Part shown: in pieces, positions 1 through 64,000 of the stretch
How the letters are laid out: the number at the start of each line of letters is the position of its first letter
Numbering within the stretch: position 1 is the stretch's first letter
Origin: Deltaproteobacteria bacterium
GTDB lineage: Bacteria; Myxococcota_A; UBA796; SXON01
Assembly: GCA_947490345.1 (NCBI GenBank)
Contig: CANLGL010000002.1
Location: 128,598-192,597 of the forward strand
Direction: 5' to 3'
DNA: 64,000 nt
Made by a program: the position numbers and the translations under genes
Notes under the pieces: model-generated
The model's database searches: none
Seen by the model: the letters and a program-made list of their open reading frames with translations, nothing else
What the model was told of the DNA's origin: nothing

Positions 1-1115
1 TCCGGAAGGCCCCCCAACCGGGGCGCGATGATCGGGCAGCCGGCTGCTCGCGCCTCGAGCACCACCATCGGCGCATTTTCCGGCCAGCGCGAGCCGAGCA
101 CGAGAGCCTGAGCCCTGCTGAGCAGGAGGCTGGCATCTTGGACCGCGGCCTGATGCGGCACCGCCGCAACATAGGTGGGATCGGGTCCATCGGGGCCAAC
201 GATGTCGAGCGGTGTCGCCAAGCGTGCGCGCGTGTGCGCTTCGAGGACCAGGTCGGGCCCCTTGTGGGCAGCGATGGTGCCGAGGAAAAGGAAGGGCCCG
301 CCGCCCTGGCGAACGGGCCCCCGGGGCACCCCGTTTGGCAGGTGCTCGACCGAACCGAAGCCCCGGCGCTCCGCCTCGTCTCCCAGCCAACGGCTCGGCG
401 CGAGCCGCACCGCGCATCGAGCCGCAAACGCCGTGTAGGCGTCGGTCCGACGGTCGATGGCGTCGGCGGGGAGTGAGCCGCGGCCCCTGGTCAGGCGCGC
501 ACGGAGGCCGGCGGGGAGGCGCTGCCAGTTTTGGTGCAGGACCGTCGGGGGGATCCAGCGCGCCGCGGCTCCCGCTGCCGCCAGCGCCACCGAGACGGCG
601 CGCCCGTCCTTGGCCCAGGCGCCGGCGCAGGCTGCACACGCCGCCCCCGGTCCGGTGCAGGCGCCGCCGTCGCGGAAGAGCTGTCCGCCCGCGGCGCACC
701 AGCCCCACGCGTCGTGAAGGGTCCACACGATCGGAGCGGCGCTTCGGAAGCGGGCGTCGAGGGAGGCGAGATGGTGGACATGGACGATGTCGGGACGTAG
801 CTCTGTAAGTTTGCGCTCGATCCACGCCCGGGCCGCGGCGTCTTGCCCGGCGTTACGAAGGGCCGCGTACGGGGCGTTGTTGACCAGACGACTGACGCCC
901 GGCTCCTCCCGCTCCGCGTACATCGGCGCGCCGGGCTCTGTCGTCGCCGCCAGCGTGTGCACCCAGTATCCACGGCTGCGTAGGCCGTCGGCCGCGAGCG
1001 CGGCAACGCGCTCTGTCCCCGCATTCTCGCGGGGCGGAAACCCGTGCACGATCTGAACGACGCGGCGGATGCGCCCCCCCTGGCCCCCGGCGGTGTATCC
1101 TTGGCGGGTGGGCAC
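1..1115 (-). CDS. Glycosyltransferase, GT-B fold (GT4-like), C-terminus cut by window edge
   Basis: Probably transfers sugar from a nucleotide-sugar donor to a cell-surface glycan or glycolipid; the acceptor is unknown. The minus strand stays open for about 371 codons to base 1. The N-terminal Rossmann half has VVQIVHGFPPRENAGTE, the usual first strand and loop of GT4 enzymes, then DIVHVHH near residue 110. The C-terminal half has PFLFLGTIAAHKGPD and ENAPMVVLEARAAGCPIIAP, which contains the E-x7-E-like donor-binding region. The only canonical start in frame is GTG at 1115, which would overlap the divergent regulator start at 1108 by 8 bases. Family members usually begin right at RRVVQIVHG, and here that position is an ATC codon (1070-1068) preceded by AGGGGGG. 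The true start is therefore uncertain. Family call is firm, substrate unknown. Confidence 0.78.
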   Translation of the reverse strand, partial: MPTRQGYTAGGQGGRIRRVVQIVHGFPPRENAGTERVAALAADGLRSRGYWVHTLAATTEPGAPMYAEREEPGVSRLVNNAPYAALRNAGQDAAARAWIERKLTELRPDIVHVHHLASLDARFRSAAPIVWTLHDAWGWCAAGGQLFRDGGACTGPGAACAACAGAWAKDGRAVSVALAAAGAAARWIPPTVLHQNWQRLPAGLRARLTRGRGSLPADAIDRRTDAYTAFAARCAVRLAPSRWLGDEAERRGFGSVEHLPNGVPRGPVRQGGGPFLFLGTIAAHKGPDLVLEAHTRARLATPLDIVGPDGPDPTYVAAVPHQAAVQDASLLLSRAQALVLGSRWPENAPMVVLEARAAGCPIIAPRLGGLP

Positions 1116-2466
1116 CCCACAGCTTCGCGTACTCGTTGTCGACGACGAGGAAAACCTCCGCCACCTGCTTGAGCTCATCCTCGCGCGGGCCGGCTACGCC
1201 GTGGTGCTGGCGCGTAACGGTCGCGAGGCGCTTGGACTTCTCGGCGCGGCGGACATTGTCCTCTGCGACATCCGCATGCCCGACATGGACGGGCTCACCT
1301 TCCTCGACAGCCGACCGGAAGGCGCGCCCCCGGTGGTGATGATGAGCGCCTATGGGTCAGTCGACACCGCACTCGAAGCGATGCGCCGAGGTGCGTACGA
1401 CTACGTCTCGAAGCCGTTCAAGTCCGATGAGATTGTGTTGACGCTGAAAAAGCTCGAGGAGCGCGAACAGCTCGTGGCCGAACGTGGCCGCCTCGCGATC
1501 GAGAACGCCCGACTGGCCGAGCGCACGGGAGAGCCGGTGGAGGGATTCGTTGGCCGCGCGCCGGCGATCACCGAGCTCCTGCGGGTGCTGGCTCGGGCCG
1601 CTGCACACGACTCCAGCGTGCTCGTCACCGGGGAGAGCGGAACGGGGAAGGAGCTCCTTGCACGGGCGATCCACCGGCTCTCACCGCGACGCGACGGACC
1701 CTGGGTCGCGGTGAACTGCTCGGCGATTCCCGAGTCGCTCTTGGAAAGCGAGCTATTCGGCTATCGTCGAGGGGCGTTCACCGGCGCGGTCCGCGACCAC
1801 GCCGGCTTCTTCGAGCAGGCGGACCACGGCACACTTTTCCTCGACGAGATCGGGGAGCTGCCGCCGCCCTTGCAGGCCAAGCTGCTCCGCACGCTGCAGG
1901 AGGGGACCCTCCGTCGACTCGGAGCCTCCGCAGACACCTCGGTGGACGTGCGAATCGTCGCCGCCACGGCGGCCTCCCTGCTCCCGCCGCGGTTTCGCGA
2001 GGACCTCTACTACCGTGTCGCAGTCGTTCATCTCGCCATCCCGCCGCTTCGCGAACGGGCGGACGACATTCCGGTGCTCGTCGACCACCTGCTCGCGGGT
2101 CTTTGCGCCCGCATGCGGCTCCCGCGTCCGCGGGTCAGCGACGAAGCCATGCGCGTGCTGCTCGGCCATCGGTGGCCCGGGAATGTGCGACAGCTCGAAA
2201 ACGCGCTGGAGCGTGCGCTCCTCGTCTCCGACACCGACTCCATCGAGGCGTCGGCCTTGCCGGCCGAGCTCCGCGGGACGCCGCCCGTCGGTTTGGCAGG
2301 CGACTCGCTCTCGATTCCGGTCCGCACGGCAGAGTTGGAGCGACGCCTCATCGGCGCCGCCCTTCAGCAGCACGACGGAAACAAGGCGGCGGCCGCCCGG
2401 GCGCTGGAGATTTCGTACAAGGCCCTGCTGTACAAGGTGCGCGGTTACGGGTTGGACGAGACATGA
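1108..2466 (+). CDS. NtrC-family sigma-54 response regulator at head of minor-pilin operon
   Basis: A two-component regulator that opens sigma-54 promoters. Residues 1-120 are a receiver domain with VLVVDDEE (acidic pair D12/D13), phosphoacceptor D54 in LCDIRMPDMDG and a conserved lysine in YVSKPF. The AAA+ domain (about 145-380) has Walker A GESGTGKE, the sigma-54 contact loop GAFTGA and Walker B TLFLDEIGELP. A Fis-type helix-turn-helix closes the protein (NKAAAARALEISYKALLYKV). The start is taken as GTG 1108, a few residues before the first receiver strand; ATG 1069 would add a proline-rich tail. Its stop overlaps the next ATG by 4 bases, so it is cotranslated with the pilin genes. It resembles PilR in role, but no sensor kinase gene is adjacent. 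Confidence 0.93.
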   Translation: MGTPQLRVLVVDDEENLRHLLELILARAGYAVVLARNGREALGLLGAADIVLCDIRMPDMDGLTFLDSRPEGAPPVVMMSAYGSVDTALEAMRRGAYDYVSKPFKSDEIVLTLKKLEEREQLVAERGRLAIENARLAERTGEPVEGFVGRAPAITELLRVLARAAAHDSSVLVTGESGTGKELLARAIHRLSPRRDGPWVAVNCSAIPESLLESELFGYRRGAFTGAVRDHAGFFEQADHGTLFLDEIGELPPPLQAKLLRTLQEGTLRRLGASADTSVDVRIVAATAASLLPPRFREDLYYRVAVVHLAIPPLRERADDIPVLVDHLLAGLCARMRLPRPRVSDEAMRVLLGHRWPGNVRQLENALERALLVSDTDSIEASALPAELRGTPPVGLAGDSLSIPVRTAELERRLIGAALQQHDGNKAAAARALEISYKALLYKVRGYGLDET

Positions 2467-3242
2467 CCGCCCTCCTGCTCCTCGCATGCGCCGGTCCCGT
2501 CGAGCGAGGGGAGGCCGCGCTGGCGAAGGACGATCTCTTCTCCGCCGAAAAAGAGTTCCGCCAGGCGCTCGACGCCGACCCGCAGAATTCCGACGCGCTG
2601 TACGGGCTCGGCTGGACCTTTCACAAAGCGGGCGATCGCGATGCCGCGCGCGACGCGTTCGCACAGTTCGTTCGCCTCCACCCTGAGCTGCCCGCCGGCT
2701 ACCGCGGGCTCGGGAGCGTGCTTGCCGGTGAGGGCAACCTCGCAGGCGCTCGCGACGCCTTGTCCAAGGCCCTTGAGCGTGCTCCGCAGGACGCCGGCGC
2801 CAACCAGTCGCTTGCGCTCGTCGATCTGGCGGAAGGAAAGGCCGCTGACTCGCTCGCGCGCCTGGACGTGCTTGCCCAGGCGGGTGTCCAGACCAGCGAG
2901 CTCAGCCAGGCGCGCGCGGCGGCTTTGGTTCAGCTCGGGCGCACGCAGGAGGCCATGGAGGTCGCCGGGGAGTCCATCGTGAGTGCGGATAGCACGATCG
3001 CGCTGGCTTCGGCGCGGCTGACCTGGGTGGAGGCCATGCTGCAGCACTCTGACGCGCGCAGGGACCCCGACCGCTGCGGGATCATCGTGCCGGCGCTCGA
3101 CGCGTGGTATGACGCGGCCGATCATGTGCTCGATCAGGTTCAGGCGAGCGGCGCGCTCAGGGCGCCAGTGGTGGACGCGCGGCGGGAGGTGCGTCGCCGC
3201 CGTGGGTGGCTGGAAGACGCGTGCGTTCCCGGTGGGAAGTGA
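2463..3242 (+). CDS. TPR lipoprotein in the minor-pilin operon
   Basis: Predicted lipoprotein of 259 residues. The export signal is minimal: MTALLLLAC, with the lipobox cysteine at position 9 and no positive charge besides the N-terminus. At least three tetratricopeptide repeats follow, for example the segment around DALYGLGWTFHKAGDRDAARDAF cut as DALYGLGWTFHKAG / DRDAARDAF, then YRGLGSVLAGEGNLAGARDA. The C-terminus (about 190-259) is a helical region with no domain I recognise. The gene overlaps the regulator before it (ATGA) and the prepilin after it (GTGA), so it belongs to the pilus operon. It could act as a pilotin-like or assembly scaffold for PilY1 or minor pilins; that role is inference from position. 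An almost identical nine-residue signal occurs in the lipoprotein at 34795-35274. Confidence 0.85.
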   Translation: MTALLLLACAGPVERGEAALAKDDLFSAEKEFRQALDADPQNSDALYGLGWTFHKAGDRDAARDAFAQFVRLHPELPAGYRGLGSVLAGEGNLAGARDALSKALERAPQDAGANQSLALVDLAEGKAADSLARLDVLAQAGVQTSELSQARAAALVQLGRTQEAMEVAGESIVSADSTIALASARLTWVEAMLQHSDARRDPDRCGIIVPALDAWYDAADHVLDQVQASGALRAPVVDARREVRRRRGWLEDACVPGGK

Positions 3243-3919
3243 GTACCCGGATGGGAAAAGAATTCCCTGATCCGGGCCAGCGCCAACGGCGCAAATACCC
3301 GATCTCAACGGGCACGATTCTTGCTTCTTCGCGTGCAGGTCACACCCTGGCTGAACTTGCGGTCGCCCTTGCGGTGGTCGCTGTCCTGGTCGGAATGGGG
3401 TGGGGCATGTTCCGCACCCGAATCACCAGTTACCGGATGTTCCACGTCGCACGCATGATGCACTCCGACCTCACCACCGCCAGGGCCCTCGCCCTCGACA
3501 CCAATCGAGAGGTGCGGATCCACTTCGTCGAGGCGGACCTCGCGCTTGACCCGAGCGATGCGCAGCATGGCGCCTGGGACATTCAGGTGGGCAACCGGGG
3601 CTCGGGTAGCACGGAATGGGACACCCTTCCGCTCGACGAAGATGGCGTCGTCGACGTAAGTCAGGGCGAGCGCAGCCTGGAAGAGGGCGGCAGCAACGAG
3701 GCGGACGACATCAGCCTCGCGGATTGGGGGTCCCTGGACGACGACGCGGTGGTTTTCACGCCGCGCGGGTGGTTGGGTAACCGCAACGCGGATTTCGTAG
3801 ATGGCTTTGTCGCCGTGGAGATCGTCAACAAGCGCGCGCTTGCGGAGGGGCTGAACGAACGGGTTCGCCTGACGGTCGCGCGGAGCGGATTCGTCCGCAT
3901 GGAGCCGATTCTGGAATGA
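3239..3919 (+). CDS. Type IV minor pilin, FimT/FimU/GspH-like
   Basis: A minor pilin that helps prime pilus assembly at the inner membrane. The prepilin peptidase site is SSRAG^HTLAELAVALAVV, with Gly at -1 and Glu at +5, followed by a hydrophobic helix. The mature part carries the GspH-like pattern MMHSDLTTARALALDTNREV. I chose GTG 3239 because it overlaps the previous stop by 4 bases, the style used throughout this operon; ATG 3251 is the alternative. Either start gives an unusually long basic leader (34 or 30 residues). The first codons lie inside a strong stem-loop (3246-3276). It is followed at ATGA overlap by pilV. Confidence 0.88.
   Translation: MSTRMGKEFPDPGQRQRRKYPISTGTILASSRAGHTLAELAVALAVVAVLVGMGWGMFRTRITSYRMFHVARMMHSDLTTARALALDTNREVRIHFVEADLALDPSDAQHGAWDIQVGNRGSGSTEWDTLPLDEDGVVDVSQGERSLEEGGSNEADDISLADWGSLDDDAVVFTPRGWLGNRNADFVDGFVAVEIVNKRALAEGLNERVRLTVARSGFVRMEPILE
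3246..3276 (+). promoter_or_regulatory. 12-bp stem-loop over the start region of the first minor pilin gene
   Basis: CCCGGAT (3246-3252) pairs with ATCCGGG (3270-3276), and GGGAA (3253-3257) pairs with TTCCC (3263-3267). The loop is AAGAA and there is a 2-base bulge (TG). The structure includes ATG 3251 and begins 5 bases after GTG 3239, so it could limit translation of the pilin or mark an RNA processing point between the lipoprotein and pilin genes. No U-tract follows, so an intrinsic terminator is unlikely. Confidence 0.5.
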
Positions 3920-4434
3920 GCCGTTTCCCCCCCAGCTCAACCGCTCGGTTCACGCCTGCTCGCTTCAGGCGCGCGGGCTTCACGTTGGTCGAGGTGATGG
4001 TGGCTTCGGCCATCCTCGGCGCCGCGCTCATCGTCATGTTCGGATTCCACAGCCAAGCGGTGCGTTCCAACATGAACGCCCGCCGGCTCACCGACTGCAC
4101 CTACCTCGCCCAAACCCAGATGGAGCGCCTGCTCGGGATGGACTGGACCTCCACGGGGCGCCCGACTGACCTGACGCAGGGCATGATGGACGATACGGTG
4201 ATGGGATCTGACGCGTGGAGCCCGCTCTACTGGCCGCTCCCCGCCCCGGTCAACGCCGCGTTCGAAGAGACGGAAGCGCTTGGACCGGCGGTCTACTCGC
4301 TGTCGTGGGACGTGGAGGACATGGACGCCGATGGCACCTGGACCCGCGTCAGGGTGCGCTGCACCTACGATGACGCCGCCTTCGATACCAAGCATGGGAC
4401 GACGATCTCCTCGTTCCGGTTCCGGGACTCCTGA
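3916..4434 (+). CDS. pilV: Type IV pilus minor pilin PilV
   Basis: A 172-residue prepilin. The leader is cleaved at RRAG^FTLVEVMVASAILG (Gly -1, Phe +1, Glu +5), the classic N-terminus of the PilV/GspI group, then YLAQTQMERLLGMDW, a conserved stretch in this family. The mature globular part is acidic and rich in aromatic residues. It works with the FimT-like, PilW and PilX proteins as the priming or tip complex that carries PilY1. ATGA overlap with the gene before and TGATG junction with pilW show tight translational coupling. Confidence 0.9.
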   Translation: MSRFPPSSTARFTPARFRRAGFTLVEVMVASAILGAALIVMFGFHSQAVRSNMNARRLTDCTYLAQTQMERLLGMDWTSTGRPTDLTQGMMDDTVMGSDAWSPLYWPLPAPVNAAFEETEALGPAVYSLSWDVEDMDADGTWTRVRVRCTYDDAAFDTKHGTTISSFRFRDS

Positions 4435-5498
4435 TGCGCCGCGCCTTCACCCTCATCGAGCTGCTCATCGCCTTGGCCATCGGCACCTTCGTCGTGGCCG
4501 CCCTGTACGGGCTGTTCCGCGTGCAGTTGAAGCAGTTCGTCTACCAGGATCTTCAGATGGAGATGCACCAGAACGTGCGCCTCGCCCTGGATATCCTTTC
4601 GCGAACCGGTCGGACGGCAGGGCTCGGAACCACCGGGCGTGTCGCGGGCGCGCTTGGTGTTGGGGGCAGCGAGGCGAACAACCTGCCGACGGTCATCTCG
4701 TACGATGGCACCGGTCCCGGCGGTTCGGATGCCATCACCATCGTGTCGCAGGATGCCAACCTGATCATGTTCGCGGACCCCGATGCGCTTCGAGATTGTT
4801 CGGATGCGACGGTGGAGTTCGATCTGGAGCGTCCTGGCAACGCGGACAAGGTGGGTGAGATCGCCGCGAATGAGTTTCTACTCTGTTCGGACCTGTCCAA
4901 TCCGCAGCAGACCCGGTCGATGATGTGGGTGACCCAGTCTGCCGGCGATGCGACCACGGGCTCGATCACCGTGACCGACGGAACGACCAGCTACGGCGAC
5001 TTCGCCGACTACTGCCCGGTGGGCGAGAACATGCCCACCGCAATGCAGTGCTCGCGCGCGGACGTCATCACCTTCTACATCGATGCCGACGAGTCCGATG
5101 GCATCGGCTCCGGGTCTGCGGAGCACCCGGTGCTCATGATGGACCTTGACTTTGAGTCGCCGGACGACGACGATGTTCCGGTGGTCGACAACGTCGAGGA
5201 CCTTCAGGTCGAATACTGCTTCTTCGGCACCGACTGCTCCAGCACCGACAGCGCGGGTTGGGTCAACACCGTCGACAGCTACGCCGACACCGACAATGCC
5301 AACGACCCCGACGATCTCACCATGATGCGGTTCACCATCGTGGTGAGATCGGCGCGGGAAGATCTCAATCACAGCTTCGCTGGGGCCCGGCTGGCCGTCG
5401 GCAACAACATCCCGGCCACAGACACCGACCACTACTACCGCCAGGTGCTAGCATCCGAGGTGACCGTGCGGAACATGAGGGTGCTCTCGTGGTTGTAA
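4434..5498 (+). CDS. pilW: Type IV pilus minor pilin PilW
   Basis: A large minor pilin (354 residues), the expected size for PilW/GspJ-like subunits. It begins MRRA^FTLIELLIALAIGTF, so the leader has only four residues and the residue before the cleavage site is Ala rather than the usual Gly. QNVRLALDILSRTGRTAGLG and a long acidic mature domain follow, with many DxD pairs near 200-300. ATG 4434 shares one base with the pilV stop; the codon just upstream in frame is CTG, so no better start exists nearby. The gene overlaps pilX by 10 bases. Function as tip-complex pilin follows from sequence and operon context. Confidence 0.9.
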   Translation: MRRAFTLIELLIALAIGTFVVAALYGLFRVQLKQFVYQDLQMEMHQNVRLALDILSRTGRTAGLGTTGRVAGALGVGGSEANNLPTVISYDGTGPGGSDAITIVSQDANLIMFADPDALRDCSDATVEFDLERPGNADKVGEIAANEFLLCSDLSNPQQTRSMMWVTQSAGDATTGSITVTDGTTSYGDFADYCPVGENMPTAMQCSRADVITFYIDADESDGIGSGSAEHPVLMMDLDFESPDDDDVPVVDNVEDLQVEYCFFGTDCSSTDSAGWVNTVDSYADTDNANDPDDLTMMRFTIVVRSAREDLNHSFAGARLAVGNNIPATDTDHYYRQVLASEVTVRNMRVLSWL

Positions 5499-6022
5499 AT
5501 CCCCGCCTTCGCGGCCGCCGCGGCTACGCGATGCTCGTTGCGCTGGTGCTCATCGCCATCATCACGATCATCGGGGGCACGTCCCTGAGTATCGCGGGTG
5601 TCGACCAGCGAGTGGCCAACTATACGCGTCGTCACGCGGCGGTGGTTGACGCGGCGGACGCCGGTGGCACCCATGCGCGCATGCAGCTGATGTTCGCCTT
5701 GCCCGACGACGAGGGATGGGACCCCGACGCGCCACAGGTCTTCGTGGAAGAGGCTGACGGTGCCACCTACTTCGAGGGCGACGCCACGATGATGCCGCTG
5801 GGCAGCTACCAGGTCGCGGCCTCGTTCGCCAAGTGTGGCACGCCGCCGAAGGGCTACAGCACCGAAGAGGGGAACACCGGCTGGCGTTCCGACTACTGGG
5901 CGATGGAGGCGAACTCTTGGTTCGAGTCCACCACCACTGGCGGTGAACAGACCAATCCATCCGAAGCCCGGGTGACGACCATGCTGCGCAAGGTCATGCA
6001 GGGCTCATGCAAGATCAGGTGA
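5489..6022 (+). CDS. pilX: Pilus assembly protein PilX-like
   Basis: A 177-residue PilX-type pilin-like protein. The N-terminus RGRRGYAMLVALVLIAIITIIG shows the basic stretch and single hydrophobic helix typical of PilX, which lacks the strict Glu+5 of other pilins. GTG 5489 lies inside the end of pilW; the alternative start ATG 5531 would remove the basic leader. The rest is soluble and rich in Gly, Thr and acidic residues. Its position between pilW and pilY1 matches the conserved order fimT/U-pilV-pilW-pilX-pilY1. It probably bridges the minor-pilin complex and PilY1. Confidence 0.82.
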   Translation: MVVNPRLRGRRGYAMLVALVLIAIITIIGGTSLSIAGVDQRVANYTRRHAAVVDAADAGGTHARMQLMFALPDDEGWDPDAPQVFVEEADGATYFEGDATMMPLGSYQVAASFAKCGTPPKGYSTEEGNTGWRSDYWAMEANSWFESTTTGGEQTNPSEARVTTMLRKVMQGSCKIR

Positions 6023-6027
6023 AACCA

Positions 6028-9000
6028 ATGAAAAGCCACCTTCTCTCGCTGTCCGCGGTCATGCTCTGGTTGCCGATGTCGGCCTACGCCGGCGGCGCCA
6101 ATCCGGTGTCCGAGGCGTTGTCCAGCAGTCAGGCGGTTCCGCCCACCGTGATCTTCGTGATCGATCGATCCAGCACGATGGGGAGCGCCTGCTACAGCGG
6201 CAGCGCCACGACCTGCTTGGAGGACGCTGTCGAGGTCGTCAAGCAGATCAGCCGCCACTACCAGGAGCTCAAGTTTGGCGTGGTCGCGACCGCGGACACG
6301 GCCTCCGACAGTGCTTTCTTCGAGGTGGCACCGGCCGGCAGCAGCTACGATCAGGTAGCCACGGGGCTCGCGACGCTCGCAGTCGCGTCTGGCACCACGC
6401 GAAATCTCGCCGAGACCGTCGATAGCCTCAGCACCGACTACCTTTCGCAGGCGACGGCCGAAGACTGGGCAGACGACGATGGGGACGGCTTTGACGGTGA
6501 CTGGGCCGAAACGCCGTTTTCCTACTATTGTTCCAATGTTCACGTCATCGTGCTCACCGGCGGCCTCCCGGTGGACGACGAAGACCCGAGCCTGGCCGCC
6601 GGTTCAGCCGCGCCGATCGCGGACGTCATGTGCGACAGCGCCGGCTACGTCGCGACGGACGTTCTCGACAAGAGCTGCCGCTACGACAACGTGGTCTCGC
6701 ACGTCTACAGCCTCGATCACGGCAGCGCGCTCAGCGATACCCAGCGCGTGGTGGTCAGCACGGTCGCCATGGGACTCGACACCTCGACCACGGACGGCTC
6801 GATCGCCGACGCCCTGTTCCAGAGCGCGGCCGACAACACCGACGGCGACGGCATGTACGCGCTGACCGAGCCGACCGACACGCGCGACGAGGCGATCAGT
6901 GGGGCGGTAGGTGTGCTCAGCGATCTGATGTCGGGCCTGTACGCGCGTTCGAGCCCGGTCATGGCCACCGACGGCAGCTACATGCTGTACACCTACTACG
7001 AGTTGACCGGCGACGTTCCCCTGGCAGAAGGCCACGTTCTCGCCTACGAAATCGACACCGATCCTGAGAGTACGACCTACGGCAACGTCATGTACTACAG
7101 TGGCGCGCCCTACGATGACTACCTGGGCGCCCTCTGGGACGGCGGGTGGTTGCTGTACTCTCGAATTGCGAACTCCGGTGAGGCCAACAACGACGACCAA
7201 GACGGCTTCATGGAACGGGACATCTACTTCTACGACAGCACATTCGCGACGTACATGACCGGGGACGCTGCCGAGCGTCGGCTGAGCTTCGACAACCAGT
7301 TCGTCGACGTCATCCAGAGCAACAGCTCGTTGCTCACCAGCGTGCTCGACTCGAGCAACTCCGCTCACGACGTCGATGGCAGCGGAACCGTCGACTACCT
7401 CGATGTGCAGGGTCTCGTCGACTTCACCCGCGGTGTGAGTGACGCCCAGTTCCGATACCTGGACATCGAGCGCGGTGCGTGGAAGCTGCAGGACTCACCG
7501 TACTCGGCGCCCGTCGTGGTGACCGCGCGCAGCAACACCTACTCCAACAGCACGTCCTACCGCACCTTCCTCGACCTGCTTGAGAGCGAGGCGAGTCAGG
7601 ACATCGTCCTGCTGGCCGCCAATGACGGCATGCTCCACGCGTTTGCGTTGGTGGACGACGAAAACACGCCGACCGACGATGAAGCGGGCGAAGAGCTCTG
7701 GGCGTGGATCCCCGACACCCTCATCATGCGGTCGCGAGGAAACGACTGGGGCAATGGCCTCATCGACCCGGTGTTGTACGGTCGCAGCTATCTGTTCGAT
7801 GGCACCCCGGTCGTAGAGGATGTCTGGATCGATGCCGACGGCGATCGGGTCAAGGACTGCGGGGCCACGCTGGAGGATTGTGAGTGGAGGCGCGTCGTGG
7901 TGGTGCAGCAATCGTTCGGCGGGTCGCGTACCCTCGCGCTGGACATCACCGACACCGAGAGCCCCGAATTCTTGTGGGAGCAGACCAACACCACCGACTC
8001 CTCCGCGATGGGGTACACCACGAGTCGGCCCTCGATCGTCAACGTTTACGACCGATCGGACCCCGCTGCACCCACCGATCGATGGGTGGCGCTGTGGGGC
8101 GGAGGCCGGGCGGTGGACTACTCCACGTCGACCACCAACTACTACCAGAGCGTCGAAGGCAACCTGTACATGTGGGCCATCGGGGACAGCGAGTTCTCGT
8201 CGTCTACGCCGGTCTTTTCGGCGGAGGGTGAAAACATCGGGGCCGACCACCCGGACTACGCAGCGAACAGCAGCGCGCTGGACCTCGATTCCGACGGAAA
8301 GCTCGAGTACACCTACATCTCAGCGCCGCCGGCCGTGGTCGACACCAACTCCGACGGCGACGCGGACGTGGCCTATTTCCCCGTGACCATCGGCTACGAT
8401 CCCGACGTTGGCGTCACGCCCAGCCTCAGCCCGGGGCAGTCGTACATCTACAAGGTGCTCATCGACGAGTCCGATCCTGACAACTTCACCTGGTGTGAGT
8501 TCTACGATCCCGTTGACGGGGCGGAGCCGGTGACCGATGACACGGCGAGCAGCGGCGGCGGGGCGGTTGCATACGGCAGCCGACCCGAGGTGTACTACGC
8601 GATCACGACCTCGTGGATGACCGGCGGCAACCTCGGCGTGTACTGGGGCAGCGGCTCGCCCTTCCAGGACAACACCGACAGCACGGCGGGCGTATTCTTC
8701 TTCATGATGGACTCCGACCCCGACAGCTGCTCGACGGCCAAGGCCCTGACCTGTGGCAGCGAGAGTGGCGGATTCTACCAGTTGGCTGCCGGTGAACGCC
8801 TGACGACCGACCCTCAGGTCTACGCGGGGATCGTCTTCTTCAGCACCTACACGCCCAACAGCGACGTGTGTACCGAGGGAAATGGCCGGCTGTACGGGCT
8901 CAACTATGAGGATTGCGGTCCCGGGCTCGACACCAACGGTGATGGCGAGGCGGACTCCAGCGACGATGATTACATCGAAGAGGCCGGATTCGTCTCCAAC

Positions 9001-9123
9001 ATTGCCGTGGGTCCCAACGGGGACATCTGGTACGCGTCGGGAGGCTCGGACCTCAACAACATCGAGCCGCCCTCGGACCCCTTCGGCCGCACCGCGATGG
9101 TCGGCTGGATGGAGATGTACTGA
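6028..9123 (+). CDS. pilY1: PilY1-like pilus tip adhesin with von Willebrand A domain
   Basis: A secreted tip adhesin and assembly factor of type IV pili, 1031 residues. ATG 6028 is preceded by AGGTGA five bases upstream and opens a clear signal peptide ending SAYA^GG. A VWA domain follows, with the metal-site variant DRSST at 46-50. Around residue 447 is an EF-hand or dockerin-like loop DVDGSGTVDYLD, and further Ca-type loops occur near the C-terminus (DTNGDGEADSSDDD). From about 475 to the end is the PilC/PilY1 beta-propeller, recognised by VLLAANDGMLHAFAL and RTLALDITDTESPEFLWE. It is the last gene of the operon; the stop lies at a small hairpin shared with the convergent M23 gene. Confidence 0.92.
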   Translation: MKSHLLSLSAVMLWLPMSAYAGGANPVSEALSSSQAVPPTVIFVIDRSSTMGSACYSGSATTCLEDAVEVVKQISRHYQELKFGVVATADTASDSAFFEVAPAGSSYDQVATGLATLAVASGTTRNLAETVDSLSTDYLSQATAEDWADDDGDGFDGDWAETPFSYYCSNVHVIVLTGGLPVDDEDPSLAAGSAAPIADVMCDSAGYVATDVLDKSCRYDNVVSHVYSLDHGSALSDTQRVVVSTVAMGLDTSTTDGSIADALFQSAADNTDGDGMYALTEPTDTRDEAISGAVGVLSDLMSGLYARSSPVMATDGSYMLYTYYELTGDVPLAEGHVLAYEIDTDPESTTYGNVMYYSGAPYDDYLGALWDGGWLLYSRIANSGEANNDDQDGFMERDIYFYDSTFATYMTGDAAERRLSFDNQFVDVIQSNSSLLTSVLDSSNSAHDVDGSGTVDYLDVQGLVDFTRGVSDAQFRYLDIERGAWKLQDSPYSAPVVVTARSNTYSNSTSYRTFLDLLESEASQDIVLLAANDGMLHAFALVDDENTPTDDEAGEELWAWIPDTLIMRSRGNDWGNGLIDPVLYGRSYLFDGTPVVEDVWIDADGDRVKDCGATLEDCEWRRVVVVQQSFGGSRTLALDITDTESPEFLWEQTNTTDSSAMGYTTSRPSIVNVYDRSDPAAPTDRWVALWGGGRAVDYSTSTTNYYQSVEGNLYMWAIGDSEFSSSTPVFSAEGENIGADHPDYAANSSALDLDSDGKLEYTYISAPPAVVDTNSDGDADVAYFPVTIGYDPDVGVTPSLSPGQSYIYKVLIDESDPDNFTWCEFYDPVDGAEPVTDDTASSGGGAVAYGSRPEVYYAITTSWMTGGNLGVYWGSGSPFQDNTDSTAGVFFFMMDSDPDSCSTAKALTCGSESGGFYQLAAGERLTTDPQVYAGIVFFSTYTPNSDVCTEGNGRLYGLNYEDCGPGLDTNGDGEADSSDDDYIEEAGFVSNIAVGPNGDIWYASGGSDLNNIEPPSDPFGRTAMVGWMEMY

Positions 9124-9137
9124 GCCCTGCGGGGGCT
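9123..9137. terminator. Small hairpin at the convergent ends of pilY1 and the M23 gene
   Basis: AGCCC (9123-9127) and GGGCT (9133-9137) form a perfect 5-bp stem with loop TGCGG, overlapping the stop codons of both convergent genes. There is no U-tract, so it is at best a weak bidirectional terminator or RNA end-protecting structure. Confidence 0.3.
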
Positions 9138-10065
9138 ACTCCGGCGCGGTCGGCAGGTAGGGGAGCGGGTCGACCCGCTCGCCATCAAGGAAGAGTTCGT
9201 AGTGCAGGTGGGCGCCGGTGGACATTCCGGAGCTCCCCACCAGGGCCACGGTCTCGCCGGCCAGGACCTCGTCGCCCACCGAGACCAGGAGCTCCGAGGC
9301 GTGGCAATAGCGCGTCACCACCTCCTGGCCGTGGTCGACCTCGATCATCCGGCCGTGGCCCGAGTGCCACCCGGAGAAGGTGATCACGCCTGCACCGGTG
9401 GTGAGGATGGGGGTCCCGTAGTCGGCGCCGATGTCGAGCCCCCCGTGGAACTTCCAGCGCCGACGGCCGAACGGGTCCCGCCGCCAGCCGAAGCTGCTGC
9501 TGACATAGCCTTCGACGGGCCAGAGCTGCGGCATCGCCTCGTTGGCCTGTTGTAAGCGGGCGAGGTTCTCGTCCAGGGCGTCGAGATCGATGGCGAGGAG
9601 CTCCTGGGTGAGCAATCCGACGTCGGGTGGGGCATCGGCGGCGGGGGCGCCGCCGACGACGCCTTGGATCCAAGCGTCCCGCTCGGCCATCGACTCCGCG
9701 TCGAGCGGGCCGAAGCCGGGCAACGCACCCTTGGCCGCGAGCGATCGCAGCTGGTCGTCGTAGGCCCGCACCCGCTGGATGAGCGGATCGAGCTCCGCGA
9801 GCTGGGCGCGGGTGTCGGCGACCTCGGCCCGGAGCGCTGCGTTTTCGGCGAGGACGTCGTCGTGCACCAAAACCCGGGGAAGCGTCATCAATTGGAGCAC
9901 GGCGGCGAGACAAAGCAGACCGAGCAGGGTTCCTGCCCCGATGGCGGCGCTGCTGACGCGCCGCCGCGTCCATGTCCGCTCGAGGACAGCACCACGCCCG
10001 TCCTCGGGGACCAGTAGAAACGTGTAGCGAGGCTCGGCGGGGTCTCCGTCGGGCCGCTTGCTCAT
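9136..10065 (-). CDS. Membrane-anchored M23 (LytM-type) metallopeptidase
   Basis: A predicted cell-wall endopeptidase or divisome/envelope factor. A cytoplasmic basic start is followed by one membrane helix near residues 37-57, a coiled coil rich in Leu, Ala and Glu (AENAALRAEVADTRAQLAEL), and the C-terminal M23 fold: SSSFGWRRDPFGRRRWKFHGG, with the zinc ligands His and Asp in FHGGLDIGAD and His286/His288 in HLHYE. All zinc ligands appear present, so it is likely active. Its ATG shares one base with the stop of the PP2C gene, making it the last gene of a long minus-strand run. The peptide bond cut is unknown. Confidence 0.9.
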   Translation of the reverse strand: MSKRPDGDPAEPRYTFLLVPEDGRGAVLERTWTRRRVSSAAIGAGTLLGLLCLAAVLQLMTLPRVLVHDDVLAENAALRAEVADTRAQLAELDPLIQRVRAYDDQLRSLAAKGALPGFGPLDAESMAERDAWIQGVVGGAPAADAPPDVGLLTQELLAIDLDALDENLARLQQANEAMPQLWPVEGYVSSSFGWRRDPFGRRRWKFHGGLDIGADYGTPILTTGAGVITFSGWHSGHGRMIEVDHGQEVVTRYCHASELLVSVGDEVLAGETVALVGSSGMSTGAHLHYELFLDGERVDPLPYLPTAPE

Positions 10066-10826
10066 CAGTCGACCTCGTCCACTCGGACGATGACCGTGGT
10101 GATGTTGTCGTCGCCACCGCGCTCACAGGCGAGTTGTACGAGGTGCCGGCAGGCCTCTTGTGGAGAGCCGGCGCGCGCCGCCTCCCCGATGTCGGCGGGC
10201 TCGACGAGGTTGGAGAGGCCGTCGCTACAAAGGAGAAACTTGTCTCCGCGGCGAAGGGCGCGAACCTGGATGTCGACCTCGACGTCCTCGAGGTAGCCGA
10301 GCGACCGGGTGATCACGTTCTTGAGCTTGTGGGTCTTGGCCTGGTCCGGGGTGAGCAGTCCGGCACGGATGCGCTCGTTCACCAGGGAGTGGTCCTCAGT
10401 GAGCTGTTCAATCCGGCCCTCACGCACCAGGTAGGCGCGGCTGTCCCCGACATGCGCCAAAAACGCATTGTTTCGGTCGAGCAGCAGCACCAGACACGTG
10501 GTACCCATGCCGTGATAATCCGGCTCTGCGAGCGCTTTTTCGAAGATGCGCTTGCCGGCGAGGCGCACTGCGTAGCGCACGCGCTCGCGAGCAAACTCGA
10601 CGTCGCCATCCGCCCGCGCGGCCTCCAGTTCCGGCGTTGCCGCGGGACCGCTCAACACCTCTTCGACCGTATTGACGGCGATGGCGCTGGCGAACTCCCC
10701 GCCGGCATGCCCGCCCATTCCGTCGCAGACCACGTAGAGCCACAGTTCGTCGTTAATCAGGTAGTTGTCTTCGTTATTCGTTCGCTTTACGCCGACGTCA
10801 GTGATGCCACAGGAGGTGATGCGCAT
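10065..10826 (-). CDS. PP2C-family serine/threonine phosphatase (PPM, Stp1-like)
   Basis: A 253-residue soluble phosphatase with the metal-dependent PP2C motifs: GVKRTNNEDNYL, VVCDGMGGHAGGE, HVGDSRAYLVREG, LTEDHSLVNE and a final DDNITTVIVRV. Length and motif order match the short bacterial Stp/PrpC enzymes that reverse Hanks-type kinase signalling. ATG 10826 is preceded by AGGAG seven bases upstream, and MRITSCGITDVG is a normal N-terminus for the family. No kinase partner gene lies in the window. It is separated by 64 bases from rsmA upstream and coupled to the M23 gene downstream. Confidence 0.95.
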   Translation of the reverse strand: MRITSCGITDVGVKRTNNEDNYLINDELWLYVVCDGMGGHAGGEFASAIAVNTVEEVLSGPAATPELEAARADGDVEFARERVRYAVRLAGKRIFEKALAEPDYHGMGTTCLVLLLDRNNAFLAHVGDSRAYLVREGRIEQLTEDHSLVNERIRAGLLTPDQAKTHKLKNVITRSLGYLEDVEVDIQVRALRRGDKFLLCSDGLSNLVEPADIGEAARAGSPQEACRHLVQLACERGGDDNITTVIVRVDEVD

Positions 10827-10890
10827 GGATTCTCCTGCCGAGTAGCGCGGCGACGCCGGTTTTGCCAAAAGCGAGCGGTCGTGAAGTGTT

Positions 10891-11688
10891 TCAGTTTTCC
10901 ACGGCCGCTGCCGCGAGGCGCCGCCAGCCGGATAGATCGATCTGCTCCGCGCGGGCACCAGGATCCACGTCCGCGGCGGTGCACCACGCAATGGCACGCT
11001 CCCGACCAACCTGATTGCCGAAGGCGTTGGTGAGAGTCTTGCGCCGCGCCGAGAAGCCAAGCCGGACGATGCGATCGAAGGCCTCGAGCGCCACCCCTCC
11101 GTAGTCGGGACTCGCGTGGGGCGAAAAACCTACCACCGCGCTGTGCACTTTGGGTGCCGGGTGGAAGGCCTCCGGGGGTAGCGTCAACAGCCGGTCGACG
11201 GCTGCACGCGCCTGGATCTGCACCGAAAGCGCCCCGTAGGTCCGGGAGCCGGAGTCGGCCTCGATGCGGTCCGCAACTTCACGTTGGAACATCAACGCCA
11301 TCGGTACCCGAAGCGTCAACAGCCGCATGCAGATTGGCGTTGCGACGTTGTAGGGGAGGTTCGCCACGACGCGGTCCACGGCAGGAAGGGGAACGTGGAG
11401 CGCGTCGCCTTCGATGAGCTGCACCGACGGCGCCACCTCGGGGAGCGCGGCAGCAAGGTCACGATCGAGCTCGATGGCCACCACCTGCGCGCCCGCGCGG
11501 GTCAGCGCCGCCGTGAGTACGCCGAGTCCGGGGCCGATCTCAAGGACACGGTCTCCTGGCCGAACGCCCGCGCGCGCGACGATTGCCTCTGCGAGTCCGT
11601 CGGCCACGAGGAAGTTCTGGCCAAACCGGCGGCGGGCGCGGCCCTCGAGCTCCCGGAGGCGCTGCGCCGGGTGAAGGGTGAAGCTCAC
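10891..11688 (-). CDS. rsmA: 16S rRNA (adenine1518-N6/adenine1519-N6)-dimethyltransferase RsmA (KsgA)
   Basis: Dimethylates two adjacent adenines in the 3' terminal hairpin of 16S rRNA using SAM. The 265-residue length fits the family. Visible motifs are the N-terminal RRRFGQNFL (about 20-27), the SAM motif LEIGPGLGVLT (49-59), acidic AIELD (71-75), and the catalytic NLPYN at 110-114; the C-terminal domain has FHPAPKVHSAVV and FSARRKTLTNAF. GTG 11688 overlaps the tsaD stop (GTGA). tsaD next to rsmA is a housekeeping pair. Confidence 0.96.
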   Translation of the reverse strand: MSFTLHPAQRLRELEGRARRRFGQNFLVADGLAEAIVARAGVRPGDRVLEIGPGLGVLTAALTRAGAQVVAIELDRDLAAALPEVAPSVQLIEGDALHVPLPAVDRVVANLPYNVATPICMRLLTLRVPMALMFQREVADRIEADSGSRTYGALSVQIQARAAVDRLLTLPPEAFHPAPKVHSAVVGFSPHASPDYGGVALEAFDRIVRLGFSARRKTLTNAFGNQVGRERAIAWCTAADVDPGARAEQIDLSGWRRLAAAAVEN

Positions 11689-12680
11689 GCGCTCACCTCC
11701 CACCGCGCGCGCGCGCTCGTGCCCAGAGGCGAGGCGACACGCCCCGCGGCCAGATGTAGGGCGGCCACGTTGGCGATCATCGCGGCATTGTCGGTGCAAC
11801 GGGCCTTCGGCGGCAGGAAGACGTGCAGCCCCGTGGCGACCATCGCGTCACGGATGTGACCGTTGGCTGCCGCGCCCCCGCCGAGCGCCACCCGGCGAAT
11901 GCCGGTGAGCGCCACGCCCTGAAGGACGCGATCGACCAGATAGCGGGCGACGGTATCTTGGAAGGACGCCGCCACGTCCTCGGTCCGGGAGTCGGGATGG
12001 CGCTCCAACCGCGTGCGGACCGCGGTCTTGAGCCCCGAGAAGCTCAGGTCCATGGGGCTGGCAGCGGGTCGCGGCATCGGGAAGTTGATGGCACGGGGAT
12101 TGCCGGTGCGTGCGGATTGCTCCACGCGGGGTCCGCCGGGGTAGCCGAGGCCGAGCATTCGGGCCACCTTGTCGAAGGCCTCGCCGACAGCGTCGTCAGT
12201 GGTCTCACAGAGCACACGGTAGTCGCCGACGCCGCGGGCCTCGTAGAGGGTGGTGTGACCTCCCGAGATGACCAGCGACAGAAAGGGGAAGGCGGGAGCC
12301 GGATCGTCGAGCAGGGCGCTGAGCAGGTGCCCTTCGAGGTGGTTCACCGCGACGAAGGGCACCCCCCACCCCAACGCCGCGGCCTTGGCGAAGGAGAGCC
12401 CGACCAAGACGGCACCGATGAGGCCAGGACCGGCCGTCGCGGCGACGGCGTCAGGGCGATCGATGCCCGCAGTCGCGAGCGCGGCGCGCGCGGTGGGCAC
12501 AACCTGTTCGATGTGGGCGCGGGAGGCGATCTCGGGCACCACGCCGCCGTAGCGGGCGTGCAGTGTCTGGGAGTGGATGACGTCCGCTAGCACGACGGCG
12601 CGGCCCTCGCCGGGGTGCTTGATGGAGACCACAGCGCACGCCGTCTCGTCGCAACTGGTTTCGATAGCCAGCACGTTCAT
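11685..12680 (-). CDS. tsaD: tRNA N6-adenosine threonylcarbamoyltransferase TsaD
   Basis: Catalytic subunit for t6A formation at position 37 of ANN-decoding tRNAs, working with TsaB and TsaE on threonylcarbamoyl-AMP. It starts MNVLAIETSCDETACAVV. The metal ligands are His114 and His118 in HLEGH, with SGGHTTLY and DLSFSGLKTAV further on. Near the C-terminus the usual CTDNGAMIA reads CTDNAAMIA, a conservative change. Length 331 is normal. ATG 12680 shares one base with the stop of the cytochrome gene before it. Confidence 0.97.
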   Translation of the reverse strand: MNVLAIETSCDETACAVVSIKHPGEGRAVVLADVIHSQTLHARYGGVVPEIASRAHIEQVVPTARAALATAGIDRPDAVAATAGPGLIGAVLVGLSFAKAAALGWGVPFVAVNHLEGHLLSALLDDPAPAFPFLSLVISGGHTTLYEARGVGDYRVLCETTDDAVGEAFDKVARMLGLGYPGGPRVEQSARTGNPRAINFPMPRPAASPMDLSFSGLKTAVRTRLERHPDSRTEDVAASFQDTVARYLVDRVLQGVALTGIRRVALGGGAAANGHIRDAMVATGLHVFLPPKARCTDNAAMIANVAALHLAAGRVASPLGTSARARWEVSA

Positions 12681-14197
12681 CAGTGTGCCACCTTCGGCCG
12701 GTAGGTGAGCTCGTCGAATCGCCCGCCGTCCTGTCGCGAGTCGTGGCATTGCACGCACTGGCTGGTGGGCGGCTCACGCACGAGGTGGGCGGTGGTCGGT
12801 GCGGCGATGTGTGCCTTGCCCGCGCCGTGACAGCTCTCGCAGCCGACGTTCTCCAGTCCATGGAGCTGGCGCGGGTCCGTCGGGCCGGTGCCGTCGAATG
12901 CGCCGGTGATGTGGCAGGAGTAGCAGTCCTGGTCGAATTGGCGGTCGTCGGCCACGATGGACGCGTAGGCGCGCGCATGGCTGGTGTGTGACCACTGCGC
13001 GGCTTGGGCAGCATGGCACGTCGTGCAAGCGGCCGAGCCGACCCAGGAGCCGATTCCCGCCGCGGCTCCAGCGGGGGTGGCCTCGGCCGGCGCGGACTGG
13101 GAGCCGGTGAGTGTCGCCTTGACCGCCGCCACCAGGGCAAAGGTGGGCGCGTGCTCGCCGACGTCGTCGCCCAGGCCACGCAGAGTGTTGTTCAGCACGT
13201 TGGTGGGCCCGGCGGTCGCGGTCGCGAGATCAAGTGCGGTCCGGGCGGTCGCCTGCTTCTTTGTCCAGAACTCCTCCTGGCGTGTCAGCCGGGAGAGCTC
13301 CCGGGCGTCGGTCGCCTTGGCCTTTCTGGTCGCCAGTTCGGTCAGGCGGGTGGTCGCGGTGTCGACATCGGTGGCGCGGGCGGCGGACGCACCGGCGTCC
13401 CGCCAAGCCCGGGCGCCGGGCGTCACCTCAACGGTGGCGACGCCGAGCAATTTGCCGCGGGCGCCTGAGCTGAGGACGAGCGCGCCCGTCGCCAGCGCTT
13501 CCGGGGTGGAAAGCGTCTCGGTGGAATCAGCGCGAAGAAAGAAGTCGACGCCTGGCGCGCGCACGGCGATGTCCGATTCGGCGGTGCGGCCTAGGTCGGC
13601 GAGCACGATGACCACGGTGTCACTCACCGGGATGCCCTCAAGTGCCTGGCCCGCATCCATGACGGAGCAGCCGGGGAGCTTGAGCTCGGGGTGGGCGATG
13701 CCGTACACCTCCACTCGCGCGCCCGCCTTGTCGAAGCTCCGTACGGCGGGCCACGGGAGGGGTGTGGAGCAGGTCACGTTGCTCAGAACGTAGGGCAGCT
13801 CCCAGGCGGTCGCGACCTCCGCGACGAAGGGCAGCCCGAAGGCGAAGTCGCCACGCGCGGGCAGCATCGCGTCAATTCCGCCAAGGTGGGTGGCCTCAGC
13901 GATGAGCCGTGCCTTGGCCTCGCGCTCGGCGCGCTCCCCGCTGGGCAGGACGGCGGAGCGACGAAACAGATTGCCCGCGTCGACGACGAGCAGGTCGCCG
14001 CCCCGCGCCAGCGTGCTCAGAACCGAGTTTCTCCGGGACAGACCGCCCTGGGGATGTCGTGGTCACCCACAAGGTTCGATTTCGCCATCCACCGCCCCTT
14101 GGTAGGCGAGGGTGAATGCGAGCGACGTTGACGGCGTCGCGGCCGGCTGCGTGTCGGTGCCGCAGCCCAAGAGCGCGACCAGGCCGAGGGGGATCAC
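12680..14197 (-). CDS. Tetrahaem cytochrome lipoprotein with 5'-nucleotidase-like domain; predicted selenoprotein (Sec at codon 45, TGA)
   Basis: Reading from GTG 14197, which overlaps the upstream stop by 4 bases (GTGA), gives a lipoprotein signal with LLGC (C12), then GAVDGEIEPCG, an in-frame TGA (14065-14063), and PRHPQGGLSRRNSVL continuing for 460 open codons. From memory, the family has EPCGC followed by x-GGxxRR, so TGA replaces a cysteine. The middle (about 75-310) resembles a UshA-type metallophosphatase fold with degenerate metal motifs (LLVVDAGNLF, ARGDFAFGLP). The C-terminus has four CxxCH haem sites: 391-395, 425-429, 453-457 and 481-485. A SECIS-like hairpin follows the TGA. Redox or electron transfer at the cell envelope is likely. 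Alternatives: a point nonsense mutation (TGC to TGA), or translation from ATG 13867, which would lose the lipidation signal. The selenium machinery is not in this window. Confidence 0.8.
14033..14065 (-). promoter_or_regulatory. Predicted bacterial SECIS element after UGA codon 45
   Basis: In the RNA, UGA is at 14065-14063. GGG (+15 to +17) pairs with CCC (+26 to +28), extended by C13-G29 and C12-G30 around a bulged A14, and probably capped by C18-G24. The apical loop is GGUCU at +19 to +23 (14044-14040). As I recall the E. coli fdhF element, its GGUCU loop lies at the same distance (18 bases) from UGA. Folding was done by eye, not by software. Confidence 0.65.
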
Positions 14198-15735
14198 TTC
14201 TTCCCCTCGCTCTTTCGTTTCAGAATGCGCTCCTGGCGCTCCGTTTCCCGGACTCGGCGCTCCTCGGCGGCGATGCGTTCTTTCCGCTCTTCTTCGGCCG
14301 CCTCGCCCCGGGCGTGACGACCATGCTCCCGGTGGAGGTCCTTCAGGACGTCGACCAATCCGTCATCGACGATGTAGATCTCTGGGAACGCGGCGTTGCG
14401 GGCGTAGAGCCGGCTGCGCTCGTGACCCTCCTGGTCGGTGGTGGGACTGGCGGCCTTGCCGAGGAGGACCGTCGAGGTGCGTCCAGTGTCATCGACCATG
14501 TCCACGCGGGCGATCGGCTTGTCGAAGCCGTACGAGGCGTCGGTGCCGGTGACGCCCACGAACTCGTCGCTCTCGATGTCGGCCGCCCGACCCGCGACCC
14601 GCCGCGGCGTGCTACCGGGAACCAGGACGCCGTCCTCCCACTGCCACTCCGACGCGGCCTGGCGCACGACCACGGTCCCCGCGAGGTCCTGGTCGTCGGA
14701 GTCTGCCGGCGCGAAGGTGCTGGTAAGCGATACGATCTTGTTCTGGTCCATGCGCCCGAACTGCTTGAGGCGCAGCTCTTCGGGGTCCCGAAGGTAGTCG
14801 TCCAAGAAGACGTCGCGCACCTGGTAGACGAAGGGCTCTCCCTCCAGCATGGCGTATGCGAGGGGGTATTCACCATCGACTTCCCCCGAGGGGTTGCCGA
14901 GCACCAGGGTGAGTGGGGCCTTCCCGCCGGCGAACTGGATGCTGATGCGCGCGCGGGGCTCCGCGAGCCCGTACTCCCCGAGTGCGGCGGCGGACTCGAC
15001 GAAGCGAATCGCCTTCATCGCACTGATCCGGCCGAGGAGGCCGCGAACTTCCATGTCTGCAGCGGCGATCTGGATAGGTTCGACCAGGTCCCAAGCCCGA
15101 TCCCCCTCGGCGGAACGCTGTACCCGCAGGCGCTTCCCCTCCGGGAGCGTCGCGTCGATACCGTCGACATCCTTGGAGTCGAATGAGGCAAAACGCCGTT
15201 CGCGGAACTCGTTGAGTTCCAGCGAGTAGTAGTCGACCGCCGACTTCTTCACGGTGTAGACGACATCGTCTCCGGTGCGGCGAAGGTAGAAGCTGACGCC
15301 GGATGGGTTGGGATCGCCAGCGTCGAACTCCTGGGTCGAGCCGTCCCGCATCGTGAGCTTGATGTGGATTGCGCTGGGACCGAGTCCGTAAAGCGCGCCC
15401 TCCTCGCTTTCTCCCGCGACCGTTGCCCGGGAGACCAGATCGTGGAGCTGATGCTTCACCCGGTTGACCATCTGCCGGCTGGCACGCATCTCGGTGCCTT
15501 CAATCCACCACGACCCGTCCGCATGCTCGGTGAGCGTGATGGGACCGTCGCTGCGGGTGACCTCGACCGCCACGAGATCGGCCTTCTCGAAGACGAAGAG
15601 GGGCACGCCCTCAACCTTGGCCATCGCGGCCTTGCGCTCCTTGGGCGTGAGCTCTGTCGGGCGGGCGAGGGTGTAGCCGCCGATCAGGGCAAGCAGAACT
15701 GCCAGCGCCAGGATCGTGCCTTTGAACTGCTTCAT
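14194..15735 (-). CDS. DUF4340 domain protein associated with Gld-type ABC system
   Basis: A 513-residue envelope protein with one N-terminal hydrophobic segment (GTILALAVLLALIGGYTLA) and a large extracytoplasmic region, ending in a charged tail (ERRVRETERQERILKRKSEG). Repeated beta-rich segments such as VPLFVFEKADLVAVEVTRSD and SWWIEGTEMRASRQMV are typical of DUF4340. The family habitually follows GldG-like proteins, as here: three bases separate it from that gene. It probably forms a periplasmic part of the ABC complex. The biochemical role is unknown. Confidence 0.85.
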   Translation of the reverse strand: MKQFKGTILALAVLLALIGGYTLARPTELTPKERKAAMAKVEGVPLFVFEKADLVAVEVTRSDGPITLTEHADGSWWIEGTEMRASRQMVNRVKHQLHDLVSRATVAGESEEGALYGLGPSAIHIKLTMRDGSTQEFDAGDPNPSGVSFYLRRTGDDVVYTVKKSAVDYYSLELNEFRERRFASFDSKDVDGIDATLPEGKRLRVQRSAEGDRAWDLVEPIQIAAADMEVRGLLGRISAMKAIRFVESAAALGEYGLAEPRARISIQFAGGKAPLTLVLGNPSGEVDGEYPLAYAMLEGEPFVYQVRDVFLDDYLRDPEELRLKQFGRMDQNKIVSLTSTFAPADSDDQDLAGTVVVRQAASEWQWEDGVLVPGSTPRRVAGRAADIESDEFVGVTGTDASYGFDKPIARVDMVDDTGRTSTVLLGKAASPTTDQEGHERSRLYARNAAFPEIYIVDDGLVDVLKDLHREHGRHARGEAAEEERKERIAAEERRVRETERQERILKRKSEGKK

Positions 15736-15738
15736 TAC

Positions 15739-17196
15739 CTACCTCCCCCGCCGCGACGCCCAGACGCTCACGCCGAGTAGCAGCACCAGCAGGGGGCCGA
15801 GTCCGATCGCCAGCCAGCGAATCTGGTCGCCGTCCTCGGCAGTCAGCGCCAACCGACGGGCCTTTTTTGCACCACCGATCACTGAGATCCGTGCTTCGTC
15901 CCCGATGAGCCAGCGGAAACTATTTAGTACAAAGCTGGCGTTTCCCGGGCCCTCAGACAAGAGCCCGTTGGTGAACACATCGCTATCGCCGACAACGAGC
16001 ACCCGGCCGATTCCCTTCCGAACCAGCCCGCTGTCGCGACTGACCTCGAGGGCAACCGCCATCGTTGCCGGACCCTGCCCGTCGATCTCGGGCTCGTAGA
16101 GTCCCTGGCCGTTCTTGAGCGCCCCGCCCCGGTCAATCCAGCCATCGCGACTGGTCTCGAGCACGATGGTGCTGCGAATTCCCTCGAGTGGCGGCACCGC
16201 AGCCTGTACGGGCGCTACGCCGCTGACCACCGTCACCAAGCTATCGTCGGACAGATCACGGGTGATCGGGTGCGATTTGTAGCGGGGCACAGGGCGATCG
16301 GGGTACGGGAAAACCAAGATTTTGTCCAGCACCCTGCCCGACGGAATCACCACGCCGAGCCGGCCGAGGATCGAGGGGACGGGCGACTCCGGATCCACCG
16401 CGATCACCAACGCACCGCCGCCGGAGAGGTACGCGAGGATCAGGTCCTCCTCCAGCGATGGGATGGGCACCTTCGGGCGAAGGATCGCGAGCGCCGCGGC
16501 ATCATCTGGAACGCGGGGCACGGGCATGTCCCGCTGCCGAACGAAATCGAGCCGCTCGAGCTTGTAGTCATCCTGCTGCAGAACGGCGGCCGCTTCTGAA
16601 AGGCCGCCCAGGTCGTGGTTCTCGGGGTCGAGCTCGCCGTGGCCCACGAGCGTGTAGACGACCCGGTGATTGTCGGCGGTGAGCTGTGCGAACGCCCGAT
16701 CAAGCGCCTTTTCACCGAGGAATTCGAGGTGGCGCTCCTCCCCTTTGCCGACACGCTTGAAGAGCTCCCTGTCCTTGATGTCGACGCGGGCCGCTCCGCG
16801 TTGCACGACCACGGTGCTGTAGTCGGTGACGCCCAGTTTTTCGGCAGTCAACCGCTCTTTATCGAAGTCTACGAACGCAACGGTGACCACCTGGGAAGCG
16901 AAATCGACCTCGTCCAGCAGGTCCCGAAGCGCGCGGTCTTTGTAGTAGGACTCCTGCTTGCCCCGCTGCCCAGAGAAGGCGGTGACCGTGACCGGTGTTG
17001 CGTCGCGATCGAGCAGAGCCAGCTTGGTGAGGGTATCGGGCAACAACGCCGCGCCCTGGTCGGCACTGAGGTCGATCCGAACACGGTGCAGGTCGACGAG
17101 CAGGTACCCAACGCAAGCCACGGCGACCACGATGACGCTGACGAAGAGCGAGTTGCTCCCGGCGGCGAAGCGTCGGCGGGCCTGGTTCATCGCCAT
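15739..17196 (-). CDS. GldG-like ABC transporter auxiliary protein
   Basis: Membrane protein of 485 residues with a helix at each end (N-terminal SLFVSVIVVAVACVGYLLV, C-terminal IGLGPLLVLLLGVSVWA) around a large periplasmic ABC_transp_aux domain. Motifs include YSTVVVQRGAARVDI, VYTLVGHGELD and LVIAVDPESP. In Bacteroidota GldG serves gliding motility with GldA and GldF; in Myxococcota the same trio is widespread and its substrate is uncertain. Start is ATG 17196 or 17190, both overlapping the permease gene end. Confidence 0.88.
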   Translation of the reverse strand: MAMNQARRRFAAGSNSLFVSVIVVAVACVGYLLVDLHRVRIDLSADQGAALLPDTLTKLALLDRDATPVTVTAFSGQRGKQESYYKDRALRDLLDEVDFASQVVTVAFVDFDKERLTAEKLGVTDYSTVVVQRGAARVDIKDRELFKRVGKGEERHLEFLGEKALDRAFAQLTADNHRVVYTLVGHGELDPENHDLGGLSEAAAVLQQDDYKLERLDFVRQRDMPVPRVPDDAAALAILRPKVPIPSLEEDLILAYLSGGGALVIAVDPESPVPSILGRLGVVIPSGRVLDKILVFPYPDRPVPRYKSHPITRDLSDDSLVTVVSGVAPVQAAVPPLEGIRSTIVLETSRDGWIDRGGALKNGQGLYEPEIDGQGPATMAVALEVSRDSGLVRKGIGRVLVVGDSDVFTNGLLSEGPGNASFVLNSFRWLIGDEARISVIGGAKKARRLALTAEDGDQIRWLAIGLGPLLVLLLGVSVWASRRGR

Positions 17197-17897
17197 CGGC
17201 GGGACTCAAGCGAGCGGTAGGTCAGGAACAGGAAGGTGAAGGTCATCGCCGTGAAGTAGTAGACATCGGCGCTGTCGATGATCCCGCGCCCGAAGGCTTC
17301 CAGGTGGTTGAGCACACCGAAGGGCTGGAGCTTCAGGGCCAGATCGTCGCCGACGAGCGCCTCGGCCCGGCTGATCAACCAAAAGGGCAAAAGCACGAGA
17401 ATACCGAGGAGGCCGGCGGCGAGTTGGTCATCCAACAGCGTGCTCGTGAAGAGGCCGGCGGCGCAGAACGCGCCGGCGACGAGGAGCAACCCGACGTAGG
17501 TGGAGAACACCACGCCCCAGTCGGGGTCACCGTAATAGGCCAGGATGATCGGTAGCACACCGGTGCCCACGAACATGAGGCCGCACAGCGTCACCGACGC
17601 GAGCCACTTCCCGATGACAAGGGAGAATGGCGAAATGGGCGCGGTGAGCAGCATTTCCAGGGTTCCTTGCCGGCGTTCCTCAGCGAAGTGGCGCATCGTG
17701 AGCATCGGCAGGATGAACAACTCGGCGATTGCCAGGTTGCTGGACAGGACGCGGAGGCTCGCTTCCCCGGTCAGGGTGACGCCGAGGTAGAAGAAGAGCC
17801 CGGCGAGGAACAGGAAAACAGCCAGAAAGGCGTACGCCGTTGGGTTGACCGCGTAGATCCGGAGCTCCTTCTTCCAGATGGTCGTGACCGAATTCAT
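17187..17897 (-). CDS. ABC transporter permease, GldF-like
   Basis: A 236-residue integral membrane protein with about six helices, beginning MNSVTTIWKKELRIYAVNPTAYA cut as MNSVTTIWKKELRIY / AVNPTAYAFLAVFLF, a usual ABC2 membrane start with a cytoplasmic helix. The family pattern MRHFAEERRQGTLEMLLTAP lies between helices 2 and 3. The ATG overlaps the ATPase stop (ATGA), so ATPase and permease are translated together. Substrate unknown; a role in envelope or motility export is inferred from the GldA/F/G arrangement. Confidence 0.9.
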   Translation of the reverse strand: MNSVTTIWKKELRIYAVNPTAYAFLAVFLFLAGLFFYLGVTLTGEASLRVLSSNLAIAELFILPMLTMRHFAEERRQGTLEMLLTAPISPFSLVIGKWLASVTLCGLMFVGTGVLPIILAYYGDPDWGVVFSTYVGLLLVAGAFCAAGLFTSTLLDDQLAAGLLGILVLLPFWLISRAEALVGDDLALKLQPFGVLNHLEAFGRGIIDSADVYYFTAMTFTFLFLTYRSLESRRWR

Positions 17898-18823
17898 GCT
17901 TGGCCGCCCTCGCGACCGACGATATGGATGAAGGCGTCTTCCAGGGTCGGTGCGCGACGTTCCAGGGCTCGAAGCTGAAACTCGCCCGCTGCAGCCCGGG
18001 TGGCCAGAAGCTCCCTCGGGTCTGTGGTTGCCCGCACGCACCACGCGTCCCAGCCATCGACGGCCGGCAGGGGCTCTACCTGGGCGATTCCCGGCAGGCT
18101 ACCGAGCCGGGGACCGTCAATCCCACGTACTTCCACGTAGGTCCACGCTCCGCCCGGAGCTTGCTCGCGAAGCTCGGCCAACGTGCCCTGCGCGACAACC
18201 CGGCCTCGGTCGATGATGATCGCTCGCGGGCACAGCGCATCCACTTCCGAGAGGATGTGCGTGCTCAGAATCACCGTGTGGGAGCCCGCGAGCGAAAGGA
18301 TCAGCTCCCTGATTCCGGCCAACTGGGCGGGATCGAGGCCAGAGGTTGGCTCATCCAAGATCAGCACGCTCGGGTCATGCAAGAGCGCCTGAGCAAGCCC
18401 GACCCGCTGTCGGTACCCCTTCGACAACGAGCCGAGCAGCCGGCTTTCCCAGCCACGAAGGCCCACGCGCTCCATGGTGTCGCCGATGACGGTGGCGCGC
18501 TTGGCCTTGGGGACTCGCCTGAGCTCGGCGCAAAACTGCAAGTAGGCCCCGACGCTGAGCTCCGGGTAGAGCGGCGGAGTTTCCGGCAGGTAGCCCACAC
18601 GCTCGCGCACCTCGTACGGCTCGTCAAAAACGTCGTAGCCCGCCACCCGTACGACCCCGGCCGTCGCGGGTATGTAGCCCGTGAGGATCCGCATGGTCGT
18701 GGTCTTGCCCGCACCATTTGGGCCCAGGAAGCCCACGATCTCGCCCTTTTGAATCGTGAAGCTCACATCGTCGAGGGCGAGGCGCGGCCCAAACGTCTTG
18801 GTGAGCCTTGAGACTTCAATCAT
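17894..18823 (-). CDS. ABC transporter ATP-binding protein, GldA-like
   Basis: Nucleotide-binding subunit (309 residues) for the permease downstream. It shows Walker A GPNGAGKTT, Q-loop region YLPETPPLYPELSV, signature LSKGYRQRVGLAQALLHDP, Walker B VLILDEPTSGLDP and the H-loop STHILSEVD. LSKGY in place of LSGGQ is common in the GldA/drug-export group. The extra C-terminal region after 220 is also usual for that group. ATG 18823 lies 25 bases from the divergent SurA-like gene start. It is the first gene of the nine-gene minus-strand run. Confidence 0.95.
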   Translation of the reverse strand: MIEVSRLTKTFGPRLALDDVSFTIQKGEIVGFLGPNGAGKTTTMRILTGYIPATAGVVRVAGYDVFDEPYEVRERVGYLPETPPLYPELSVGAYLQFCAELRRVPKAKRATVIGDTMERVGLRGWESRLLGSLSKGYRQRVGLAQALLHDPSVLILDEPTSGLDPAQLAGIRELILSLAGSHTVILSTHILSEVDALCPRAIIIDRGRVVAQGTLAELREQAPGGAWTYVEVRGIDGPRLGSLPGIAQVEPLPAVDGWDAWCVRATTDPRELLATRAAAGEFQLRALERRAPTLEDAFIHIVGREGGQA

Positions 18824-18848
18824 GGCCGTCGGGGTTAACGCGAACGGG

Positions 18849-19358
18849 ATGTTCGTGTTGAGCCTGTCACTGGCCCTCGCCGAGCCGCTCGACCGCGTGC
18901 TTTTCATCGTTGGCGAGCGGATCGTGACCCAGAGCGACGTCGCGTTTGAGACCTTCTTTGACGCGCACGACCAGAGCCCGGTGCCCGCCTTCGAGGACTC
19001 CAGCACTCCGCTGCCAGATCGACTTCGAGACATGGCGGTAATCCGGCAGCTTGCGGGGGATGTTTCCGTCTTCCGGCCGTCAGCGGCGGAGGTGCGCACC
19101 CGCGCGGAGGCCTTCCTGGCGCACTGGCCCCGTGCTGACGACGGGCTCGCCGATCTCCGGGATTGGGGGCTCGACGAGCAGGCGTTCATGGGCCATCTGT
19201 ACAGTCGGATGGTCGTCGAGAAGTACGTCCTGCGCAGCGTTGCCGTCCCCATCGGACCCCAAGATGACGCGGAGATCGTGGCCTGGCGCCTCCGGTTCGC
19301 CGCGTGGATCGCGGACCTGCGGGGGCGGGCAGACGTGCGCAAGGCGACGATTCCGTGA
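18849..19358 (+). CDS. SurA/PpiD N-domain-like periplasmic protein
   Basis: A 169-residue exported protein. A short signal (MFVLSLSLALA) is followed by EPLDRVLFIVGERIVTQSDV, the start expected of SurA-type chaperones (LDrIvavVgdevI..Sd). The remainder is helical (WPRADDGLADLRDWGLDEQAFM), like the SurA N-terminal chaperone domain, but no PPIase (parvulin) domain is present. ATG 18849 places the signal correctly; ATG 18822 is a longer option. Its stop overlaps the rimI start by 4 bases (GTGA). A chaperone role is inferred. Confidence 0.75.
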   Translation: MFVLSLSLALAEPLDRVLFIVGERIVTQSDVAFETFFDAHDQSPVPAFEDSSTPLPDRLRDMAVIRQLAGDVSVFRPSAAEVRTRAEAFLAHWPRADDGLADLRDWGLDEQAFMGHLYSRMVVEKYVLRSVAVPIGPQDDAEIVAWRLRFAAWIADLRGRADVRKATIP

Positions 19359-19831
19359 GCGTGCGCGAAGTCGGCCCCCAGGACCTGGCTCGCATCTTGG
19401 AGTTGGAGGAGCTGTGTTTCGGTGCGGAGGCATGGACATCGTCGATGGTTGCGGAGGAGTTCGGACGATCCGGGGGGATATTCTTGGGCGTGGGTCATCC
19501 ACTCGACGCCTACGTCTGTGGCTGGGCGATCGTCGGCGAACTGCACCTGCTGCAAATCGCAGTTCATCCCGATGCGCGGCGACGGGGCCTCGCGACCCAG
19601 GTCCACGAGGCGTTGCTCCGGGCGGCGGCCCCACATGCCGAGTACGGCTGGTTGGAGGTCAAGGTCGGCAACGCCGCGGCGATCTCGTTCTATGAGCGCC
19701 TCGGGTGGGTACCCACCGGGCGGCGTCCTTGCTACTATGCCGATGGTAGCGATGCGATCGTGTTCCGACTGCCCTCGCTGGCGCCGCCTACCACTCCTGC
19801 CCCGAAAACCGCCACGTCTTCGCCACGGTGA
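19355..19831 (+). CDS. rimI: Ribosomal-protein-alanine N-acetyltransferase RimI-like GNAT
   Basis: A GNAT-fold acetyltransferase of 158 residues. The acetyl-CoA binding region is LLQIAVHPDARRRGLATQ, followed by EYGWLEVKVGNAAAISFYERLG and GRRPCYYADGSDAIVF, the RimI C-terminal signature. GTG 19355 overlaps the previous stop. The protein ends in a Pro/Thr/Ser tail whose codons overlap the end of the convergent AgmX-like gene by 44 bases. The family acetylates N-terminal alanine of ribosomal protein S18; other N-terminal substrates are possible. Confidence 0.9.
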   Translation: MSVREVGPQDLARILELEELCFGAEAWTSSMVAEEFGRSGGIFLGVGHPLDAYVCGWAIVGELHLLQIAVHPDARRRGLATQVHEALLRAAAPHAEYGWLEVKVGNAAAISFYERLGWVPTGRRPCYYADGSDAIVFRLPSLAPPTTPAPKTATSSPR

Positions 19832-20705
19832 ACTCGTGCGAGATTTTCTGGAAGCGCCACCCCCCGACCTGCCGGCGAATGCAGGCATCGACGGCATCGT
19901 CCTGGGCTTCGAGTGCCTTGGTCGAAATCTTGCCGACGGTGCCGTCGGGCATGATCTTGAAGGTGACCTTCCAACTGCCTTTGAAGGAGGAGTCGGCCTT
20001 GAGTCTGGCGGCGACGCAGGTCTCGATCTGCGGCGCATAGGCGCCGCTGACCTCCTTGGCCATGGCGCGAATCTCCTCGTCGTCCTCGAGCACGATGGTG
20101 TTGGACCTGTTGACCTTGATGTCGACTGAGCCCAACGTTGACGTGCCCGCGCCCCCGGTAGTCGTCGCGACTGTCGCGTCCGTGCGAGGTCCCCCGGGGG
20201 TGTAGGTGACGGTCGTGGCGTCAGGTGCATCCGCCGTCCGCGCGCCCGAGGGGAGGGAAGGGATATTCCCCACAGAGGGTAGGCCGGGGTCGCGGCGGAG
20301 GCCGGGCTTTTTCGTCGGCGGCTGAACCGCGCCGGGCGCGCTTACCGGCCGCTCCTGCGAGGCGATCAGGCCGTCGCGAGGGGCCATATAGACGTCGTCC
20401 AATTCGTAGACGAGCTCTTCCTCTGCCAACTGCACTTGCCAGTACCCCACGGCGCCGAGCGCGGCTAGAGCCGCCGCGGCGAGCGCTCCGACAACGCGGC
20501 TACGTGCCCTCCGGCGACGCTCCTGCGCGATGTGCACCGCGGCGAGCTTCTGCTTCTGCTCAAGTCCGGGGTCGGTCGGCGCCTCCTCCCCCGGAATCTC
20601 CAGCATGCAGTGGGGGCAATTGCCACCTGCCCGTAGCAGATCGGGGGAGATGCCCCCTTTGCAGTAGGGGCAGGCGGGGCCGGGATTCTTGGGTAGGGCG
20701 GTCAC
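19788..20705 (-). CDS. Zinc-ribbon, single-pass membrane protein with AgmX/PglI C-terminal domain
   Basis: A 305-residue protein. Two CxxC pairs (CPYCKGG near 13, CPHC near 31) form a zinc ribbon; a basic stretch RRRRARSRVV precedes one transmembrane helix (about 72-90). A Pro/Thr-rich linker leads to the C-terminal AgmX/PglI domain (IETCVAARLKADSSFKGSWK and FKIMPDGTVGKISTKALE), which has two conserved cysteines. Such domains occur in Myxococcota adventurous-gliding proteins and resemble TonB C-domains. Start is GTG 20705. A role in envelope spanning or motility is inference. Confidence 0.85.
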   Translation of the reverse strand: MTALPKNPGPACPYCKGGISPDLLRAGGNCPHCMLEIPGEEAPTDPGLEQKQKLAAVHIAQERRRRARSRVVGALAAAALAALGAVGYWQVQLAEEELVYELDDVYMAPRDGLIASQERPVSAPGAVQPPTKKPGLRRDPGLPSVGNIPSLPSGARTADAPDATTVTYTPGGPRTDATVATTTGGAGTSTLGSVDIKVNRSNTIVLEDDEEIRAMAKEVSGAYAPQIETCVAARLKADSSFKGSWKVTFKIMPDGTVGKISTKALEAQDDAVDACIRRQVGGWRFQKISHEFTVAKTWRFSGQEW

Positions 20706-20751
20706 GGGCGCGTGAGGCTAACGGGGCGGCTCGGGACGAGGCAAGGCAAGC

Positions 20752-21630
20752 TCAGGATCCTGACACCTTCTCACCCGACCACTCCGACATTCCGCCCAGC
20801 ACATTGACGACATGCGTGGCCCCGATGCTGGTCATGAACTCCGCAGCTGACGCGCTCCTTCCCCCGCCCTGGCACACGAAGACGAGGTGCGTCGTCTGCC
20901 CGAGCTCCTGGTATCGGTGGGGCAACTCGTCCAAGGGGATGTGCCGAGCGATCGGTGAGCGCTGCGAACGGAACTCCTTGAGTGTACGCACATCGACGAG
21001 CAGGTAGGGGCTGTCGGCCTCTTGGAGCAATGCCAAGGCATCTGCGCTTGCGACGTCTCGGACGGCCGCGGCCGGGGCACCCGGCGTGCGGAGCTGGCCG
21101 TCACCGGTGGCATGCTCTGGTGCTGCGGGCGGCGGAGGCGGGGGCGGGTCCCGCCCCTCGACGGTGGCGACGATGTCGAGCAGGCGGTCGACCTTCGGCA
21201 GCCCGCGTTCCGCCAAGCGCACGGTCCCGTCCTTGCCGACGAGCACCACTTGGTCACGACAAACTGGCGCCACGCGCCCGGAAGCTCGGTACCCACGCGC
21301 CGCCAGTGCCAGCGGATCGTAGAGAAGGAAGGTCTCCACCCCCAAGCCGGTTCGCCAGGCGCGGAGCGCGTCCGTCCGCGAGGTGTTCACCCCGAAGACT
21401 GCGCAGTCCAGGGCCTCGAACCGGGATCGCTCCGCATCCAGCCCGCGTAGCCATGCGCCCGTGCCCTCGTCGAGCGAGCGAAGGAAGACGAGGAGGACAT
21501 GAAGATTGCCCTTGAAATCCTGCAGCTTGATCCAGGTTCCATCGTCAGCGGTGAGCGAGAGGCCCGTCGCGGGCGAGCCGACGGCGAGGGGCTTCCAACG
21601 GAGGAACTCGATGAGGCTCGGCATCGCCAC
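20752..21630 (-). CDS. Peroxiredoxin-like domain fused to rhodanese domain
   Basis: Residues about 15-165 have the AhpC/TSA (thioredoxin fold) pattern: LQDFKGNLHVLLVFLRSLDE, FGVNTSRTDALRAW and DQVVLVGKDGTVR. The place of the peroxidatic Cys motif is taken by SLDEGTGAW, so ordinary peroxidase chemistry is unlikely. A proline tract (seven Pro) links to a C-terminal rhodanese domain (about 195-292) with SPYLLVDVRTLKEFRSQRSP and the active-site loop CQGGGRSA with its cysteine. It may handle sulfane sulfur or be a thiol relay. Start ATG 21630 or 21624. It is flanked by unrelated genes. Confidence 0.8.
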   Translation of the reverse strand: MAMPSLIEFLRWKPLAVGSPATGLSLTADDGTWIKLQDFKGNLHVLLVFLRSLDEGTGAWLRGLDAERSRFEALDCAVFGVNTSRTDALRAWRTGLGVETFLLYDPLALAARGYRASGRVAPVCRDQVVLVGKDGTVRLAERGLPKVDRLLDIVATVEGRDPPPPPPPAAPEHATGDGQLRTPGAPAAAVRDVASADALALLQEADSPYLLVDVRTLKEFRSQRSPIARHIPLDELPHRYQELGQTTHLVFVCQGGGRSASAAEFMTSIGATHVVNVLGGMSEWSGEKVSGS

Positions 21631-21663
21631 TCCTACCGCGCTGCGCTCGGTCGGGCTTGTAAG

Positions 21664-23685
21664 CTAGCCAGCCTCGGCGCGGGCCTCGTCGCGTCGGCGG
21701 AGCGCCTCAAGCAGCAGGAACTCGGCCTGACCGTGGATGTTGTCAGCCCCGGTGTCGTCGAAGCGCACCTCAAATCGGCCCGCCGCCAGGGTCGCGAGCG
21801 AATACAGGGCTTCCTCCCCCGTCCGGCGCCCGTGCTGAGCGGCGACGATCTGCCCCTCGCGTACCTGGACCGCACCGGGGTCACTCTCCGCGGTGATCTG
21901 CACCAGCGCCGTCTTGCCCCCGAGCGTAAGCGTCTGCAGCAGATCGATGAGACCGAGGTCGGCGAGCGTGCCGGAGATACCCACGCTCTGCGCGGGGCGC
22001 CGCGCGATCGCCCGACGGATCTTGGCGACCACCACATCGGGATGCAGCGGCTTCTCCAGAACATCTTCCGCCCCGAGCTCCAAGCCGCGGGCGACGTCAC
22101 GGGCGCCGCCGCCCTTGTCGGTGATGAGGATGACGGGGATGTGGCGGGTGTTGTCGTGGCGGCGCAGCTCCAGAATCAACGAGATGCCGTCCTTCCGGGG
22201 CAGCCGCAGGTTGGCAACGATGGCAGCGGGGACCAGATTGCGCGCCAACTGCGCTGCCTGTTCACCGTCCGCGGCCACGATCACGTCGAAGCCGGCGGCC
22301 CCGAGGCGGGCCTCCAGGGCGGTGAGCACCGCCGCTTCGCGTTCCGCCACGATCACGGCCGACGAACCGCCGCCGCCAGCGGCAACCTGATGGCGTAGCC
22401 CCTGTCGGCGAAGGACGTGTGCGAGCGCGCGAAGCACCCGGGCGTCGTGGCGAGCGGCCTCGGCGCCGAGGGCCTCCACCGGATCGCCCCCGTCGAGCAC
22501 CGCGGATCGAACGGCAGCGCGCGCGCTGTAGACGATTTCGACCCGAAGGTCGCGACCGGGACCCTCCTGGCCCGCGAGCCGACGCTCGACGCCGGTAAGC
22601 AGCCCTTCCACATCCCAAGGAGGCTCGAACTGGCGCAGGACGGTCATCGCCAACGCGAACCGACGCCCCTCGTCCCGGGAGTCCATCATTCCCGAGATGA
22701 GGCTGAGCTCGTCGATGTCGCAGAAGAGCGCAGCGAGCTGTACTGCGTCGCGATCTTCGGGTCGGAGATCGAGCTCCTCGGCGAGGGAGTGAGCCAGTCG
22801 AGCGGTACGCCGCACGCGTGCGCGCGCGTCCATCTGTCGCGACTCTCCAGCCAGAAGCAGGAACTCCGTCAGCTGCATGAAGAAGTGCCGGGCGCGATCG
22901 TCTGGCACGGCACTGCGTCCGCTGACACCGAAGGAGTCGATCGGACAAAGTTGGAGTCGGGCGCAAGCCCGTCGCCACCCGATGAGGTACGGATCGAGCT
23001 GCCGAGCGTGGCAACGTCGGTAAAAAAGCCGCACCTGTCGGTCTGATCCCAGAAGCGTCGTCACCGAATCGGCATCGCTGACGACCTGGGCATCCCCCCC
23101 TTCGAGCGCCTCCAGCCGTCGCAGCGCGGCGGCCATCGCCGGGTCGAACTCGACCAAAACGCTGATGGCGTCGTCGGGGTCGGCCAATCGCGCGTCAGTG
23201 ACGCGGACCGTCGCGGCCGCCTCGACAGGGGTTTGCGGTACCAAGCGTTCGACGAGGCGGCGAAGCGCCGGGCGCGAGGCGATGAAGAGGCGCAGTCGCG
23301 CGGCCTGCGTCGCTGCCTGGACATCCCGCAAGGCGGTGATGTCGGTGGGGTCGGACGTCAAAAGCGACAGCACACGCTTTTCGGGATCCAGAAACGTCGG
23401 TACGAGAAGTCGCTCGCGCATCAGCCCGGCGGGCAAGAGCGCGAGCACGTCCGCCGCGATCTGCAGCTTGTCGACACGATCGTCAGGGACGAGGTTGAGC
23501 CTGAACTGTTGCGCGAGCGCGCGGCTCAAGGCGGACTCGTCCAGGATACCGAGCGCGAGGGCGACGTCGCCGAACCGCAGGCCCGATCCGTCGGTCTCCG
23601 CCATTCGCGTCAGCACGGTGGCCACCTGCGCCGGGCTGAGGATGCCCAGGGTGACGCAGATCTCGCCCAGAGGAGCGTGGCTCAT
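21664..23685 (-). CDS. Multidomain signalling protein: MshEN-like, degenerate HD, pseudo-receiver, DUF4388
   Basis: A 673-residue protein. The N-terminus (GEICVTLGILSPAQVATVL and FGDVALALGILDESALSRAL) is a GspE_N/MshEN-type fold, which can bind c-di-GMP. A helical middle resembles an HD-type domain, but the metal pair reads AALFCDID instead of HD. The receiver (about 445-560) has VIVAERE for the acidic pair and AAIVANLRLPRKDG, so the phospho-Asp is Asn: it cannot be phosphorylated normally. The C-terminus (SGTLADLGLIDLLQTLTLGG) is DUF4388, common in Myxococcota. ATG 23685 gives MSHAPLGE; 23694 is nine bases longer. It is divergent from the next gene, with 39 bases between. Confidence 0.83.
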   Translation of the reverse strand: MSHAPLGEICVTLGILSPAQVATVLTRMAETDGSGLRFGDVALALGILDESALSRALAQQFRLNLVPDDRVDKLQIAADVLALLPAGLMRERLLVPTFLDPEKRVLSLLTSDPTDITALRDVQAATQAARLRLFIASRPALRRLVERLVPQTPVEAAATVRVTDARLADPDDAISVLVEFDPAMAAALRRLEALEGGDAQVVSDADSVTTLLGSDRQVRLFYRRCHARQLDPYLIGWRRACARLQLCPIDSFGVSGRSAVPDDRARHFFMQLTEFLLLAGESRQMDARARVRRTARLAHSLAEELDLRPEDRDAVQLAALFCDIDELSLISGMMDSRDEGRRFALAMTVLRQFEPPWDVEGLLTGVERRLAGQEGPGRDLRVEIVYSARAAVRSAVLDGGDPVEALGAEAARHDARVLRALAHVLRRQGLRHQVAAGGGGSSAVIVAEREAAVLTALEARLGAAGFDVIVAADGEQAAQLARNLVPAAIVANLRLPRKDGISLILELRRHDNTRHIPVILITDKGGGARDVARGLELGAEDVLEKPLHPDVVVAKIRRAIARRPAQSVGISGTLADLGLIDLLQTLTLGGKTALVQITAESDPGAVQVREGQIVAAQHGRRTGEEALYSLATLAAGRFEVRFDDTGADNIHGQAEFLLLEALRRRDEARAEAG

Positions 23686-23724
23686 GCACCCCATCTATCC
23701 CCGATCCGGAATAGGCTGCGGTCC

Positions 23725-25479
23725 ATGGCGCGTGATCGCGGCGATGCGCAAAAAACAGGCACTACACATGCGCAACACCAGGCGGCGATTCGGGTGCGTG
23801 AGGCGTTCGCGGCACTCCTGAAGGACGCCAAGGCCGAGCGGATGTATCTCGGGACCGACCTGGGGGAAAAGCAGACTGCGCACTCGCGATTCCGCGCGGC
23901 GTTTCTCGTGGGGATTCGCGACGCCTTGCAGGAGATGCCGGTGGTCGTCATCGACGTCACCCCCGACGGATTGCTGCTTGGGGATCATGTGATTGCGGCG
24001 GCGACCGAGCGACGAGGCGACTTTGCCGAAGTGTTGTTCTCGGAGGGTCTCCGGGCGTTGTCGATTGAGGCGGGGGTGTCGGATGACGAGCTCGTCACCA
24101 TGGCCAAGCTGCTGGTGACGCCGTGGCAGAACCAGGGGCCTGATGCAGCCGACCTGGCCACCGCGGCGTGGGATTCGGACTTTTCCCACGTGTACTTCGA
24201 GGTCGTCGACTCCCTTGCGGACCGGGACAACGAAGAGCTCGGGGAGAGCCCCATCGTCCGGGGACTCCAGGGGCTGGTTGCTGAGCTCAACGCCCGGGCG
24301 GACGAGGGGGGTGAAGCCGAGGTCGCGAGGCTTCGTCAGGACGAGCTCGCGGTGCTGTTGCGCGTCAAGGATCATGTCGACTTCGACGACAGTGGGGAAG
24401 AGGCCGAGGAACTGCTGCTGGAGTCGAACCTGAGCCCCGGTCTCTTGGCCGAGCTCAACGCGTGTCGGGCCGACGAGGACATGGCACGAGCTGACGTAGC
24501 TGGGCTTCTGACCGCGCTTTTGGGCGTGGTGGCGACCGCTGAAACGGCTCGTACCGTCGGTGAAGCGCTGTACAGCTACGTGGTCAATGCGGTTCTGGTG
24601 GAGGGAGCCGGCAGCAGTCTCGCCCAGCGCACTGCCGAGCTGCTTGATCCGGATTTGACGCCCCACCTTCCGCACCGGGACACGCTGCGCGACGCCGCAG
24701 CGGTGCTCGCAACGGAACCGACGCGCTCGCGCCTCGGTCGGCTGGCGGCGACCTCGGAGCCCAAAGAAACCAGCGGGCTGCTCTTCACGCTCTTCCTGCT
24801 TCTCCCCGGCGAGGATGAGGCCATCGCGCTTGCAGAGGCACTGCCTGCATGGGCGGTACAGGTTCTCGCGGACACGGTGCTCTTGCGAGCCGCCCCTGAA
24901 CCTCTGGTAGCCATCGATGTGCCGAAGCGCTTCCTGGCCAGGACGGAGCGGGGGGCGCTCGTTCTGGGCCTGGCCATGGCGGCCCGACAGAACGATCCTC
25001 GCCTGATCGAGCCGGTGCTCGTCCACGCCTCGAACGTTGCCGACGATGTTCGCGAGGGGGTGCTCGTCGCCATCCGGCATCAACAAACCCCGAAGATCAG
25101 AGAAGTTGTGCGGGCGTTCCTTGCCGATGCGTCGGAGGCTGTGCGCCTTGAGGCCCTGCGGAATTGTGTGGCGTATCGCGACCTCGAAGTCTTTGCGCTC
25201 ATCGAGGGGCGGCTGGTGGGAACCATGCCTCTGTCGGACGTCGAGCTCCGAGCCATGTGCATCAGCTATGGGCGCATTGGCGGCGCGAACGCGCTTCCGC
25301 TTTTGGTCGAGGTCGCCGACGGCACGCGGCCGGTTCAGCGCGCCGCGCTGCCGCGTCTGGCACTCCACGGGATCAAGGCTCTGGGGACGGAGAGCGCACG
25401 GAGCGCGTTGGGGCGCATCGCCCACGTGGTCCCTGCCCTGGCCGATGAAGTTCGGAATCTACTCGGAGGGGCCCGATGA
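23725..25479 (+). CDS. HEAT-like repeat protein with uncharacterised N-terminal module
   Basis: A soluble 584-residue protein. The N-terminal part contains VVVIDVTPDGLLLGDHVI, LRALSIEAGVSDDELV and AKLLVTP, a module that recurs at the start of the next gene. An acidic helical middle follows, and the C-terminal 200 residues are HEAT/armadillo-like helical pairs (DVREGVLVAIRHQQTPKIRE, AVRLEALRNCVAYRDLEVFA). No catalytic motif is visible. ATG 23725 is used; the open frame extends further up but is antisense to the divergent gene. ATGA overlap with the next gene suggests one complex, probably a scaffold for the degenerate HD protein. Confidence 0.8.
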   Translation: MARDRGDAQKTGTTHAQHQAAIRVREAFAALLKDAKAERMYLGTDLGEKQTAHSRFRAAFLVGIRDALQEMPVVVIDVTPDGLLLGDHVIAAATERRGDFAEVLFSEGLRALSIEAGVSDDELVTMAKLLVTPWQNQGPDAADLATAAWDSDFSHVYFEVVDSLADRDNEELGESPIVRGLQGLVAELNARADEGGEAEVARLRQDELAVLLRVKDHVDFDDSGEEAEELLLESNLSPGLLAELNACRADEDMARADVAGLLTALLGVVATAETARTVGEALYSYVVNAVLVEGAGSSLAQRTAELLDPDLTPHLPHRDTLRDAAAVLATEPTRSRLGRLAATSEPKETSGLLFTLFLLLPGEDEAIALAEALPAWAVQVLADTVLLRAAPEPLVAIDVPKRFLARTERGALVLGLAMAARQNDPRLIEPVLVHASNVADDVREGVLVAIRHQQTPKIREVVRAFLADASEAVRLEALRNCVAYRDLEVFALIEGRLVGTMPLSDVELRAMCISYGRIGGANALPLLVEVADGTRPVQRAALPRLALHGIKALGTESARSALGRIAHVVPALADEVRNLLGGAR

Positions 25480-26834
25480 GCGCGGTCGCCCCGACGGACG
25501 GGCGGCTGCTTGCACGCCACCTTGGGGCCATCTCGCGCGCGATCCGCATTCATCGAGTCGGCAATCGCGCCGTCTCGGGGCTGATTCGCTGGTGCGCGCG
25601 CGACTTGACGGAGCTGTCGCGCGCCGGCGGCGTCGACGCGCGCGTAGAGCTGGATCTCAAAGGCGTGCTCATCGTCAACGGTCAGCCGCAGCGGCTCCGC
25701 CGGGAGGTGCGCACCCAGCTCCTGCCGCTCGCGACCATGCTGCGGGATCTTGGCGTCGGCGGATTCAAGCTCGCCGGGGACGTCTCCGAGCCGGCGCTTT
25801 TGAACCTCTTCTCCCTTTTGCGGGAGCACCACGCCGCCATGGATCGTGTGGGGTTCCAGACTGCGCTTGACGACGCTGGAGCGGAGTGTTTTCGCCTCCT
25901 CGTCCCGCGCGTACTGGTTTCCGGGCTGGGCGGGGGGCCTGGGGCGGCGGTCCGGGTCGCCGCGGCGGAGACGCTGCAGGCCTACATCCGCGCGGTGCTG
26001 GCGGTGGACGAGGCCCGCCAGGAAGGGAACCTCCTGCGGATCCCCCCGGCGCTTTTTCGTGCGGCGCAGGGTCTTGCGGAGCTCGCCGACGGCGACTTGC
26101 GAATGCATCTGGCGCTGACGGCGCTCAAAGAGGACCTCGACTACGGCACTCGTCACCCCGTACACAGCATGATCCTGGCGATGGCGCTGGGCTCTCGGGC
26201 GGGATTGCCTCGTACCCTGCTCGTGGAGCTCGGCATCGCCGCGGTGGTGTGCGCATCCGTGCCCGAAGATGCCGGCGCCGACGAAATCTTGTCGACGGTT
26301 TTGGCCATTCTTCCGACGTCCCGACTGTCGCTCGCTCGGGCGCGGCGCATGTTGGCCGTATTCGAATTCCGCGCTGGTCTCGATCGCACTGGCCCGCCCT
26401 ACATTCTGCTGGATTCGCCGCCGCATCTCTTCGGGCGGATCTGCGCGATCGCCATTCGGTTCGACCAGCTCACGACCACCCGACCTGGGCATCCGGGCGT
26501 GCTGGCCGACGAGGCGCTGGCCCTCATGGCGGAAGCCACGGGCAACCGGCTCGACCCAGAGCTTCTGCGTCTTTTTGCAAGCGTTGTCGGCCGGTATCCG
26601 CTCGGCTCGGCGGTGCTCTTGGACAACGGCGAGGTGGGCGTCGTCATTCACACACCGAGCGAACCGGCGCTCGCCGCCAAACCGCTCGTTCGAATCGTCC
26701 GCGACGAGCGCGGCGCGCTGGTGCGCAACGGCCCGATCATCGACCTCAGCGACCCCGCCTGTCCCCGGTCGGTGCGGGGCTCCGTCGACGCCGAGGCCCT
26801 CGGCATCGACACCCGACGGGCCCTCTTCGGATGA
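25476..26834 (+). CDS. Degenerate HD-GYP-like protein
   Basis: A 452-residue protein. Residues about 50-125 repeat the module of the previous gene (VELDLKGVLIVNGQPQRLRR, LRDLGVGGFKLAGDVSE). The rest follows the HD-GYP layout: HPVHSMILAMALGSRAGLPR and LLVELGIAAVVCASVPED, where active enzymes have LLHDVG, then FGRICAIAIRFDQLTT and the C-terminal LDNGEVGVVIHT segment. The metal-binding HD pair and GYP motif are missing, so c-di-GMP hydrolysis is unlikely; it may be a sensor or adaptor. It overlaps the genes on both sides by 4 bases. Confidence 0.82.
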   Translation: MSAVAPTDGRLLARHLGAISRAIRIHRVGNRAVSGLIRWCARDLTELSRAGGVDARVELDLKGVLIVNGQPQRLRREVRTQLLPLATMLRDLGVGGFKLAGDVSEPALLNLFSLLREHHAAMDRVGFQTALDDAGAECFRLLVPRVLVSGLGGGPGAAVRVAAAETLQAYIRAVLAVDEARQEGNLLRIPPALFRAAQGLAELADGDLRMHLALTALKEDLDYGTRHPVHSMILAMALGSRAGLPRTLLVELGIAAVVCASVPEDAGADEILSTVLAILPTSRLSLARARRMLAVFEFRAGLDRTGPPYILLDSPPHLFGRICAIAIRFDQLTTTRPGHPGVLADEALALMAEATGNRLDPELLRLFASVVGRYPLGSAVLLDNGEVGVVIHTPSEPALAAKPLVRIVRDERGALVRNGPIIDLSDPACPRSVRGSVDAEALGIDTRRALFG

Positions 26835-27556
26835 TCGTGCTGCTCACCGATTTTGGGGTCACCGACATCTACGCAGGAGTCATGAAGGGGGTGATCGCCA
26901 GCGTCGCCCCGGAGGTCCGGGTCATCGACCTTTCCCACGGAGTTCCGCGGCATGCCATCGGCGTCGGCGCGCTGTGGTTGGATGCGGCTTGGCGGTACTT
27001 TCCGGAGGGCACGGTCTTCTGCTGCGTCGTGGACCCGCGGGTGGGCACGGCGCGGCGGGCGATCGCCCTGCGCGCCGAGGGGCGAATCTTCGTAGGGCCC
27101 GACAACGGGCTTTTCGGGCTGCTGCCAGCGGGAGAGTCCCGCGAGATTACGGCCGCTTGGTCCTTGTCGCCGCGTTCACGCACCTTTCACGGTCGCGACG
27201 TGTTCGCGCCGGTCGCGGCCCGATTGGCCGCTGGCGCTCGCTTCGAGGACGTGGGGCCAATCGTGCTGGATTTTGTCGCGATGCCGGTTCCTCACGCCGA
27301 GGGGAACGCGGGCGAGGTCTTATGGGCAGATACCTTCGGTAATCTCGTCACGAGTCTGGCGCCGCGCGCGCACGGGTCGGTGGGCTGCGCGGGACGGCTC
27401 GCCAGGGTGGTGGAGACCTATGGAGACGCGGAGTCGGGCTCGCTCGTGGCGCTGACGGGCAGTTCCGGACGCCTGGAAATATCGTTGGTCGAGGGTGACG
27501 CCGCCGCGCTACTCGGCGCGGGGCCCGGCACCGTCGCGACGTGGACCCCCACGTGA
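26831..27556 (+). CDS. SAM hydrolase / SAM hydroxide adenosyltransferase (DUF62)
   Basis: Members of this trimeric family hydrolyse S-adenosylmethionine to adenosine and methionine; relatives include fluorinase and chlorinase. The start IVLLTDFGVTDIYAGVMKG is diagnostic, with IDLSHGVPRHAI and CCVVDPRVGTARR next and VLWADTFGNLVTSL near residue 165 holding conserved Asp and Asn. Length (241) is a little short of the common 260. ATG 26831 overlaps the preceding stop. Its pairing with larE is interesting: both belong to nucleotide-derived cofactor or SAM metabolism, though a functional link is not shown here. Confidence 0.9.
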   Translation: MIVLLTDFGVTDIYAGVMKGVIASVAPEVRVIDLSHGVPRHAIGVGALWLDAAWRYFPEGTVFCCVVDPRVGTARRAIALRAEGRIFVGPDNGLFGLLPAGESREITAAWSLSPRSRTFHGRDVFAPVAARLAAGARFEDVGPIVLDFVAMPVPHAEGNAGEVLWADTFGNLVTSLAPRAHGSVGCAGRLARVVETYGDAESGSLVALTGSSGRLEISLVEGDAAALLGAGPGTVATWTPT

Positions 27557-28380
27557 GCGAGGAGCTCGCGGCGGACAGCGAGGCGTTGGCTCGGTTGTCG
27601 CGCCGGCTCGGCGAACTCGGCTCGGTGGTCGTTGCTTTTTCGGGTGGGGTTGACTCTTCGCTACTGCTGCACGTCGCGCAACAGGTGCTCGGAGGCCGGG
27701 TCTGTGCGCTGACCGCCGCGAGCGAGTCGCTGACCGACGAGGAGCGGGAGCAGGCTGCCGCAGTGGCGGGGAGCTTTGGGGCGCGACACGTCGTCGTTTC
27801 GTCGCAAGAACTCGACCGGCCGGGGTATCGGGCGAATGCCGGGGACCGCTGCTACCACTGCAAGACCGAGCTGTTCGAGCTGGCGGCCGCGTTTGCCGAG
27901 CGGGAGGGCTACGCCGCCGTGGTTGACGGAACGGTGCTGGATGACCTCGCTGAGCACCGCCCGGGCCTCCGCGCGGCACAGGAACTCGGCGTGCTTCATC
28001 CGCTGGTCGAAGCCGGCTTTGACAAGGGTCGGGTGCGCCGAGTGGCGCGCGCGCGGAACCTCGCGGTCTGGGACAAACCGGCGGCGCCGTGCCTCGGAAG
28101 CCGGGTGGCGGTCGGCACCGCGGTAACCCGTGAGCGCTTGCGCGCGATTGCCGCTGTCGAACGCCAATTGAGGGTCGAGGGCTTCTCCGTGTACCGAGTG
28201 CGCGTGCACGCAATGGATGGTGGCGATCTCGCCCGCATCGAGGTCGGCGTCGAGGAGCTCAGTCGAGCGGCCGAGCCCGCGGTGCGGGGCGCGTTGGTTC
28301 GGGCCGGGCGAGAGGCTGGTTTTCGCATGGTCACCCTGGACCTGGCGGGCTACCGCCGCGGCGGAGGGACACCGGCTTGA
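27553..28380 (+). CDS. larE: ATP-dependent sacrificial sulfur transferase LarE
   Basis: LarE adenylates and sulfurates the pyridinium precursor of the nickel-pincer nucleotide cofactor. The PP-loop SGGVDSS is at residues 30-36. GDRCYHCKTELFELA carries the CxxC feature, and DKPAAPCLGSRVA carries the cysteine that in some LarE proteins is the sacrificial sulfur donor. GTG 27553 overlaps the previous stop by 4 bases (GTGA); GTG 27541 would add four residues. LarB and LarC are absent from the window, so either they lie elsewhere or this LarE has another substrate. Confidence 0.9.
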   Translation: MSEELAADSEALARLSRRLGELGSVVVAFSGGVDSSLLLHVAQQVLGGRVCALTAASESLTDEEREQAAAVAGSFGARHVVVSSQELDRPGYRANAGDRCYHCKTELFELAAAFAEREGYAAVVDGTVLDDLAEHRPGLRAAQELGVLHPLVEAGFDKGRVRRVARARNLAVWDKPAAPCLGSRVAVGTAVTRERLRAIAAVERQLRVEGFSVYRVRVHAMDGGDLARIEVGVEELSRAAEPAVRGALVRAGREAGFRMVTLDLAGYRRGGGTPA

Positions 28381-29264
28381 ACGGCGTGGCTGAGCTGGGA
28401 CCGACGGACGCGCCCGCCCCTTGGGCGTTTCGGTGGCGTGTTCTGGGGGAGCTGACCGCCCTTTGGCTGGTCACGTTGCTGGCGATTCGCTTGGTGACGG
28501 TCGTCCAGACCTTCATCCCGCCCGCAATCGGAGTCGCTGGGCTTCACCTGCGCGACGTGGTCCTCGCCGCGGTCCCCTTCCTCTTTATCTACGTTCCTGT
28601 CTACCTGTGCCAATGGCGGGGGGTCGACAGCTACGCCTACCGGATCGCGATTCCGGCGTTCGACGACCGGGCGGCGTGGTGGGCGGGCGCGCGGTTGTGT
28701 CTGGCCGTGGTGGCGGTGGCGGTGGTCCCGTACCTCGTGGGCTATCACCTCTATCAGAACGCTCTGGCGGCGCTGCTCGAGCTGTCAGGCAGCGTGGCGG
28801 ACGTGGACGATGTTCGGCGGCTCGCTGCTCACCTCGTCAGCTTGAAGTGGCTCGGCGCGGATCCGTGGGCGACGCTCACGCGCACCCTCGACCCCACGCT
28901 CATCGTGCCCCCCGACCCGTTGCTTCTGGTCCTGTACCACCTGTTCTACGTCGCGATTCCCGAGGAGTTCTTCTACCGGGGCTACGTCCAGACCAGATTG
29001 AACGAAGTCTTCCCGCGCCGTTGGTTGATTTTTGGAGCCCATGTCGGTCCTGGTCTCGTGATCGCAAGTCTGTTCTTCGCGTTCGGTCACTCCCTGGTGA
29101 CGCTGCGCTGGTGGCACTTCGCCACCTTCTTTCCTGGGCTGGTCTTTGGCTGGATGCGGGAGCGTTCGGGCGGGCCCCTTGCGGGCGCGCTTTTCCACGC
29201 CTTCTGCAACATCAGCGTCACCTGGCTCAACGCGGCCTACCTTGGCCGCGCGCTCAGCGAGTGA
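28377..29264 (+). CDS. CPBP-family intramembrane metalloprotease, possible myxosortase
   Basis: An integral membrane protease of the CPBP (Rce1/CAAX-like) type, about 295 residues with some seven helices. Catalytic motifs are EEFFYRGYVQ (glutamates and arginine), FAFGHSL (His) and a second His near the end in LFHAFCNISV. CPBP proteins serve as myxosortases that process MYXO-CTERM tails, and one such substrate is encoded at 60015-60893; the assignment is inference. The start is TTG 28377, overlapping larE by 4 bases, or GTG 28386. Its end overlaps the convergent TPR gene by 11 bases. Confidence 0.85.
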   Translation: MNGVAELGPTDAPAPWAFRWRVLGELTALWLVTLLAIRLVTVVQTFIPPAIGVAGLHLRDVVLAAVPFLFIYVPVYLCQWRGVDSYAYRIAIPAFDDRAAWWAGARLCLAVVAVAVVPYLVGYHLYQNALAALLELSGSVADVDDVRRLAAHLVSLKWLGADPWATLTRTLDPTLIVPPDPLLLVLYHLFYVAIPEEFFYRGYVQTRLNEVFPRRWLIFGAHVGPGLVIASLFFAFGHSLVTLRWWHFATFFPGLVFGWMRERSGGPLAGALFHAFCNISVTWLNAAYLGRALSE

Positions 29265-31185
29265 CCGTCTGGAGGCCGCGGCGGCGGGCAGCCACCTCGG
29301 TCGAGCGGTAGTCCGGCGCCAGATCGTGGAGCTCGTCGAGCAGCCGCAGGGCTGCCCTCGTCTTCAGCGTGACGATATACAGCCCAGAGAGATCGAAGAT
29401 CGCTTCCGGGTAGGCAGGGTCGGTGTCGGCGGCGTCGTTGGTGGCCTCGCGCAACATGTCCAACGCCCCCGCCGGGTCGCGCAGCCCCGCCAGGCATCGG
29501 GCTTCGATGACCCGCGCGGCAAGTCCCGTATGGTGACACGCCAGGTCGCGGGCATCCTGGAACTCGCCCGCGGCGGCGAGCTCTCCGGCCCGAGCAAGGT
29601 CGGCGTCGGCGCCCTCGGCGTCACCCCAACCCCCGCCACCGAGTTCGTCGGGCTCGACCTCCGCGAAGGTTCCCTCGTCGGGCGCACCGAAGTCCGGCTC
29701 GGCCGCCGGCGCTGACTCAGCGGCGCGGGCAGCATTCCGGAGCGCGGCGATTCGGCTGAGCACAGCATCGTCGAGGGGATCTTCGGCGAGGGCCTCTCGC
29801 CAGGCCAGCAACGCGCCGGCCAGGTTGCCTTCCCGATGCAGGCGGTCCCCTCGCTCCGTCGCACTTTCGCTGGCCCCTGGCGCCGGGTTCTTCGAAACCG
29901 GGGGCGCGGTCGCTGGGTCGTCGTCGTCGTCGAGCAGATCATCGTCGCTCACCGCGGCCGGAACCTCCACCCGGTCGATGCCGCGAAGCAGCGCCATACG
30001 GTCGAGAATCATCGACGCCTCGGCTCCGGCGCGCGGCACGAGCCGCTCCATCCAGGGCAAGGCATCCGGGACGCGGCCAGCGGCCACCAGCAGCTCGGCG
30101 AGGCTCGCCATCAGCGCAATCGAGTCGGCCTGGCCGCTCATCGCGGCGCGCAGCTCATCCTCCGCGACCGCGAACTTCCCATATCGAACCAGCACCTCGG
30201 CGCGGACCACCGCCCGGAGCGTGCCCTCGTCTGCGGGCTCGACGCAGGTGAGCCCCGTGACCTTTCGCTCGAGGCGGCCGAGGCGATCTTCCGCTCGGGC
30301 CAGCCGGTCTGCCACTTCGGAATCGTGAGGTCCGAGGGCCGCAGCGCGCCGAAGGGCGTCGGCCTCCGCCGCGATGTCGTTTCGGTCAGCGCCGATCCGA
30401 GACAGCTCCAGAAGCACCTTGAGGGCGCGCTCGGCTTGTCCGGCACCTTCGAAGGCGCGCGCGAGGAGGTCCAACGTTCGCGGCTCTTTCGGGGCCTTGA
30501 GGAACGCCGCTTGGAGTGCCTGAAGCGCGCGCTTGAACTCACCCTGCTGGATCCGGCCCGCGGCGGCGTCGAGCAGGAGTCCAACATCCTCCGGGCGGCC
30601 CTTGAGCGCCAGTTCGGCGATGCGCCCCACCTCGTCCATGCGTCCACGGCGACGGAACTCCTCCATCACCTCGGAGTAGGCTCCGGACGCCCCGTCCATG
30701 TCTCCGCCGGCTTCCAGGAGCTCGGCCACCCGCAGCCGTGCGGTCTGGTCTTGTGGGCTCGCGTCCACGAGTCGTCTGGCCGCTTTCGCGGCGAGGAGCG
30801 GTTTCCCGAGCCCCATCCAGGCGCGCAGCGCCGCGTCAAAGCAGGCCTTGGCGTCCGATTGGTAGGACCCCGCAAGGTACGACTCCCCGAGGTCGAGTTG
30901 AATCTGCGGATCGTCGGGACGCAGGGCCGCGAGCTGTTTGAGCACCGACACCGCCGCCCGGTGGGCGTTTTCTTTGAGCAGCCCCTCGGCGACCTCGCGT
31001 AGGTGCCGCTCTGCGTCTTGGTTCTTCCCCTGGCGTACGTAGATCTCGCCGACCTTCTGGCGCACGCGGCGGTCTTTCGGGTCGAGCCGCAAGATCGACA
31101 GGTAGGCCTTCAGCGCACCCTCGGCGCTGCCGCGATTCAGCTGCTCAAGAGCTTCTTGTTCGAGACGTTGGCGTTCGTTGCTCAC
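29254..31185 (-). CDS. Long tetratricopeptide repeat protein
   Basis: A 643-residue soluble protein made largely of TPR units, for example AEGALKAYLSILRLDPKDRR and AAVSVLKQLAALRPDDPQIQ at the N-terminus, QDARDLA and ALRLLDELHDLAPDYR at the C-terminus. The middle has an acidic run (DDDLLDDDDDPATAPP) and a Gly-rich linker. No signal peptide is visible, so it is probably cytoplasmic. It lies seven bases upstream of accC in the same direction but has no known metabolic link. A scaffold role is likely; partner unknown. Confidence 0.85.
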   Translation of the reverse strand: MSNERQRLEQEALEQLNRGSAEGALKAYLSILRLDPKDRRVRQKVGEIYVRQGKNQDAERHLREVAEGLLKENAHRAAVSVLKQLAALRPDDPQIQLDLGESYLAGSYQSDAKACFDAALRAWMGLGKPLLAAKAARRLVDASPQDQTARLRVAELLEAGGDMDGASGAYSEVMEEFRRRGRMDEVGRIAELALKGRPEDVGLLLDAAAGRIQQGEFKRALQALQAAFLKAPKEPRTLDLLARAFEGAGQAERALKVLLELSRIGADRNDIAAEADALRRAAALGPHDSEVADRLARAEDRLGRLERKVTGLTCVEPADEGTLRAVVRAEVLVRYGKFAVAEDELRAAMSGQADSIALMASLAELLVAAGRVPDALPWMERLVPRAGAEASMILDRMALLRGIDRVEVPAAVSDDDLLDDDDDPATAPPVSKNPAPGASESATERGDRLHREGNLAGALLAWREALAEDPLDDAVLSRIAALRNAARAAESAPAAEPDFGAPDEGTFAEVEPDELGGGGWGDAEGADADLARAGELAAAGEFQDARDLACHHTGLAARVIEARCLAGLRDPAGALDMLREATNDAADTDPAYPEAIFDLSGLYIVTLKTRAALRLLDELHDLAPDYRSTEVAARRRGLQTVTR

Positions 31186-31192
31186 GGGTCGC

Positions 31193-32539
31193 TCACCCCG
31201 GTCGGTTCTTCAGCCATTCATCGATGAAGCGGGTGTGGAATCGCACGCCGCTGAACGCCGGGTCGGCCAGAAGCAGCCGTTGGAGGGGAAGCGACGTTCG
31301 GATCCCTTCTATCACAACCTCATCCATCGCTCCCAGGAGCTTGCGAATGGCGCCCTCCCGGTCGGGCGCGTGTGCGATGATCTTCGCGGCCAGGCTGTCG
31401 TAGTAGGGCTGGACCATCGCCCCTTCGTGCACCGAGCTGTCCACCCGGATTCCGGGGCCCCCCGGCGCGTGGTAGCCGGTGATCTTCCCAGGGGAGGGGG
31501 TGAATTTCCAGGGGTCTTCGGCGTTGACCCGGATTTCGATGGCGTGGCCGCGCATCCGCACTTCGCTTTGTGCGAAGGGCATCGGCTCGCCGGCCGCGAG
31601 CCGGATCTGAAGTTGGACGAGGTCGATCCCCGTGACCATCTCGGTGACCGGGTGCTCCACTTGGATGCGCGGGTTCACCTCCAGAAAGTGAAACTCATCC
31701 CCTTCGACGAGAAACTCACACGTTCCGACGGTGACGTACCCGGTGGAGGCGACGAGCCGTGCCGCAGCCGCACGGATCCGGTCCCGAAGGTCCTCGTTCA
31801 AGTTCGGCGCTGGCGCCTCTTCGATGATCTTCTGGTGCCGGCGCTGCATCGAGCAGTCCCGTTCACCGATGTGGACTGCGGCGCCGAACCTGTCACCCGC
31901 GAACTGGACCTCGATATGCCGCGGGGCACGCAGAAAGCGCTCCAGGAACACGGCGCCGGAGCCAAACGCCGCCATCGCCTCGGCGCTGGTGACCGCGAAA
32001 ACCTTGCGCAACGTCTCCTCGTCCTCAACGACGCGCATTCCCTTGCCGCCGCCGCCGGCCGCGGCCTTGAGCATCAGCGGGAAGCCGACCAACCTGGCGA
32101 CCTCGACGCATTCGTCGAGTGACTCGACGGCCCCGTGGCTGCCGGGGAGCAGGGGTAGGCCCGCGGCTCGGGCGGCCGCCTTGGCGGAAAGCTTGTCGCC
32201 GAACTGGCGGAGATGTTCAGGCGAGGGGCCGATGAACGTCATCCCGTGCGCGTTCACCGCCTCCGCGAAAGTGGCGTTTTCCGCAAGGAAACCGTAGCCG
32301 GGGTGGACCGCGTCCGACCGCGTGATGTCCGCCGCGGAGATCACCGCCGGGATGTTGAGGTAGCTTTGGCGGGCGGGCGGTGGGCCGATGCAGACGCTCT
32401 CGTCGGCGAACCGGACGTGGAGCGCGTGCCGATCGGCCTCCGAGTAGACGGCGACCGTGCGAATGTCGAGCTCGCGACAAGCGCGAATGACGCGCATCGC
32501 GATTTCGCCCCGATTGGCGATGAGGACTTTGCGAAACAC
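31193..32539 (-). CDS. accC: Acetyl-CoA carboxylase biotin carboxylase subunit AccC
   Basis: Carboxylates biotin on AccB with ATP and bicarbonate, the first step of malonyl-CoA synthesis. It begins FRKVLIANRGEIAMRVIRAC and has the ATP-grasp glycine loop KAAAGGGGKGMRVV, the CSMQRRHQKIIEEAP-type segment, and FLEVNPRIQVEHPVTEMVTG with the catalytic Glu, Asn and Arg residues. Length 448 is standard. The start codon is GTG 32539, five bases after accB. Confidence 0.97.
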   Translation of the reverse strand: MFRKVLIANRGEIAMRVIRACRELDIRTVAVYSEADRHALHVRFADESVCIGPPPARQSYLNIPAVISAADITRSDAVHPGYGFLAENATFAEAVNAHGMTFIGPSPEHLRQFGDKLSAKAAARAAGLPLLPGSHGAVESLDECVEVARLVGFPLMLKAAAGGGGKGMRVVEDEETLRKVFAVTSAEAMAAFGSGAVFLERFLRAPRHIEVQFAGDRFGAAVHIGERDCSMQRRHQKIIEEAPAPNLNEDLRDRIRAAAARLVASTGYVTVGTCEFLVEGDEFHFLEVNPRIQVEHPVTEMVTGIDLVQLQIRLAAGEPMPFAQSEVRMRGHAIEIRVNAEDPWKFTPSPGKITGYHAPGGPGIRVDSSVHEGAMVQPYYDSLAAKIIAHAPDREGAIRKLLGAMDEVVIEGIRTSLPLQRLLLADPAFSGVRFHTRFIDEWLKNRPG

Positions 32540-32544
32540 CGGGA

Positions 32545-32991
32545 CTAGCCGGGCGACAGCCGGAACAGTTCCTGACCGAACTGCACCGGTTGCCCGTTGT
32601 CCACGAGGATCTCGGCCACGACGCCGTCAACGTCGGACTCGACCTGGTTCATCAGCTTCATCGCCTCGATGATGCAGACGACCTGACCCTTGCGTACCTT
32701 GTCGCCAACGCTGACGTACACTGGCACATCGGGGGAAGGGGCACGGTAGAACGTGCCCACGATCGGTGCGCGAACGACCTTCTGGTCGACGGCGCCGGCG
32801 CGCGCGGCAGCGGGCGCTGCTGCCGGGGCGCCAGACGCCAGTGAAGGGGCCATTTGGATGACCGGCGGGGCAGCCGCTGCGTAGCCGCCGAACTTTACGG
32901 TCAGCTCGACGCCTTCTTGTTTCCAGGTGAACTCGGCAACGCCCTGAGTTTTCATCAGGCGCACCATCTCACGCACTCCCTTCTGATCCAT
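32545..32991 (-). CDS. accB: Acetyl-CoA carboxylase biotin carboxyl carrier protein AccB
   Basis: Carries biotin on Lys112 of EAMKLMN within the C-terminal biotinyl domain (about 72-148). The N-terminal helix (VREMVRLMKTQGVAEF) and a flexible Ala/Pro-rich linker (about 38-68) are as in other BCCPs, and the thumb segment GTFYRAPSPDVPVYV is present. The order accB-accC is conserved; aroQ just upstream is also a frequent neighbour in bacteria. Confidence 0.97.
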   Translation of the reverse strand: MDQKGVREMVRLMKTQGVAEFTWKQEGVELTVKFGGYAAAAPPVIQMAPSLASGAPAAAPAAARAGAVDQKVVRAPIVGTFYRAPSPDVPVYVSVGDKVRKGQVVCIIEAMKLMNQVESDVDGVVAEILVDNGQPVQFGQELFRLSPG

Positions 32992-33014
32992 CCGGTCTCC
33001 GCGGCGCCGGGAGC

Positions 33015-33437
33015 CTAACCGAGTAGCCCGCGCAGGCCCAACTCGTACGAAGCCGGGCCGAAGCCGCTGACGACGCCCCGCGCGATGTCGGAGAGGTAGG
33101 AATGGCGGCGGAAGGGCTCGCGAGCATGGATGTTGCTGACGTGCACCTCGACAAAGGGTAGCCCGACTGCCAGGAGCGCGTCACGCAGAACCACCGAGGT
33201 GTGGGTGAGGCCTCCGGGATTGATGAGGATCGCGTCGGCATGACCGCGGGCTCCGTGAATGCGGTCCACGAGTACGCCCTCGTGATTGCTCTGCGCGCAC
33301 TCGATGGTTGCTCCGAGCTCGGTGGCGACGCGCAGAAGGAGCGCATCGACGTCGGCGAGTGTGGCGCTGCCGTACGTCTCGGGCTCGCGCTCGCCGAGCA
33401 GGTTCAGATTCGGACCGTGGAGCACGAGAATGCGCAT
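33015..33437 (-). CDS. aroQ: Type II 3-dehydroquinate dehydratase AroQ
   Basis: Converts 3-dehydroquinate to 3-dehydroshikimate by trans-elimination; it normally forms a dodecamer. [20 protein letters not shown] starts the protein, the catalytic Tyr is in PETYGS, and [31 protein letters not shown] and [17 protein letters not shown] carry the other active-site residues. Length 140 matches the family. ATG 33437 shares a base with the TPR gene stop. aroB and aroK lie nearby on the same strand. Confidence 0.97.
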
Positions 33438-34129
33438 CAGTCGCTCCAATAGCCCCGTGCCCACGCCGGGAGGCCTGAGGGGGCCGGCCCCTCGTGGTCG
33501 TCGAGCAAGGCCCGAACGGCGTCGCCGTAGCCGGGCACTCGGTGGCGCGCGCGAGCCGGCTCGCGGGTGCCCGTGCTGCTGCCGTGGCCGTCCAGCGCCC
33601 GGGAAAGCTCGACCACCCGACTATGGGCACGGGTATCCCGGGGATTGGCGCCGAAGATCCGCTGCCACGCCCGAGTTGCGCGTGGATAATCGCCCCGGCC
33701 GGCCAGGCGGTCTGCCCACACCTCAGTGTCGAAGGGGTCGCTCCGGTCCCCGTGAAGGCGGCGGAGGGTCGGTCGGGCCCGCGCCAGCAAGGCCTGGACA
33801 ACCGGGTCACCAGGCGAGCTTAGCCGAAGCCGCTCCAACATCGACTCTGCCTCGCGAAAGCGCCCGTCCTCAACGAGTAGTCCGGCAAGCATCGCGCCGG
33901 CGGCGACGTTCTCAGGGTCGACCTGGGCCACTTCCTCAAGTACGCCCAAGGCCAACGCACGATTTCCGGACTCCAGGTGAATCCGGGCCAGAACCACCCT
34001 CGCCGGACCGTGCTCCGGGTGATGCCGGAGGCCAGATCGAATCGTCGCCAAGGCTTCGCCACGGTGCCCGTCCCGCCTGAGAAGCTCCGCCAAGGGGACA
34101 AACGCCAGGGAACGCGCGTCTTCACGCAC
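33437..34129 (-). CDS. Small TPR protein upstream of aroQ
   Basis: A 230-residue soluble protein with about three TPR units ([58 protein letters not shown]) and a basic, Pro-rich C-terminus. The start is GTG 34129. The frame continues upstream as a helical sequence resembling coding DNA (EAEIAQLRRR) but meets no ATG, GTG or TTG before the end of the lipoprotein gene at 34171, so the N-terminus is unsure. Function unknown; the one-base overlap with aroQ suggests cotranslation. Confidence 0.75.
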
Positions 34130-34170
34130 GCGCCTCCGCAGCTGAGCGATCTCCGCCTCGGAGTTCGTGA

Positions 34171-34776
34171 CTACTTGCCCTCGGTCGAGGCGGAGCTGAC
34201 GATGAGCACCGTCTGATCGACCGACGTGCTCATCTCGATACCGAAGTCAGTGCCGCCGCCTGGGGTGCTGTCGAGGAAGAGGTAGAAGTCGACGATGCCG
34301 CGGTTGTCCGTGACGCCGCGAAGGTAGTTCGGCCGGTACGTGGCCGGGTCGCCGGTATCCGAAGCGAGCAGGAACTTCCCGGTCAGCTCGTAGTACTGGT
34401 TGTCCGCGTCGTTGAGGAAGACGTCGCAAAGCGCCTGGAACTCCTCGTCGCCGTTACCCTCGCTGCATTCCGTCAGGTAGTCGTCGACCTTGGTCACGGC
34501 CTTTTCGGGCAGCAGGTAGGTCCCCGACCAGTAGCTGTAGATTTCGACGACGATGTTCTCGAGCGGCAGGTTTCGCCCGTACTCGTCTTCGTGTTTTACA
34601 ATCGCCTGATTGTGATAGACGAGCCCGTAGCCGTCTTCTTCAGCCACCGCCGCGTTGTAGATGACCGTGAGCCCTTCTGTAGACGAACCGATCGTGGCGT
34701 CGTAGGGGGGATCAAACGGCCCTTCCGAGCACGCGTTCATGTTGAGCAGGGCAGCTTGGGCGAGCAGCAGAACCAT
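34171..34776 (-). CDS. Uncharacterised lipoprotein with beta-rich extracytoplasmic domain
   Basis: A 201-residue acidic protein. A short hydrophobic start ending LNMNAC (Cys16) suggests a lipoprotein, though the lipobox is not canonical. The mature part is rich in Tyr, Asp and Gly and looks like a beta-sandwich: ENIVVEIYSYWSGTYLLP, DNRGIVDFYLFLDS, TVLIVSSASTEG. It is next to a second lipoprotein (34795-35274) and may form a pair. No family recognised. Confidence 0.7.
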   Translation of the reverse strand: MVLLLAQAALLNMNACSEGPFDPPYDATIGSSTEGLTVIYNAAVAEEDGYGLVYHNQAIVKHEDEYGRNLPLENIVVEIYSYWSGTYLLPEKAVTKVDDYLTECSEGNGDEEFQALCDVFLNDADNQYYELTGKFLLASDTGDPATYRPNYLRGVTDNRGIVDFYLFLDSTPGGGTDFGIEMSTSVDQTVLIVSSASTEGK

Positions 34777-34794
34777 CGCAGAACCTCGGCTGGA

Positions 34795-35274
34795 TCAGTG
34801 TACCACAAGCGAATCGACGAATTCGATCTCGACGCTGGCTACATCGCCGCCGGCCGAGATGAAGATCGGCACGCTGGCTCCAGAATCCGGCGCCACGTCG
34901 ACGAACACGTCGAAGCTGATTCGGCCGGCGCTGGAAGAAACGAGCTCGAGCCAGGTGCAGTCTGTGGCGCCGCCGCCGCAAGGTCCCAGCTCGATCACCT
35001 CGTTGGTGCGCACGTCGAGCACCGCGGCGTCGGCCGTAAGTCCGGGCAGGCGCACCGAAGCGCCGTCCCACCCACTGAGCACGCTGACGCGAACACCCAC
35101 GGCCGGCGCGCCGTCGGGACCAATCACCACCGCCTCCATGGGAAAGCGACCACCGATGTCATCACTGTCGGCGTAGGCCTCGTCCCACAGCTCGGACGCG
35201 TCGGGCGGGGCCAGCACGATCGAGCCCGGCTCCGCATCGGGTGGGGCACATGCCAGCAAGAGCAGGGCAGTCAC
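34795..35274 (-). CDS. Uncharacterised lipoprotein with Ig-like beta domain
   Basis: A 159-residue protein starting on GTG 35274, which overlaps the aroB stop (GTGA). The signal MTALLLLAC (Cys9) is nearly identical to that of the lipoprotein at 2463. The mature part contains MEAVVIGPDGAPAVGVRVSV, the opening of an Ig-like or carboxypeptidase-regulatory-like beta fold, then two Cys close together (PCGGGATDC) and a final strand ASVEIEFVDSLVV. Function unknown. Being coupled to aroB is probably only an operon accident. Confidence 0.75.
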   Translation of the reverse strand: MTALLLLACAPPDAEPGSIVLAPPDASELWDEAYADSDDIGGRFPMEAVVIGPDGAPAVGVRVSVLSGWDGASVRLPGLTADAAVLDVRTNEVIELGPCGGGATDCTWLELVSSSAGRISFDVFVDVAPDSGASVPIFISAGGDVASVEIEFVDSLVVH

Positions 35275-36347
35275 TTGCGCACCCGGCCATGCTCTGCAAG
35301 GCGCACGAGGGCGGTGTCGGGAACGACGATCAAGCGCACATCTCCGGCGGACACAGGGATCACCAGCTTGACCATACCACGCTCCCGCTTCTTGTCGAAT
35401 CGCATGGCGGTCACCAGCTCCGCTGGGTCGAGGTCAGCGGGGAGTTCCGTGGCAAGTCCGAGTCCGGCCGCGGTGCGTTCGAGCTCGCGGACGAACGCTG
35501 GGCTGGTTCCTGCGAGCTCCTGTCCGAAGCGCGCCGCGGCGATCATGCCGATGCACACGGCCTCACCGTGGGACATCGCGCCGTAGCCAAGCGCGGCCTC
35601 GACCGCGTGGCCGAGGGTATGACCGAGGTTCAGGAGCACGCGGTCGCCAGCTTCGTAGGGGTCGGCCTCGACCAGCCGGGCCTTGACGGCCACCGAGAGC
35701 GCCACGGCATCGGCCGCGCGGTTTTCATCGTCGCCCCCGAGCTCGCTCGCGCCCGCGTTGACACCGGCGAAGGCGCCGGGCCCGTCCAGCACTGCATGTT
35801 TGAGGACCTCGCCCAAGCCGCACCGCCTCTCCCGCACCGGTAGGGTCCGGTGGGTGTGCAGCGCCGTCCAAACGAGCTTCGGCTGGTGGAACGCGCCGAC
35901 GAGGTTCTTCCCCTCGGGGGTATTTACACCGGTCTTTCCCCCCACTGACGCGTCCACCGCGGCGAGCAGCGTGGTTGGAACCTGCACCAGGGGCAGCCCG
36001 CGGAGCACGGTGGCCGCCGCGAAGCCCGCGAGGTCCCCGATGACCCCGCCCCCGAACGCGATGACTGCAGTGTTGCGATCGACGCGGTGGACGAGCAACG
36101 CGGAGACGAGGAACCGCCAGGTGTCGAGGTTCTTATGTGCCTCGCCATCGGGCAGCTCAATCCAGTGGGGCGCCACCTGCTGCAACTCTGCTGCGAGCGC
36201 CGCACCGTGCAGCGTACGGACCGTCGGGTTGGTCACGATGACGGCGCGGTCGATGCCTAGGGTGGCGAGCGCCCCGGCCAGCCCCCGGAAGTCTGAGGCA
36301 ATCTCCACCGTGTAGCCAAGCGCCAGGTGGATGCTGCGAATCAGCAT
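35271..36347 (-). CDS. aroB: 3-dehydroquinate synthase AroB
   Basis: Second step of the shikimate pathway: DAHP to 3-dehydroquinate, NAD and metal dependent. Motifs are PDGEAHKNLDTW, AFGGGVIGDLAGFAAAT, VQVPTTLLAAVDASVGGKTG and the metal-binding LNLGHTLGHAVEA; MSHGEAVCIGM is also present. Length 358 is usual. The start overlaps aroK by seven bases. Its place behind pilM-Q and aroK repeats the widely conserved pilMNOPQ-aroKB order. Confidence 0.97.
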   Translation of the reverse strand: MLIRSIHLALGYTVEIASDFRGLAGALATLGIDRAVIVTNPTVRTLHGAALAAELQQVAPHWIELPDGEAHKNLDTWRFLVSALLVHRVDRNTAVIAFGGGVIGDLAGFAAATVLRGLPLVQVPTTLLAAVDASVGGKTGVNTPEGKNLVGAFHQPKLVWTALHTHRTLPVRERRCGLGEVLKHAVLDGPGAFAGVNAGASELGGDDENRAADAVALSVAVKARLVEADPYEAGDRVLLNLGHTLGHAVEAALGYGAMSHGEAVCIGMIAAARFGQELAGTSPAFVRELERTAAGLGLATELPADLDPAELVTAMRFDKKRERGMVKLVIPVSAGDVRLIVVPDTALVRLAEHGRVRK

Positions 36348-36793
36348 CGGGCCCGCACCGCATCGACGACGTCAGCAATGTTCAGTCCGTCAGTCCAGAT
36401 CGGGTCGCCGTACTGCGCCCACGTCGCGCGCCGCGCCTCCAGGAGCTCCCGCCATCGGCCCGACAGCGGTCTCCCCTCGGTGGTGAGTCGCGACGCGAGC
36501 GTCGCTTCAGATGCCATGAGGACCAGAACGTTCCATTCGCTCAACAGGGCGCGGTTCTCCTGAACCTGAAGCGTCCCGCCGCCGAGAGCGAGCACTCCTT
36601 CGGCGCGCGCGAGCCTCTCCAGCGCGGCGTGTTCCGCCCGCCGGAACGCTGGCTCGCCGCCCCCGGCAAAAAGCGCTGGGATGTCGCCGACCTCGACGTC
36701 GAGATCGTGAGCCGTGGCGCCGAAATACGCCGCCAACCCGCGCGAAACCGTGCTCTTGCCAACGCCCATCGGGCCGCCCAGGGCGACCCTCAT
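36341..36793 (-). CDS. aroK: Shikimate kinase AroK
   Basis: Phosphorylates shikimate at the 3-hydroxyl with ATP. The P-loop is GGPMGVGKSTVSRGLA (about 6-21); DLDVEVGDIPALF binds shikimate and Mg, EPAFRRAEHAALERL carries the shikimate-binding Arg, and LALGGGTL is the conserved glycine strand. The lid Arg lies in GRPLSGRW. Length 150 is slightly short. It begins three bases after the pilQ stop, continuing the pil operon. Confidence 0.95.
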   Translation of the reverse strand: MRVALGGPMGVGKSTVSRGLAAYFGATAHDLDVEVGDIPALFAGGGEPAFRRAEHAALERLARAEGVLALGGGTLQVQENRALLSEWNVLVLMASEATLASRLTTEGRPLSGRWRELLEARRATWAQYGDPIWTDGLNIADVVDAVRARC

Positions 36794-36796
36794 GGA

Positions 36797-39076
36797 CTAC
36801 TCGCTCACGATCCGCGGCGTGATGAACACCAGCATTTCGTTCTGCTTGGTCTGCGAAGCGGAGTTCTTGAAGAGGTAGCCGATCAGCGGAATCGAGCCGA
36901 GGCCCGGTACGCGCTCCTGGCTCCAAGACTCTTCCGTCGCGTAGACCCCGCCGAGCACAGCCGTGTCGCCATCGGCGACGAGGACTCGGGTTTCGAGCTC
37001 CTTTTTCGCGATCGCAGGGCGCCCTTGGACCGTGCGGCTGAAGTCCGCGCGGTTGTTCTTGATCTTCACCTCCATCGCCACGTTTCCGTCGGTGGTGATG
37101 TGCGGAGTGACGTCGAATTGGAGCACCGCGTCGACGAGCTGCACCTGGGTGCCACCGTTGCTGACGGTCTCGAAGGGGATGGCTTCACCCTGCTTGACCG
37201 TCGCGGTGGCGTTGTCCATCACGTTGACCCGAGGACTCGAAACGACACGCCCCCAGCCCTCGGTCTCCAACGCGCTGAGTCGCGCATCGAGGTCGATCAA
37301 CCCCGGAATGCTCCCGAGGGAGAAGGCCAGCGCGCCGGAGGAGCCACCGGTGGTGCCGAGGTCGACAAGCAGGCTATCGTTACCGGGAGAGTAGAACTGG
37401 GACGCGCCGGCCCGGGTGAGGCCGCCGGAAACACCGATTGCGTTGGGGAAGAACGCCCCGGTCTGGTAGCCGGTCGCGCCGGAAGCATCGACGTTGCTTC
37501 CCCACTGGATGCCGAGCTGGTGCACCTTGCTGCTGGTGGCCTCGACGAAGCGTGCTTCGATCGAGACGGCCCGGTTGGCACGGTCCACGCGCTTGAGCAA
37601 CTCGCGCATCATCGCGATGCTCTCGCGCACGTCTTTGATGATGAGCTGGTTGGAGCGCTCATCGATCTGAATCGTGCCGCGCTCGCTCAAGAGCTCCTTG
37701 AGCTGTTCAGAGACCTCCTTGGCGTTGGCGTAGTTCAGCGGCGCCACGTAGATCTCGAGGGGCTGCAGCAAGTCCTCGGACTTCTTCTTCTCCAGCGCAG
37801 CCTGCTGCTCGGCCTTCATCGTCTCGATCGGCGCGACGCGGATGATGTTGCCGAAGCGCTGGGCGGAAAGGCCCTTCGCCTGAAGGATCGACGCCAAGGC
37901 TTGATCCCACGGCACGTCCTTGAGGCGCACGGTGACGGTGCCCTTGACGTCGTCGCTGGACACGATGTTCAGGTCGGCGGTGTCGGCGATGAAGCGGAAG
38001 ACCGTGTGGATATCCGCGTCCTGAAGGTCGATGCTCATCCGCCGCCCGCGATACCGCGCTGACGAAGCGCCCGGGGCGTCGTCCGCGAAGGACAAGGAGT
38101 TGGCATCGGCCGAGCCAGACCCCGCCCCGAACTGGGCTTGAGGATCTTCGGTGCGCCCGCTTGCGCCGATGAGCACTTCGGTACCGGAGGCGTTGCCGAT
38201 TGGGGCCGATTCGTTGGTGCCCGGCGCCGAAGGAGCGGCTTCGGCGCTCTTCTGAACCTGCTCGGTGCGCGCGCGCATCATGCTGTCGGGATTGGTGACC
38301 TCGACGATGTAGAGGGCGCCGTCCCGTTTGACCTGGTACTCGACGGATTCCCGCAGCGTGATTTCGACGCGCGTTCCTGCCCGCGTGGGCCGAGCGTGCA
38401 CCGCGCTGACGGGACTGAAGAATCGGCTGCTGTCGATCTCTCTCGCCAAGGAGTCCGGCATCCTGGCGCCAGGAAGGTCGATCACGATGAGGCGGGAGCT
38501 GGGCTGAGACACCGCCGGCTCTACCGACTGCAAGCCCATGACGACGCGGCTGTGCGACTCGTCGAACGCGAAGTCCAGCGTCGTCAGCGCGGCGCCGTCG
38601 ATGGCGGCTGCGGGACCACTGAGTCTCCCGTTCCCGAGGGCGCTGGCGAGGGGATCCGCCTCGGCACCTGGAACGAGGGACACGACCAGGTCGGTCCCGT
38701 CTTGACGGAGCTCATGCGTGAACGGTCCGGTCAGGAAAAGTGTGAGTCGCACGACGTCGGACCCGTCGTTGAACGTCGACAGCTCGCCTCGGCTGACCAT
38801 GCCCGCGCCAGACACGGCTGCGCCTTCGGCGAGCGTGCTTGCAGGGAAGTCGATCACCAGTCGGTCCGGACCCGTCGCCTTGAAGGCGCTGTAGGCGGGA
38901 TTCTCGCCGCTGAGGGGAATGCGAACTTCCGTCCGCTCCGCTCCTCCAGTCACCGAGGCACCACCGACGGTCGTCGGCGTCGCCGCGAGAGCGGGACTTC
39001 CCGCCAGGGCCACAAAGCACAGCACGCCGAACAGCACGCGTGGCCGCATCATCACTCCGTTGAGTTTGGTCTTCAC
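36797..39076 (-). CDS. pilQ: Type IV pilus outer-membrane secretin PilQ
   Basis: Forms the outer-membrane ring for the pilus. A signal peptide ends SPALA, followed by two beta-domain regions of AMIN type (about 35-260) that hold peptidoglycan, the STN-like segment ISIDLQDADIHTVFRFIADT (DADIHTVFRFIADT here), the secretin N-domain (LNYANAKEVSEQLKELLSER) and the C-terminal secretin core with VVSSPRVNVMDNATATVKQG and LLVFITPRIV-like end (EMLVFITPRIVSE). Length 759 fits PilQ. GTG 39076 overlaps pilP; ATG 39052 is an alternative giving a cleaner signal. Confidence 0.96.
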   Translation of the reverse strand: MKTKLNGVMMRPRVLFGVLCFVALAGSPALAATPTTVGGASVTGGAERTEVRIPLSGENPAYSAFKATGPDRLVIDFPASTLAEGAAVSGAGMVSRGELSTFNDGSDVVRLTLFLTGPFTHELRQDGTDLVVSLVPGAEADPLASALGNGRLSGPAAAIDGAALTTLDFAFDESHSRVVMGLQSVEPAVSQPSSRLIVIDLPGARMPDSLAREIDSSRFFSPVSAVHARPTRAGTRVEITLRESVEYQVKRDGALYIVEVTNPDSMMRARTEQVQKSAEAAPSAPGTNESAPIGNASGTEVLIGASGRTEDPQAQFGAGSGSADANSLSFADDAPGASSARYRGRRMSIDLQDADIHTVFRFIADTADLNIVSSDDVKGTVTVRLKDVPWDQALASILQAKGLSAQRFGNIIRVAPIETMKAEQQAALEKKKSEDLLQPLEIYVAPLNYANAKEVSEQLKELLSERGTIQIDERSNQLIIKDVRESIAMMRELLKRVDRANRAVSIEARFVEATSSKVHQLGIQWGSNVDASGATGYQTGAFFPNAIGVSGGLTRAGASQFYSPGNDSLLVDLGTTGGSSGALAFSLGSIPGLIDLDARLSALETEGWGRVVSSPRVNVMDNATATVKQGEAIPFETVSNGGTQVQLVDAVLQFDVTPHITTDGNVAMEVKIKNNRADFSRTVQGRPAIAKKELETRVLVADGDTAVLGGVYATEESWSQERVPGLGSIPLIGYLFKNSASQTKQNEMLVFITPRIVSE

Positions 39077-39552
39077 TTTTTCACCACGCCGCCGAAGCGG
39101 ATGGTCACAGGATTCACGACAAGTTCGCCATCGAGCATTCGGTATTCCTCGGTGACGACGATTCCATCCTCGGAAATCGCCGTGACCTTGCCCCAGTTGC
39201 GACCGACGTAGGTGCCGTGGCGCACGACGTGACCGATCCCCTCGGGGTCGATCACCAGGGCGCGGGGGGCCTCGATGTTCCAGATCACGCCGGTGAGCAG
39301 GAAACGATCGGTCTCCCAGCGTTGCAGCGGTGGCGCGTCCGGCGAGACCTCATCGGGGCCGCGCTGCTTGGCCAGGAACGAGCTGAAGGGGTCGCGCTTT
39401 CCGGCTGGGTTGTAGAACCACTCTTCCGCGCCATCGTCGCCGGCCACCCGCGGTGCGGGCGGCGCCTTTTTCTCAGCGGGCTTCGCGGTCGGCGCGTCGA
39501 GCGACTCACCACATCCGTAAGCCAAGAACATCAGGAGTGCGGCGGCCCTCAT
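39073..39552 (-). CDS. pilP: Type IV pilus inner-membrane lipoprotein PilP
   Basis: Links the PilMNO platform to the PilQ secretin. The signal MRAAALLMFLAYGC ends at Cys14, and a Pro/Lys-rich linker is followed by the PilP domain: FYNPAGKRDPFSSFLA, the family's most conserved stretch, then LTGVIWNIEAPRALVIDPEG and the VRHGTYVGRNWGKVTAISED end. Length 159. It overlaps pilO and pilQ by 4 bases each. Confidence 0.95.
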   Translation of the reverse strand: MRAAALLMFLAYGCGESLDAPTAKPAEKKAPPAPRVAGDDGAEEWFYNPAGKRDPFSSFLAKQRGPDEVSPDAPPLQRWETDRFLLTGVIWNIEAPRALVIDPEGIGHVVRHGTYVGRNWGKVTAISEDGIVVTEEYRMLDGELVVNPVTIRFGGVVKK

Positions 39553-40181
39553 TCGGCACCCCCACCCTTTTTCTTCTTCGCTTCCTTGGACTTGGCGGCG
39601 CTTTCGATCTCGGCTTCGGTCAGGAACCGGTAGGTCACCACCTTGCCCTCGATGGTGAGCGACGTCTCCGATCCCGCCTCTTTGGGGTTGCTCATCTCGA
39701 TGTCCTCGACCGACACGATGCGGCCCATCTTCCCGACCCGGTCGAAGAAGATGGCCACCTCATGGAAGCTTCCCTCCATCGCGACCTGGACTGGGACGTC
39801 GGCGTAGTACTCGTGCTTGACTTCCGGCAGCGGCTGGAACTTTCTGACCTCAAGGCCAGACTTCCGCGCAAGCGCGTCGATCTCGCTGAGCAGGCCCGGA
39901 ATCTCCCGATCGTTCGGCAGCTCCTTGAGCGCCTGTTTCAGGTCGGCCTGGAGCTGTTCGAGCTCCGCCTCGAACTGACCTTTGTTCTCGGCCCGCGCGC
40001 GGACCTCGTCTCGTTTCTTGGTCAACTCCTCCCGCGTCCTGGTGCCGCTTGCGATCGATTCCACCGTGGGCCCGATGAGCGCGAAGAAGAGCGCGATCAC
40101 CAGGACGAGGTAGCCGAGGCCGTAGACGATGACGCGCTGGGAGCGCGGAAGTTTGCCGAGGCGGTCGAGGAGCTGACTCAT
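39549..40181 (-). CDS. pilO: Type IV pilus alignment subcomplex protein PilO
   Basis: A bitopic inner-membrane protein that dimerises with PilN. One helix (about 20-38, VYGLGYLVLVIALFFALIG) is followed by a periplasmic coiled coil (RDEVRARAENKGQFEAELEQ) and a ferredoxin-like fold (VKHEYYADVPVQVAMEGSFH). The C-terminus is unusually Lys/Glu-rich. Length 210. ATGA-type overlaps tie it to pilN and pilP. Confidence 0.95.
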   Translation of the reverse strand: MSQLLDRLGKLPRSQRVIVYGLGYLVLVIALFFALIGPTVESIASGTRTREELTKKRDEVRARAENKGQFEAELEQLQADLKQALKELPNDREIPGLLSEIDALARKSGLEVRKFQPLPEVKHEYYADVPVQVAMEGSFHEVAIFFDRVGKMGRIVSVEDIEMSNPKEAGSETSLTIEGKVVTYRFLTEAEIESAAKSKEAKKKKGGGAE

Positions 40182-40930
40182 GGGGTGGCCGCTCCCGCGG
40201 GCATCGCGCTGGCACCATCAATGCTGGCAGGTGCCGCCGGAGCAGGGACTGCTTCCGGAACGGCGGCCGGCGCGGGGTCTACCGGGGCGGACGCGCCGGT
40301 TGGGGCTGCGCCAGCCGGGGGTGCCCCCGGGGCGGGTGGTGCGGGGGCCACGGCTGGGGCGGCTTCGGGCTTTTCGCCGGCCTCCAGGAGGTGCGCGGTA
40401 AGGGAGAACTCTTTGAGCAGCACCGAGCTGGACTTGTCCTTGGCCTCGTATGCCTCGATGTTCTGGAGGTACACCTGCTCGAAGTAGTCGCTCGCTTCGA
40501 GGGCGCGGAGGAACTGACTGATCACCTCGTTGCTGACCGCAAGACCGCCGAACTCCAAGTTGCCAGCGTGTTCGTTAAGCGTGAGCATCTGCAGCTTTTC
40601 AGGTGCGGCCAGCGCCAACTCGTCCAGCATGTGCGCGGGACCAGTCTTGCGTTCGCGTAGCGTGGCGATCACGGAGAGCTTCCGTTCCAACTCGGCCTTC
40701 GCGGCTTCCATCGCGTCGACGTCATCAGCCTCTTTCTTCAGTCGGGTGATGTCAGCGTTTAGGGCGGTGTTTTCTGCCGCAAGGCCGCTGTCGCGGATGC
40801 TGAGCCCGGCCCAGACGAAGAGGCAGCCCCCGGCAACCACCGCGCCGAGCAGCCCGGCGAGCAGCGTCTCGCGCCTGAGCGCCTCCGCCTTCCGCGTCTG
40901 CCGGATGGGAAGTAGGTTTATCTTGATCAT
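40178..40930 (-). CDS. pilN: Type IV pilus alignment subcomplex protein PilN
   Basis: Begins MIKINLLP; the INLLP peptide (4-8) is the short cytoplasmic motif that docks into PilM. One membrane helix (about 26-46) and a periplasmic coiled coil plus ferredoxin-like fold follow. A feature not found in typical PilN is the Ala/Pro-rich low-complexity tail (about 190-250), which may extend through the periplasm. It overlaps pilM and pilO by 4 bases. Confidence 0.95.
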   Translation of the reverse strand: MIKINLLPIRQTRKAEALRRETLLAGLLGAVVAGGCLFVWAGLSIRDSGLAAENTALNADITRLKKEADDVDAMEAAKAELERKLSVIATLRERKTGPAHMLDELALAAPEKLQMLTLNEHAGNLEFGGLAVSNEVISQFLRALEASDYFEQVYLQNIEAYEAKDKSSSVLLKEFSLTAHLLEAGEKPEAAPAVAPAPPAPGAPPAGAAPTGASAPVDPAPAAVPEAVPAPAAPASIDGASAMPAGAATP

Positions 40931-42003
40931 TTGTCGTCCCCCCGCCGGAGGCCGAGGCCCACGGCGATGGCGGCCTGGCCAGCGACATCTTGAAGGAAGC
41001 GCGGATTGAAGGCCCGCTCGTCAACCGAGATGCGGCGAAATGGATCGACGAGGGTGACGGTGGCGTTGGTTGCGCGTTCGATGGCGTGGGCCAGCCCTGG
41101 CGTGCCAGCGGCGCCGCCAGAAAGGTAGACGCCAGAGAGACCCACCCCGCCGGATGTCGACAAGAAGAAGTCCAGAGAGCGGTGAACCTCGGTCGCAATG
41201 TTGTCGGAGACGCCGGTCAGCACCCGCTCAACTTCTTCCGGCACAACGGCCGAACGGTCGCGCTCATTGCCGCCGACCTTCAGGGCTTCGGCCTCTTCGA
41301 AGCTGACGTTGAGCGAGCGTTGGATCTCTTCGGTGTAGACCCGGCCGCCCAGACCGACGTCCCGTGTGAATGCGCTGCTGCCGCCGCGAAGGACGTTGAT
41401 GTTCACAGTTGCGGCGCCCACGTTGACCAGCGCGACGGGGTCAGGCCCGACGTCGTAGTTGAGCGCGAACATGTTCTCGAGCGCGAACGCGGCCACATCG
41501 ATGACCGCTGGTCGAAGACCCGCTTCGATCAGCAAGGCGCTGTACTCGTTGATGAGATCCTTGCGCGCGGCGACGAGCAGAACCTCCATGTGCCCGGCCT
41601 CGTCGGCCCGCTGGCTGAGGATGTGCACGTCGATGTTGACGTCGTTGACGTCGAACGGAATGTACTGCTCTGCCTCCCAGGTGATCGACTCCTCCAGCTC
41701 ATCTCGCGACATTTGCGGCAATGAAATTCGCTTGATGATGACGGAGTTGCCGGAGACCGCGACGCAGGCATCGCGCGTCTTGACCTTGTGGCGCGCGAGC
41801 AGCTCGCGGATCGCCGAAACGATCGCGCCGGTGTTCATGAAGGCACCGTCTACGACGGCCTCTGGCGGAAGCGGCGCGATACCGAAGTGTTTGAGTCGGT
41901 ATTTTCCCGGCTTTTCCGTGTCCAGTTCGAGCATCTTGACATGGCTGGAACCGATGTCGAGCGCGACAGCGCTGCGTGGGCGTGCGAGCAGAGCCAAGTC
42001 CAT
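40927..42003 (-). CDS. pilM: Type IV pilus assembly ATPase-like protein PilM
   Basis: Cytoplasmic actin-like (FtsA/MreB fold) protein that binds ATP and the N-terminal peptide of PilN. The first phosphate loop is VALDIGSSHVKMLEL; later motifs are ALVNVGAATVNINVLRGG (phosphate 2) and VYLSGGAAGTPGLA (adenosine). Length 358 is normal. It is the promoter-proximal gene of pilMNOPQ-aroKB; a sigma-70-like promoter lies just upstream, and the next gene is divergent. Confidence 0.96.
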   Translation of the reverse strand: MDLALLARPRSAVALDIGSSHVKMLELDTEKPGKYRLKHFGIAPLPPEAVVDGAFMNTGAIVSAIRELLARHKVKTRDACVAVSGNSVIIKRISLPQMSRDELEESITWEAEQYIPFDVNDVNIDVHILSQRADEAGHMEVLLVAARKDLINEYSALLIEAGLRPAVIDVAAFALENMFALNYDVGPDPVALVNVGAATVNINVLRGGSSAFTRDVGLGGRVYTEEIQRSLNVSFEEAEALKVGGNERDRSAVVPEEVERVLTGVSDNIATEVHRSLDFFLSTSGGVGLSGVYLSGGAAGTPGLAHAIERATNATVTLVDPFRRISVDERAFNPRFLQDVAGQAAIAVGLGLRRGDDK

Positions 42004-42019
42004 CCTGCGGAGCGCGACA

Positions 42020-42049
42020 GTTCTACCAGAATGCTTGCCCTGTGGTCAA
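42020..42049 (-). promoter_or_regulatory. Candidate sigma-70-type promoter for the pilM operon
   Basis: On the minus strand TTGACC (42049-42044) and TAGAAC (42025-42020) are separated by 18 bases, in the 76-base gap between divergent pilM and the next gene. The predicted start would leave a very short leader before ATG 42003. No sigma-54 -24/-12 pair was seen here. Confidence 0.4.
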
Positions 42050-42079
42050 CGAGCATCCTGCTCGCGCTATGGGGGAGGG

Positions 42080-44866
42080 GTGACGCTGAACCTGCCTCCG
42101 GGCCTGGCGACGAGTGCTGCGGCGGTGGCGGCCGGGGCCGTGCTCGCGGTTGTCGGCGCGCGTGTTGATCAGATTTTCGGCGGGGCCCCGCTGCCGCAGG
42201 TTCTGGCGAGTTGTGTTGGGACAACGCTGGTCTTGGCGCTCCCCAGGCGCGGCGCATCGGTCGCCTGCGCGGCCGGCGTGTCGGTCCTGCTCACGCTGGA
42301 AATGGCGATTGAGTGGGCCGGGGTTGGGCCGGGGTTGGAGTCCGCGACAGTTCTCGCGCCTTGGCTCTGTGGTGCAGCCGGAGCCGCGGCGCTAGCTCCA
42401 CTTCGACCCGCGTTGCGGCGCGCGAGGGGGGTTCACGCCGGTCTGGCCCTTCTCAGTTGGGCGGTGCTCGGCGGTCTTGCCGCTCCTGCGGTCGTAGTTG
42501 TGGCCGTTGTCGCCGGCGTGGTCGGGCTCGGGGTCGGTCCTTCCCTGACGAATCTTGGCGCGCGCACGCTGAAAGTTCGTCCCGGGGCCGCGCTGGGCGC
42601 GACGCTGTTTTTCTTGCCGGCGCTGGTGACCTGGTTCCTGCTTCGCCCCGCGCTTGGTCCGACGCCCGCGGCGCTGGCCTGGTTCGCCTCGGGCATTGGA
42701 GTCGCCGTTTCGCTACCTCGTTCATGGATTCTCGCCGCTGCGGCCCACGTCTTGGCCGGAGGTGCGGCCTGGTTGGTGTTGACGGGGCCGGCTCCGGCGC
42801 CGGCAGCGATCTTGTTCGCACTCTTCGGCGCGGCGGGTGGCGCGGGGTTGGGCGCGGCGCGGGCGGGCGACACCGTTCTGGTCGCACCCCTGCTCGCGGC
42901 GCTCGCGTTGTTGCCCGCGGTGCGCGCGCTGCCGGCGACGTGGCAAGCGGCGGGCGCGCGCTCGCTGGCGGCGCTTCCAGCGGACACCTTCCTTCGCGAT
43001 CGCGTGGGGACATTACGCGGCGACAAAGAGGTCCAGACCTTCTGGGGCGGGTGGGGCGCCAGTCAGGTGTGGGGTGGCGAGCGCGTGACGCTGGTTGAGT
43101 TGGACGGATCGACAGCGGGGAGCTCGGGTCGGGCGCGCGCGGTGGAGCGCCTCGCGGGCACGCTCGCGGGCTGCGCGTCGGCGGGGCGCGGGAGGGTGCG
43201 TGTGGTGGGGGACGACTTTGGCCGGGCGGTCGTCTCCCTGCGCGAGCAGCATTTTTCAGGGATCGACGCGGCGCTCCCCGACTCGGAGTTGGTGGCGCGA
43301 CTCGCGGCGGCGGATCCGGGAGCCCACCGGGCGTGGTTGTCTTCTGAAACACGCCTGCTGTCGGTTCCAGGTGCCGCACTCTTGCGCGCCCGCGGTACGG
43401 TGGATGCGGCGGTGGAGATCGTCCGCGGGGGCTGGCAGGATGGCAGGACTCCCTGGCCCACGGCAGCCCGGCTGGAGCGCACGGCAGCGCACGTGTCGCC
43501 GGTCGGCGCCCACGTCCTGGTGCTTCCGGGGCTTGGCGTGGAGGCAGCGGTGCTCGAAGGGGCGGTGCGCGCCTTTGGCACGGTGTGGCCGACGGTCCTG
43601 GTCTGGGTACCTCCGGAGGGCGCGGAGGCGCTCCTGCTCGTGGGCGTGCGCGCGCCGGTTCCGTGGAGCCAGGTGGAAGAGTGCACGCGGGTGGCCTCAG
43701 GAGCTCGGGAGCTTGGCCTCACCACCGCGCTGGAGTTGGCGAGCCTGGTGGTCGCCGACCACCACTTTGCTGTCGGCCTGGAATCGTCGGCGTCTCCGGG
43801 ACGGGGGCTCCCGCACGAGCGCGATCCGCTGCCGATCGCAGGGTTGTTGGCAACGGCGGTCGAGGCGGACCACGTTTTCGCGGGCGCGCCGGTGGAGTTG
43901 GCGGCTCGCCAGGCGACTCGGCGGGCGTCGCTGTCCGTGCTCCGGTCCAGCGCCATCGGCGATGTTCGGGCGGCGCTGGAGAGCGCGCGGGGCATGCAAA
44001 ATCAGCCGGGAGCGGGGTCTGCTATCGATCCGATGGTCGCGCCGATGCTCGACCGTGCGCGAGGCAGCTGGCGCCTCGCGCGCAGCCAGGGGGAGGATTC
44101 CAGGGAGTGGGCGGCCGCGGATGCGGCGATCGACACGGCGCTGCTCCTGAACCCGGCCTCGGCCACCGCTCGCTGCCTGCGCGCCGACATCGCAATGTCA
44201 CGTCGACAGTTCGACGTGGCGCTCCGCTGGTATGGGGAGTGCGCCGAACGTGACCCCGAAAGCTGGCTTGCCTATCAGGGGCTCGCCGCCTCCCGACAAG
44301 AGACCCGGGACTTTGCCGGGGCAGAGGCGGCTTTCCGCGAATCAGCCCGGCTCGCTCCAGAGGTCTGGCAGACGTCGCTGAATCTGGGCGTCTTCCTTCG
44401 CGCCCGCGGGAACTTCATCGAGGCGGAGAGCTGGTTGCGGCGCGCCGCGGACTCGTCCGCGTCGGATACGGCGGTCGGGCGTTCTCGGCCCCATCGCGCG
44501 CTCGCGATGCTCTACCTGGAGTCTGGCCGCCAGGAGTTGGCGCTGGTCGAGGCGCGCCGTGCCGAGGCCGACGAGCCCACCGGGGACTCCGCGTGGCTGG
44601 TAGGCGCTGCCGGCTACGAGCTCGGCCGTTGGGAAGAATCGGAGGCGTCGTTTCGGCTGGCGTTGGCGCGCAATCCCAAGCTGGTCGAGGCGCGGACGGG
44701 GCTCGGGTTGTGCCTTGCTCAGCGCAATGACTACCAGGGTGCGGCAAAGGCGTTCCGCGAGGCGCTGGCGCTTGACCCGAACCACCAGATCGCCCGCGAG
44801 AAGTTAGAGTTATTACGCCCACTTCTGGCGCCTGTCTCGCCTGGAACGGCGCCCGCCTCTCCGTGA
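42080..44866 (+). CDS. Polytopic membrane protein with spermidine-synthase-like domain and C-terminal TPRs
   Basis: A 928-residue protein starting at GTG 42080 after a strong GGGGGAGGG site. Residues 1-310 hold about ten hydrophobic helices. The central part (about 330-600) follows the layout of fused membrane/polyamine aminopropyltransferases: RVTLVELDGSTAGSS where the SAM motif should be, RVRVVGDDF, and WPTAARLERTAAHVSPVGAH, a likely equivalent of the EfyrlarrrLrPgG stretch. The catalytic and glycine-loop residues are poorly preserved, so activity is doubtful. Residues about 660-920 are TPR repeats (SLNLGVFLRARGNFIEAESW, LGLCLAQRNDYQGAAKAFRE). Function unknown; similar fusions occur in Myxococcota. 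Confidence 0.75.
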   Translation: MTLNLPPGLATSAAAVAAGAVLAVVGARVDQIFGGAPLPQVLASCVGTTLVLALPRRGASVACAAGVSVLLTLEMAIEWAGVGPGLESATVLAPWLCGAAGAAALAPLRPALRRARGVHAGLALLSWAVLGGLAAPAVVVVAVVAGVVGLGVGPSLTNLGARTLKVRPGAALGATLFFLPALVTWFLLRPALGPTPAALAWFASGIGVAVSLPRSWILAAAAHVLAGGAAWLVLTGPAPAPAAILFALFGAAGGAGLGAARAGDTVLVAPLLAALALLPAVRALPATWQAAGARSLAALPADTFLRDRVGTLRGDKEVQTFWGGWGASQVWGGERVTLVELDGSTAGSSGRARAVERLAGTLAGCASAGRGRVRVVGDDFGRAVVSLREQHFSGIDAALPDSELVARLAAADPGAHRAWLSSETRLLSVPGAALLRARGTVDAAVEIVRGGWQDGRTPWPTAARLERTAAHVSPVGAHVLVLPGLGVEAAVLEGAVRAFGTVWPTVLVWVPPEGAEALLLVGVRAPVPWSQVEECTRVASGARELGLTTALELASLVVADHHFAVGLESSASPGRGLPHERDPLPIAGLLATAVEADHVFAGAPVELAARQATRRASLSVLRSSAIGDVRAALESARGMQNQPGAGSAIDPMVAPMLDRARGSWRLARSQGEDSREWAAADAAIDTALLLNPASATARCLRADIAMSRRQFDVALRWYGECAERDPESWLAYQGLAASRQETRDFAGAEAAFRESARLAPEVWQTSLNLGVFLRARGNFIEAESWLRRAADSSASDTAVGRSRPHRALAMLYLESGRQELALVEARRAEADEPTGDSAWLVGAAGYELGRWEESEASFRLALARNPKLVEARTGLGLCLAQRNDYQGAAKAFREALALDPNHQIAREKLELLRPLLAPVSPGTAPASP

Positions 44867-44926
44867 ATCGCCGAGGGTGACGTTCGGTTACGCGGGTGCG
44901 CGCCGCGGTGCTTAGCTTCCGGTGCT

Positions 44927-44974
44927 CCCGCCGCGTTCAGCGGCGCGGGGACGTCTGGGGCGTTAACCGCGCCC
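44927..44974 (+). promoter_or_regulatory. Two GC stem-loops in the secA leader
   Basis: GCCGC (44930-44934) pairs with GCGGC (44940-44944) around GTTCA, extended by C-G pairs to 44927/44948. GGGCG (44958-44962) pairs with CGCCC (44970-44974). They lie between the end of the TPR gene and secA and may terminate or attenuate transcription. No poly-T tract follows the first; TTCCTTAAT follows the second. Confidence 0.3.
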
Positions 44975-44996
44975 GCTTCCTTAATACCAGGTCTCC

Positions 44997-47900
44997 ATGA
45001 TCACCGACCTCATCCGCCGCGTCATCGGCAGTCCCGCCGACCGCCTCATCAAGAAGATGCAGCCGACGGTGGTTCGCATCAACGAGCTCGAATCGCGGTA
45101 CACCGCGATGTCGGACGCGGACCTGCGAGGTTGTACGGCGGGATTCCGACAAAGGATCGACAACGGTAGCGCGGTCGACGACTTGTTGCCCGAGGCCTTT
45201 GCGGTGGTCCGCGAAGCGGGCCGTCGCACGCTGGAGATGCGCCACTTCGACGTGCAGATGATCGGCGGAATCGTGCTCCACCGCGGCATGGTGGCGGAGA
45301 TGCGGACGGGCGAGGGGAAGACCCTGGTGGCAACGTTGCCGGTGTATTTGAACGCACTGGTGGGCAAGGGCACGCATGTCGTGACCGTGAACGACTACCT
45401 CGCCAATCGTGACGCGGAATGGATGGGGCGGATCTACAGCGCCCTTGGCCTCTCGGTGGGCACGATCCTCAGCGCCGTGCGCGACGATGCGTCCAAGCGT
45501 GCGGCATACGCTTGCGACATCACCTACGGGACCAACAACGAGTTCGGGTTCGACTACCTGCGCGACAACATGAAGTTCTCGATCGACCAGTATGTGCAGC
45601 GGGCGCATCACTTCGGGATCGTGGACGAGGTCGATTCCATCCTGATCGACGAAGCCCGGACGCCGCTCATCATCTCGGGTCCGACGGACGACACGGTCGA
45701 CAAGTACGAGGTGATCGACGGGGTGATCAGCGTGCTTCAGAAAGAGGTCGACTTCACGGTCGACGAGAAGCAGCGCCAGGTAGGGTTGACCGACGAGGGC
45801 GTCGACAAGCTTGAGGCGCGGCTGAAGATCGCCAACCTGTACGACCCCGCGAACATGGAGGTCCTCCACCACGTCAACCAGGCGCTCAAGGCTCACTACC
45901 TCTTCAAGCGCGACAAGGACTACGTTGTTCAGCCCGATCCTCGCTCGGGGAACAAGCTCAAGGTCATCATCGTCGACGAGCACACCGGGCGGCTGATGTA
46001 CGGAAGGCGCTGGTCCGACGGGCTCCACCAGTCGGTCGAAGCGAAGGAACGCGTCGAGGTCGAGGCGGAGAGTCAGACCTACGCGACGATCACCTTCCAG
46101 AACTACTTCCGGATGTACACCAAGCTGGCCGGGATGACCGGTACCGCAGCCACTGAGGCGGAGGAGTTCGCCAAGATCTACAACCTCGAGGTGGTTCCGG
46201 TCCCCACCAACCGCCCGGTGAATCGCCTCGATCACCACGACATCGTCTACAAGTCGCAGGACGAAAAGTTCAAGAAGGTGCTGGCCGAGCTCGAGGAATG
46301 CTACGCAAAAGGGCAGCCGGTTCTGGTGGGCACGACCAGCGTCGAGAAGTCCGAGCTGGTTCATCGCCTGTTGGAGCGCAAGGGCATCCCCCACGAGGTG
46401 CTCAACGCCAAGCAGCACGATCGTGAAGCGCTGATCGTCGCCCAGGCGGGTCGCCGAAAGGCCGTCACCATCAGTACCAACATGGCCGGCCGCGGTACGG
46501 ACATCAAGCTGGGCGGGGACCCGGAAGGGCTCACCCGCATCGAGCTGAAGAACCGCCGCGAGGCTGGCGAGGAAGCCGAGGGGCTGTGGCCGGTGGAGCA
46601 GGAGGCGGCGGCGCGGCTCAAGGGTGCGCCCCCTCCTGGCCCTGATGTCCAGCACCCGGTGTATCGGGAGACGCTGGCCAAACACCGCGCCGAATGTGAG
46701 GAAGAACGCCAGAGGGTCCTTGAGGTGGGCGGTCTGCACATCCTCGGTACCGAACGCCATGAGTCCCGCCGGATCGACAACCAGCTCCGAGGGCGCTCAG
46801 GGCGCCAGGGTGATCCGGGTAGCTCCAGGTTCTACCTATGTCTTCAGGACGACCTGTTGCGCCTTTTCGGCTCGGATCGCACCGCGGTCTGGATGGAGCG
46901 GATGGGGATGAAGCAGGACGAGGCGATTGAGCACCGGTGGGTGACCTCGGCCATCGAAAACGCGCAAAAGAAGGTTGAAGGTAACTACTTCAACATGCGC
47001 AAGAATCTGCTCGAATACGACGACGTCATGAACCTCCAGCGCAAGGCGGTGTACGAGCTGCGCCGTCGCGCACTGACCGGCGACAACATGCGCGGCATGA
47101 TGCTCAAGAGCGTCGCCGACCTCGTCGACGATTTGATGGGCGAGTGCATTCCGCCGGGTACGCGGCACGACGAGTGGGACACCGCCAAGCTCATGGTGCG
47201 GGCTCGTGATGTCTTCGGTATCGAGTGGGCGGACGCGCCGGAGTCCCTCCGTGAAGAGGCGCGGACCATCCTGGCGGAGCGGCTTCTGAAGGACGCCACC
47301 GCGCAGTACGTGGCCAAGGAGGCGGAGATTGGCGCTGAAACGCTGCACCTCGCCGAACGACAAGTCCTGCTCCAACTGACCGACCAGTTCTGGAAGGACC
47401 ACCTCGCTGCGATGGATCGTCTTCGTGATGGCGTGTCCTTGCGCGGGTACGGCCAGAAGAACCCCCTCTTGGAGTACAAGAAGGAGGGCTTCCAGATGTT
47501 CCAGCTCATGGGTTCGTTGCGCGATGAAGCGGTGGTGAGCCGGGTGCTGAAGGCGGACTCGCTGCTGGCCGAGCGTTTTGCCCAGGCCGCCCGTCCGCGC
47601 ACCATCACCGCGGCGGACATCGAGCGCCAGCTTGCCGTACAGCGCGCGCGCGCTCAGGCCGAAGCGGACGAGATCGCCGAAGAGCCGCTCGTCGTGATGC
47701 CGCCGCCGCGGCCCCCGCCCCGCCTTCCCGAAAAGGGCGCGGAGGCGCGCCTGGTCGCGTTCCAGCAAGGATTGCGCCGGAACGATCCCTGTCCCTGCGG
47801 CACCGGGCTCAAGTTCAAGCGCTGCTGCTACGACGAGGAGGAGGACCGCGCGCGGGCCAACTCGATGGCTGAACTTGCCGCCGCCGCCGCCGCCCTCGCC

Positions 47901-48122
47901 GCTGTGGGCGCCATCGAGCCGGCCGAGCCCGCCACTGAATCGTCGGAAGGCGCCGCGTCCGTCGATGGGCTCGCATTCAGTGAGGACGCGCCGACCCAGG
48001 AGGAGCGCGGTGATGTGGACGCCGCGGGCTGGATGCCGGCGGACGTTGGGGTTCTCGGGGGGACCGATGGCGGCGAGGTTGCGGAGGCCGAAAGTCCCGC
48101 CGACGATGGCGAGCGTACCTAG
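44997..48122 (+). CDS. secA: Preprotein translocase ATPase SecA
   Basis: Motor of the Sec translocon (1041 residues). Motifs are Walker A MRTGEGKTLVATLP, the DEAD-type VDEVDSILIDEARTPL, TYGTNNEFGFDYLRDNM, the helicase II motifs STNMAGRGTDIKLGGDP and RSGRQGDPGSSRFYL, and the C-terminal zinc finger CPCGTGLKFKRCC that contacts SecB and phospholipid. Beyond the zinc finger is an unusual acidic, Ala/Glu-rich tail of about 75 residues. There is also an insertion near residues 520-565 (EAGEEAEGLWPVEQEAAARL). Start ATG 44997. Confidence 0.98.
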   Translation: MITDLIRRVIGSPADRLIKKMQPTVVRINELESRYTAMSDADLRGCTAGFRQRIDNGSAVDDLLPEAFAVVREAGRRTLEMRHFDVQMIGGIVLHRGMVAEMRTGEGKTLVATLPVYLNALVGKGTHVVTVNDYLANRDAEWMGRIYSALGLSVGTILSAVRDDASKRAAYACDITYGTNNEFGFDYLRDNMKFSIDQYVQRAHHFGIVDEVDSILIDEARTPLIISGPTDDTVDKYEVIDGVISVLQKEVDFTVDEKQRQVGLTDEGVDKLEARLKIANLYDPANMEVLHHVNQALKAHYLFKRDKDYVVQPDPRSGNKLKVIIVDEHTGRLMYGRRWSDGLHQSVEAKERVEVEAESQTYATITFQNYFRMYTKLAGMTGTAATEAEEFAKIYNLEVVPVPTNRPVNRLDHHDIVYKSQDEKFKKVLAELEECYAKGQPVLVGTTSVEKSELVHRLLERKGIPHEVLNAKQHDREALIVAQAGRRKAVTISTNMAGRGTDIKLGGDPEGLTRIELKNRREAGEEAEGLWPVEQEAAARLKGAPPPGPDVQHPVYRETLAKHRAECEEERQRVLEVGGLHILGTERHESRRIDNQLRGRSGRQGDPGSSRFYLCLQDDLLRLFGSDRTAVWMERMGMKQDEAIEHRWVTSAIENAQKKVEGNYFNMRKNLLEYDDVMNLQRKAVYELRRRALTGDNMRGMMLKSVADLVDDLMGECIPPGTRHDEWDTAKLMVRARDVFGIEWADAPESLREEARTILAERLLKDATAQYVAKEAEIGAETLHLAERQVLLQLTDQFWKDHLAAMDRLRDGVSLRGYGQKNPLLEYKKEGFQMFQLMGSLRDEAVVSRVLKADSLLAERFAQAARPRTITAADIERQLAVQRARAQAEADEIAEEPLVVMPPPRPPPRLPEKGAEARLVAFQQGLRRNDPCPCGTGLKFKRCCYDEEEDRARANSMAELAAAAAALAAVGAIEPAEPATESSEGAASVDGLAFSEDAPTQEERGDVDAAGWMPADVGVLGGTDGGEVAEAESPADDGERT

Positions 48123-48168
48123 CGTCTGACCTCCGCGTGGTCCAAAAAGTGGCGCGGACACGGAACGC

Positions 48169-48549
48169 ATGTTCAGTGGTGCGATGCTTCCAGGCCGGCT
48201 CGCCCACGTGCGCATCTCTGCCCGCGATCCTGCCCGCGCCGCGCGGTTCTACGCGGCGTGCTTTGGCTGGCAGGTGCTCCGCACCGAAGGCGACGCGGTC
48301 CGGTTCAGCGCGCCGGGCGGGCTGGAGGGCAGCTTCTGGGGCGGGGGTGAGCCCTCCAGCGCCGGTCCAGAGCTCTATGTCGAGGTGCAGGGCATCGAGC
48401 TCGTGGTTCGGCGCGCGGTCGAGCTGGGGGGGATGCGGATCGCTCGGGTCGGTCCAGGCCCGGGCGGCGTGCTCGTGGCGCAGCTGTTGGACACCGAGGG
48501 CAACCGCGTCGGCGTATGGGAGCTTGCTCCGCTCACCGAAAACCGCTGA
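48169..48549 (+). CDS. VOC-family (glyoxalase/bleomycin resistance-like) protein
   Basis: A 126-residue vicinal-oxygen-chelate fold protein: PGRLAHVRISARDPARAARF and YAACFGWQVLRTEGD begin the first beta-alpha-beta-beta-beta module, and VLVAQLLDTEGNRVGVWEL ends the second. His and Glu at the usual metal positions are present (LAHVRI, GVWEL). The substrate cannot be told. ATG 48169 or 48184 may be the start. Confidence 0.85.
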   Translation: MFSGAMLPGRLAHVRISARDPARAARFYAACFGWQVLRTEGDAVRFSAPGGLEGSFWGGGEPSSAGPELYVEVQGIELVVRRAVELGGMRIARVGPGPGGVLVAQLLDTEGNRVGVWELAPLTENR

Positions 48550-48602
48550 CGGCCTGGGTCCATGTGCTTAAGATCCTCGCTCACCCCGACCCGAGGACCG
48601 CC

Positions 48603-49742
48603 ATGTCACTGTGGAATGCCCTGAAGGGCCAGGCTGCCGCTCAGTTCCTGGACGTATTGGAGTGGACCGACAACACGTCGGACACCCTGGTCTACCGCTT
48701 CCCGGTCTTTCAGAAGGCCATTCAGGACGGGGGCAAGCTGGTCGTCCGCGAGGGGCAGACGGCGGTGTTTCTGGCCGAGGGCAAGCTCAGCGACGTCTTC
48801 TCGCCCGGGACCTACGAGCTGAGCACGCGCACCAAGCCGATCATGGCCTTCTTCGAGAGCATCAAGTACGGCCTGAACATGCCCTACAAGGGCGATGTCT
48901 ACTTCGTCTCCACCCGGCAGTTCACGGACCAGAAGTGGGGTACGCCGAATCCCATCCCAGTGCGGGACGCCGACCTTGGCGTCGTGCGCCTCCGCGCGTT
49001 CGGCAGCTTCGCCTTCCGGGTGTCCGACCCGGCGCTTTTCCTCAAGGAGATCGTCGGCACAGCCGGCATCTTCTCGACGGACGAGATCACTGGGCACGTC
49101 AAGCGGAAGGTCGTAGCGGCGCTGGCGGACACCATCGGCGAGGCGAAGATCCCGCTGCTCGATCTCGTGGCTCACTACATGGACTTCGGCGACGCGCTCA
49201 AGGATCGGCTCAACACCTGGTTCCAGGGCAATTGGGGGCTCACGCTCACCGATTTTGTGGTGGAGAACATCTCAGTCCCGCCTGAGGTCGAAAAGATGAT
49301 GGACAAGCGCAGCTCGATGGCGCTGGCGGGCGACATGAACGCCTACACCCAATTCCAGGCGGCGAATGCGATGGAAGATGCGGCCAAGGGTTCGGGTGGC
49401 GGGGGCGCCTTCATGGAGGCGGGCCTCGGCCTCGCGATGGGCGCGAACATGGCCGGCGCGCTGGGTCGGGCGCAGGCCAGCGGTGGCGTGTTCAATCCCC
49501 AGGCGGGGTTGTCGGCGGGTCCGCCCCCACTGCCACCGGCGCTTCCGGGTGAGGTGCTGTTCCACTACGCCGGTCCGGACGGGGTGAAAGCGCAGTTGAA
49601 CGCTGCGGACATCGCGACGCGAGTCCGCGGGGTGGCCGGGCGGCATCTCGCGTGGAAGGATGGCATGGCCAACTGGGTCGATGCCGCATCGGTGCCTGAG
49701 GTCGCGGCCGCCTTTGCCTCGACGCCGCCGCCGCTTCCCTAG
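48603..49742 (+). CDS. SPFH-domain protein with C-terminal GYF_2-like domain
   Basis: A 379-residue protein. ATG 48603 begins MSLWNALKGQAAAQFLDVLE; the SPFH/virion-core-like domain (about 20-240) shows VVREGQTAVFLAEGKLSDVF, FSPGTYELSTRTKPIMAFFE, and VENISVPPEVEKMMDKRSSM. A Gly/Ala linker precedes a proline patch (PPPLPPALP) and a GYF_2-like domain ending in WKDGMANWVDAASVPEVAAAF. Family members are linked to membrane-stress or contractile-system functions, but no other such gene is here. There is no transmembrane helix. Confidence 0.85.
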   Translation: MSLWNALKGQAAAQFLDVLEWTDNTSDTLVYRFPVFQKAIQDGGKLVVREGQTAVFLAEGKLSDVFSPGTYELSTRTKPIMAFFESIKYGLNMPYKGDVYFVSTRQFTDQKWGTPNPIPVRDADLGVVRLRAFGSFAFRVSDPALFLKEIVGTAGIFSTDEITGHVKRKVVAALADTIGEAKIPLLDLVAHYMDFGDALKDRLNTWFQGNWGLTLTDFVVENISVPPEVEKMMDKRSSMALAGDMNAYTQFQAANAMEDAAKGSGGGGAFMEAGLGLAMGANMAGALGRAQASGGVFNPQAGLSAGPPPLPPALPGEVLFHYAGPDGVKAQLNAADIATRVRGVAGRHLAWKDGMANWVDAASVPEVAAAFASTPPPLP

Positions 49743-49752
49743 GCTCCCTCGA

Positions 49753-49947
49753 TCAGGGCGCGCCGACTGACGTCACGGTCAGTCGGGCCCCGCTCACCTC
49801 GGCCGCCGCCGAGGCGGATTCGCCGGGGCGCTTCGCGTTTTCCGCGGCGGACTCATCCAGCTTCAGCAGGATGAAGGTGAGAATAGCCAAGCTGACGAAG
49901 CAGAACGCCACTCGCGGCACGCTGATCTGGCCTTCGTCTGTTTTCAT
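49753..49947 (-). CDS. Small single-pass membrane protein, unknown
   Basis: ATG 49947 opens a 64-residue protein: a charged start (MKTDEGQISVPRV), one hydrophobic helix (AFCFVSLAILTFILLKL) and an Ala/Glu/Ser-rich tail. The upstream DNA is AT-rich compared with the surroundings and contains a dyad TGTAG-N6-CTACA (50002-50017), which may be regulatory. No ribosome binding site is obvious. Unrecognised; gene status is uncertain. Confidence 0.45.
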   Translation of the reverse strand: MKTDEGQISVPRVAFCFVSLAILTFILLKLDESAAENAKRPGESASAAAEVSGARLTVTSVGAP

Positions 49948-50156
49948 ATTTTTCGATTTATCGGCATTCCCCAGCGGGCGCACCCGTACGATCGTGAAAA
50001 ATGTAGTCTTCCCTACAGTCCGCGCCGCGCCGATCATCCGATGACGAGCGACGCCACGACCAGGCCCACCAGCTCGGCCAGCAGGTACAACCCGAAGGTC
50101 CTCGACAGGCGGCCGCTCGGGGAAGCCGGCCGGCAGCGGGGACCACCCGGGCCCGT

Positions 50157-51914
50157 TCACTCGGTGTTCCGCACGTGCAACTCGCGGAGCTGCTTCGGAT
50201 CGACGGGGCTGGGCGCGCCCGACATGAGGTCCTGGGCGCTGGCAGTCTTCGGGAACGCGATGACCTCGCGGATGTTGTCGGTGCCGCACAGGAGCATCGC
50301 CATGCGGTCAAAACCGAAGGCGAGGCCGCCGTGCGGAGGGGCGCCGTGGCGCAGCGCGTCGAGCAGGAAGCCGAACTTCTGCTCGGCGTCTTCGGGCGTC
50401 ATGCCGAGCGCCGCAAAAACCTTGCTTTGCACATCGGGATCGTGGATGCGGATGCTGCCGCCGCCGATCTCGTAGCCGTTGCAGACCAGGTCGTAGGCGT
50501 CGGCGAACATCTCGCCCTCGCGGCCGGTTCCCATCAGCGCGATGTGCTCGGGACGGGGGCTGGTGAACGGATGGTGCACTGCCATCCAGCGACCGCTCTC
50601 CTCGTCGAGCTCGAAGCTGGGGAAGTCGACGACCCACACGAAGGAGAATCCCGGCGGGACCAGGCCCAGCTCCTTCGCGACCGCAGCACGTAGCTTCCCG
50701 AGCCCGGCATTGACCGCGGCGTAGGTCCCCGCGCCCAAGAGGACGAGGTCGCCGTCGATCGCGCCAGACGCCGCGATGATCGCGCTCTGCTCGGCCTCGG
50801 AGAGCTTGGCGAGCGGTCCGGTCCAGGGCGAGCCCACCTTCCCGTACAAAAGTCCACCGAGCTTGTACGTGCGAACGAAAAGCGTCCACGCGTCGAGCTG
50901 CTTGCGGCTGACGCTGGCGCCGCCGCCCTTGACGACGAACACCTTGGCGATGCCGCCGGCGTCGAGCGGCCCGCGGACGACGCCGAACTCGGTGGCGCGC
51001 AACTGCGCCGTGACGTCGCTGTGCTCCATGCCGAAACGGGTGTCGGGCGAGTCCACCCCGAAGCGAGAAATCGCCTCGGTGTAGGAGATCACCGGAAGCT
51101 CGCCGACGTCGTGGTCGAGCATCTCCTTCCAGACGGTCCGCACCAGGTTCGTGGCCAACTCCATGACCAGGGCGCGGGTGGCGAAGCTCACCTCGATGTC
51201 GATCTGGGTGAACTCGGGCTGCCGGTCGGCGCGCAGGTCCTCGTCGCGGAAACACTTCACGATCTGGAAGTACCGGTCCATGCCGGCGACCATGAGGATC
51301 TGCTTGAAGATCTGCGGGCTCTGCGGCAGGGCGTACCACTGACCCGCGTGCACCCGGCTGGGCACGAGGTAGTCACGCGCGCCTTCGGGCGTGGCCTTGG
51401 TGAGGATGGGGGTCTCCACCTCTACGAAGCCCTCGCTGTCGAGGTAGCGGCGCACCGCGAGCGAGGCGCGGTGGCGCATGATCAGGTTCTTCTGAAGCTC
51501 GGGCCGGCGCAGCTCAAGGTAGCGGTACTGGAGGCGCAGGTCCTCGTTGGCCGAGATGTGCCCTTCGATGGAAAAGGGCAGCGCCGGCGTGCGGGAGAGG
51601 ATGGTGACCGAGGCGGCGACGACCTCGACCAGGCCGGTGGCCAGCTTCGGGTTGGCGCTGGCGCGTAGGGCTACAGTGCCTTCGACCTCGACGACGTACT
51701 CCAGATGCACGCCCGCCGCGGCTTGCCGAACCGCGTCCGGACAGCGCTCGTCGGCGACGACTTGGATGATCCCGTGGCGGTCGCGCATATTGATGAACAC
51801 GACGCCGCCCATGTCGCGGGCGTTCTGCGCCCAACCCTGCAAGACGACGCGACGGCCGACGTCCAGAGGGCGGAGCTCTCCGCAGGTGTGGGTGCGGCGC
51901 GCGTTGTCGAACAT
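50157..51914 (-). CDS. aspS: Aspartyl-tRNA synthetase AspS
   Basis: Class II synthetase (585 residues) of the bacterial type, with an N-terminal OB fold (RRVVLQGWAQNARDMGG), class II motif 2 FRDEDLRADRQPEFTQIDIE, a central GAD insertion (about 290-420) and motif 3 AFGFDRMAMLLCGTDNIR. SPQIFKQILMVAGMDRYFQI precedes motif 2. C-terminal LRELHVRNTE is usual. Whether it is discriminating for tRNA-Asp or also charges tRNA-Asn cannot be decided from this window. The 209 bases beyond its stop hold no clear gene. Confidence 0.97.
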   Translation of the reverse strand: MFDNARRTHTCGELRPLDVGRRVVLQGWAQNARDMGGVVFINMRDRHGIIQVVADERCPDAVRQAAAGVHLEYVVEVEGTVALRASANPKLATGLVEVVAASVTILSRTPALPFSIEGHISANEDLRLQYRYLELRRPELQKNLIMRHRASLAVRRYLDSEGFVEVETPILTKATPEGARDYLVPSRVHAGQWYALPQSPQIFKQILMVAGMDRYFQIVKCFRDEDLRADRQPEFTQIDIEVSFATRALVMELATNLVRTVWKEMLDHDVGELPVISYTEAISRFGVDSPDTRFGMEHSDVTAQLRATEFGVVRGPLDAGGIAKVFVVKGGGASVSRKQLDAWTLFVRTYKLGGLLYGKVGSPWTGPLAKLSEAEQSAIIAASGAIDGDLVLLGAGTYAAVNAGLGKLRAAVAKELGLVPPGFSFVWVVDFPSFELDEESGRWMAVHHPFTSPRPEHIALMGTGREGEMFADAYDLVCNGYEIGGGSIRIHDPDVQSKVFAALGMTPEDAEQKFGFLLDALRHGAPPHGGLAFGFDRMAMLLCGTDNIREVIAFPKTASAQDLMSGAPSPVDPKQLRELHVRNTE

Positions 51915-51990
51915 CGTGTGCTCCCGGGCGGCCCGGAGCTAACCCGGCGGACCGGGGCGGGCAGGCCTCCAGCCTCCACCCTCCAGCCTC

Positions 51991-54900
51991 TCAGTACGCC
52001 TCGAGGTTGTCGTAGCCGCTTCGGCAGCCGGGCTCGTCCGCGTCCTTGAAGCTGTTGATGTCGTTGTCGACGTCGTCATTGCACTGGTAGTCGCCCGAGA
52101 ACGCCGCGGGATCGCCGCACGCGATGGTCTCGGTGTCGGTGATCGGGGTGGCGCAGTCGGGGTCGAGCACGTCGATCCAGCCGTCGCAATCGTCGTCGGT
52201 GCCGTTGTTGCAGGAGGTGAGCGGATCGACCTCATCGGTGTCCGCGCCGCCTTCGCAGCCCCAGTCCACAGCGTCGACGAGCCCGTCGGCGTCGTCATCG
52301 AGCCCGTTGTTGCAGGCGGCGCCGCCGAGGCCGTCGTCTTCGAAAAGATCGGTGCCGGTGACGCAGACGGGGTCGTCGGTGTCGGTCCAGCCGTCGCCGT
52401 CGTCGTCGTCGCCGTCCATGCACTCGTGGATGTGGGTCTCGTCGGCGTCGAGGGCGCCTTCGCAGCCGGGGTCGAAGGCGTCGGTGAGGGTGTCGCCGTC
52501 GGTGTCGGTGCCGTCGTTGCAGACGAAATCGGTGTCGAGGCCCGACTCCTCGCCGAGCCACGCGCAATCGGGGTCGTCGCTGTCCACCCAGCCGTCGCCG
52601 TCGTCGTCGCTGCCGTCGACGCAGCTCGGGCCGCCGGCCGCGGACGGGGTCTCGAGGTTGTCGTCGGCGTCGCTGCAATCGCTGTCGACGGCGTCGGCGG
52701 TGCCGTCGCCGTCGTTGTCGACGCCGTCGTGGCACGCGGCGGGGCCGACCGCGCCCCGCTCGGCGGTGGCGATGACGCAGTCGGGGTCGTCGCTGTCGGT
52801 CCAGCCGTCGGAGTCATTGTCGCTCCCGTCGCTACAGCCCGAGGCGGGGTCGTTCTCGACATCGTCGGCGCCGCTTTCGCAGCCGGGGTCGTCAGCGTCG
52901 GTGAGGCCGTCGCCGTCGTCATCGAGGCCGTTGTTGCAGCCGAGGGCGGAGTAGCCGCTGGCATCACAATCGGGGTCGTCGTCGTCGGTCCAGCCGTCGC
53001 CATCGTCGTCGCTGAGGTCGGCGCAGTCGCTGCCGACGCTCTCTTCATCGTTGTCGAGGCCGTCGTCGCAATCGCTGTCGTCGGCGTCGACGAGGCTGTC
53101 GCCGTCGTCGTCGAGGCCGTCACTGCACGCGGACGCGGCGTAGCCATCGCCCTCGGCACCGCCCAGCGTACAGTCGGCGTCGGCTTCGTCGGTCCACCCG
53201 TCGCCGTCGTCGTCGGCCCCGTCGGTGCACGACGCGGTGCCCGAGCCTTCGTCACCATCGGTGGCGTCGTCACACTCGGCGTCGTCAGCGTCGACGTCGC
53301 CGTCGCTGTCGTCGTCCTCACCGTCGTTGCACGCGGCAGCGCCAAAGCCGATTTCGTCGCCGTCGAGGGCGCAGTCCGGGTCCTCGTCGTCGGCCCAGCC
53401 ATCGTTGTCGTCGTCGCTGCCGTTGTCGCAATCGTCCGGCGTGCTGCTTTCGTCGTCGTCCCAGCCGACGGCGCAGGAGCTGTCATCCGCGTCGATGGTG
53501 CCGTCGTGGTCGTCGTCGATGCCGTTGTCACACTCGCGTGTGCCGGCGCCGAGCTCGTCGCCCACGGTGCCGCAATCGGCGTCGTGGCTGTCGGCCCAGC
53601 CATCGGCATCGTCGTCCACGCCATTCGCGCAGTCGTCGGCCGTGGCGTCCTCGACCGGATCGCCGGCGGCGGCACAGCCGGGGTCGGCCGCGTCCAGGAT
53701 GTGGTTGCCGTCGTTGTCCCGCCCGTCGTTGCACTCGCCGCTGCCGAAGCCCAGCTCGCCGGTGCCGCCGTCGCAGTCAGGGTCCGCCTCGTCGCTCCAG
53801 CCGTCGCCGTCGCTGTCGGCCCCGTCGAAGCAGTCGCCGGAGGGATCCTCTTCGTCTTCGTCGGAGGCGCTGGCGCAGCCGGGGTCCTCGGCGTCGATGG
53901 CGCCGTCGCTGTCGTCGTCGTCTCCATCGTTGCAGGCGGTCGAGCCGAAGTCCAGTTCGTCGTCGCCCGCCGCGCAGTCGGGGTCGTCCGCGTCGGTCCA
54001 CCCGTCGAGGTCGCCGTCGCTGCCATCGGTGCAGTCGGTGGTGGCGGTGTCCTCGATGGTGTCGGTGGCCAAGGCGCAGTCCGGGTCGTCCCGGTCGGTG
54101 AGGCCGTCGCCCTCGTTGTCGGCCCCGTCGTTGCAGGCGGCGTCTGACAGTCCGGTCTCGGACGTGCCGCTGGCGCAGTCGGGGTCGTCGGCGTCGCTCC
54201 AGTCGTCGCCATCGTTGTCGAGGCCGTCGCTGCACCCGGTGATGGGGTCGTCTTCGTCGTTGTCGTTGCCGCTGGCGCAGCCCGGGTCGGTGCTGTCGAT
54301 CAGGCCGTCGCTGTCGTCGTCGCTGCCGTTGTTGCAGTCGTAGGTGCTGACCGACGGGGCCTCGGTGGTGCCGGTGGCGCTGGCGCACGCGGGGTCCTCG
54401 GTGTCGGTCCAGCCATCGCTGTCGTCGTCGAGCCCATTGGCACAGGCGTAGTCGGTCTCGTAATCGTCGAGCGCCTCGCTGCACTCAGGGTCCAGGCTGT
54501 CGGTCAGGCTGTCAGGCGTGGTTTCGTTGTCGAGCCCGTCATTGCACTCCGTGGCACCGAAGCCGATTTCGGTCGTGCCGGCGGTGCAGTCCGGGTCCTC
54601 ATCGTCGAGCCAGCCGTCCGCGTCCTCGTCCACGCCGTTGTCGCAGTCGCTGGCTTCCGCCGCGGTCACGGCGAGCACGCAGAGCGAGTCCCCGGCGTCG
54701 AAGGTCAGGTCGCCGTCGTTGTCGACGCCGTCGTTGCATTCGCCGGCGCCGTAGCCGACCTCCTCGCTGCCGGTGGCGCAGTCGGGGTCGTCCCCGTCGG
54801 TCCAGCCGTCGCCATCGCCGTCCACGCTGTCGTTGCAGCCGTCGGTCTCGTCGTCGTCGAGTGCGTCGTCGCAAGCGGGGTCGTCGGCGTCACGTTGGCC

Positions 54901-55809
54901 GTCCGCGTCGTTGTCGACGTTGTCATTGCACGCGGTCTCGCCGAAGCTGCGTTCGGTGCCGAGCGCCGCACAGTCGGGATCGTCGGCGTCGGTCCAGTCG
55001 TCGCCATCATTGTCATAGCCGTCCTCGCAGTCGCCGAGCTCGGAGGCGTCGTAGGCGTTGGCACAGTCTTCGTCGAAGGCGTCCGCGTAGCCGTCGCCAT
55101 CGTCGTCGGCGCCGTTGCTGCACGCGTCGGCGTTGTCGATGCCCCCCTCGTCGTCGTCCAAGAGGCTCGTGCAGCCGGGGTCGGCGAGGTCGGCCCAGCC
55201 GTCGCCGTCGTTGTCGAGGTCGTCCGCGCAGCGGTTGAGCTCACTGTCGTCGGTGGCGGACTCGCAACCGGCGTCGTCGTTGTCGGTCTTGCCGTCGAGG
55301 TCGTCGTCGATGCCGTTGTTGCACAACGTGTCGCTGGTGGAGAGCTCCTCGTCGCCGACGTAGCAGTCGGGGTCGTCGTCGTCGGTCCAGCCGTCGCTGT
55401 CGTTGTCGATGCCGTCAGCGCATGGCGGCGTGGATTCATCGTCGTCGAGCGCCGAGTCGCATTGGCGATCGGCGCTGTCGATGTCGTCGTCGCCGTCGTT
55501 GTCGATGCCGTCGTTGCAGGCCGTCAGGCCAGGGCCCACCTCGTCATCGAGGTCGGCGCAGTCGGGGTCGTCGAGGTCGCTCCAGCCGTCGGCGTCGTTG
55601 TCCAGCCCGTCTTCACAGGGGCCCGCCTCGGCGAGCCCGTACGCGTCCGCACAGCGGTCGTCGGTGCCGTCTTTGCCGCCATCACCGTCGTTGTCGATGC
55701 CGTCGTTGCACTCGTTGGCGCCGAAGCCCGCTTCGGCGGACCCTTCAAGGCAATCAGGGTCGGCGGCGTCGATGAAGCCGTCCGCGTCGCCGTCGCGGAG
55801 ATCGTGACA
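51991..55809 (-). repeat. Tandem repeat array inside the giant lipoprotein gene
   Basis: About 38 units of roughly 100 bp. Two kinds tend to alternate: type A with GDGWTD and an E-x-G-x-G spacer after the second Cys, and type B starting CN[DN]G with an A-x-D-x-x-E spacer, so the higher-order period is about 67 residues (200 bp). The units are diverged, not recent copies. GAC/GTC richness keeps several frames open. Confidence 0.85.
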
Positions 55810-56256
55810 CCCGTCGATGGGGGTCTCGAGCGGAACCATCGTGAAGAGAAGGTGTTGGACCTCGCCGTCGACGAAGGACAACGGTCCGTACGTTCCCGAC
55901 CCGACGGTCAACACGTCGTCCTCCCATCCGGCCCCGCTCAACGAGAACGCTGCGGCGCTATTTCCCTGGTGCAGCTCGACCGACGCAAAGGCGCCGTCCC
56001 GCACCACGACGTTGACGCGGCATTCGAGCGCGACGTCGTCGAGCACCCAGTCGGCGAGGCAGTCGTCGTCGGCGCTGGTGAGCTCGACACCGTCGGCGTC
56101 GGCATAGGGCTCGGACGGGTCGACGAAGAGCGCGAACGTCCCGGCCGCGGCGAGGGCCTCGTCACCCTCGACGGACACGACGATCGCGGTTCGACCGTCG
56201 CCCTCGGAAGAGCAGGCAGCGAGAACGAGGAAGGCGAGAAACGAGCGAGCCATCAT
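51991..56256 (-). CDS. Giant aspartate-rich repeat lipoprotein (about 38 Cys-paired DxDxDG repeats)
   Basis: A 1421-residue protein. ATG 56256 overlaps the upstream stop (ATGA) and gives a lipoprotein signal ending VLAAC (Cys15). Residues 16-149 form a beta-rich unique domain (GRTAIVVSVEGDEALAAAGT, SLSGAGWEDDVLTVGSG). From Cys150 to the end are about 38 units of 31-37 residues. Each starts with Cys-[NADSE]-[DN], has D-x-D-x-D-G-[WYxx]-x-D and DPDC or similar, so every unit has two Cys. The loops resemble thrombospondin type 3 or MopE calcium sites. There is no MYXO-CTERM tail. It is probably a Ca-stabilised rod at the cell surface. Gene callers may be misled by long antisense frames (see rejected items). 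Confidence 0.9.
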   Translation of the reverse strand: MMARSFLAFLVLAACSSEGDGRTAIVVSVEGDEALAAAGTFALFVDPSEPYADADGVELTSADDDCLADWVLDDVALECRVNVVVRDGAFASVELHQGNSAAAFSLSGAGWEDDVLTVGSGTYGPLSFVDGEVQHLLFTMVPLETPIDGCHDLRDGDADGFIDAADPDCLEGSAEAGFGANECNDGIDNDGDGGKDGTDDRCADAYGLAEAGPCEDGLDNDADGWSDLDDPDCADLDDEVGPGLTACNDGIDNDGDDDIDSADRQCDSALDDDESTPPCADGIDNDSDGWTDDDDPDCYVGDEELSTSDTLCNNGIDDDLDGKTDNDDAGCESATDDSELNRCADDLDNDGDGWADLADPGCTSLLDDDEGGIDNADACSNGADDDGDGYADAFDEDCANAYDASELGDCEDGYDNDGDDWTDADDPDCAALGTERSFGETACNDNVDNDADGQRDADDPACDDALDDDETDGCNDSVDGDGDGWTDGDDPDCATGSEEVGYGAGECNDGVDNDGDLTFDAGDSLCVLAVTAAEASDCDNGVDEDADGWLDDEDPDCTAGTTEIGFGATECNDGLDNETTPDSLTDSLDPECSEALDDYETDYACANGLDDDSDGWTDTEDPACASATGTTEAPSVSTYDCNNGSDDDSDGLIDSTDPGCASGNDNDEDDPITGCSDGLDNDGDDWSDADDPDCASGTSETGLSDAACNDGADNEGDGLTDRDDPDCALATDTIEDTATTDCTDGSDGDLDGWTDADDPDCAAGDDELDFGSTACNDGDDDDSDGAIDAEDPGCASASDEDEEDPSGDCFDGADSDGDGWSDEADPDCDGGTGELGFGSGECNDGRDNDGNHILDAADPGCAAAGDPVEDATADDCANGVDDDADGWADSHDADCGTVGDELGAGTRECDNGIDDDHDGTIDADDSSCAVGWDDDESSTPDDCDNGSDDDNDGWADDEDPDCALDGDEIGFGAAACNDGEDDDSDGDVDADDAECDDATDGDEGSGTASCTDGADDDGDGWTDEADADCTLGGAEGDGYAASACSDGLDDDGDSLVDADDSDCDDGLDNDEESVGSDCADLSDDDGDGWTDDDDPDCDASGYSALGCNNGLDDDGDGLTDADDPGCESGADDVENDPASGCSDGSDNDSDGWTDSDDPDCVIATAERGAVGPAACHDGVDNDGDGTADAVDSDCSDADDNLETPSAAGGPSCVDGSDDDGDGWVDSDDPDCAWLGEESGLDTDFVCNDGTDTDGDTLTDAFDPGCEGALDADETHIHECMDGDDDDGDGWTDTDDPVCVTGTDLFEDDGLGGAACNNGLDDDADGLVDAVDWGCEGGADTDEVDPLTSCNNGTDDDCDGWIDVLDPDCATPITDTETIACGDPAAFSGDYQCNDDVDNDINSFKDADEPGCRSGYDNLEAY

Positions 56257-57299
56257 GGGAGGGTCACGACCACGTCGCCTTCGGGCGCCGGTGCGGGTTG
56301 GTTGGCGGCGACGACGACGGCGGCGGTGGTGCCCGCGGCGACGGCGCCGCCCCCGACCGCGGCCCAGAAGCCCCATTGCCGGGTGAGCGGCTTCGATTCG
56401 ACGACGCTCTTGTCGGTCGCGCGGGCCAGCACCGAGCCGGAGCTGGGCACCTCGACCTTGCCGGTGACGGTCCGACCGTCGGAAACCACGGTGATCTCGG
56501 TCTTGCCGCGCGCCACGCCGGCGACCTTGACGCTACTCCCGCGACCGACCTCGACCCCGTTGAGGAGCACGGTGGCATCGGCGTTCCCGGTGCTGACGAC
56601 CACTTCGGCGCCGCCCTTTTGGAGCGCCCCCTCGACCGTACCGCGCGCACCGCCGGTGGTGTCCACCTTCTTGTAGGTGGTGGCGTAGCCGTCCAGGCGG
56701 ACCTCCACCCCGTGCACCCCCGGCTCGATGTCGCGCACCTTGACCGGGGTGACGCCGAGCTCCTTGCCGTCGAGGCGCACCGTCGCGCCCGGGGGCGTCG
56801 ACGTGACCGCGACGACGCCGACGCTCGACTCCAGCACGATGGCGACGAGGTAGTTGCGCCCCTTGACCAGGGGGATGGTGCCGCTACCGGCTTCGAAGTT
56901 CGGCGCCTGCCCCTGCCACACCAGGCTTCCGGCGCCCGGAGACGGGAGGCGAACCGGGACCGGAAAAGTCTGCCCGTTGACGCTGACGGTGGTCCCGGCG
57001 GTGCCCGTGAACTCAACCGAGCCCGGCCCCGGGGTCATCGCCGCAGTCAGCTCGAGGGTCTTGCCGGCCTGGACGTCGATCTGACGGACGAAGGGCTCGA
57101 AGTTGTCGGCCACGATGCGGAGCTTATGGGCGCCGACGGCGACATATTTGGTGAGCGGTGTGGCGCCGATCATCGTGCCGTCCAGGTACACCTCGGCGCC
57201 GGGCGCGGAGGCGGAGAGCTTCACGGCCCCCGTGGGGTCGGCTGCCGCCGCCGGGAGCACGAGGCCAACCAAAAAGAGCCACAACGCGAGCAAGGACAT
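56253..57299 (-). CDS. PEGA-domain repeat protein with C-terminal membrane helix
   Basis: A 348-residue exported protein. The signal (MSLLALWLFLVGLVLPAAAA) starts at ATG 57299. PEGA-type units follow: GAEVYLDGTMIGATPLTKYV (about 33-52), TTVSVNGQTFPVPVRLP, GATVRLDGKELGVTPVKVRD and ATVLLNGVEVGRGSSVK. Near the end, WGFWAAVGGGAVAAGTTAAV is a hydrophobic helix, placing the repeats outside the membrane. It overlaps the giant lipoprotein by 4 bases, so the two are probably made together and may form a surface assembly. Confidence 0.88.
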   Translation of the reverse strand: MSLLALWLFLVGLVLPAAAADPTGAVKLSASAPGAEVYLDGTMIGATPLTKYVAVGAHKLRIVADNFEPFVRQIDVQAGKTLELTAAMTPGPGSVEFTGTAGTTVSVNGQTFPVPVRLPSPGAGSLVWQGQAPNFEAGSGTIPLVKGRNYLVAIVLESSVGVVAVTSTPPGATVRLDGKELGVTPVKVRDIEPGVHGVEVRLDGYATTYKKVDTTGGARGTVEGALQKGGAEVVVSTGNADATVLLNGVEVGRGSSVKVAGVARGKTEITVVSDGRTVTGKVEVPSSGSVLARATDKSVVESKPLTRQWGFWAAVGGGAVAAGTTAAVVVAANQPAPAPEGDVVVTLP

Positions 57300-57333
57300 G
57301 GTGCGGCAGGGTAGCACGAGAGCGCGCTACTCT

Positions 57334-57343
57334 GAAACGTTTC
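57334..57343. promoter_or_regulatory. Perfect 10-bp palindrome in divergent promoter region
   Basis: GAAACGTTTC lies in the 70 bases between the PEGA gene and the FAD oxidoreductase gene. The core is the one used by several LacI/GalR-family operators (AAACGTTT). No regulator gene of that type is in the window, so the call is tentative. Confidence 0.35.
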
Positions 57344-57369
57344 GGGGCGCGCAGCATCGGAGCGGCGGC

Positions 57370-58662
57370 ATGCACCACGTCATCGTCGGAAACTCGATTG
57401 CGGGCGTCGAAGCGGCGTTGGTGATCCGGCGTCGGGACGAGACCGCGCGAATCACGCTGGTCTCCGATGAGTCCGACCACCCCTTCGCCCGCACCGCGAT
57501 GATGTACGTTTTCTGTGGGCAGTTGCGCCAAGAGGACACCGAGTTCTACGACCGGGGACTCTACGCGCGGATGCGTTTTGAACGGGTGCGCGACCGTGTG
57601 GTGGGGGTGGACTGCGCCGCCCACCGGGTCGTCCTCGAGCGGGGCGGCGCTCTGCCCTACGACCGGCTGCTACTCGCCGTCGGGAGCGCCCCGCGTCGGC
57701 TGGCCCTTGACGGTGCCTACGACGGACCGGGCGTCCATCACTACGTGTCGCTCCAGGATCACGCTGCGCTCGATGTAGCAGCGAAGGCGGGCATGCGCGC
57801 CGCCGTGGTCGGCGGGGGGCTCATCGGCGTGGAGGTGGCGGAGGTGTTGCACGCCCGCGGGCTCGTCGTGCACTGGTTGGTGCGTGATGCGTGGACCTGG
57901 CCGGTGGCGCTCGACCGAGACGAGGCGGCGATCGTCGAGGCGCATGTGCGGCAGCACGGGGTGGACGTGCGGGCGGGGGCGGAGGTGAGCGCGCTCGCGC
58001 GCCGGGGGGCGCTGACTCTGACCCTCGGGGCCGGCGATCAGTTGGAGGTCGACCTGATTGTAGGCGCCATTGGCGTGGTGCCCAACACTCGCTTTCTCCT
58101 GGGCTCGGAGGTTGCGCTGTCTCACGACGGCGGGATCGAAACTGCCGCCGACTTGTCGAGCACGAGCGCACCGGACGTCTACGCCGCGGGGGATTGCGCG
58201 ACGGTCACGTGGAGCGACGGGAGCCGCCGCCCCGAGACGCTCTGGTACACCGCCCGGGACCAGGGACGGGCGGCCGGGGCCGCGATGGTCGGCGATTCGG
58301 TGATCTACCGGCGAAGCACCTGGTATAATTCCGCGAAGTTCTTCGACTTGGAATACACGACAGCGGGCTACGTGCCTGTGGCGGAGCCGGCGCGGCGTGA
58401 TCCCACTCCGGGCCACTGGCAGACGTGGTTTCAGCGGCATCCAAATGAGAACGCGAGCCTACGAATCGTGACCAAGGACGACCGCGTCGTGGGCTTCAAC
58501 GCGCTCGGGCGGCGCTGGAGCACCGAGGTCTGGCTGCGGTGGATCCACGAGCGGAGGTCGTTGGCGTGGGTGCACGAGCACCTCGCGGAATCAACCTTCG
58601 ACGAGGAATTCATGGCGCCCTTCCCGATCCTCCCCTCGGCCATGCTGCACGAGGGCGCCTGA
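57370..58662 (+). CDS. FAD-dependent NAD(P)H oxidoreductase (NirB N-domain/rubredoxin reductase-like)
   Basis: A 430-residue flavoprotein. FAD-binding HHVIVGNSIAGVEAALVIRR starts the protein, NAD-binding AAVVGGGLIGVEVAEVLHAR is near residue 145, and the second FAD motif is DVYAAGDCATV near 275. FARTAMMYVFCGQ resembles the redox-loop region of this group. The C-terminus (about 330-430) is an extra domain containing WYNSAKFFDLEYTTAGYVP. Its stop overlaps the start of the 4Fe-4S membrane protein (TGATG), so it probably delivers electrons from NAD(P)H to that partner. Confidence 0.88.
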   Translation: MHHVIVGNSIAGVEAALVIRRRDETARITLVSDESDHPFARTAMMYVFCGQLRQEDTEFYDRGLYARMRFERVRDRVVGVDCAAHRVVLERGGALPYDRLLLAVGSAPRRLALDGAYDGPGVHHYVSLQDHAALDVAAKAGMRAAVVGGGLIGVEVAEVLHARGLVVHWLVRDAWTWPVALDRDEAAIVEAHVRQHGVDVRAGAEVSALARRGALTLTLGAGDQLEVDLIVGAIGVVPNTRFLLGSEVALSHDGGIETAADLSSTSAPDVYAAGDCATVTWSDGSRRPETLWYTARDQGRAAGAAMVGDSVIYRRSTWYNSAKFFDLEYTTAGYVPVAEPARRDPTPGHWQTWFQRHPNENASLRIVTKDDRVVGFNALGRRWSTEVWLRWIHERRSLAWVHEHLAESTFDEEFMAPFPILPSAMLHEGA

Positions 58663-60014
58663 TGCAGGCCGGCCTGCTCGACACCTGGAAGCGGCCATCG
58701 CGGGCTCGTGGCGCCATCGCGTGGCTTGCGGCGGGGCTTCTCATCAGCTTCTACCTGCTCTTATACCTGCCAGAAAGTACCTTCACGCCCAATTTTCCGG
58801 ACGTGCTCAGCCCGATCGCCGCGGCCTTGCACTTGCCATCGAAGTGGCTGCTCTACGGCCTTCTGTACTCGATTGCGATGGTCGTGGGCGGGTTCTTCAT
58901 GCTTCGACGGCATGGGAGCAGTCGCTACCATCGGATTCGCACCGTGACCGTGGTCACCGTGCAGATCGTTCTGGGCTTTTCGCTGCCCCTGGCGCTGAAG
59001 ATTGCCGGAAAACCCGAGTTGTACCTCAGCTACGTATGGCCGCTCTCTTACGACAAGCTCTTTCCCGACACGCTGGCGGCGATGCCGGCGGCGGCGGCGC
59101 TGTGGTTCATCTTCGCGTCGTTGGTACTCTTTCCAGTGTTGGCGTGGCGCTATGGCAAACGCTTCTACTGCTCCTGGGTGTGCGGCTGTGGGGGCCTGGC
59201 CGAGACCTTCGGCGACGGCTGGCGCCACCTCTCCGACAAGTCGACCAAGTCGTGGCGCATCGAACAGTGGAGCGTCCACGGCGTCCTCGTCCTCGTTCTG
59301 TTGATGACCGGGCTGGTGATCGCGGATGGGGTCAGTCGATCGGGGGTGGTGGGTGCGGCCGGGGGTGCGGAGGGCGCGCGCGTGGCGTTGTCGGCGCAGT
59401 TGGCGCTGGAGGCCACCACCCTGGCGGAGCTGGCCGCGGCGGAGCTCGCGCCGCGGGCGGAGTCGATCCGTCGTGAGGTGGAGGCGACGTTGCCGCCGAC
59501 GTGGGTGCTCGACAAGCTCGCTCCGGTCGAGGTCGCAGCGACAGCCGGCGACGCGGCGGCAATGGCCTCGGCGGTCGAGGATCTGGCCTACGGGGTGATG
59601 CCCGGCTCGCCGCTCGGGCGCGCGGCGGGGACAGTGAAGGGGCTATACGCTTTCTTCATCGGGGCGATGTTCTCGGGGGTGGCCGGCGTGGGCCTCTACC
59701 CGCTGATGGGCACCCGGGTCTGGTGCCGCTTCGGGTGTCCGATGGCCGCGATCCTGGGCCTCGTGCAGAAGCTCGGCCGCTTCCGCATCGCCGTGAAGAA
59801 GGACATGTGCATCAGCTGCGGGAACTGCTCCGCGTATTGTGAGATGGGCATCGACGTGCGCGCATACGCGATGGCCAACTTGGATGTCCGCCGCGCCAGT
59901 TGCGTGGGTTGCGGCATGTGCGCCCACGTGTGCCCGCGCGGGGTGCTTCGGCTGACCAACGATGCCGACGTCGGCCCCGGCCAGCGGGTGGGCGAGTGGG
60001 TGGTGGAGATCTGA
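58662..60014 (+). CDS. Polytopic 4Fe-4S membrane protein, NapH/CcoG/NosR-like
   Basis: A 450-residue membrane protein with about five helices. Cysteine motifs are FYCSWVCGCGGLAETFGDGW (incomplete CxxxCP), TRVWCRFGCPMAAILGL, then two ferredoxin clusters CISCGNCSAYCEMGI and CVGCGMCAHVCPRGV. A long periplasmic helical insert (about 235-325, SAQLALEATTLAELAAAEL) separates the helices. It likely accepts electrons from the flavoprotein before it and passes them across or within the membrane; acceptor unknown. ATG 58662 shares a base with the previous stop. Confidence 0.87.
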   Translation: MQAGLLDTWKRPSRARGAIAWLAAGLLISFYLLLYLPESTFTPNFPDVLSPIAAALHLPSKWLLYGLLYSIAMVVGGFFMLRRHGSSRYHRIRTVTVVTVQIVLGFSLPLALKIAGKPELYLSYVWPLSYDKLFPDTLAAMPAAAALWFIFASLVLFPVLAWRYGKRFYCSWVCGCGGLAETFGDGWRHLSDKSTKSWRIEQWSVHGVLVLVLLMTGLVIADGVSRSGVVGAAGGAEGARVALSAQLALEATTLAELAAAELAPRAESIRREVEATLPPTWVLDKLAPVEVAATAGDAAAMASAVEDLAYGVMPGSPLGRAAGTVKGLYAFFIGAMFSGVAGVGLYPLMGTRVWCRFGCPMAAILGLVQKLGRFRIAVKKDMCISCGNCSAYCEMGIDVRAYAMANLDVRRASCVGCGMCAHVCPRGVLRLTNDADVGPGQRVGEWVVEI

Positions 60015-60893
60015 TCAGCGTCGCCGACGACGGATGAGCGCCGCGCCCGCCACCGCCGCGACCAGGCTGGCCGAGGCCGAGCCGGCGTCGCACCCGCAGT
60101 CCCCGGACGCCAGCACCTCGTCGCAGGCGAGGTCGGCCCCGGAGCAATCCTGGTCGATCTCGTCGCCGCAGACCTCAGCCGCGCTCGCGTTGATCTCGGC
60201 CGCGCTGTCGTCACAATCCGGGCCGCCGGCCTCCGAACCGGCGGCACCGTCCCCGTCCAGATCCTCCAGGTCCGTGCCGTCGCAGTCCTGATCGACCCCG
60301 TCGTAAGCGACCTCCACGCCGGTGGGACCCACGCTGGCGTCGGCGTCGTTGCAGTCCGTTCCCCCATACGTGGCGGCAACCGCCCCGTCCGCATCGCTGT
60401 CGGCGGGTTCGGAGTCGATGGTCATGTCGTAGTAGTAGTCTTCCAGGTCCGGCGGGTCGAAGGCGTCGGGCGTTGCGTCGACTGCGTACCGGTAGGAGCC
60501 CGTGACCCCACCAAACCAGGGATCGTCAGAGTTATCGGAGTAGTAGTACACCCAGGAGCCGCCCAGGTGCGCGCCCACGGCGTACTGCTCGCCGGGCTGC
60601 AGCACCCAGGCGACCTCGCCGGAATCGGCGGTGCCGTCGCCATCATCGGGGAGCCCCGACGCCGCGACGGAGCCGAGGAGCGAATATTCCTCATCCACCC
60701 ACTGGTACACCACCAGGTCGATGTCGTCCGTGCCGCCCTCGTCTGACACTGCGAAGCGAAGGCGGGTGATCGCGACCACCTCGTCGACCTCCACAACGAC
60801 CAACTTGAGCATGTCGCCTTCGTTGTTGTCGGAGTCATTTCCCCCGATCTGGTCGGTTTCGGCGAGCGCGAGCGAAGCAAGGAGGAGTTGCAT
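60015..60893 (-). CDS. MopE-like metal-binding-motif protein with MYXO-CTERM tail
   Basis: A 292-residue acidic exported protein with a very short signal (MQLLLASLALAE). The first 170 residues are a beta-rich domain (RLRFAVSDEGGTDDIDLVVY). Two MopE-type motifs follow: GGTDCNDADASVGPTGVEVA and PDCDDSAAEINASAAEVCGD, each with DQDC. The tail SGDCGCDAGSASASLVAAVA ending in a run of five arginines is a MYXO-CTERM: a Cys-containing recognition site, hydrophobic helix and basic end. It should be processed by a myxosortase, possibly the CPBP protein at 28377. Surface exposure is inferred. Confidence 0.88.
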   Translation of the reverse strand: MQLLLASLALAETDQIGGNDSDNNEGDMLKLVVVEVDEVVAITRLRFAVSDEGGTDDIDLVVYQWVDEEYSLLGSVAASGLPDDGDGTADSGEVAWVLQPGEQYAVGAHLGGSWVYYYSDNSDDPWFGGVTGSYRYAVDATPDAFDPPDLEDYYYDMTIDSEPADSDADGAVAATYGGTDCNDADASVGPTGVEVAYDGVDQDCDGTDLEDLDGDGAAGSEAGGPDCDDSAAEINASAAEVCGDEIDQDCSGADLACDEVLASGDCGCDAGSASASLVAAVAGAALIRRRRR

Positions 60894-61105
60894 TCGGCGC
60901 TGGTATCCTCAGTCGTCGAACTCGGCCGACGCTCACCGCGATCGTCACTGCAAAAGAAATCTAGAATAAACTATTGTATTTGCATGGCCTCTACTCGGCG
61001 TCGTTATTCGATCGTAATGGGGATGCCCGCGGCCGGTGATACGTCGTGTTGACAGATTTCTGACCGCTCGGCGCGATTTCCTCCTACCACGAACGAGGGT
61101 TCCCC

Positions 61106-62821
61106 ATGCTCGAAGGAGTCAGTGCGTCTGAAGGCATCGTCGCCGGCGGCGGCGTCATGGGCGCGCTCATCCGGGAAACGGACTGGACGAAAGAAGCCGT
61201 GGGTCCGATGCTGTCGTGGCCACAGAGTTTTCGCACCGCCCTGGGCATGGTGTTGGATTCACAATTTGCGATGGCGATCGCTTGGGGGCCCGAGCTTCGC
61301 TTGTTCTACAACGATGGGTATCAGCCGATCCTTGGGCGTTCCAAACACCCAGGCGCGTTGGGCGCATCCTTGGAGGAAACGTTCCCGGAGGCGTGGGCTT
61401 TCATCGGCCCGCTCATGGAAAAAACGCGCGCCGGCGGCACCGTGGGCCTCGAGGACGTGCTCGTCCCTTTGGACCGGAACGGGTACTTCGAGAGCTGCTG
61501 GTTCACGTTCTCCTACAGCCCGATTCGCGACGAGTCTGGCGGCGTGGGAGGGGTGCTGATCGTGGTCGCGGAAACGACCGCGCGCGTAGAGGGAGCGCGG
61601 CGGCTGGGCACGCTGCGCGACCTCTCGCGGGGCACGGCCGAGGCCCGTTCGCGCGCCGAAGCGGCCAAGGCGGCCGTGGCGATTCTTGGCGAAAATCCGG
61701 CCGACATTCCCTTCGCCCTGATCTACTCGGCGGACCACGCGCGGGGCAAGGCGCGGCTCGTTGCGCATTGCGGGATGCCCGACGATCACCCGGGCACGGC
61801 GGTGGAAGTCGACCTGGTGGGTGGCGGAAGCTGGCCGCTCGGCGGCGTCATGTCTTCGAGGAAGTTGGAGCTGATCACGGCGGCCTCGTTCGGGATTGCG
61901 GGCTTGCCCGGAGGGGGGCATCCCGAAGCGACGCACGGCGTGGCGATCATTCCGTTGGCACGCCCGGGCCGTGAAGCCCTCTGTGGATTCCTGGTCGCCG
62001 GCGTCAGCCCGAGGCGCGCGTTTGACGACTCGTACCATGCTTTCTTCGGCCTCGTGGGGGAGCACATCTCGGCGGCGCTCGCGCACTCCGGCGCCTTCGA
62101 AGACGAGCGAGAGCGCGCCGAAGCGCTCGCCGAGGTGGACCGTGTGAAAACGCAATTCTTCAGCAATGTGAGCCATGAGTTCCGCACCCCGCTCACGTTG
62201 ATGCTGGGACCGCTGGAGGATGTGCTCGCCGGGCGGCACGGGGAGCTCTCGGGCGCGCTCGCAGAAACGCTCGGCATGATGCGCCGCAACAGCCAGCGCC
62301 TGCTCAAGCTGGTGAACACGCTGCTCGACTTCAGCCGGATCGAGGCAGGTCGGGTGAAGGGAGCGTTTGCCCCAACGGATCTCGGCGCGTACACCGCCGA
62401 GCTGGCCAGCGTTTTTCGTGCGGCGATGGAGGGCGGTCAGCTCAGCTTCGTGGTTGACGGCTATTCGATGCCAGCTCCCACCCGGCCCGCCGTGGGGTTC
62501 ATGGGGACAATGGGAGGTGGAGGCAGTCGACTGTCGCATCCAGGAGCCTCGGCGCCGCACTACGAAAGGTCGAGCGCGGCCTTGATGCCGGCCTCCACCG
62601 CCGCGAGAACCTCAACCGGCAGCGCCCCGAGTCGCCGCGTGAGCTTGGCTCGATCGAGCGTCGTGAGCTGGTGGCACACAGCGATCCCATCCCCCCTGAG
62701 CCCGCCAGCGCCATCGGGGATCGGAACCGCCGTCGGGCCGCGGCGTGCCTGGTTCGCGGATGTGGTCAGCGGCACCACCGTGACCGACTTCCAGCCGGGC
62801 ACGCGGTTGAAGCTGTCGTGA
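61106..62821 (+). pseudogene. Sensor histidine kinase truncated after HisKA; catalytic domain lost
   Basis: Residues 18-150 form a PAS-like sensor (GALIRETDWTKEAVGPMLSW, LRLFYNDGYQPILG), about 170-330 a GAF-type domain, then HisKA with phosphoacceptor His357 in NVSHEFRTPLTLMLG. Family members continue after GGQLSFVVD with a dimer linker and HATPase; here the homology ends at residue 451 (base 62459), exactly where a 33-bp repeat begins. The last 120 codons run over that repeat and antisense to the mazF gene to TGA 62821. No ATP-binding motif follows in the window. It may survive as a sensor lacking kinase activity. GAGGG precedes ATG 61106; ATG 61157 is also possible. TTGACA at 61049-61054 upstream has no good -10 partner. 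Confidence 0.75.
62459..62491 (+). repeat. 33-bp imperfect direct repeat, copy 1 (kinase junction)
   Basis: Starts GGCTATTCGATGCC and ends CCCGGCCCGCC. It differs from copy 2 at three of 33 bases (positions 10, 12 and 22). Similarity fades gradually over the next 14 bases. It marks the point where the kinase gene loses homology. Confidence 0.75.
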
Positions 62822-62907
62822 GACACCACCAGCACCGGGCGATCGCCCTGGATCTCCGCCCCGGAGCGGGGATGCAGGGCGGCCAAGTACAATTCGCCGC
62901 GCTTCAT
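62560..62907 (-). CDS. MazF/PemK-family toxin
   Basis: A 115-residue mRNA interferase candidate. The N-terminus MKRGELYLAALHPRSGAEIQ (20 residues) and GDRPVLVVSHDSFNRVPGWK carry the SH3-like fold motif, and VTVVPLTTSANQARRGPT the conserved Thr-rich strand; GIAVCHQLTTLDRAKL is typical of the C-terminal half. ATG 62907 overlaps the antitoxin stop (ATGA), so toxin follows antitoxin, which favours a regulated ratio. The RNA site cut is unknown. Confidence 0.9.
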   Translation of the reverse strand: MKRGELYLAALHPRSGAEIQGDRPVLVVSHDSFNRVPGWKSVTVVPLTTSANQARRGPTAVPIPDGAGGLRGDGIAVCHQLTTLDRAKLTRRLGALPVEVLAAVEAGIKAALDLS

Positions 62908-63155
62908 CGAGCGTCCGCGACGAGCAGGTGCTCCACGCCCGCCTGCTCGAGCTCCGGGTCGAGGTCGAGATCCGTCCCCGCAAAGTCCAACGCGAATCGG
63001 TGAATCTCCTTGGCCACCCGCTCGCGCTGCTTCGCCTGAAGCCATCCGGCGAGGGCGTCGCGGGCCACCTCGGTCGCCGGGCGGTGGTCCGCGGTCGCCT
63101 CGCGGCGAAGCGCTTCGTGGAGGTCATCGGGGAGCGGCAGGTGGAAGGTACGCAT
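62904..63155 (-). CDS. Antitoxin of the MazF pair, ribbon-helix-helix type
   Basis: An 83-residue protein whose start MRTFHLPLPDDLHEALRREA fits an RHH strand-helix DNA-binding domain, followed by ATEVARDALAGWLQAKQRER and an acidic tail that would bind the toxin. ATG 63155 is preceded by GGAG five bases upstream; ATG 63188 would add 11 residues and overlaps a dyad likely to be the operator. Toxin overlap is 4 bases. Confidence 0.85.
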   Translation of the reverse strand: MRTFHLPLPDDLHEALRREATADHRPATEVARDALAGWLQAKQRERVAKEIHRFALDFAGTDLDLDPELEQAGVEHLLVADAR

Positions 63156-63182
63156 GAGTGCTCCGGGCTTGGCCGATTTTTC

Positions 63183-63199
63183 GGCCATGTTCTATGGCC
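63183..63199. promoter_or_regulatory. Candidate operator of the toxin-antitoxin operon
   Basis: GGCCAT (63183-63188) and ATGGCC (63194-63199) form a perfect dyad around a 5-base spacer GTTCT, 28 bases upstream of antitoxin ATG 63155. Spacing and position fit autorepression by an RHH antitoxin. Confidence 0.5.
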
Positions 63200-63327
63200 A
63201 TTTAGCCAGCCAGCCGCGGACCGTCAACGACCCGCAAGCTACAGCGCACGGCCCGAACGCTATTGCCGCCATGCACTGCGCGGCCGGTGCTGCGAGAGGC
63301 AAATCACCGAACGCATGGACGACCGCG

Positions 63328-63360
63328 GGCTATTCGCTACCAGCTCCCGCCCGGCCCGCC
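63328..63360 (+). repeat. 33-bp imperfect direct repeat, copy 2
   Basis: GGCTATTCGCTACC to CCCGGCCCGCC, same orientation as copy 1 and 30 of 33 bases identical. The copies are 869 bases apart start to start and enclose the toxin-antitoxin genes. Confidence 0.75.
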
Positions 63361-63435
63361 GAAGGGATCATCGGCGCGCTATCGGCTCCATGTCGAGGCG
63401 GAGGGGGTGAGGAGGCCGAGGGTCCGTGCCGCCCC

Positions 63436-63497
63436 GTAGTGGCGCGAGATGGGCTCGCGCCAGATGTAGTGGCGCGATAGGAGGCTCGCGCCACTAC
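63436..63497. repeat. Tandem REP-like palindromic hairpins before the Fic gene
   Basis: GTAGTGGCGCGA occurs at 63436-63447 and 63466-63477. The first is followed by TCGCGCCA (63455-63462): an 8-bp stem with loop of 7. The second is followed by its full reverse complement TCGCGCCACTAC (63486-63497): a perfect 12-bp stem with loop of 8. The second stem ends one base before the ribosome binding site GGAGG (63498-63502), so it may also act on the Fic gene. Confidence 0.8.
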
Positions 63498-63507
63498 GGA
63501 GGTCCTG

Positions 63508-64000
63508 GTGCCCCGCCCGCGTCCCGCCGCGTCACTCGACGCCATCGTCTCGATCGTCGAGGCGCACCCAGACGGAGTGTCCGTTGACGACCTCATCGCA
63601 CAGCTTCCGGGGCTCCCGAGGCGCACCCTGCAGCGGTACCTGGCGCAGCTGGCGTCCACCAATCGGGTCCACGCCGTCGGCGGCTCATCGGCACGCCGAT
63701 ATCTCCAGGCCCGCCCGCCGAGGTCGGACGACAAGTCTCTGGGTGCCACGCGGGCCGGGCCCCGCGAGTGGAAGCCCCAGGCCGGGGCCGAGGTTGAACG
63801 ACTCGTCCGCCGGCCCCTCTTCCAACGAACTCCCGTTGGGTATCGACGGGACTTTCTTGACGCCTACCGCCCGAACCGCGATTACTACCTGGCGGCCCCC
63901 GTCCGCGCCCACCTCCACGACGTCGGGCGCTCGCCCGACGGGGCCCGCCCCGCGGGGACGTACGCGCGGCAGGTCCTGGGTCGGCTCCTCATCGATCTCT
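63508..64000 (+). CDS. Fic-family protein, N-terminal part (runs off window)
   Basis: GTG 63508 has GGAGG five bases upstream and stays open for 164 codons to the window end. The first 70 residues look like a winged-helix (SLDAIVSIVEAHPDGVSVDD, RRTLQRYLAQLASTNRVHAV). Then RPLFQRTPVGYRRDFLDAYR, NRDYYLAAPVRAHLHDVG and AGTYARQVLGRLLIDL form the Fic N-terminal domain. The AMPylation motif HPFxxGNGR would lie outside the window, so activity cannot be judged. The order winged helix-Fic_N is less usual. It may be regulated by the hairpin just upstream. Confidence 0.8.
   Translation, partial: MPRPRPAASLDAIVSIVEAHPDGVSVDDLIAQLPGLPRRTLQRYLAQLASTNRVHAVGGSSARRYLQARPPRSDDKSLGATRAGPREWKPQAGAEVERLVRRPLFQRTPVGYRRDFLDAYRPNRDYYLAAPVRAHLHDVGRSPDGARPAGTYARQVLGRLLIDL

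Follow-up and report, generated by a model that had tools for sequence, protein, structure and literature searches.

The gene at positions 12680-14197 (minus strand) of the window, the whole stretch of 64,000 nucleotides analysed here, is almost certainly, as judged by sequence comparison, a real selenoprotein gene: that of a UshA-like tetrahaem selenolipoprotein of 505 residues with a GTG start and one in-frame TGA read as selenocysteine (Sec). The protein is a divergent and easily missed member of the known UshA-like PCGU selenoprotein family and not a new family. The overall explanation, a UshA-like PCGU selenoprotein with hairpin-aided Sec insertion that works as a lipid-anchored redox protein with a haem relay, is held to be very probable. 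It is built on the reading frame, the conservation of the TGA, the Sec/Cys pairing, the hairpin, the sel genes and the domain make-up, from which we infer that the product is exported, that its phosphatase activity is lost, and what its redox chemistry and the direction of its electrons would be.

The frame runs on the minus strand from GTG 14197 to the stop at 12682-12680. Its sole internal TGA lies at 14065-14063 (codon 45) in the context EPCG-UGA-PRHPQGGLSRR, giving the motif E-P-C43-G-U45, and is followed by 460 open codons. The GTG is preceded by the purine-rich GAGGGGAAGAA and overlaps by 4 bases the stop of the DUF4340 gene (TGA 14196-14194). The protein comprises three parts, all encoded on the minus strand: a lipobox, LLGC, at residues 9-12 (14162-14173), which predicts lipid-anchored export and has a lipobox-like counterpart in most orthologues; a UshA/5'-nucleotidase-fold domain of about residues 23-340 (13180-14131); and a cytochrome c554-like tetrahaem domain (12740-13030), with CxxCH motifs beginning at residues 391, 425, 453 and 481 (13027-13013, 12925-12911, 12841-12827 and 12757-12743). 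A plain table-11 gene caller without recoding reports only 12680-13867, the first start after the TGA being ATG 13867. A preliminary description of this DNA had given the frame with its single TGA and 4-base overlap, the lipoprotein signal, the four CxxCH motifs and the truncated call that loses the signal, and all of these were found again.

The UshA-like CxU selenoprotein (COG0737) was tabulated in 2008 in the Global Ocean Sampling marine survey (PMC2398784) and was included again in reviews of 2022 and 2026 (PMC9312934, PMC13188914). The window protein shares the domain family and the CxU motif with the COG0737 selenoproteins of the survey, whose tabulated entry gives domain and motif without haem domain, operon or function. 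The closest named family is NCBIfam NF041198 (UshA_like_PCGU, 'UshA-like (seleno)protein'), which has the same PCGU motif and two-domain layout and matches nearly the whole protein (residues 15-490, profile 11-513 of 519, E 1e-73). The score of 248.4 bits is under the curated cut-off of 275; as orthologues from the order do exceed that cut-off, it is read as divergence within the family. The cut-off is exceeded in 22 of the 379 genomes of the phylum sample and only a minority of the members of the order pass, so that it excludes most Sec orthologues of the order and annotation built on it probably truncates them. NF049981 (UshA_like_Sel_2) is a related family with a weak match to the window protein (21.7 bits, cut-off 140), from which it differs in its CxxU motif (PMC13188914) and in a 262-position model without the haem part. 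Sec and the tetrahaem lipoprotein anatomy stand as proposed in the preliminary description, but the novelty of Sec in this family does not, since NF041198 names the PCGU form and the CxU form is in the 2008 table (PMC2398784). The new detail consists of an unconserved metal site set against near-invariant PCGU and haem motifs, a conserved operon and three genomes with haem-less Sec forms.

The N-terminal domain is confident in the AlphaFold (AF2) model, with blocks mostly at 80-97 pLDDT, and the PCGU loop and the C-terminal haem domain have low confidence. Its Foldseek neighbours are UshA-type 5'-nucleotidases, YunD, CD73 and SoxB, and a profile built from 18 orthologues gave sequence matches to 5'-nucleotidases and SoxB as well. 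The metallophosphatase-like domain proposed earlier is thus supported by fold; Pfam identified only the haem domain (PF13435), found together with the four CxxCH motifs. Although the fold is common to UshA and other 5'-nucleotidases, YunD and SoxB, their metal-ligand columns are not conserved in the Sec family: the columns of the UshA-type metal and catalytic residues (D-x-H, D, N-H, H, H) are variable, and the window protein, aligned to 2z1a, has A35/D37, N76, R115/G116, D201 and D224 there. Conservation of at least 95% in the Sec family is seen for PCGU, for the stretch GGL.R, for all four CxxCH motifs and for several His residues. The UshA-fold domain is probably no longer a phosphatase on the evidence of these columns, and the conserved PCGU loop is read here as its putative working site, with phosphoesterase activity lost. 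In the C-terminal domain the first three haem motifs align with cytochrome c554 of Nitrosomonas (1bvb; PF13435), with the difference that the haem domain of the window protein is fused behind a Sec-bearing domain. The haem part is also, but only weakly, similar to PDB 9wt8/9wt9, solved structures of a 'multiheme cytochrome c selenoprotein' (MccSep, with a U325A mutant); the literature library searched contained no useful paper on MccSep or on selenocysteine in Myxococcota.

Three Sec UshA-like proteins without the tetrahaem domain were identified in genomes G026, G027 and G050: L055 (1664-2860), L056 (1663-2778) and L057 (1620-2639, reverse strand). All three keep the TGA and the hairpin, and no CxxCH was found in the genes nor in any frame of the downstream sequence examined. 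L056 has EPTGU in place of EPCGU (Cys43 replaced by Thr), with tsaD directly after the gene. Since these forms keep Sec, the haems are not required for its retention; together with the Thr of L056 they indicate that a chain of Cys43, Sec45 and haem is not obligatory. The essential part in this clade may be the Sec loop, and neither the phosphoesterase site nor the haems, the protein having become a Sec redox protein on a phosphoesterase fold that is dead as an enzyme, a proposal to which we give an even chance.

The UshA fold, the presence of SoxB among the matches, the lack of Cys43 in L056 and the retention of Sec and hairpin in L055-L057 without haems would also suit a Sec that is not a dithiol-type redox centre, being instead a metal or haem-iron ligand, or a covalent carrier or nucleophile of the SoxB/SoxYZ kind. 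Of the 56 Sec proteins aligned, however, 55 keep Cys43, CxU is a classic thiol/selenol spacing and the relatives have CxC, and a role of this kind is considered rather unlikely. The Cys43-Gly-Sec45 loop is most likely a fast thiol/selenol redox centre, which would pass electrons to or take them from a substrate or partner that binds to the UshA domain; the c554-like haems would carry electrons to or from this centre, in a product predicted to be lipid-anchored outside the inner membrane.

The protein search covered 63 genomes of the order and gave matches in 60. In about 50 of the order genomes the best match is full-length and interrupted by a single in-frame stop, which is in every case TGA and in every case at the column of codon 45 (14063-14065, minus strand), and 8 further genomes of the class, outside the order, have TGA at this column too; it is occupied by TGA in 59 distinct sequences. 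Among the matches listed for the phylum's other classes none has an in-frame stop, and 8 of 8 inspected have TGC or TGT. A paralogue clade across the order, in the same genomes, presents EVCGC or EPCGC at the Sec column. The genome of the window (G000) contains a Cys paralogue, L077 on contig C24, with VEVCGC and four CxxCH. Paralogues and members of other classes supply 26 sequences with Cys at the codon-45 column, as anticipated by the earlier claim that relatives have EPCGC there. This pattern is, at the level of aligned columns, that of a classic Sec/Cys pair. All Sec rows group on one side of a quick tree, with weak support (30). Several MAG contigs titled 'Klebsiella pneumoniae' (L121, L122, L133) encode close orthologues and the operon, and their species label looks wrong.

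The call from 12680 to 13867 would agree with a TGA that is a real stop, leaving either a pseudogene or a downstream protein made from ATG 13867 only. Against it speaks the retention of this TGA, between conserved flanks, in about 50 independent genomes; a start at 13867 would lose the signal together with most of the domain's first strand-loop, and the upstream part with EPCG is present in all full-length orthologues. This reading is rejected on conservation across genomes, and its chance is very small.

The SECIS-type hairpin lies at 14033-14051 (minus strand), and its apical loop GGUCU (14044-14040) follows the UGA at a distance of 18 nt. Published limits for bacterial SECIS elements are a loop 16-37 nt from the UGA and a G within the first two bases of the loop (PMC13188914), and the window hairpin agrees with both. 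The Gly codon in the loop, the seventh after the UGA, is GGT in 58 of 59 distinct Sec loci and in 3 of 26 Cys forms, GGT being 11.5% of Gly codons elsewhere in the genes of the Sec loci. At position 10, the Arg codon follows its partner base: where this is T, all 32 of 32 sequences have AGR (or Lys AAG), and where it is not, 22 of 27 have CGN, with AGR at about 5% of Arg codons in the Sec-locus genes; these codon tests are uncorrected for relatedness among the sequences. Stem cells are paired in 79.8% against 26-56% for slid versions. Folding energy alone was no better than in shuffles, double-sided changes among the stem pair types showed no excess over shuffles, and an Rfam scan for SECIS gave no match. 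As neither folding energy nor double changes exceed the shuffles, the argument for the RNA element is drawn from its conservation, its register and the choice of codons, and the covariation evidence is limited to the specific T-A / G-C coupling at the Arg codon. The window hairpin shares with the fdhF SECIS of E. coli, whose segment was confirmed, the codons GGU CUG as the seventh and eighth after the UGA, but differs in its stem sequence, which has an A-C mismatch. The remaining alternative, a sequencing or assembly error for TGC/TGT, which are one base away from TGA and encode the Cys of the relatives, is refuted by cross-genome comparison and has a negligible probability, the same TGA being present in dozens of separately assembled MAGs and the hairpin-specific synonymous constraint only in TGA copies.

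The genome of the window also contains the machinery to decode Sec. The tRNA-Sec gene (selC) was identified by Rfam (65 bits, cut-off 47) and by ARAGORN, as tRNA-SeC(tca); selA and selD scored 390 and 387 bits. SelD (L082:1487 onward, contig C42) has a TGA of its own within the frame, at the place where Sec usually lies (HGGG-TGA-GCKLG), so that genes of selenoprotein type with a TGA number at least two in this genome. For selB, the C-terminal wing domain lies at one contig end and a 25-residue match to the SelB N-terminus at another (L010 and L145, contigs C37 and C4), the middle being absent from the assembly. The gene was probably cut by the assembly, because the nearest relative, G047, has a SelB frame of 605 residues. 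The check for selA, selB, selC and selD suggested earlier thus recovered all four, selB as two contig-end fragments. Within the order, SelB and the selenoprotein are weakly associated (46 of 52 vs 6 of 11, Fisher p 0.017), as nearly all genomes of the order have SelB and the assemblies are incomplete. In the proposed mechanism SelB would bring Sec-tRNA to the UGA at 14065-14063, aided by the hairpin (loop GGUCU) directly downstream. The sel genes, the Sec/Cys pairing, the conserved SECIS-type hairpin and the order-wide TGA all agree with the first proposal that the UGA is read as Sec.

The gene forms part of a conserved operon on the minus strand. Upstream are the ABC-2 permease (17187-17900, PF12698/PF12679), a GldG-like ABC transport auxiliary protein (15739-17196, PF09822) and the DUF4340 protein (14194-15735, PF14238), and downstream is tsaD (11685-12680, PF00814), whose ATG overlaps the selenoprotein stop (TGATG); these assignments are backed by synteny. 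The order of ABC-2 permease, GldG-like protein, DUF4340, selenoprotein, tsaD, rsmA and PP2C phosphatase is conserved in the order, that is, in most of its genomes with enough flanking sequence, and elsewhere in the class the gene remains adjacent to tsaD. The coupling to DUF4340 may point to a process of the cell envelope.

The reading of the window gene corrects a gene truncated by standard callers across a whole order of uncultured bacteria. The haem-less Sec forms, together with the unconserved phosphoesterase site, provide a lead on the function of a selenoprotein family that has been listed since 2008.
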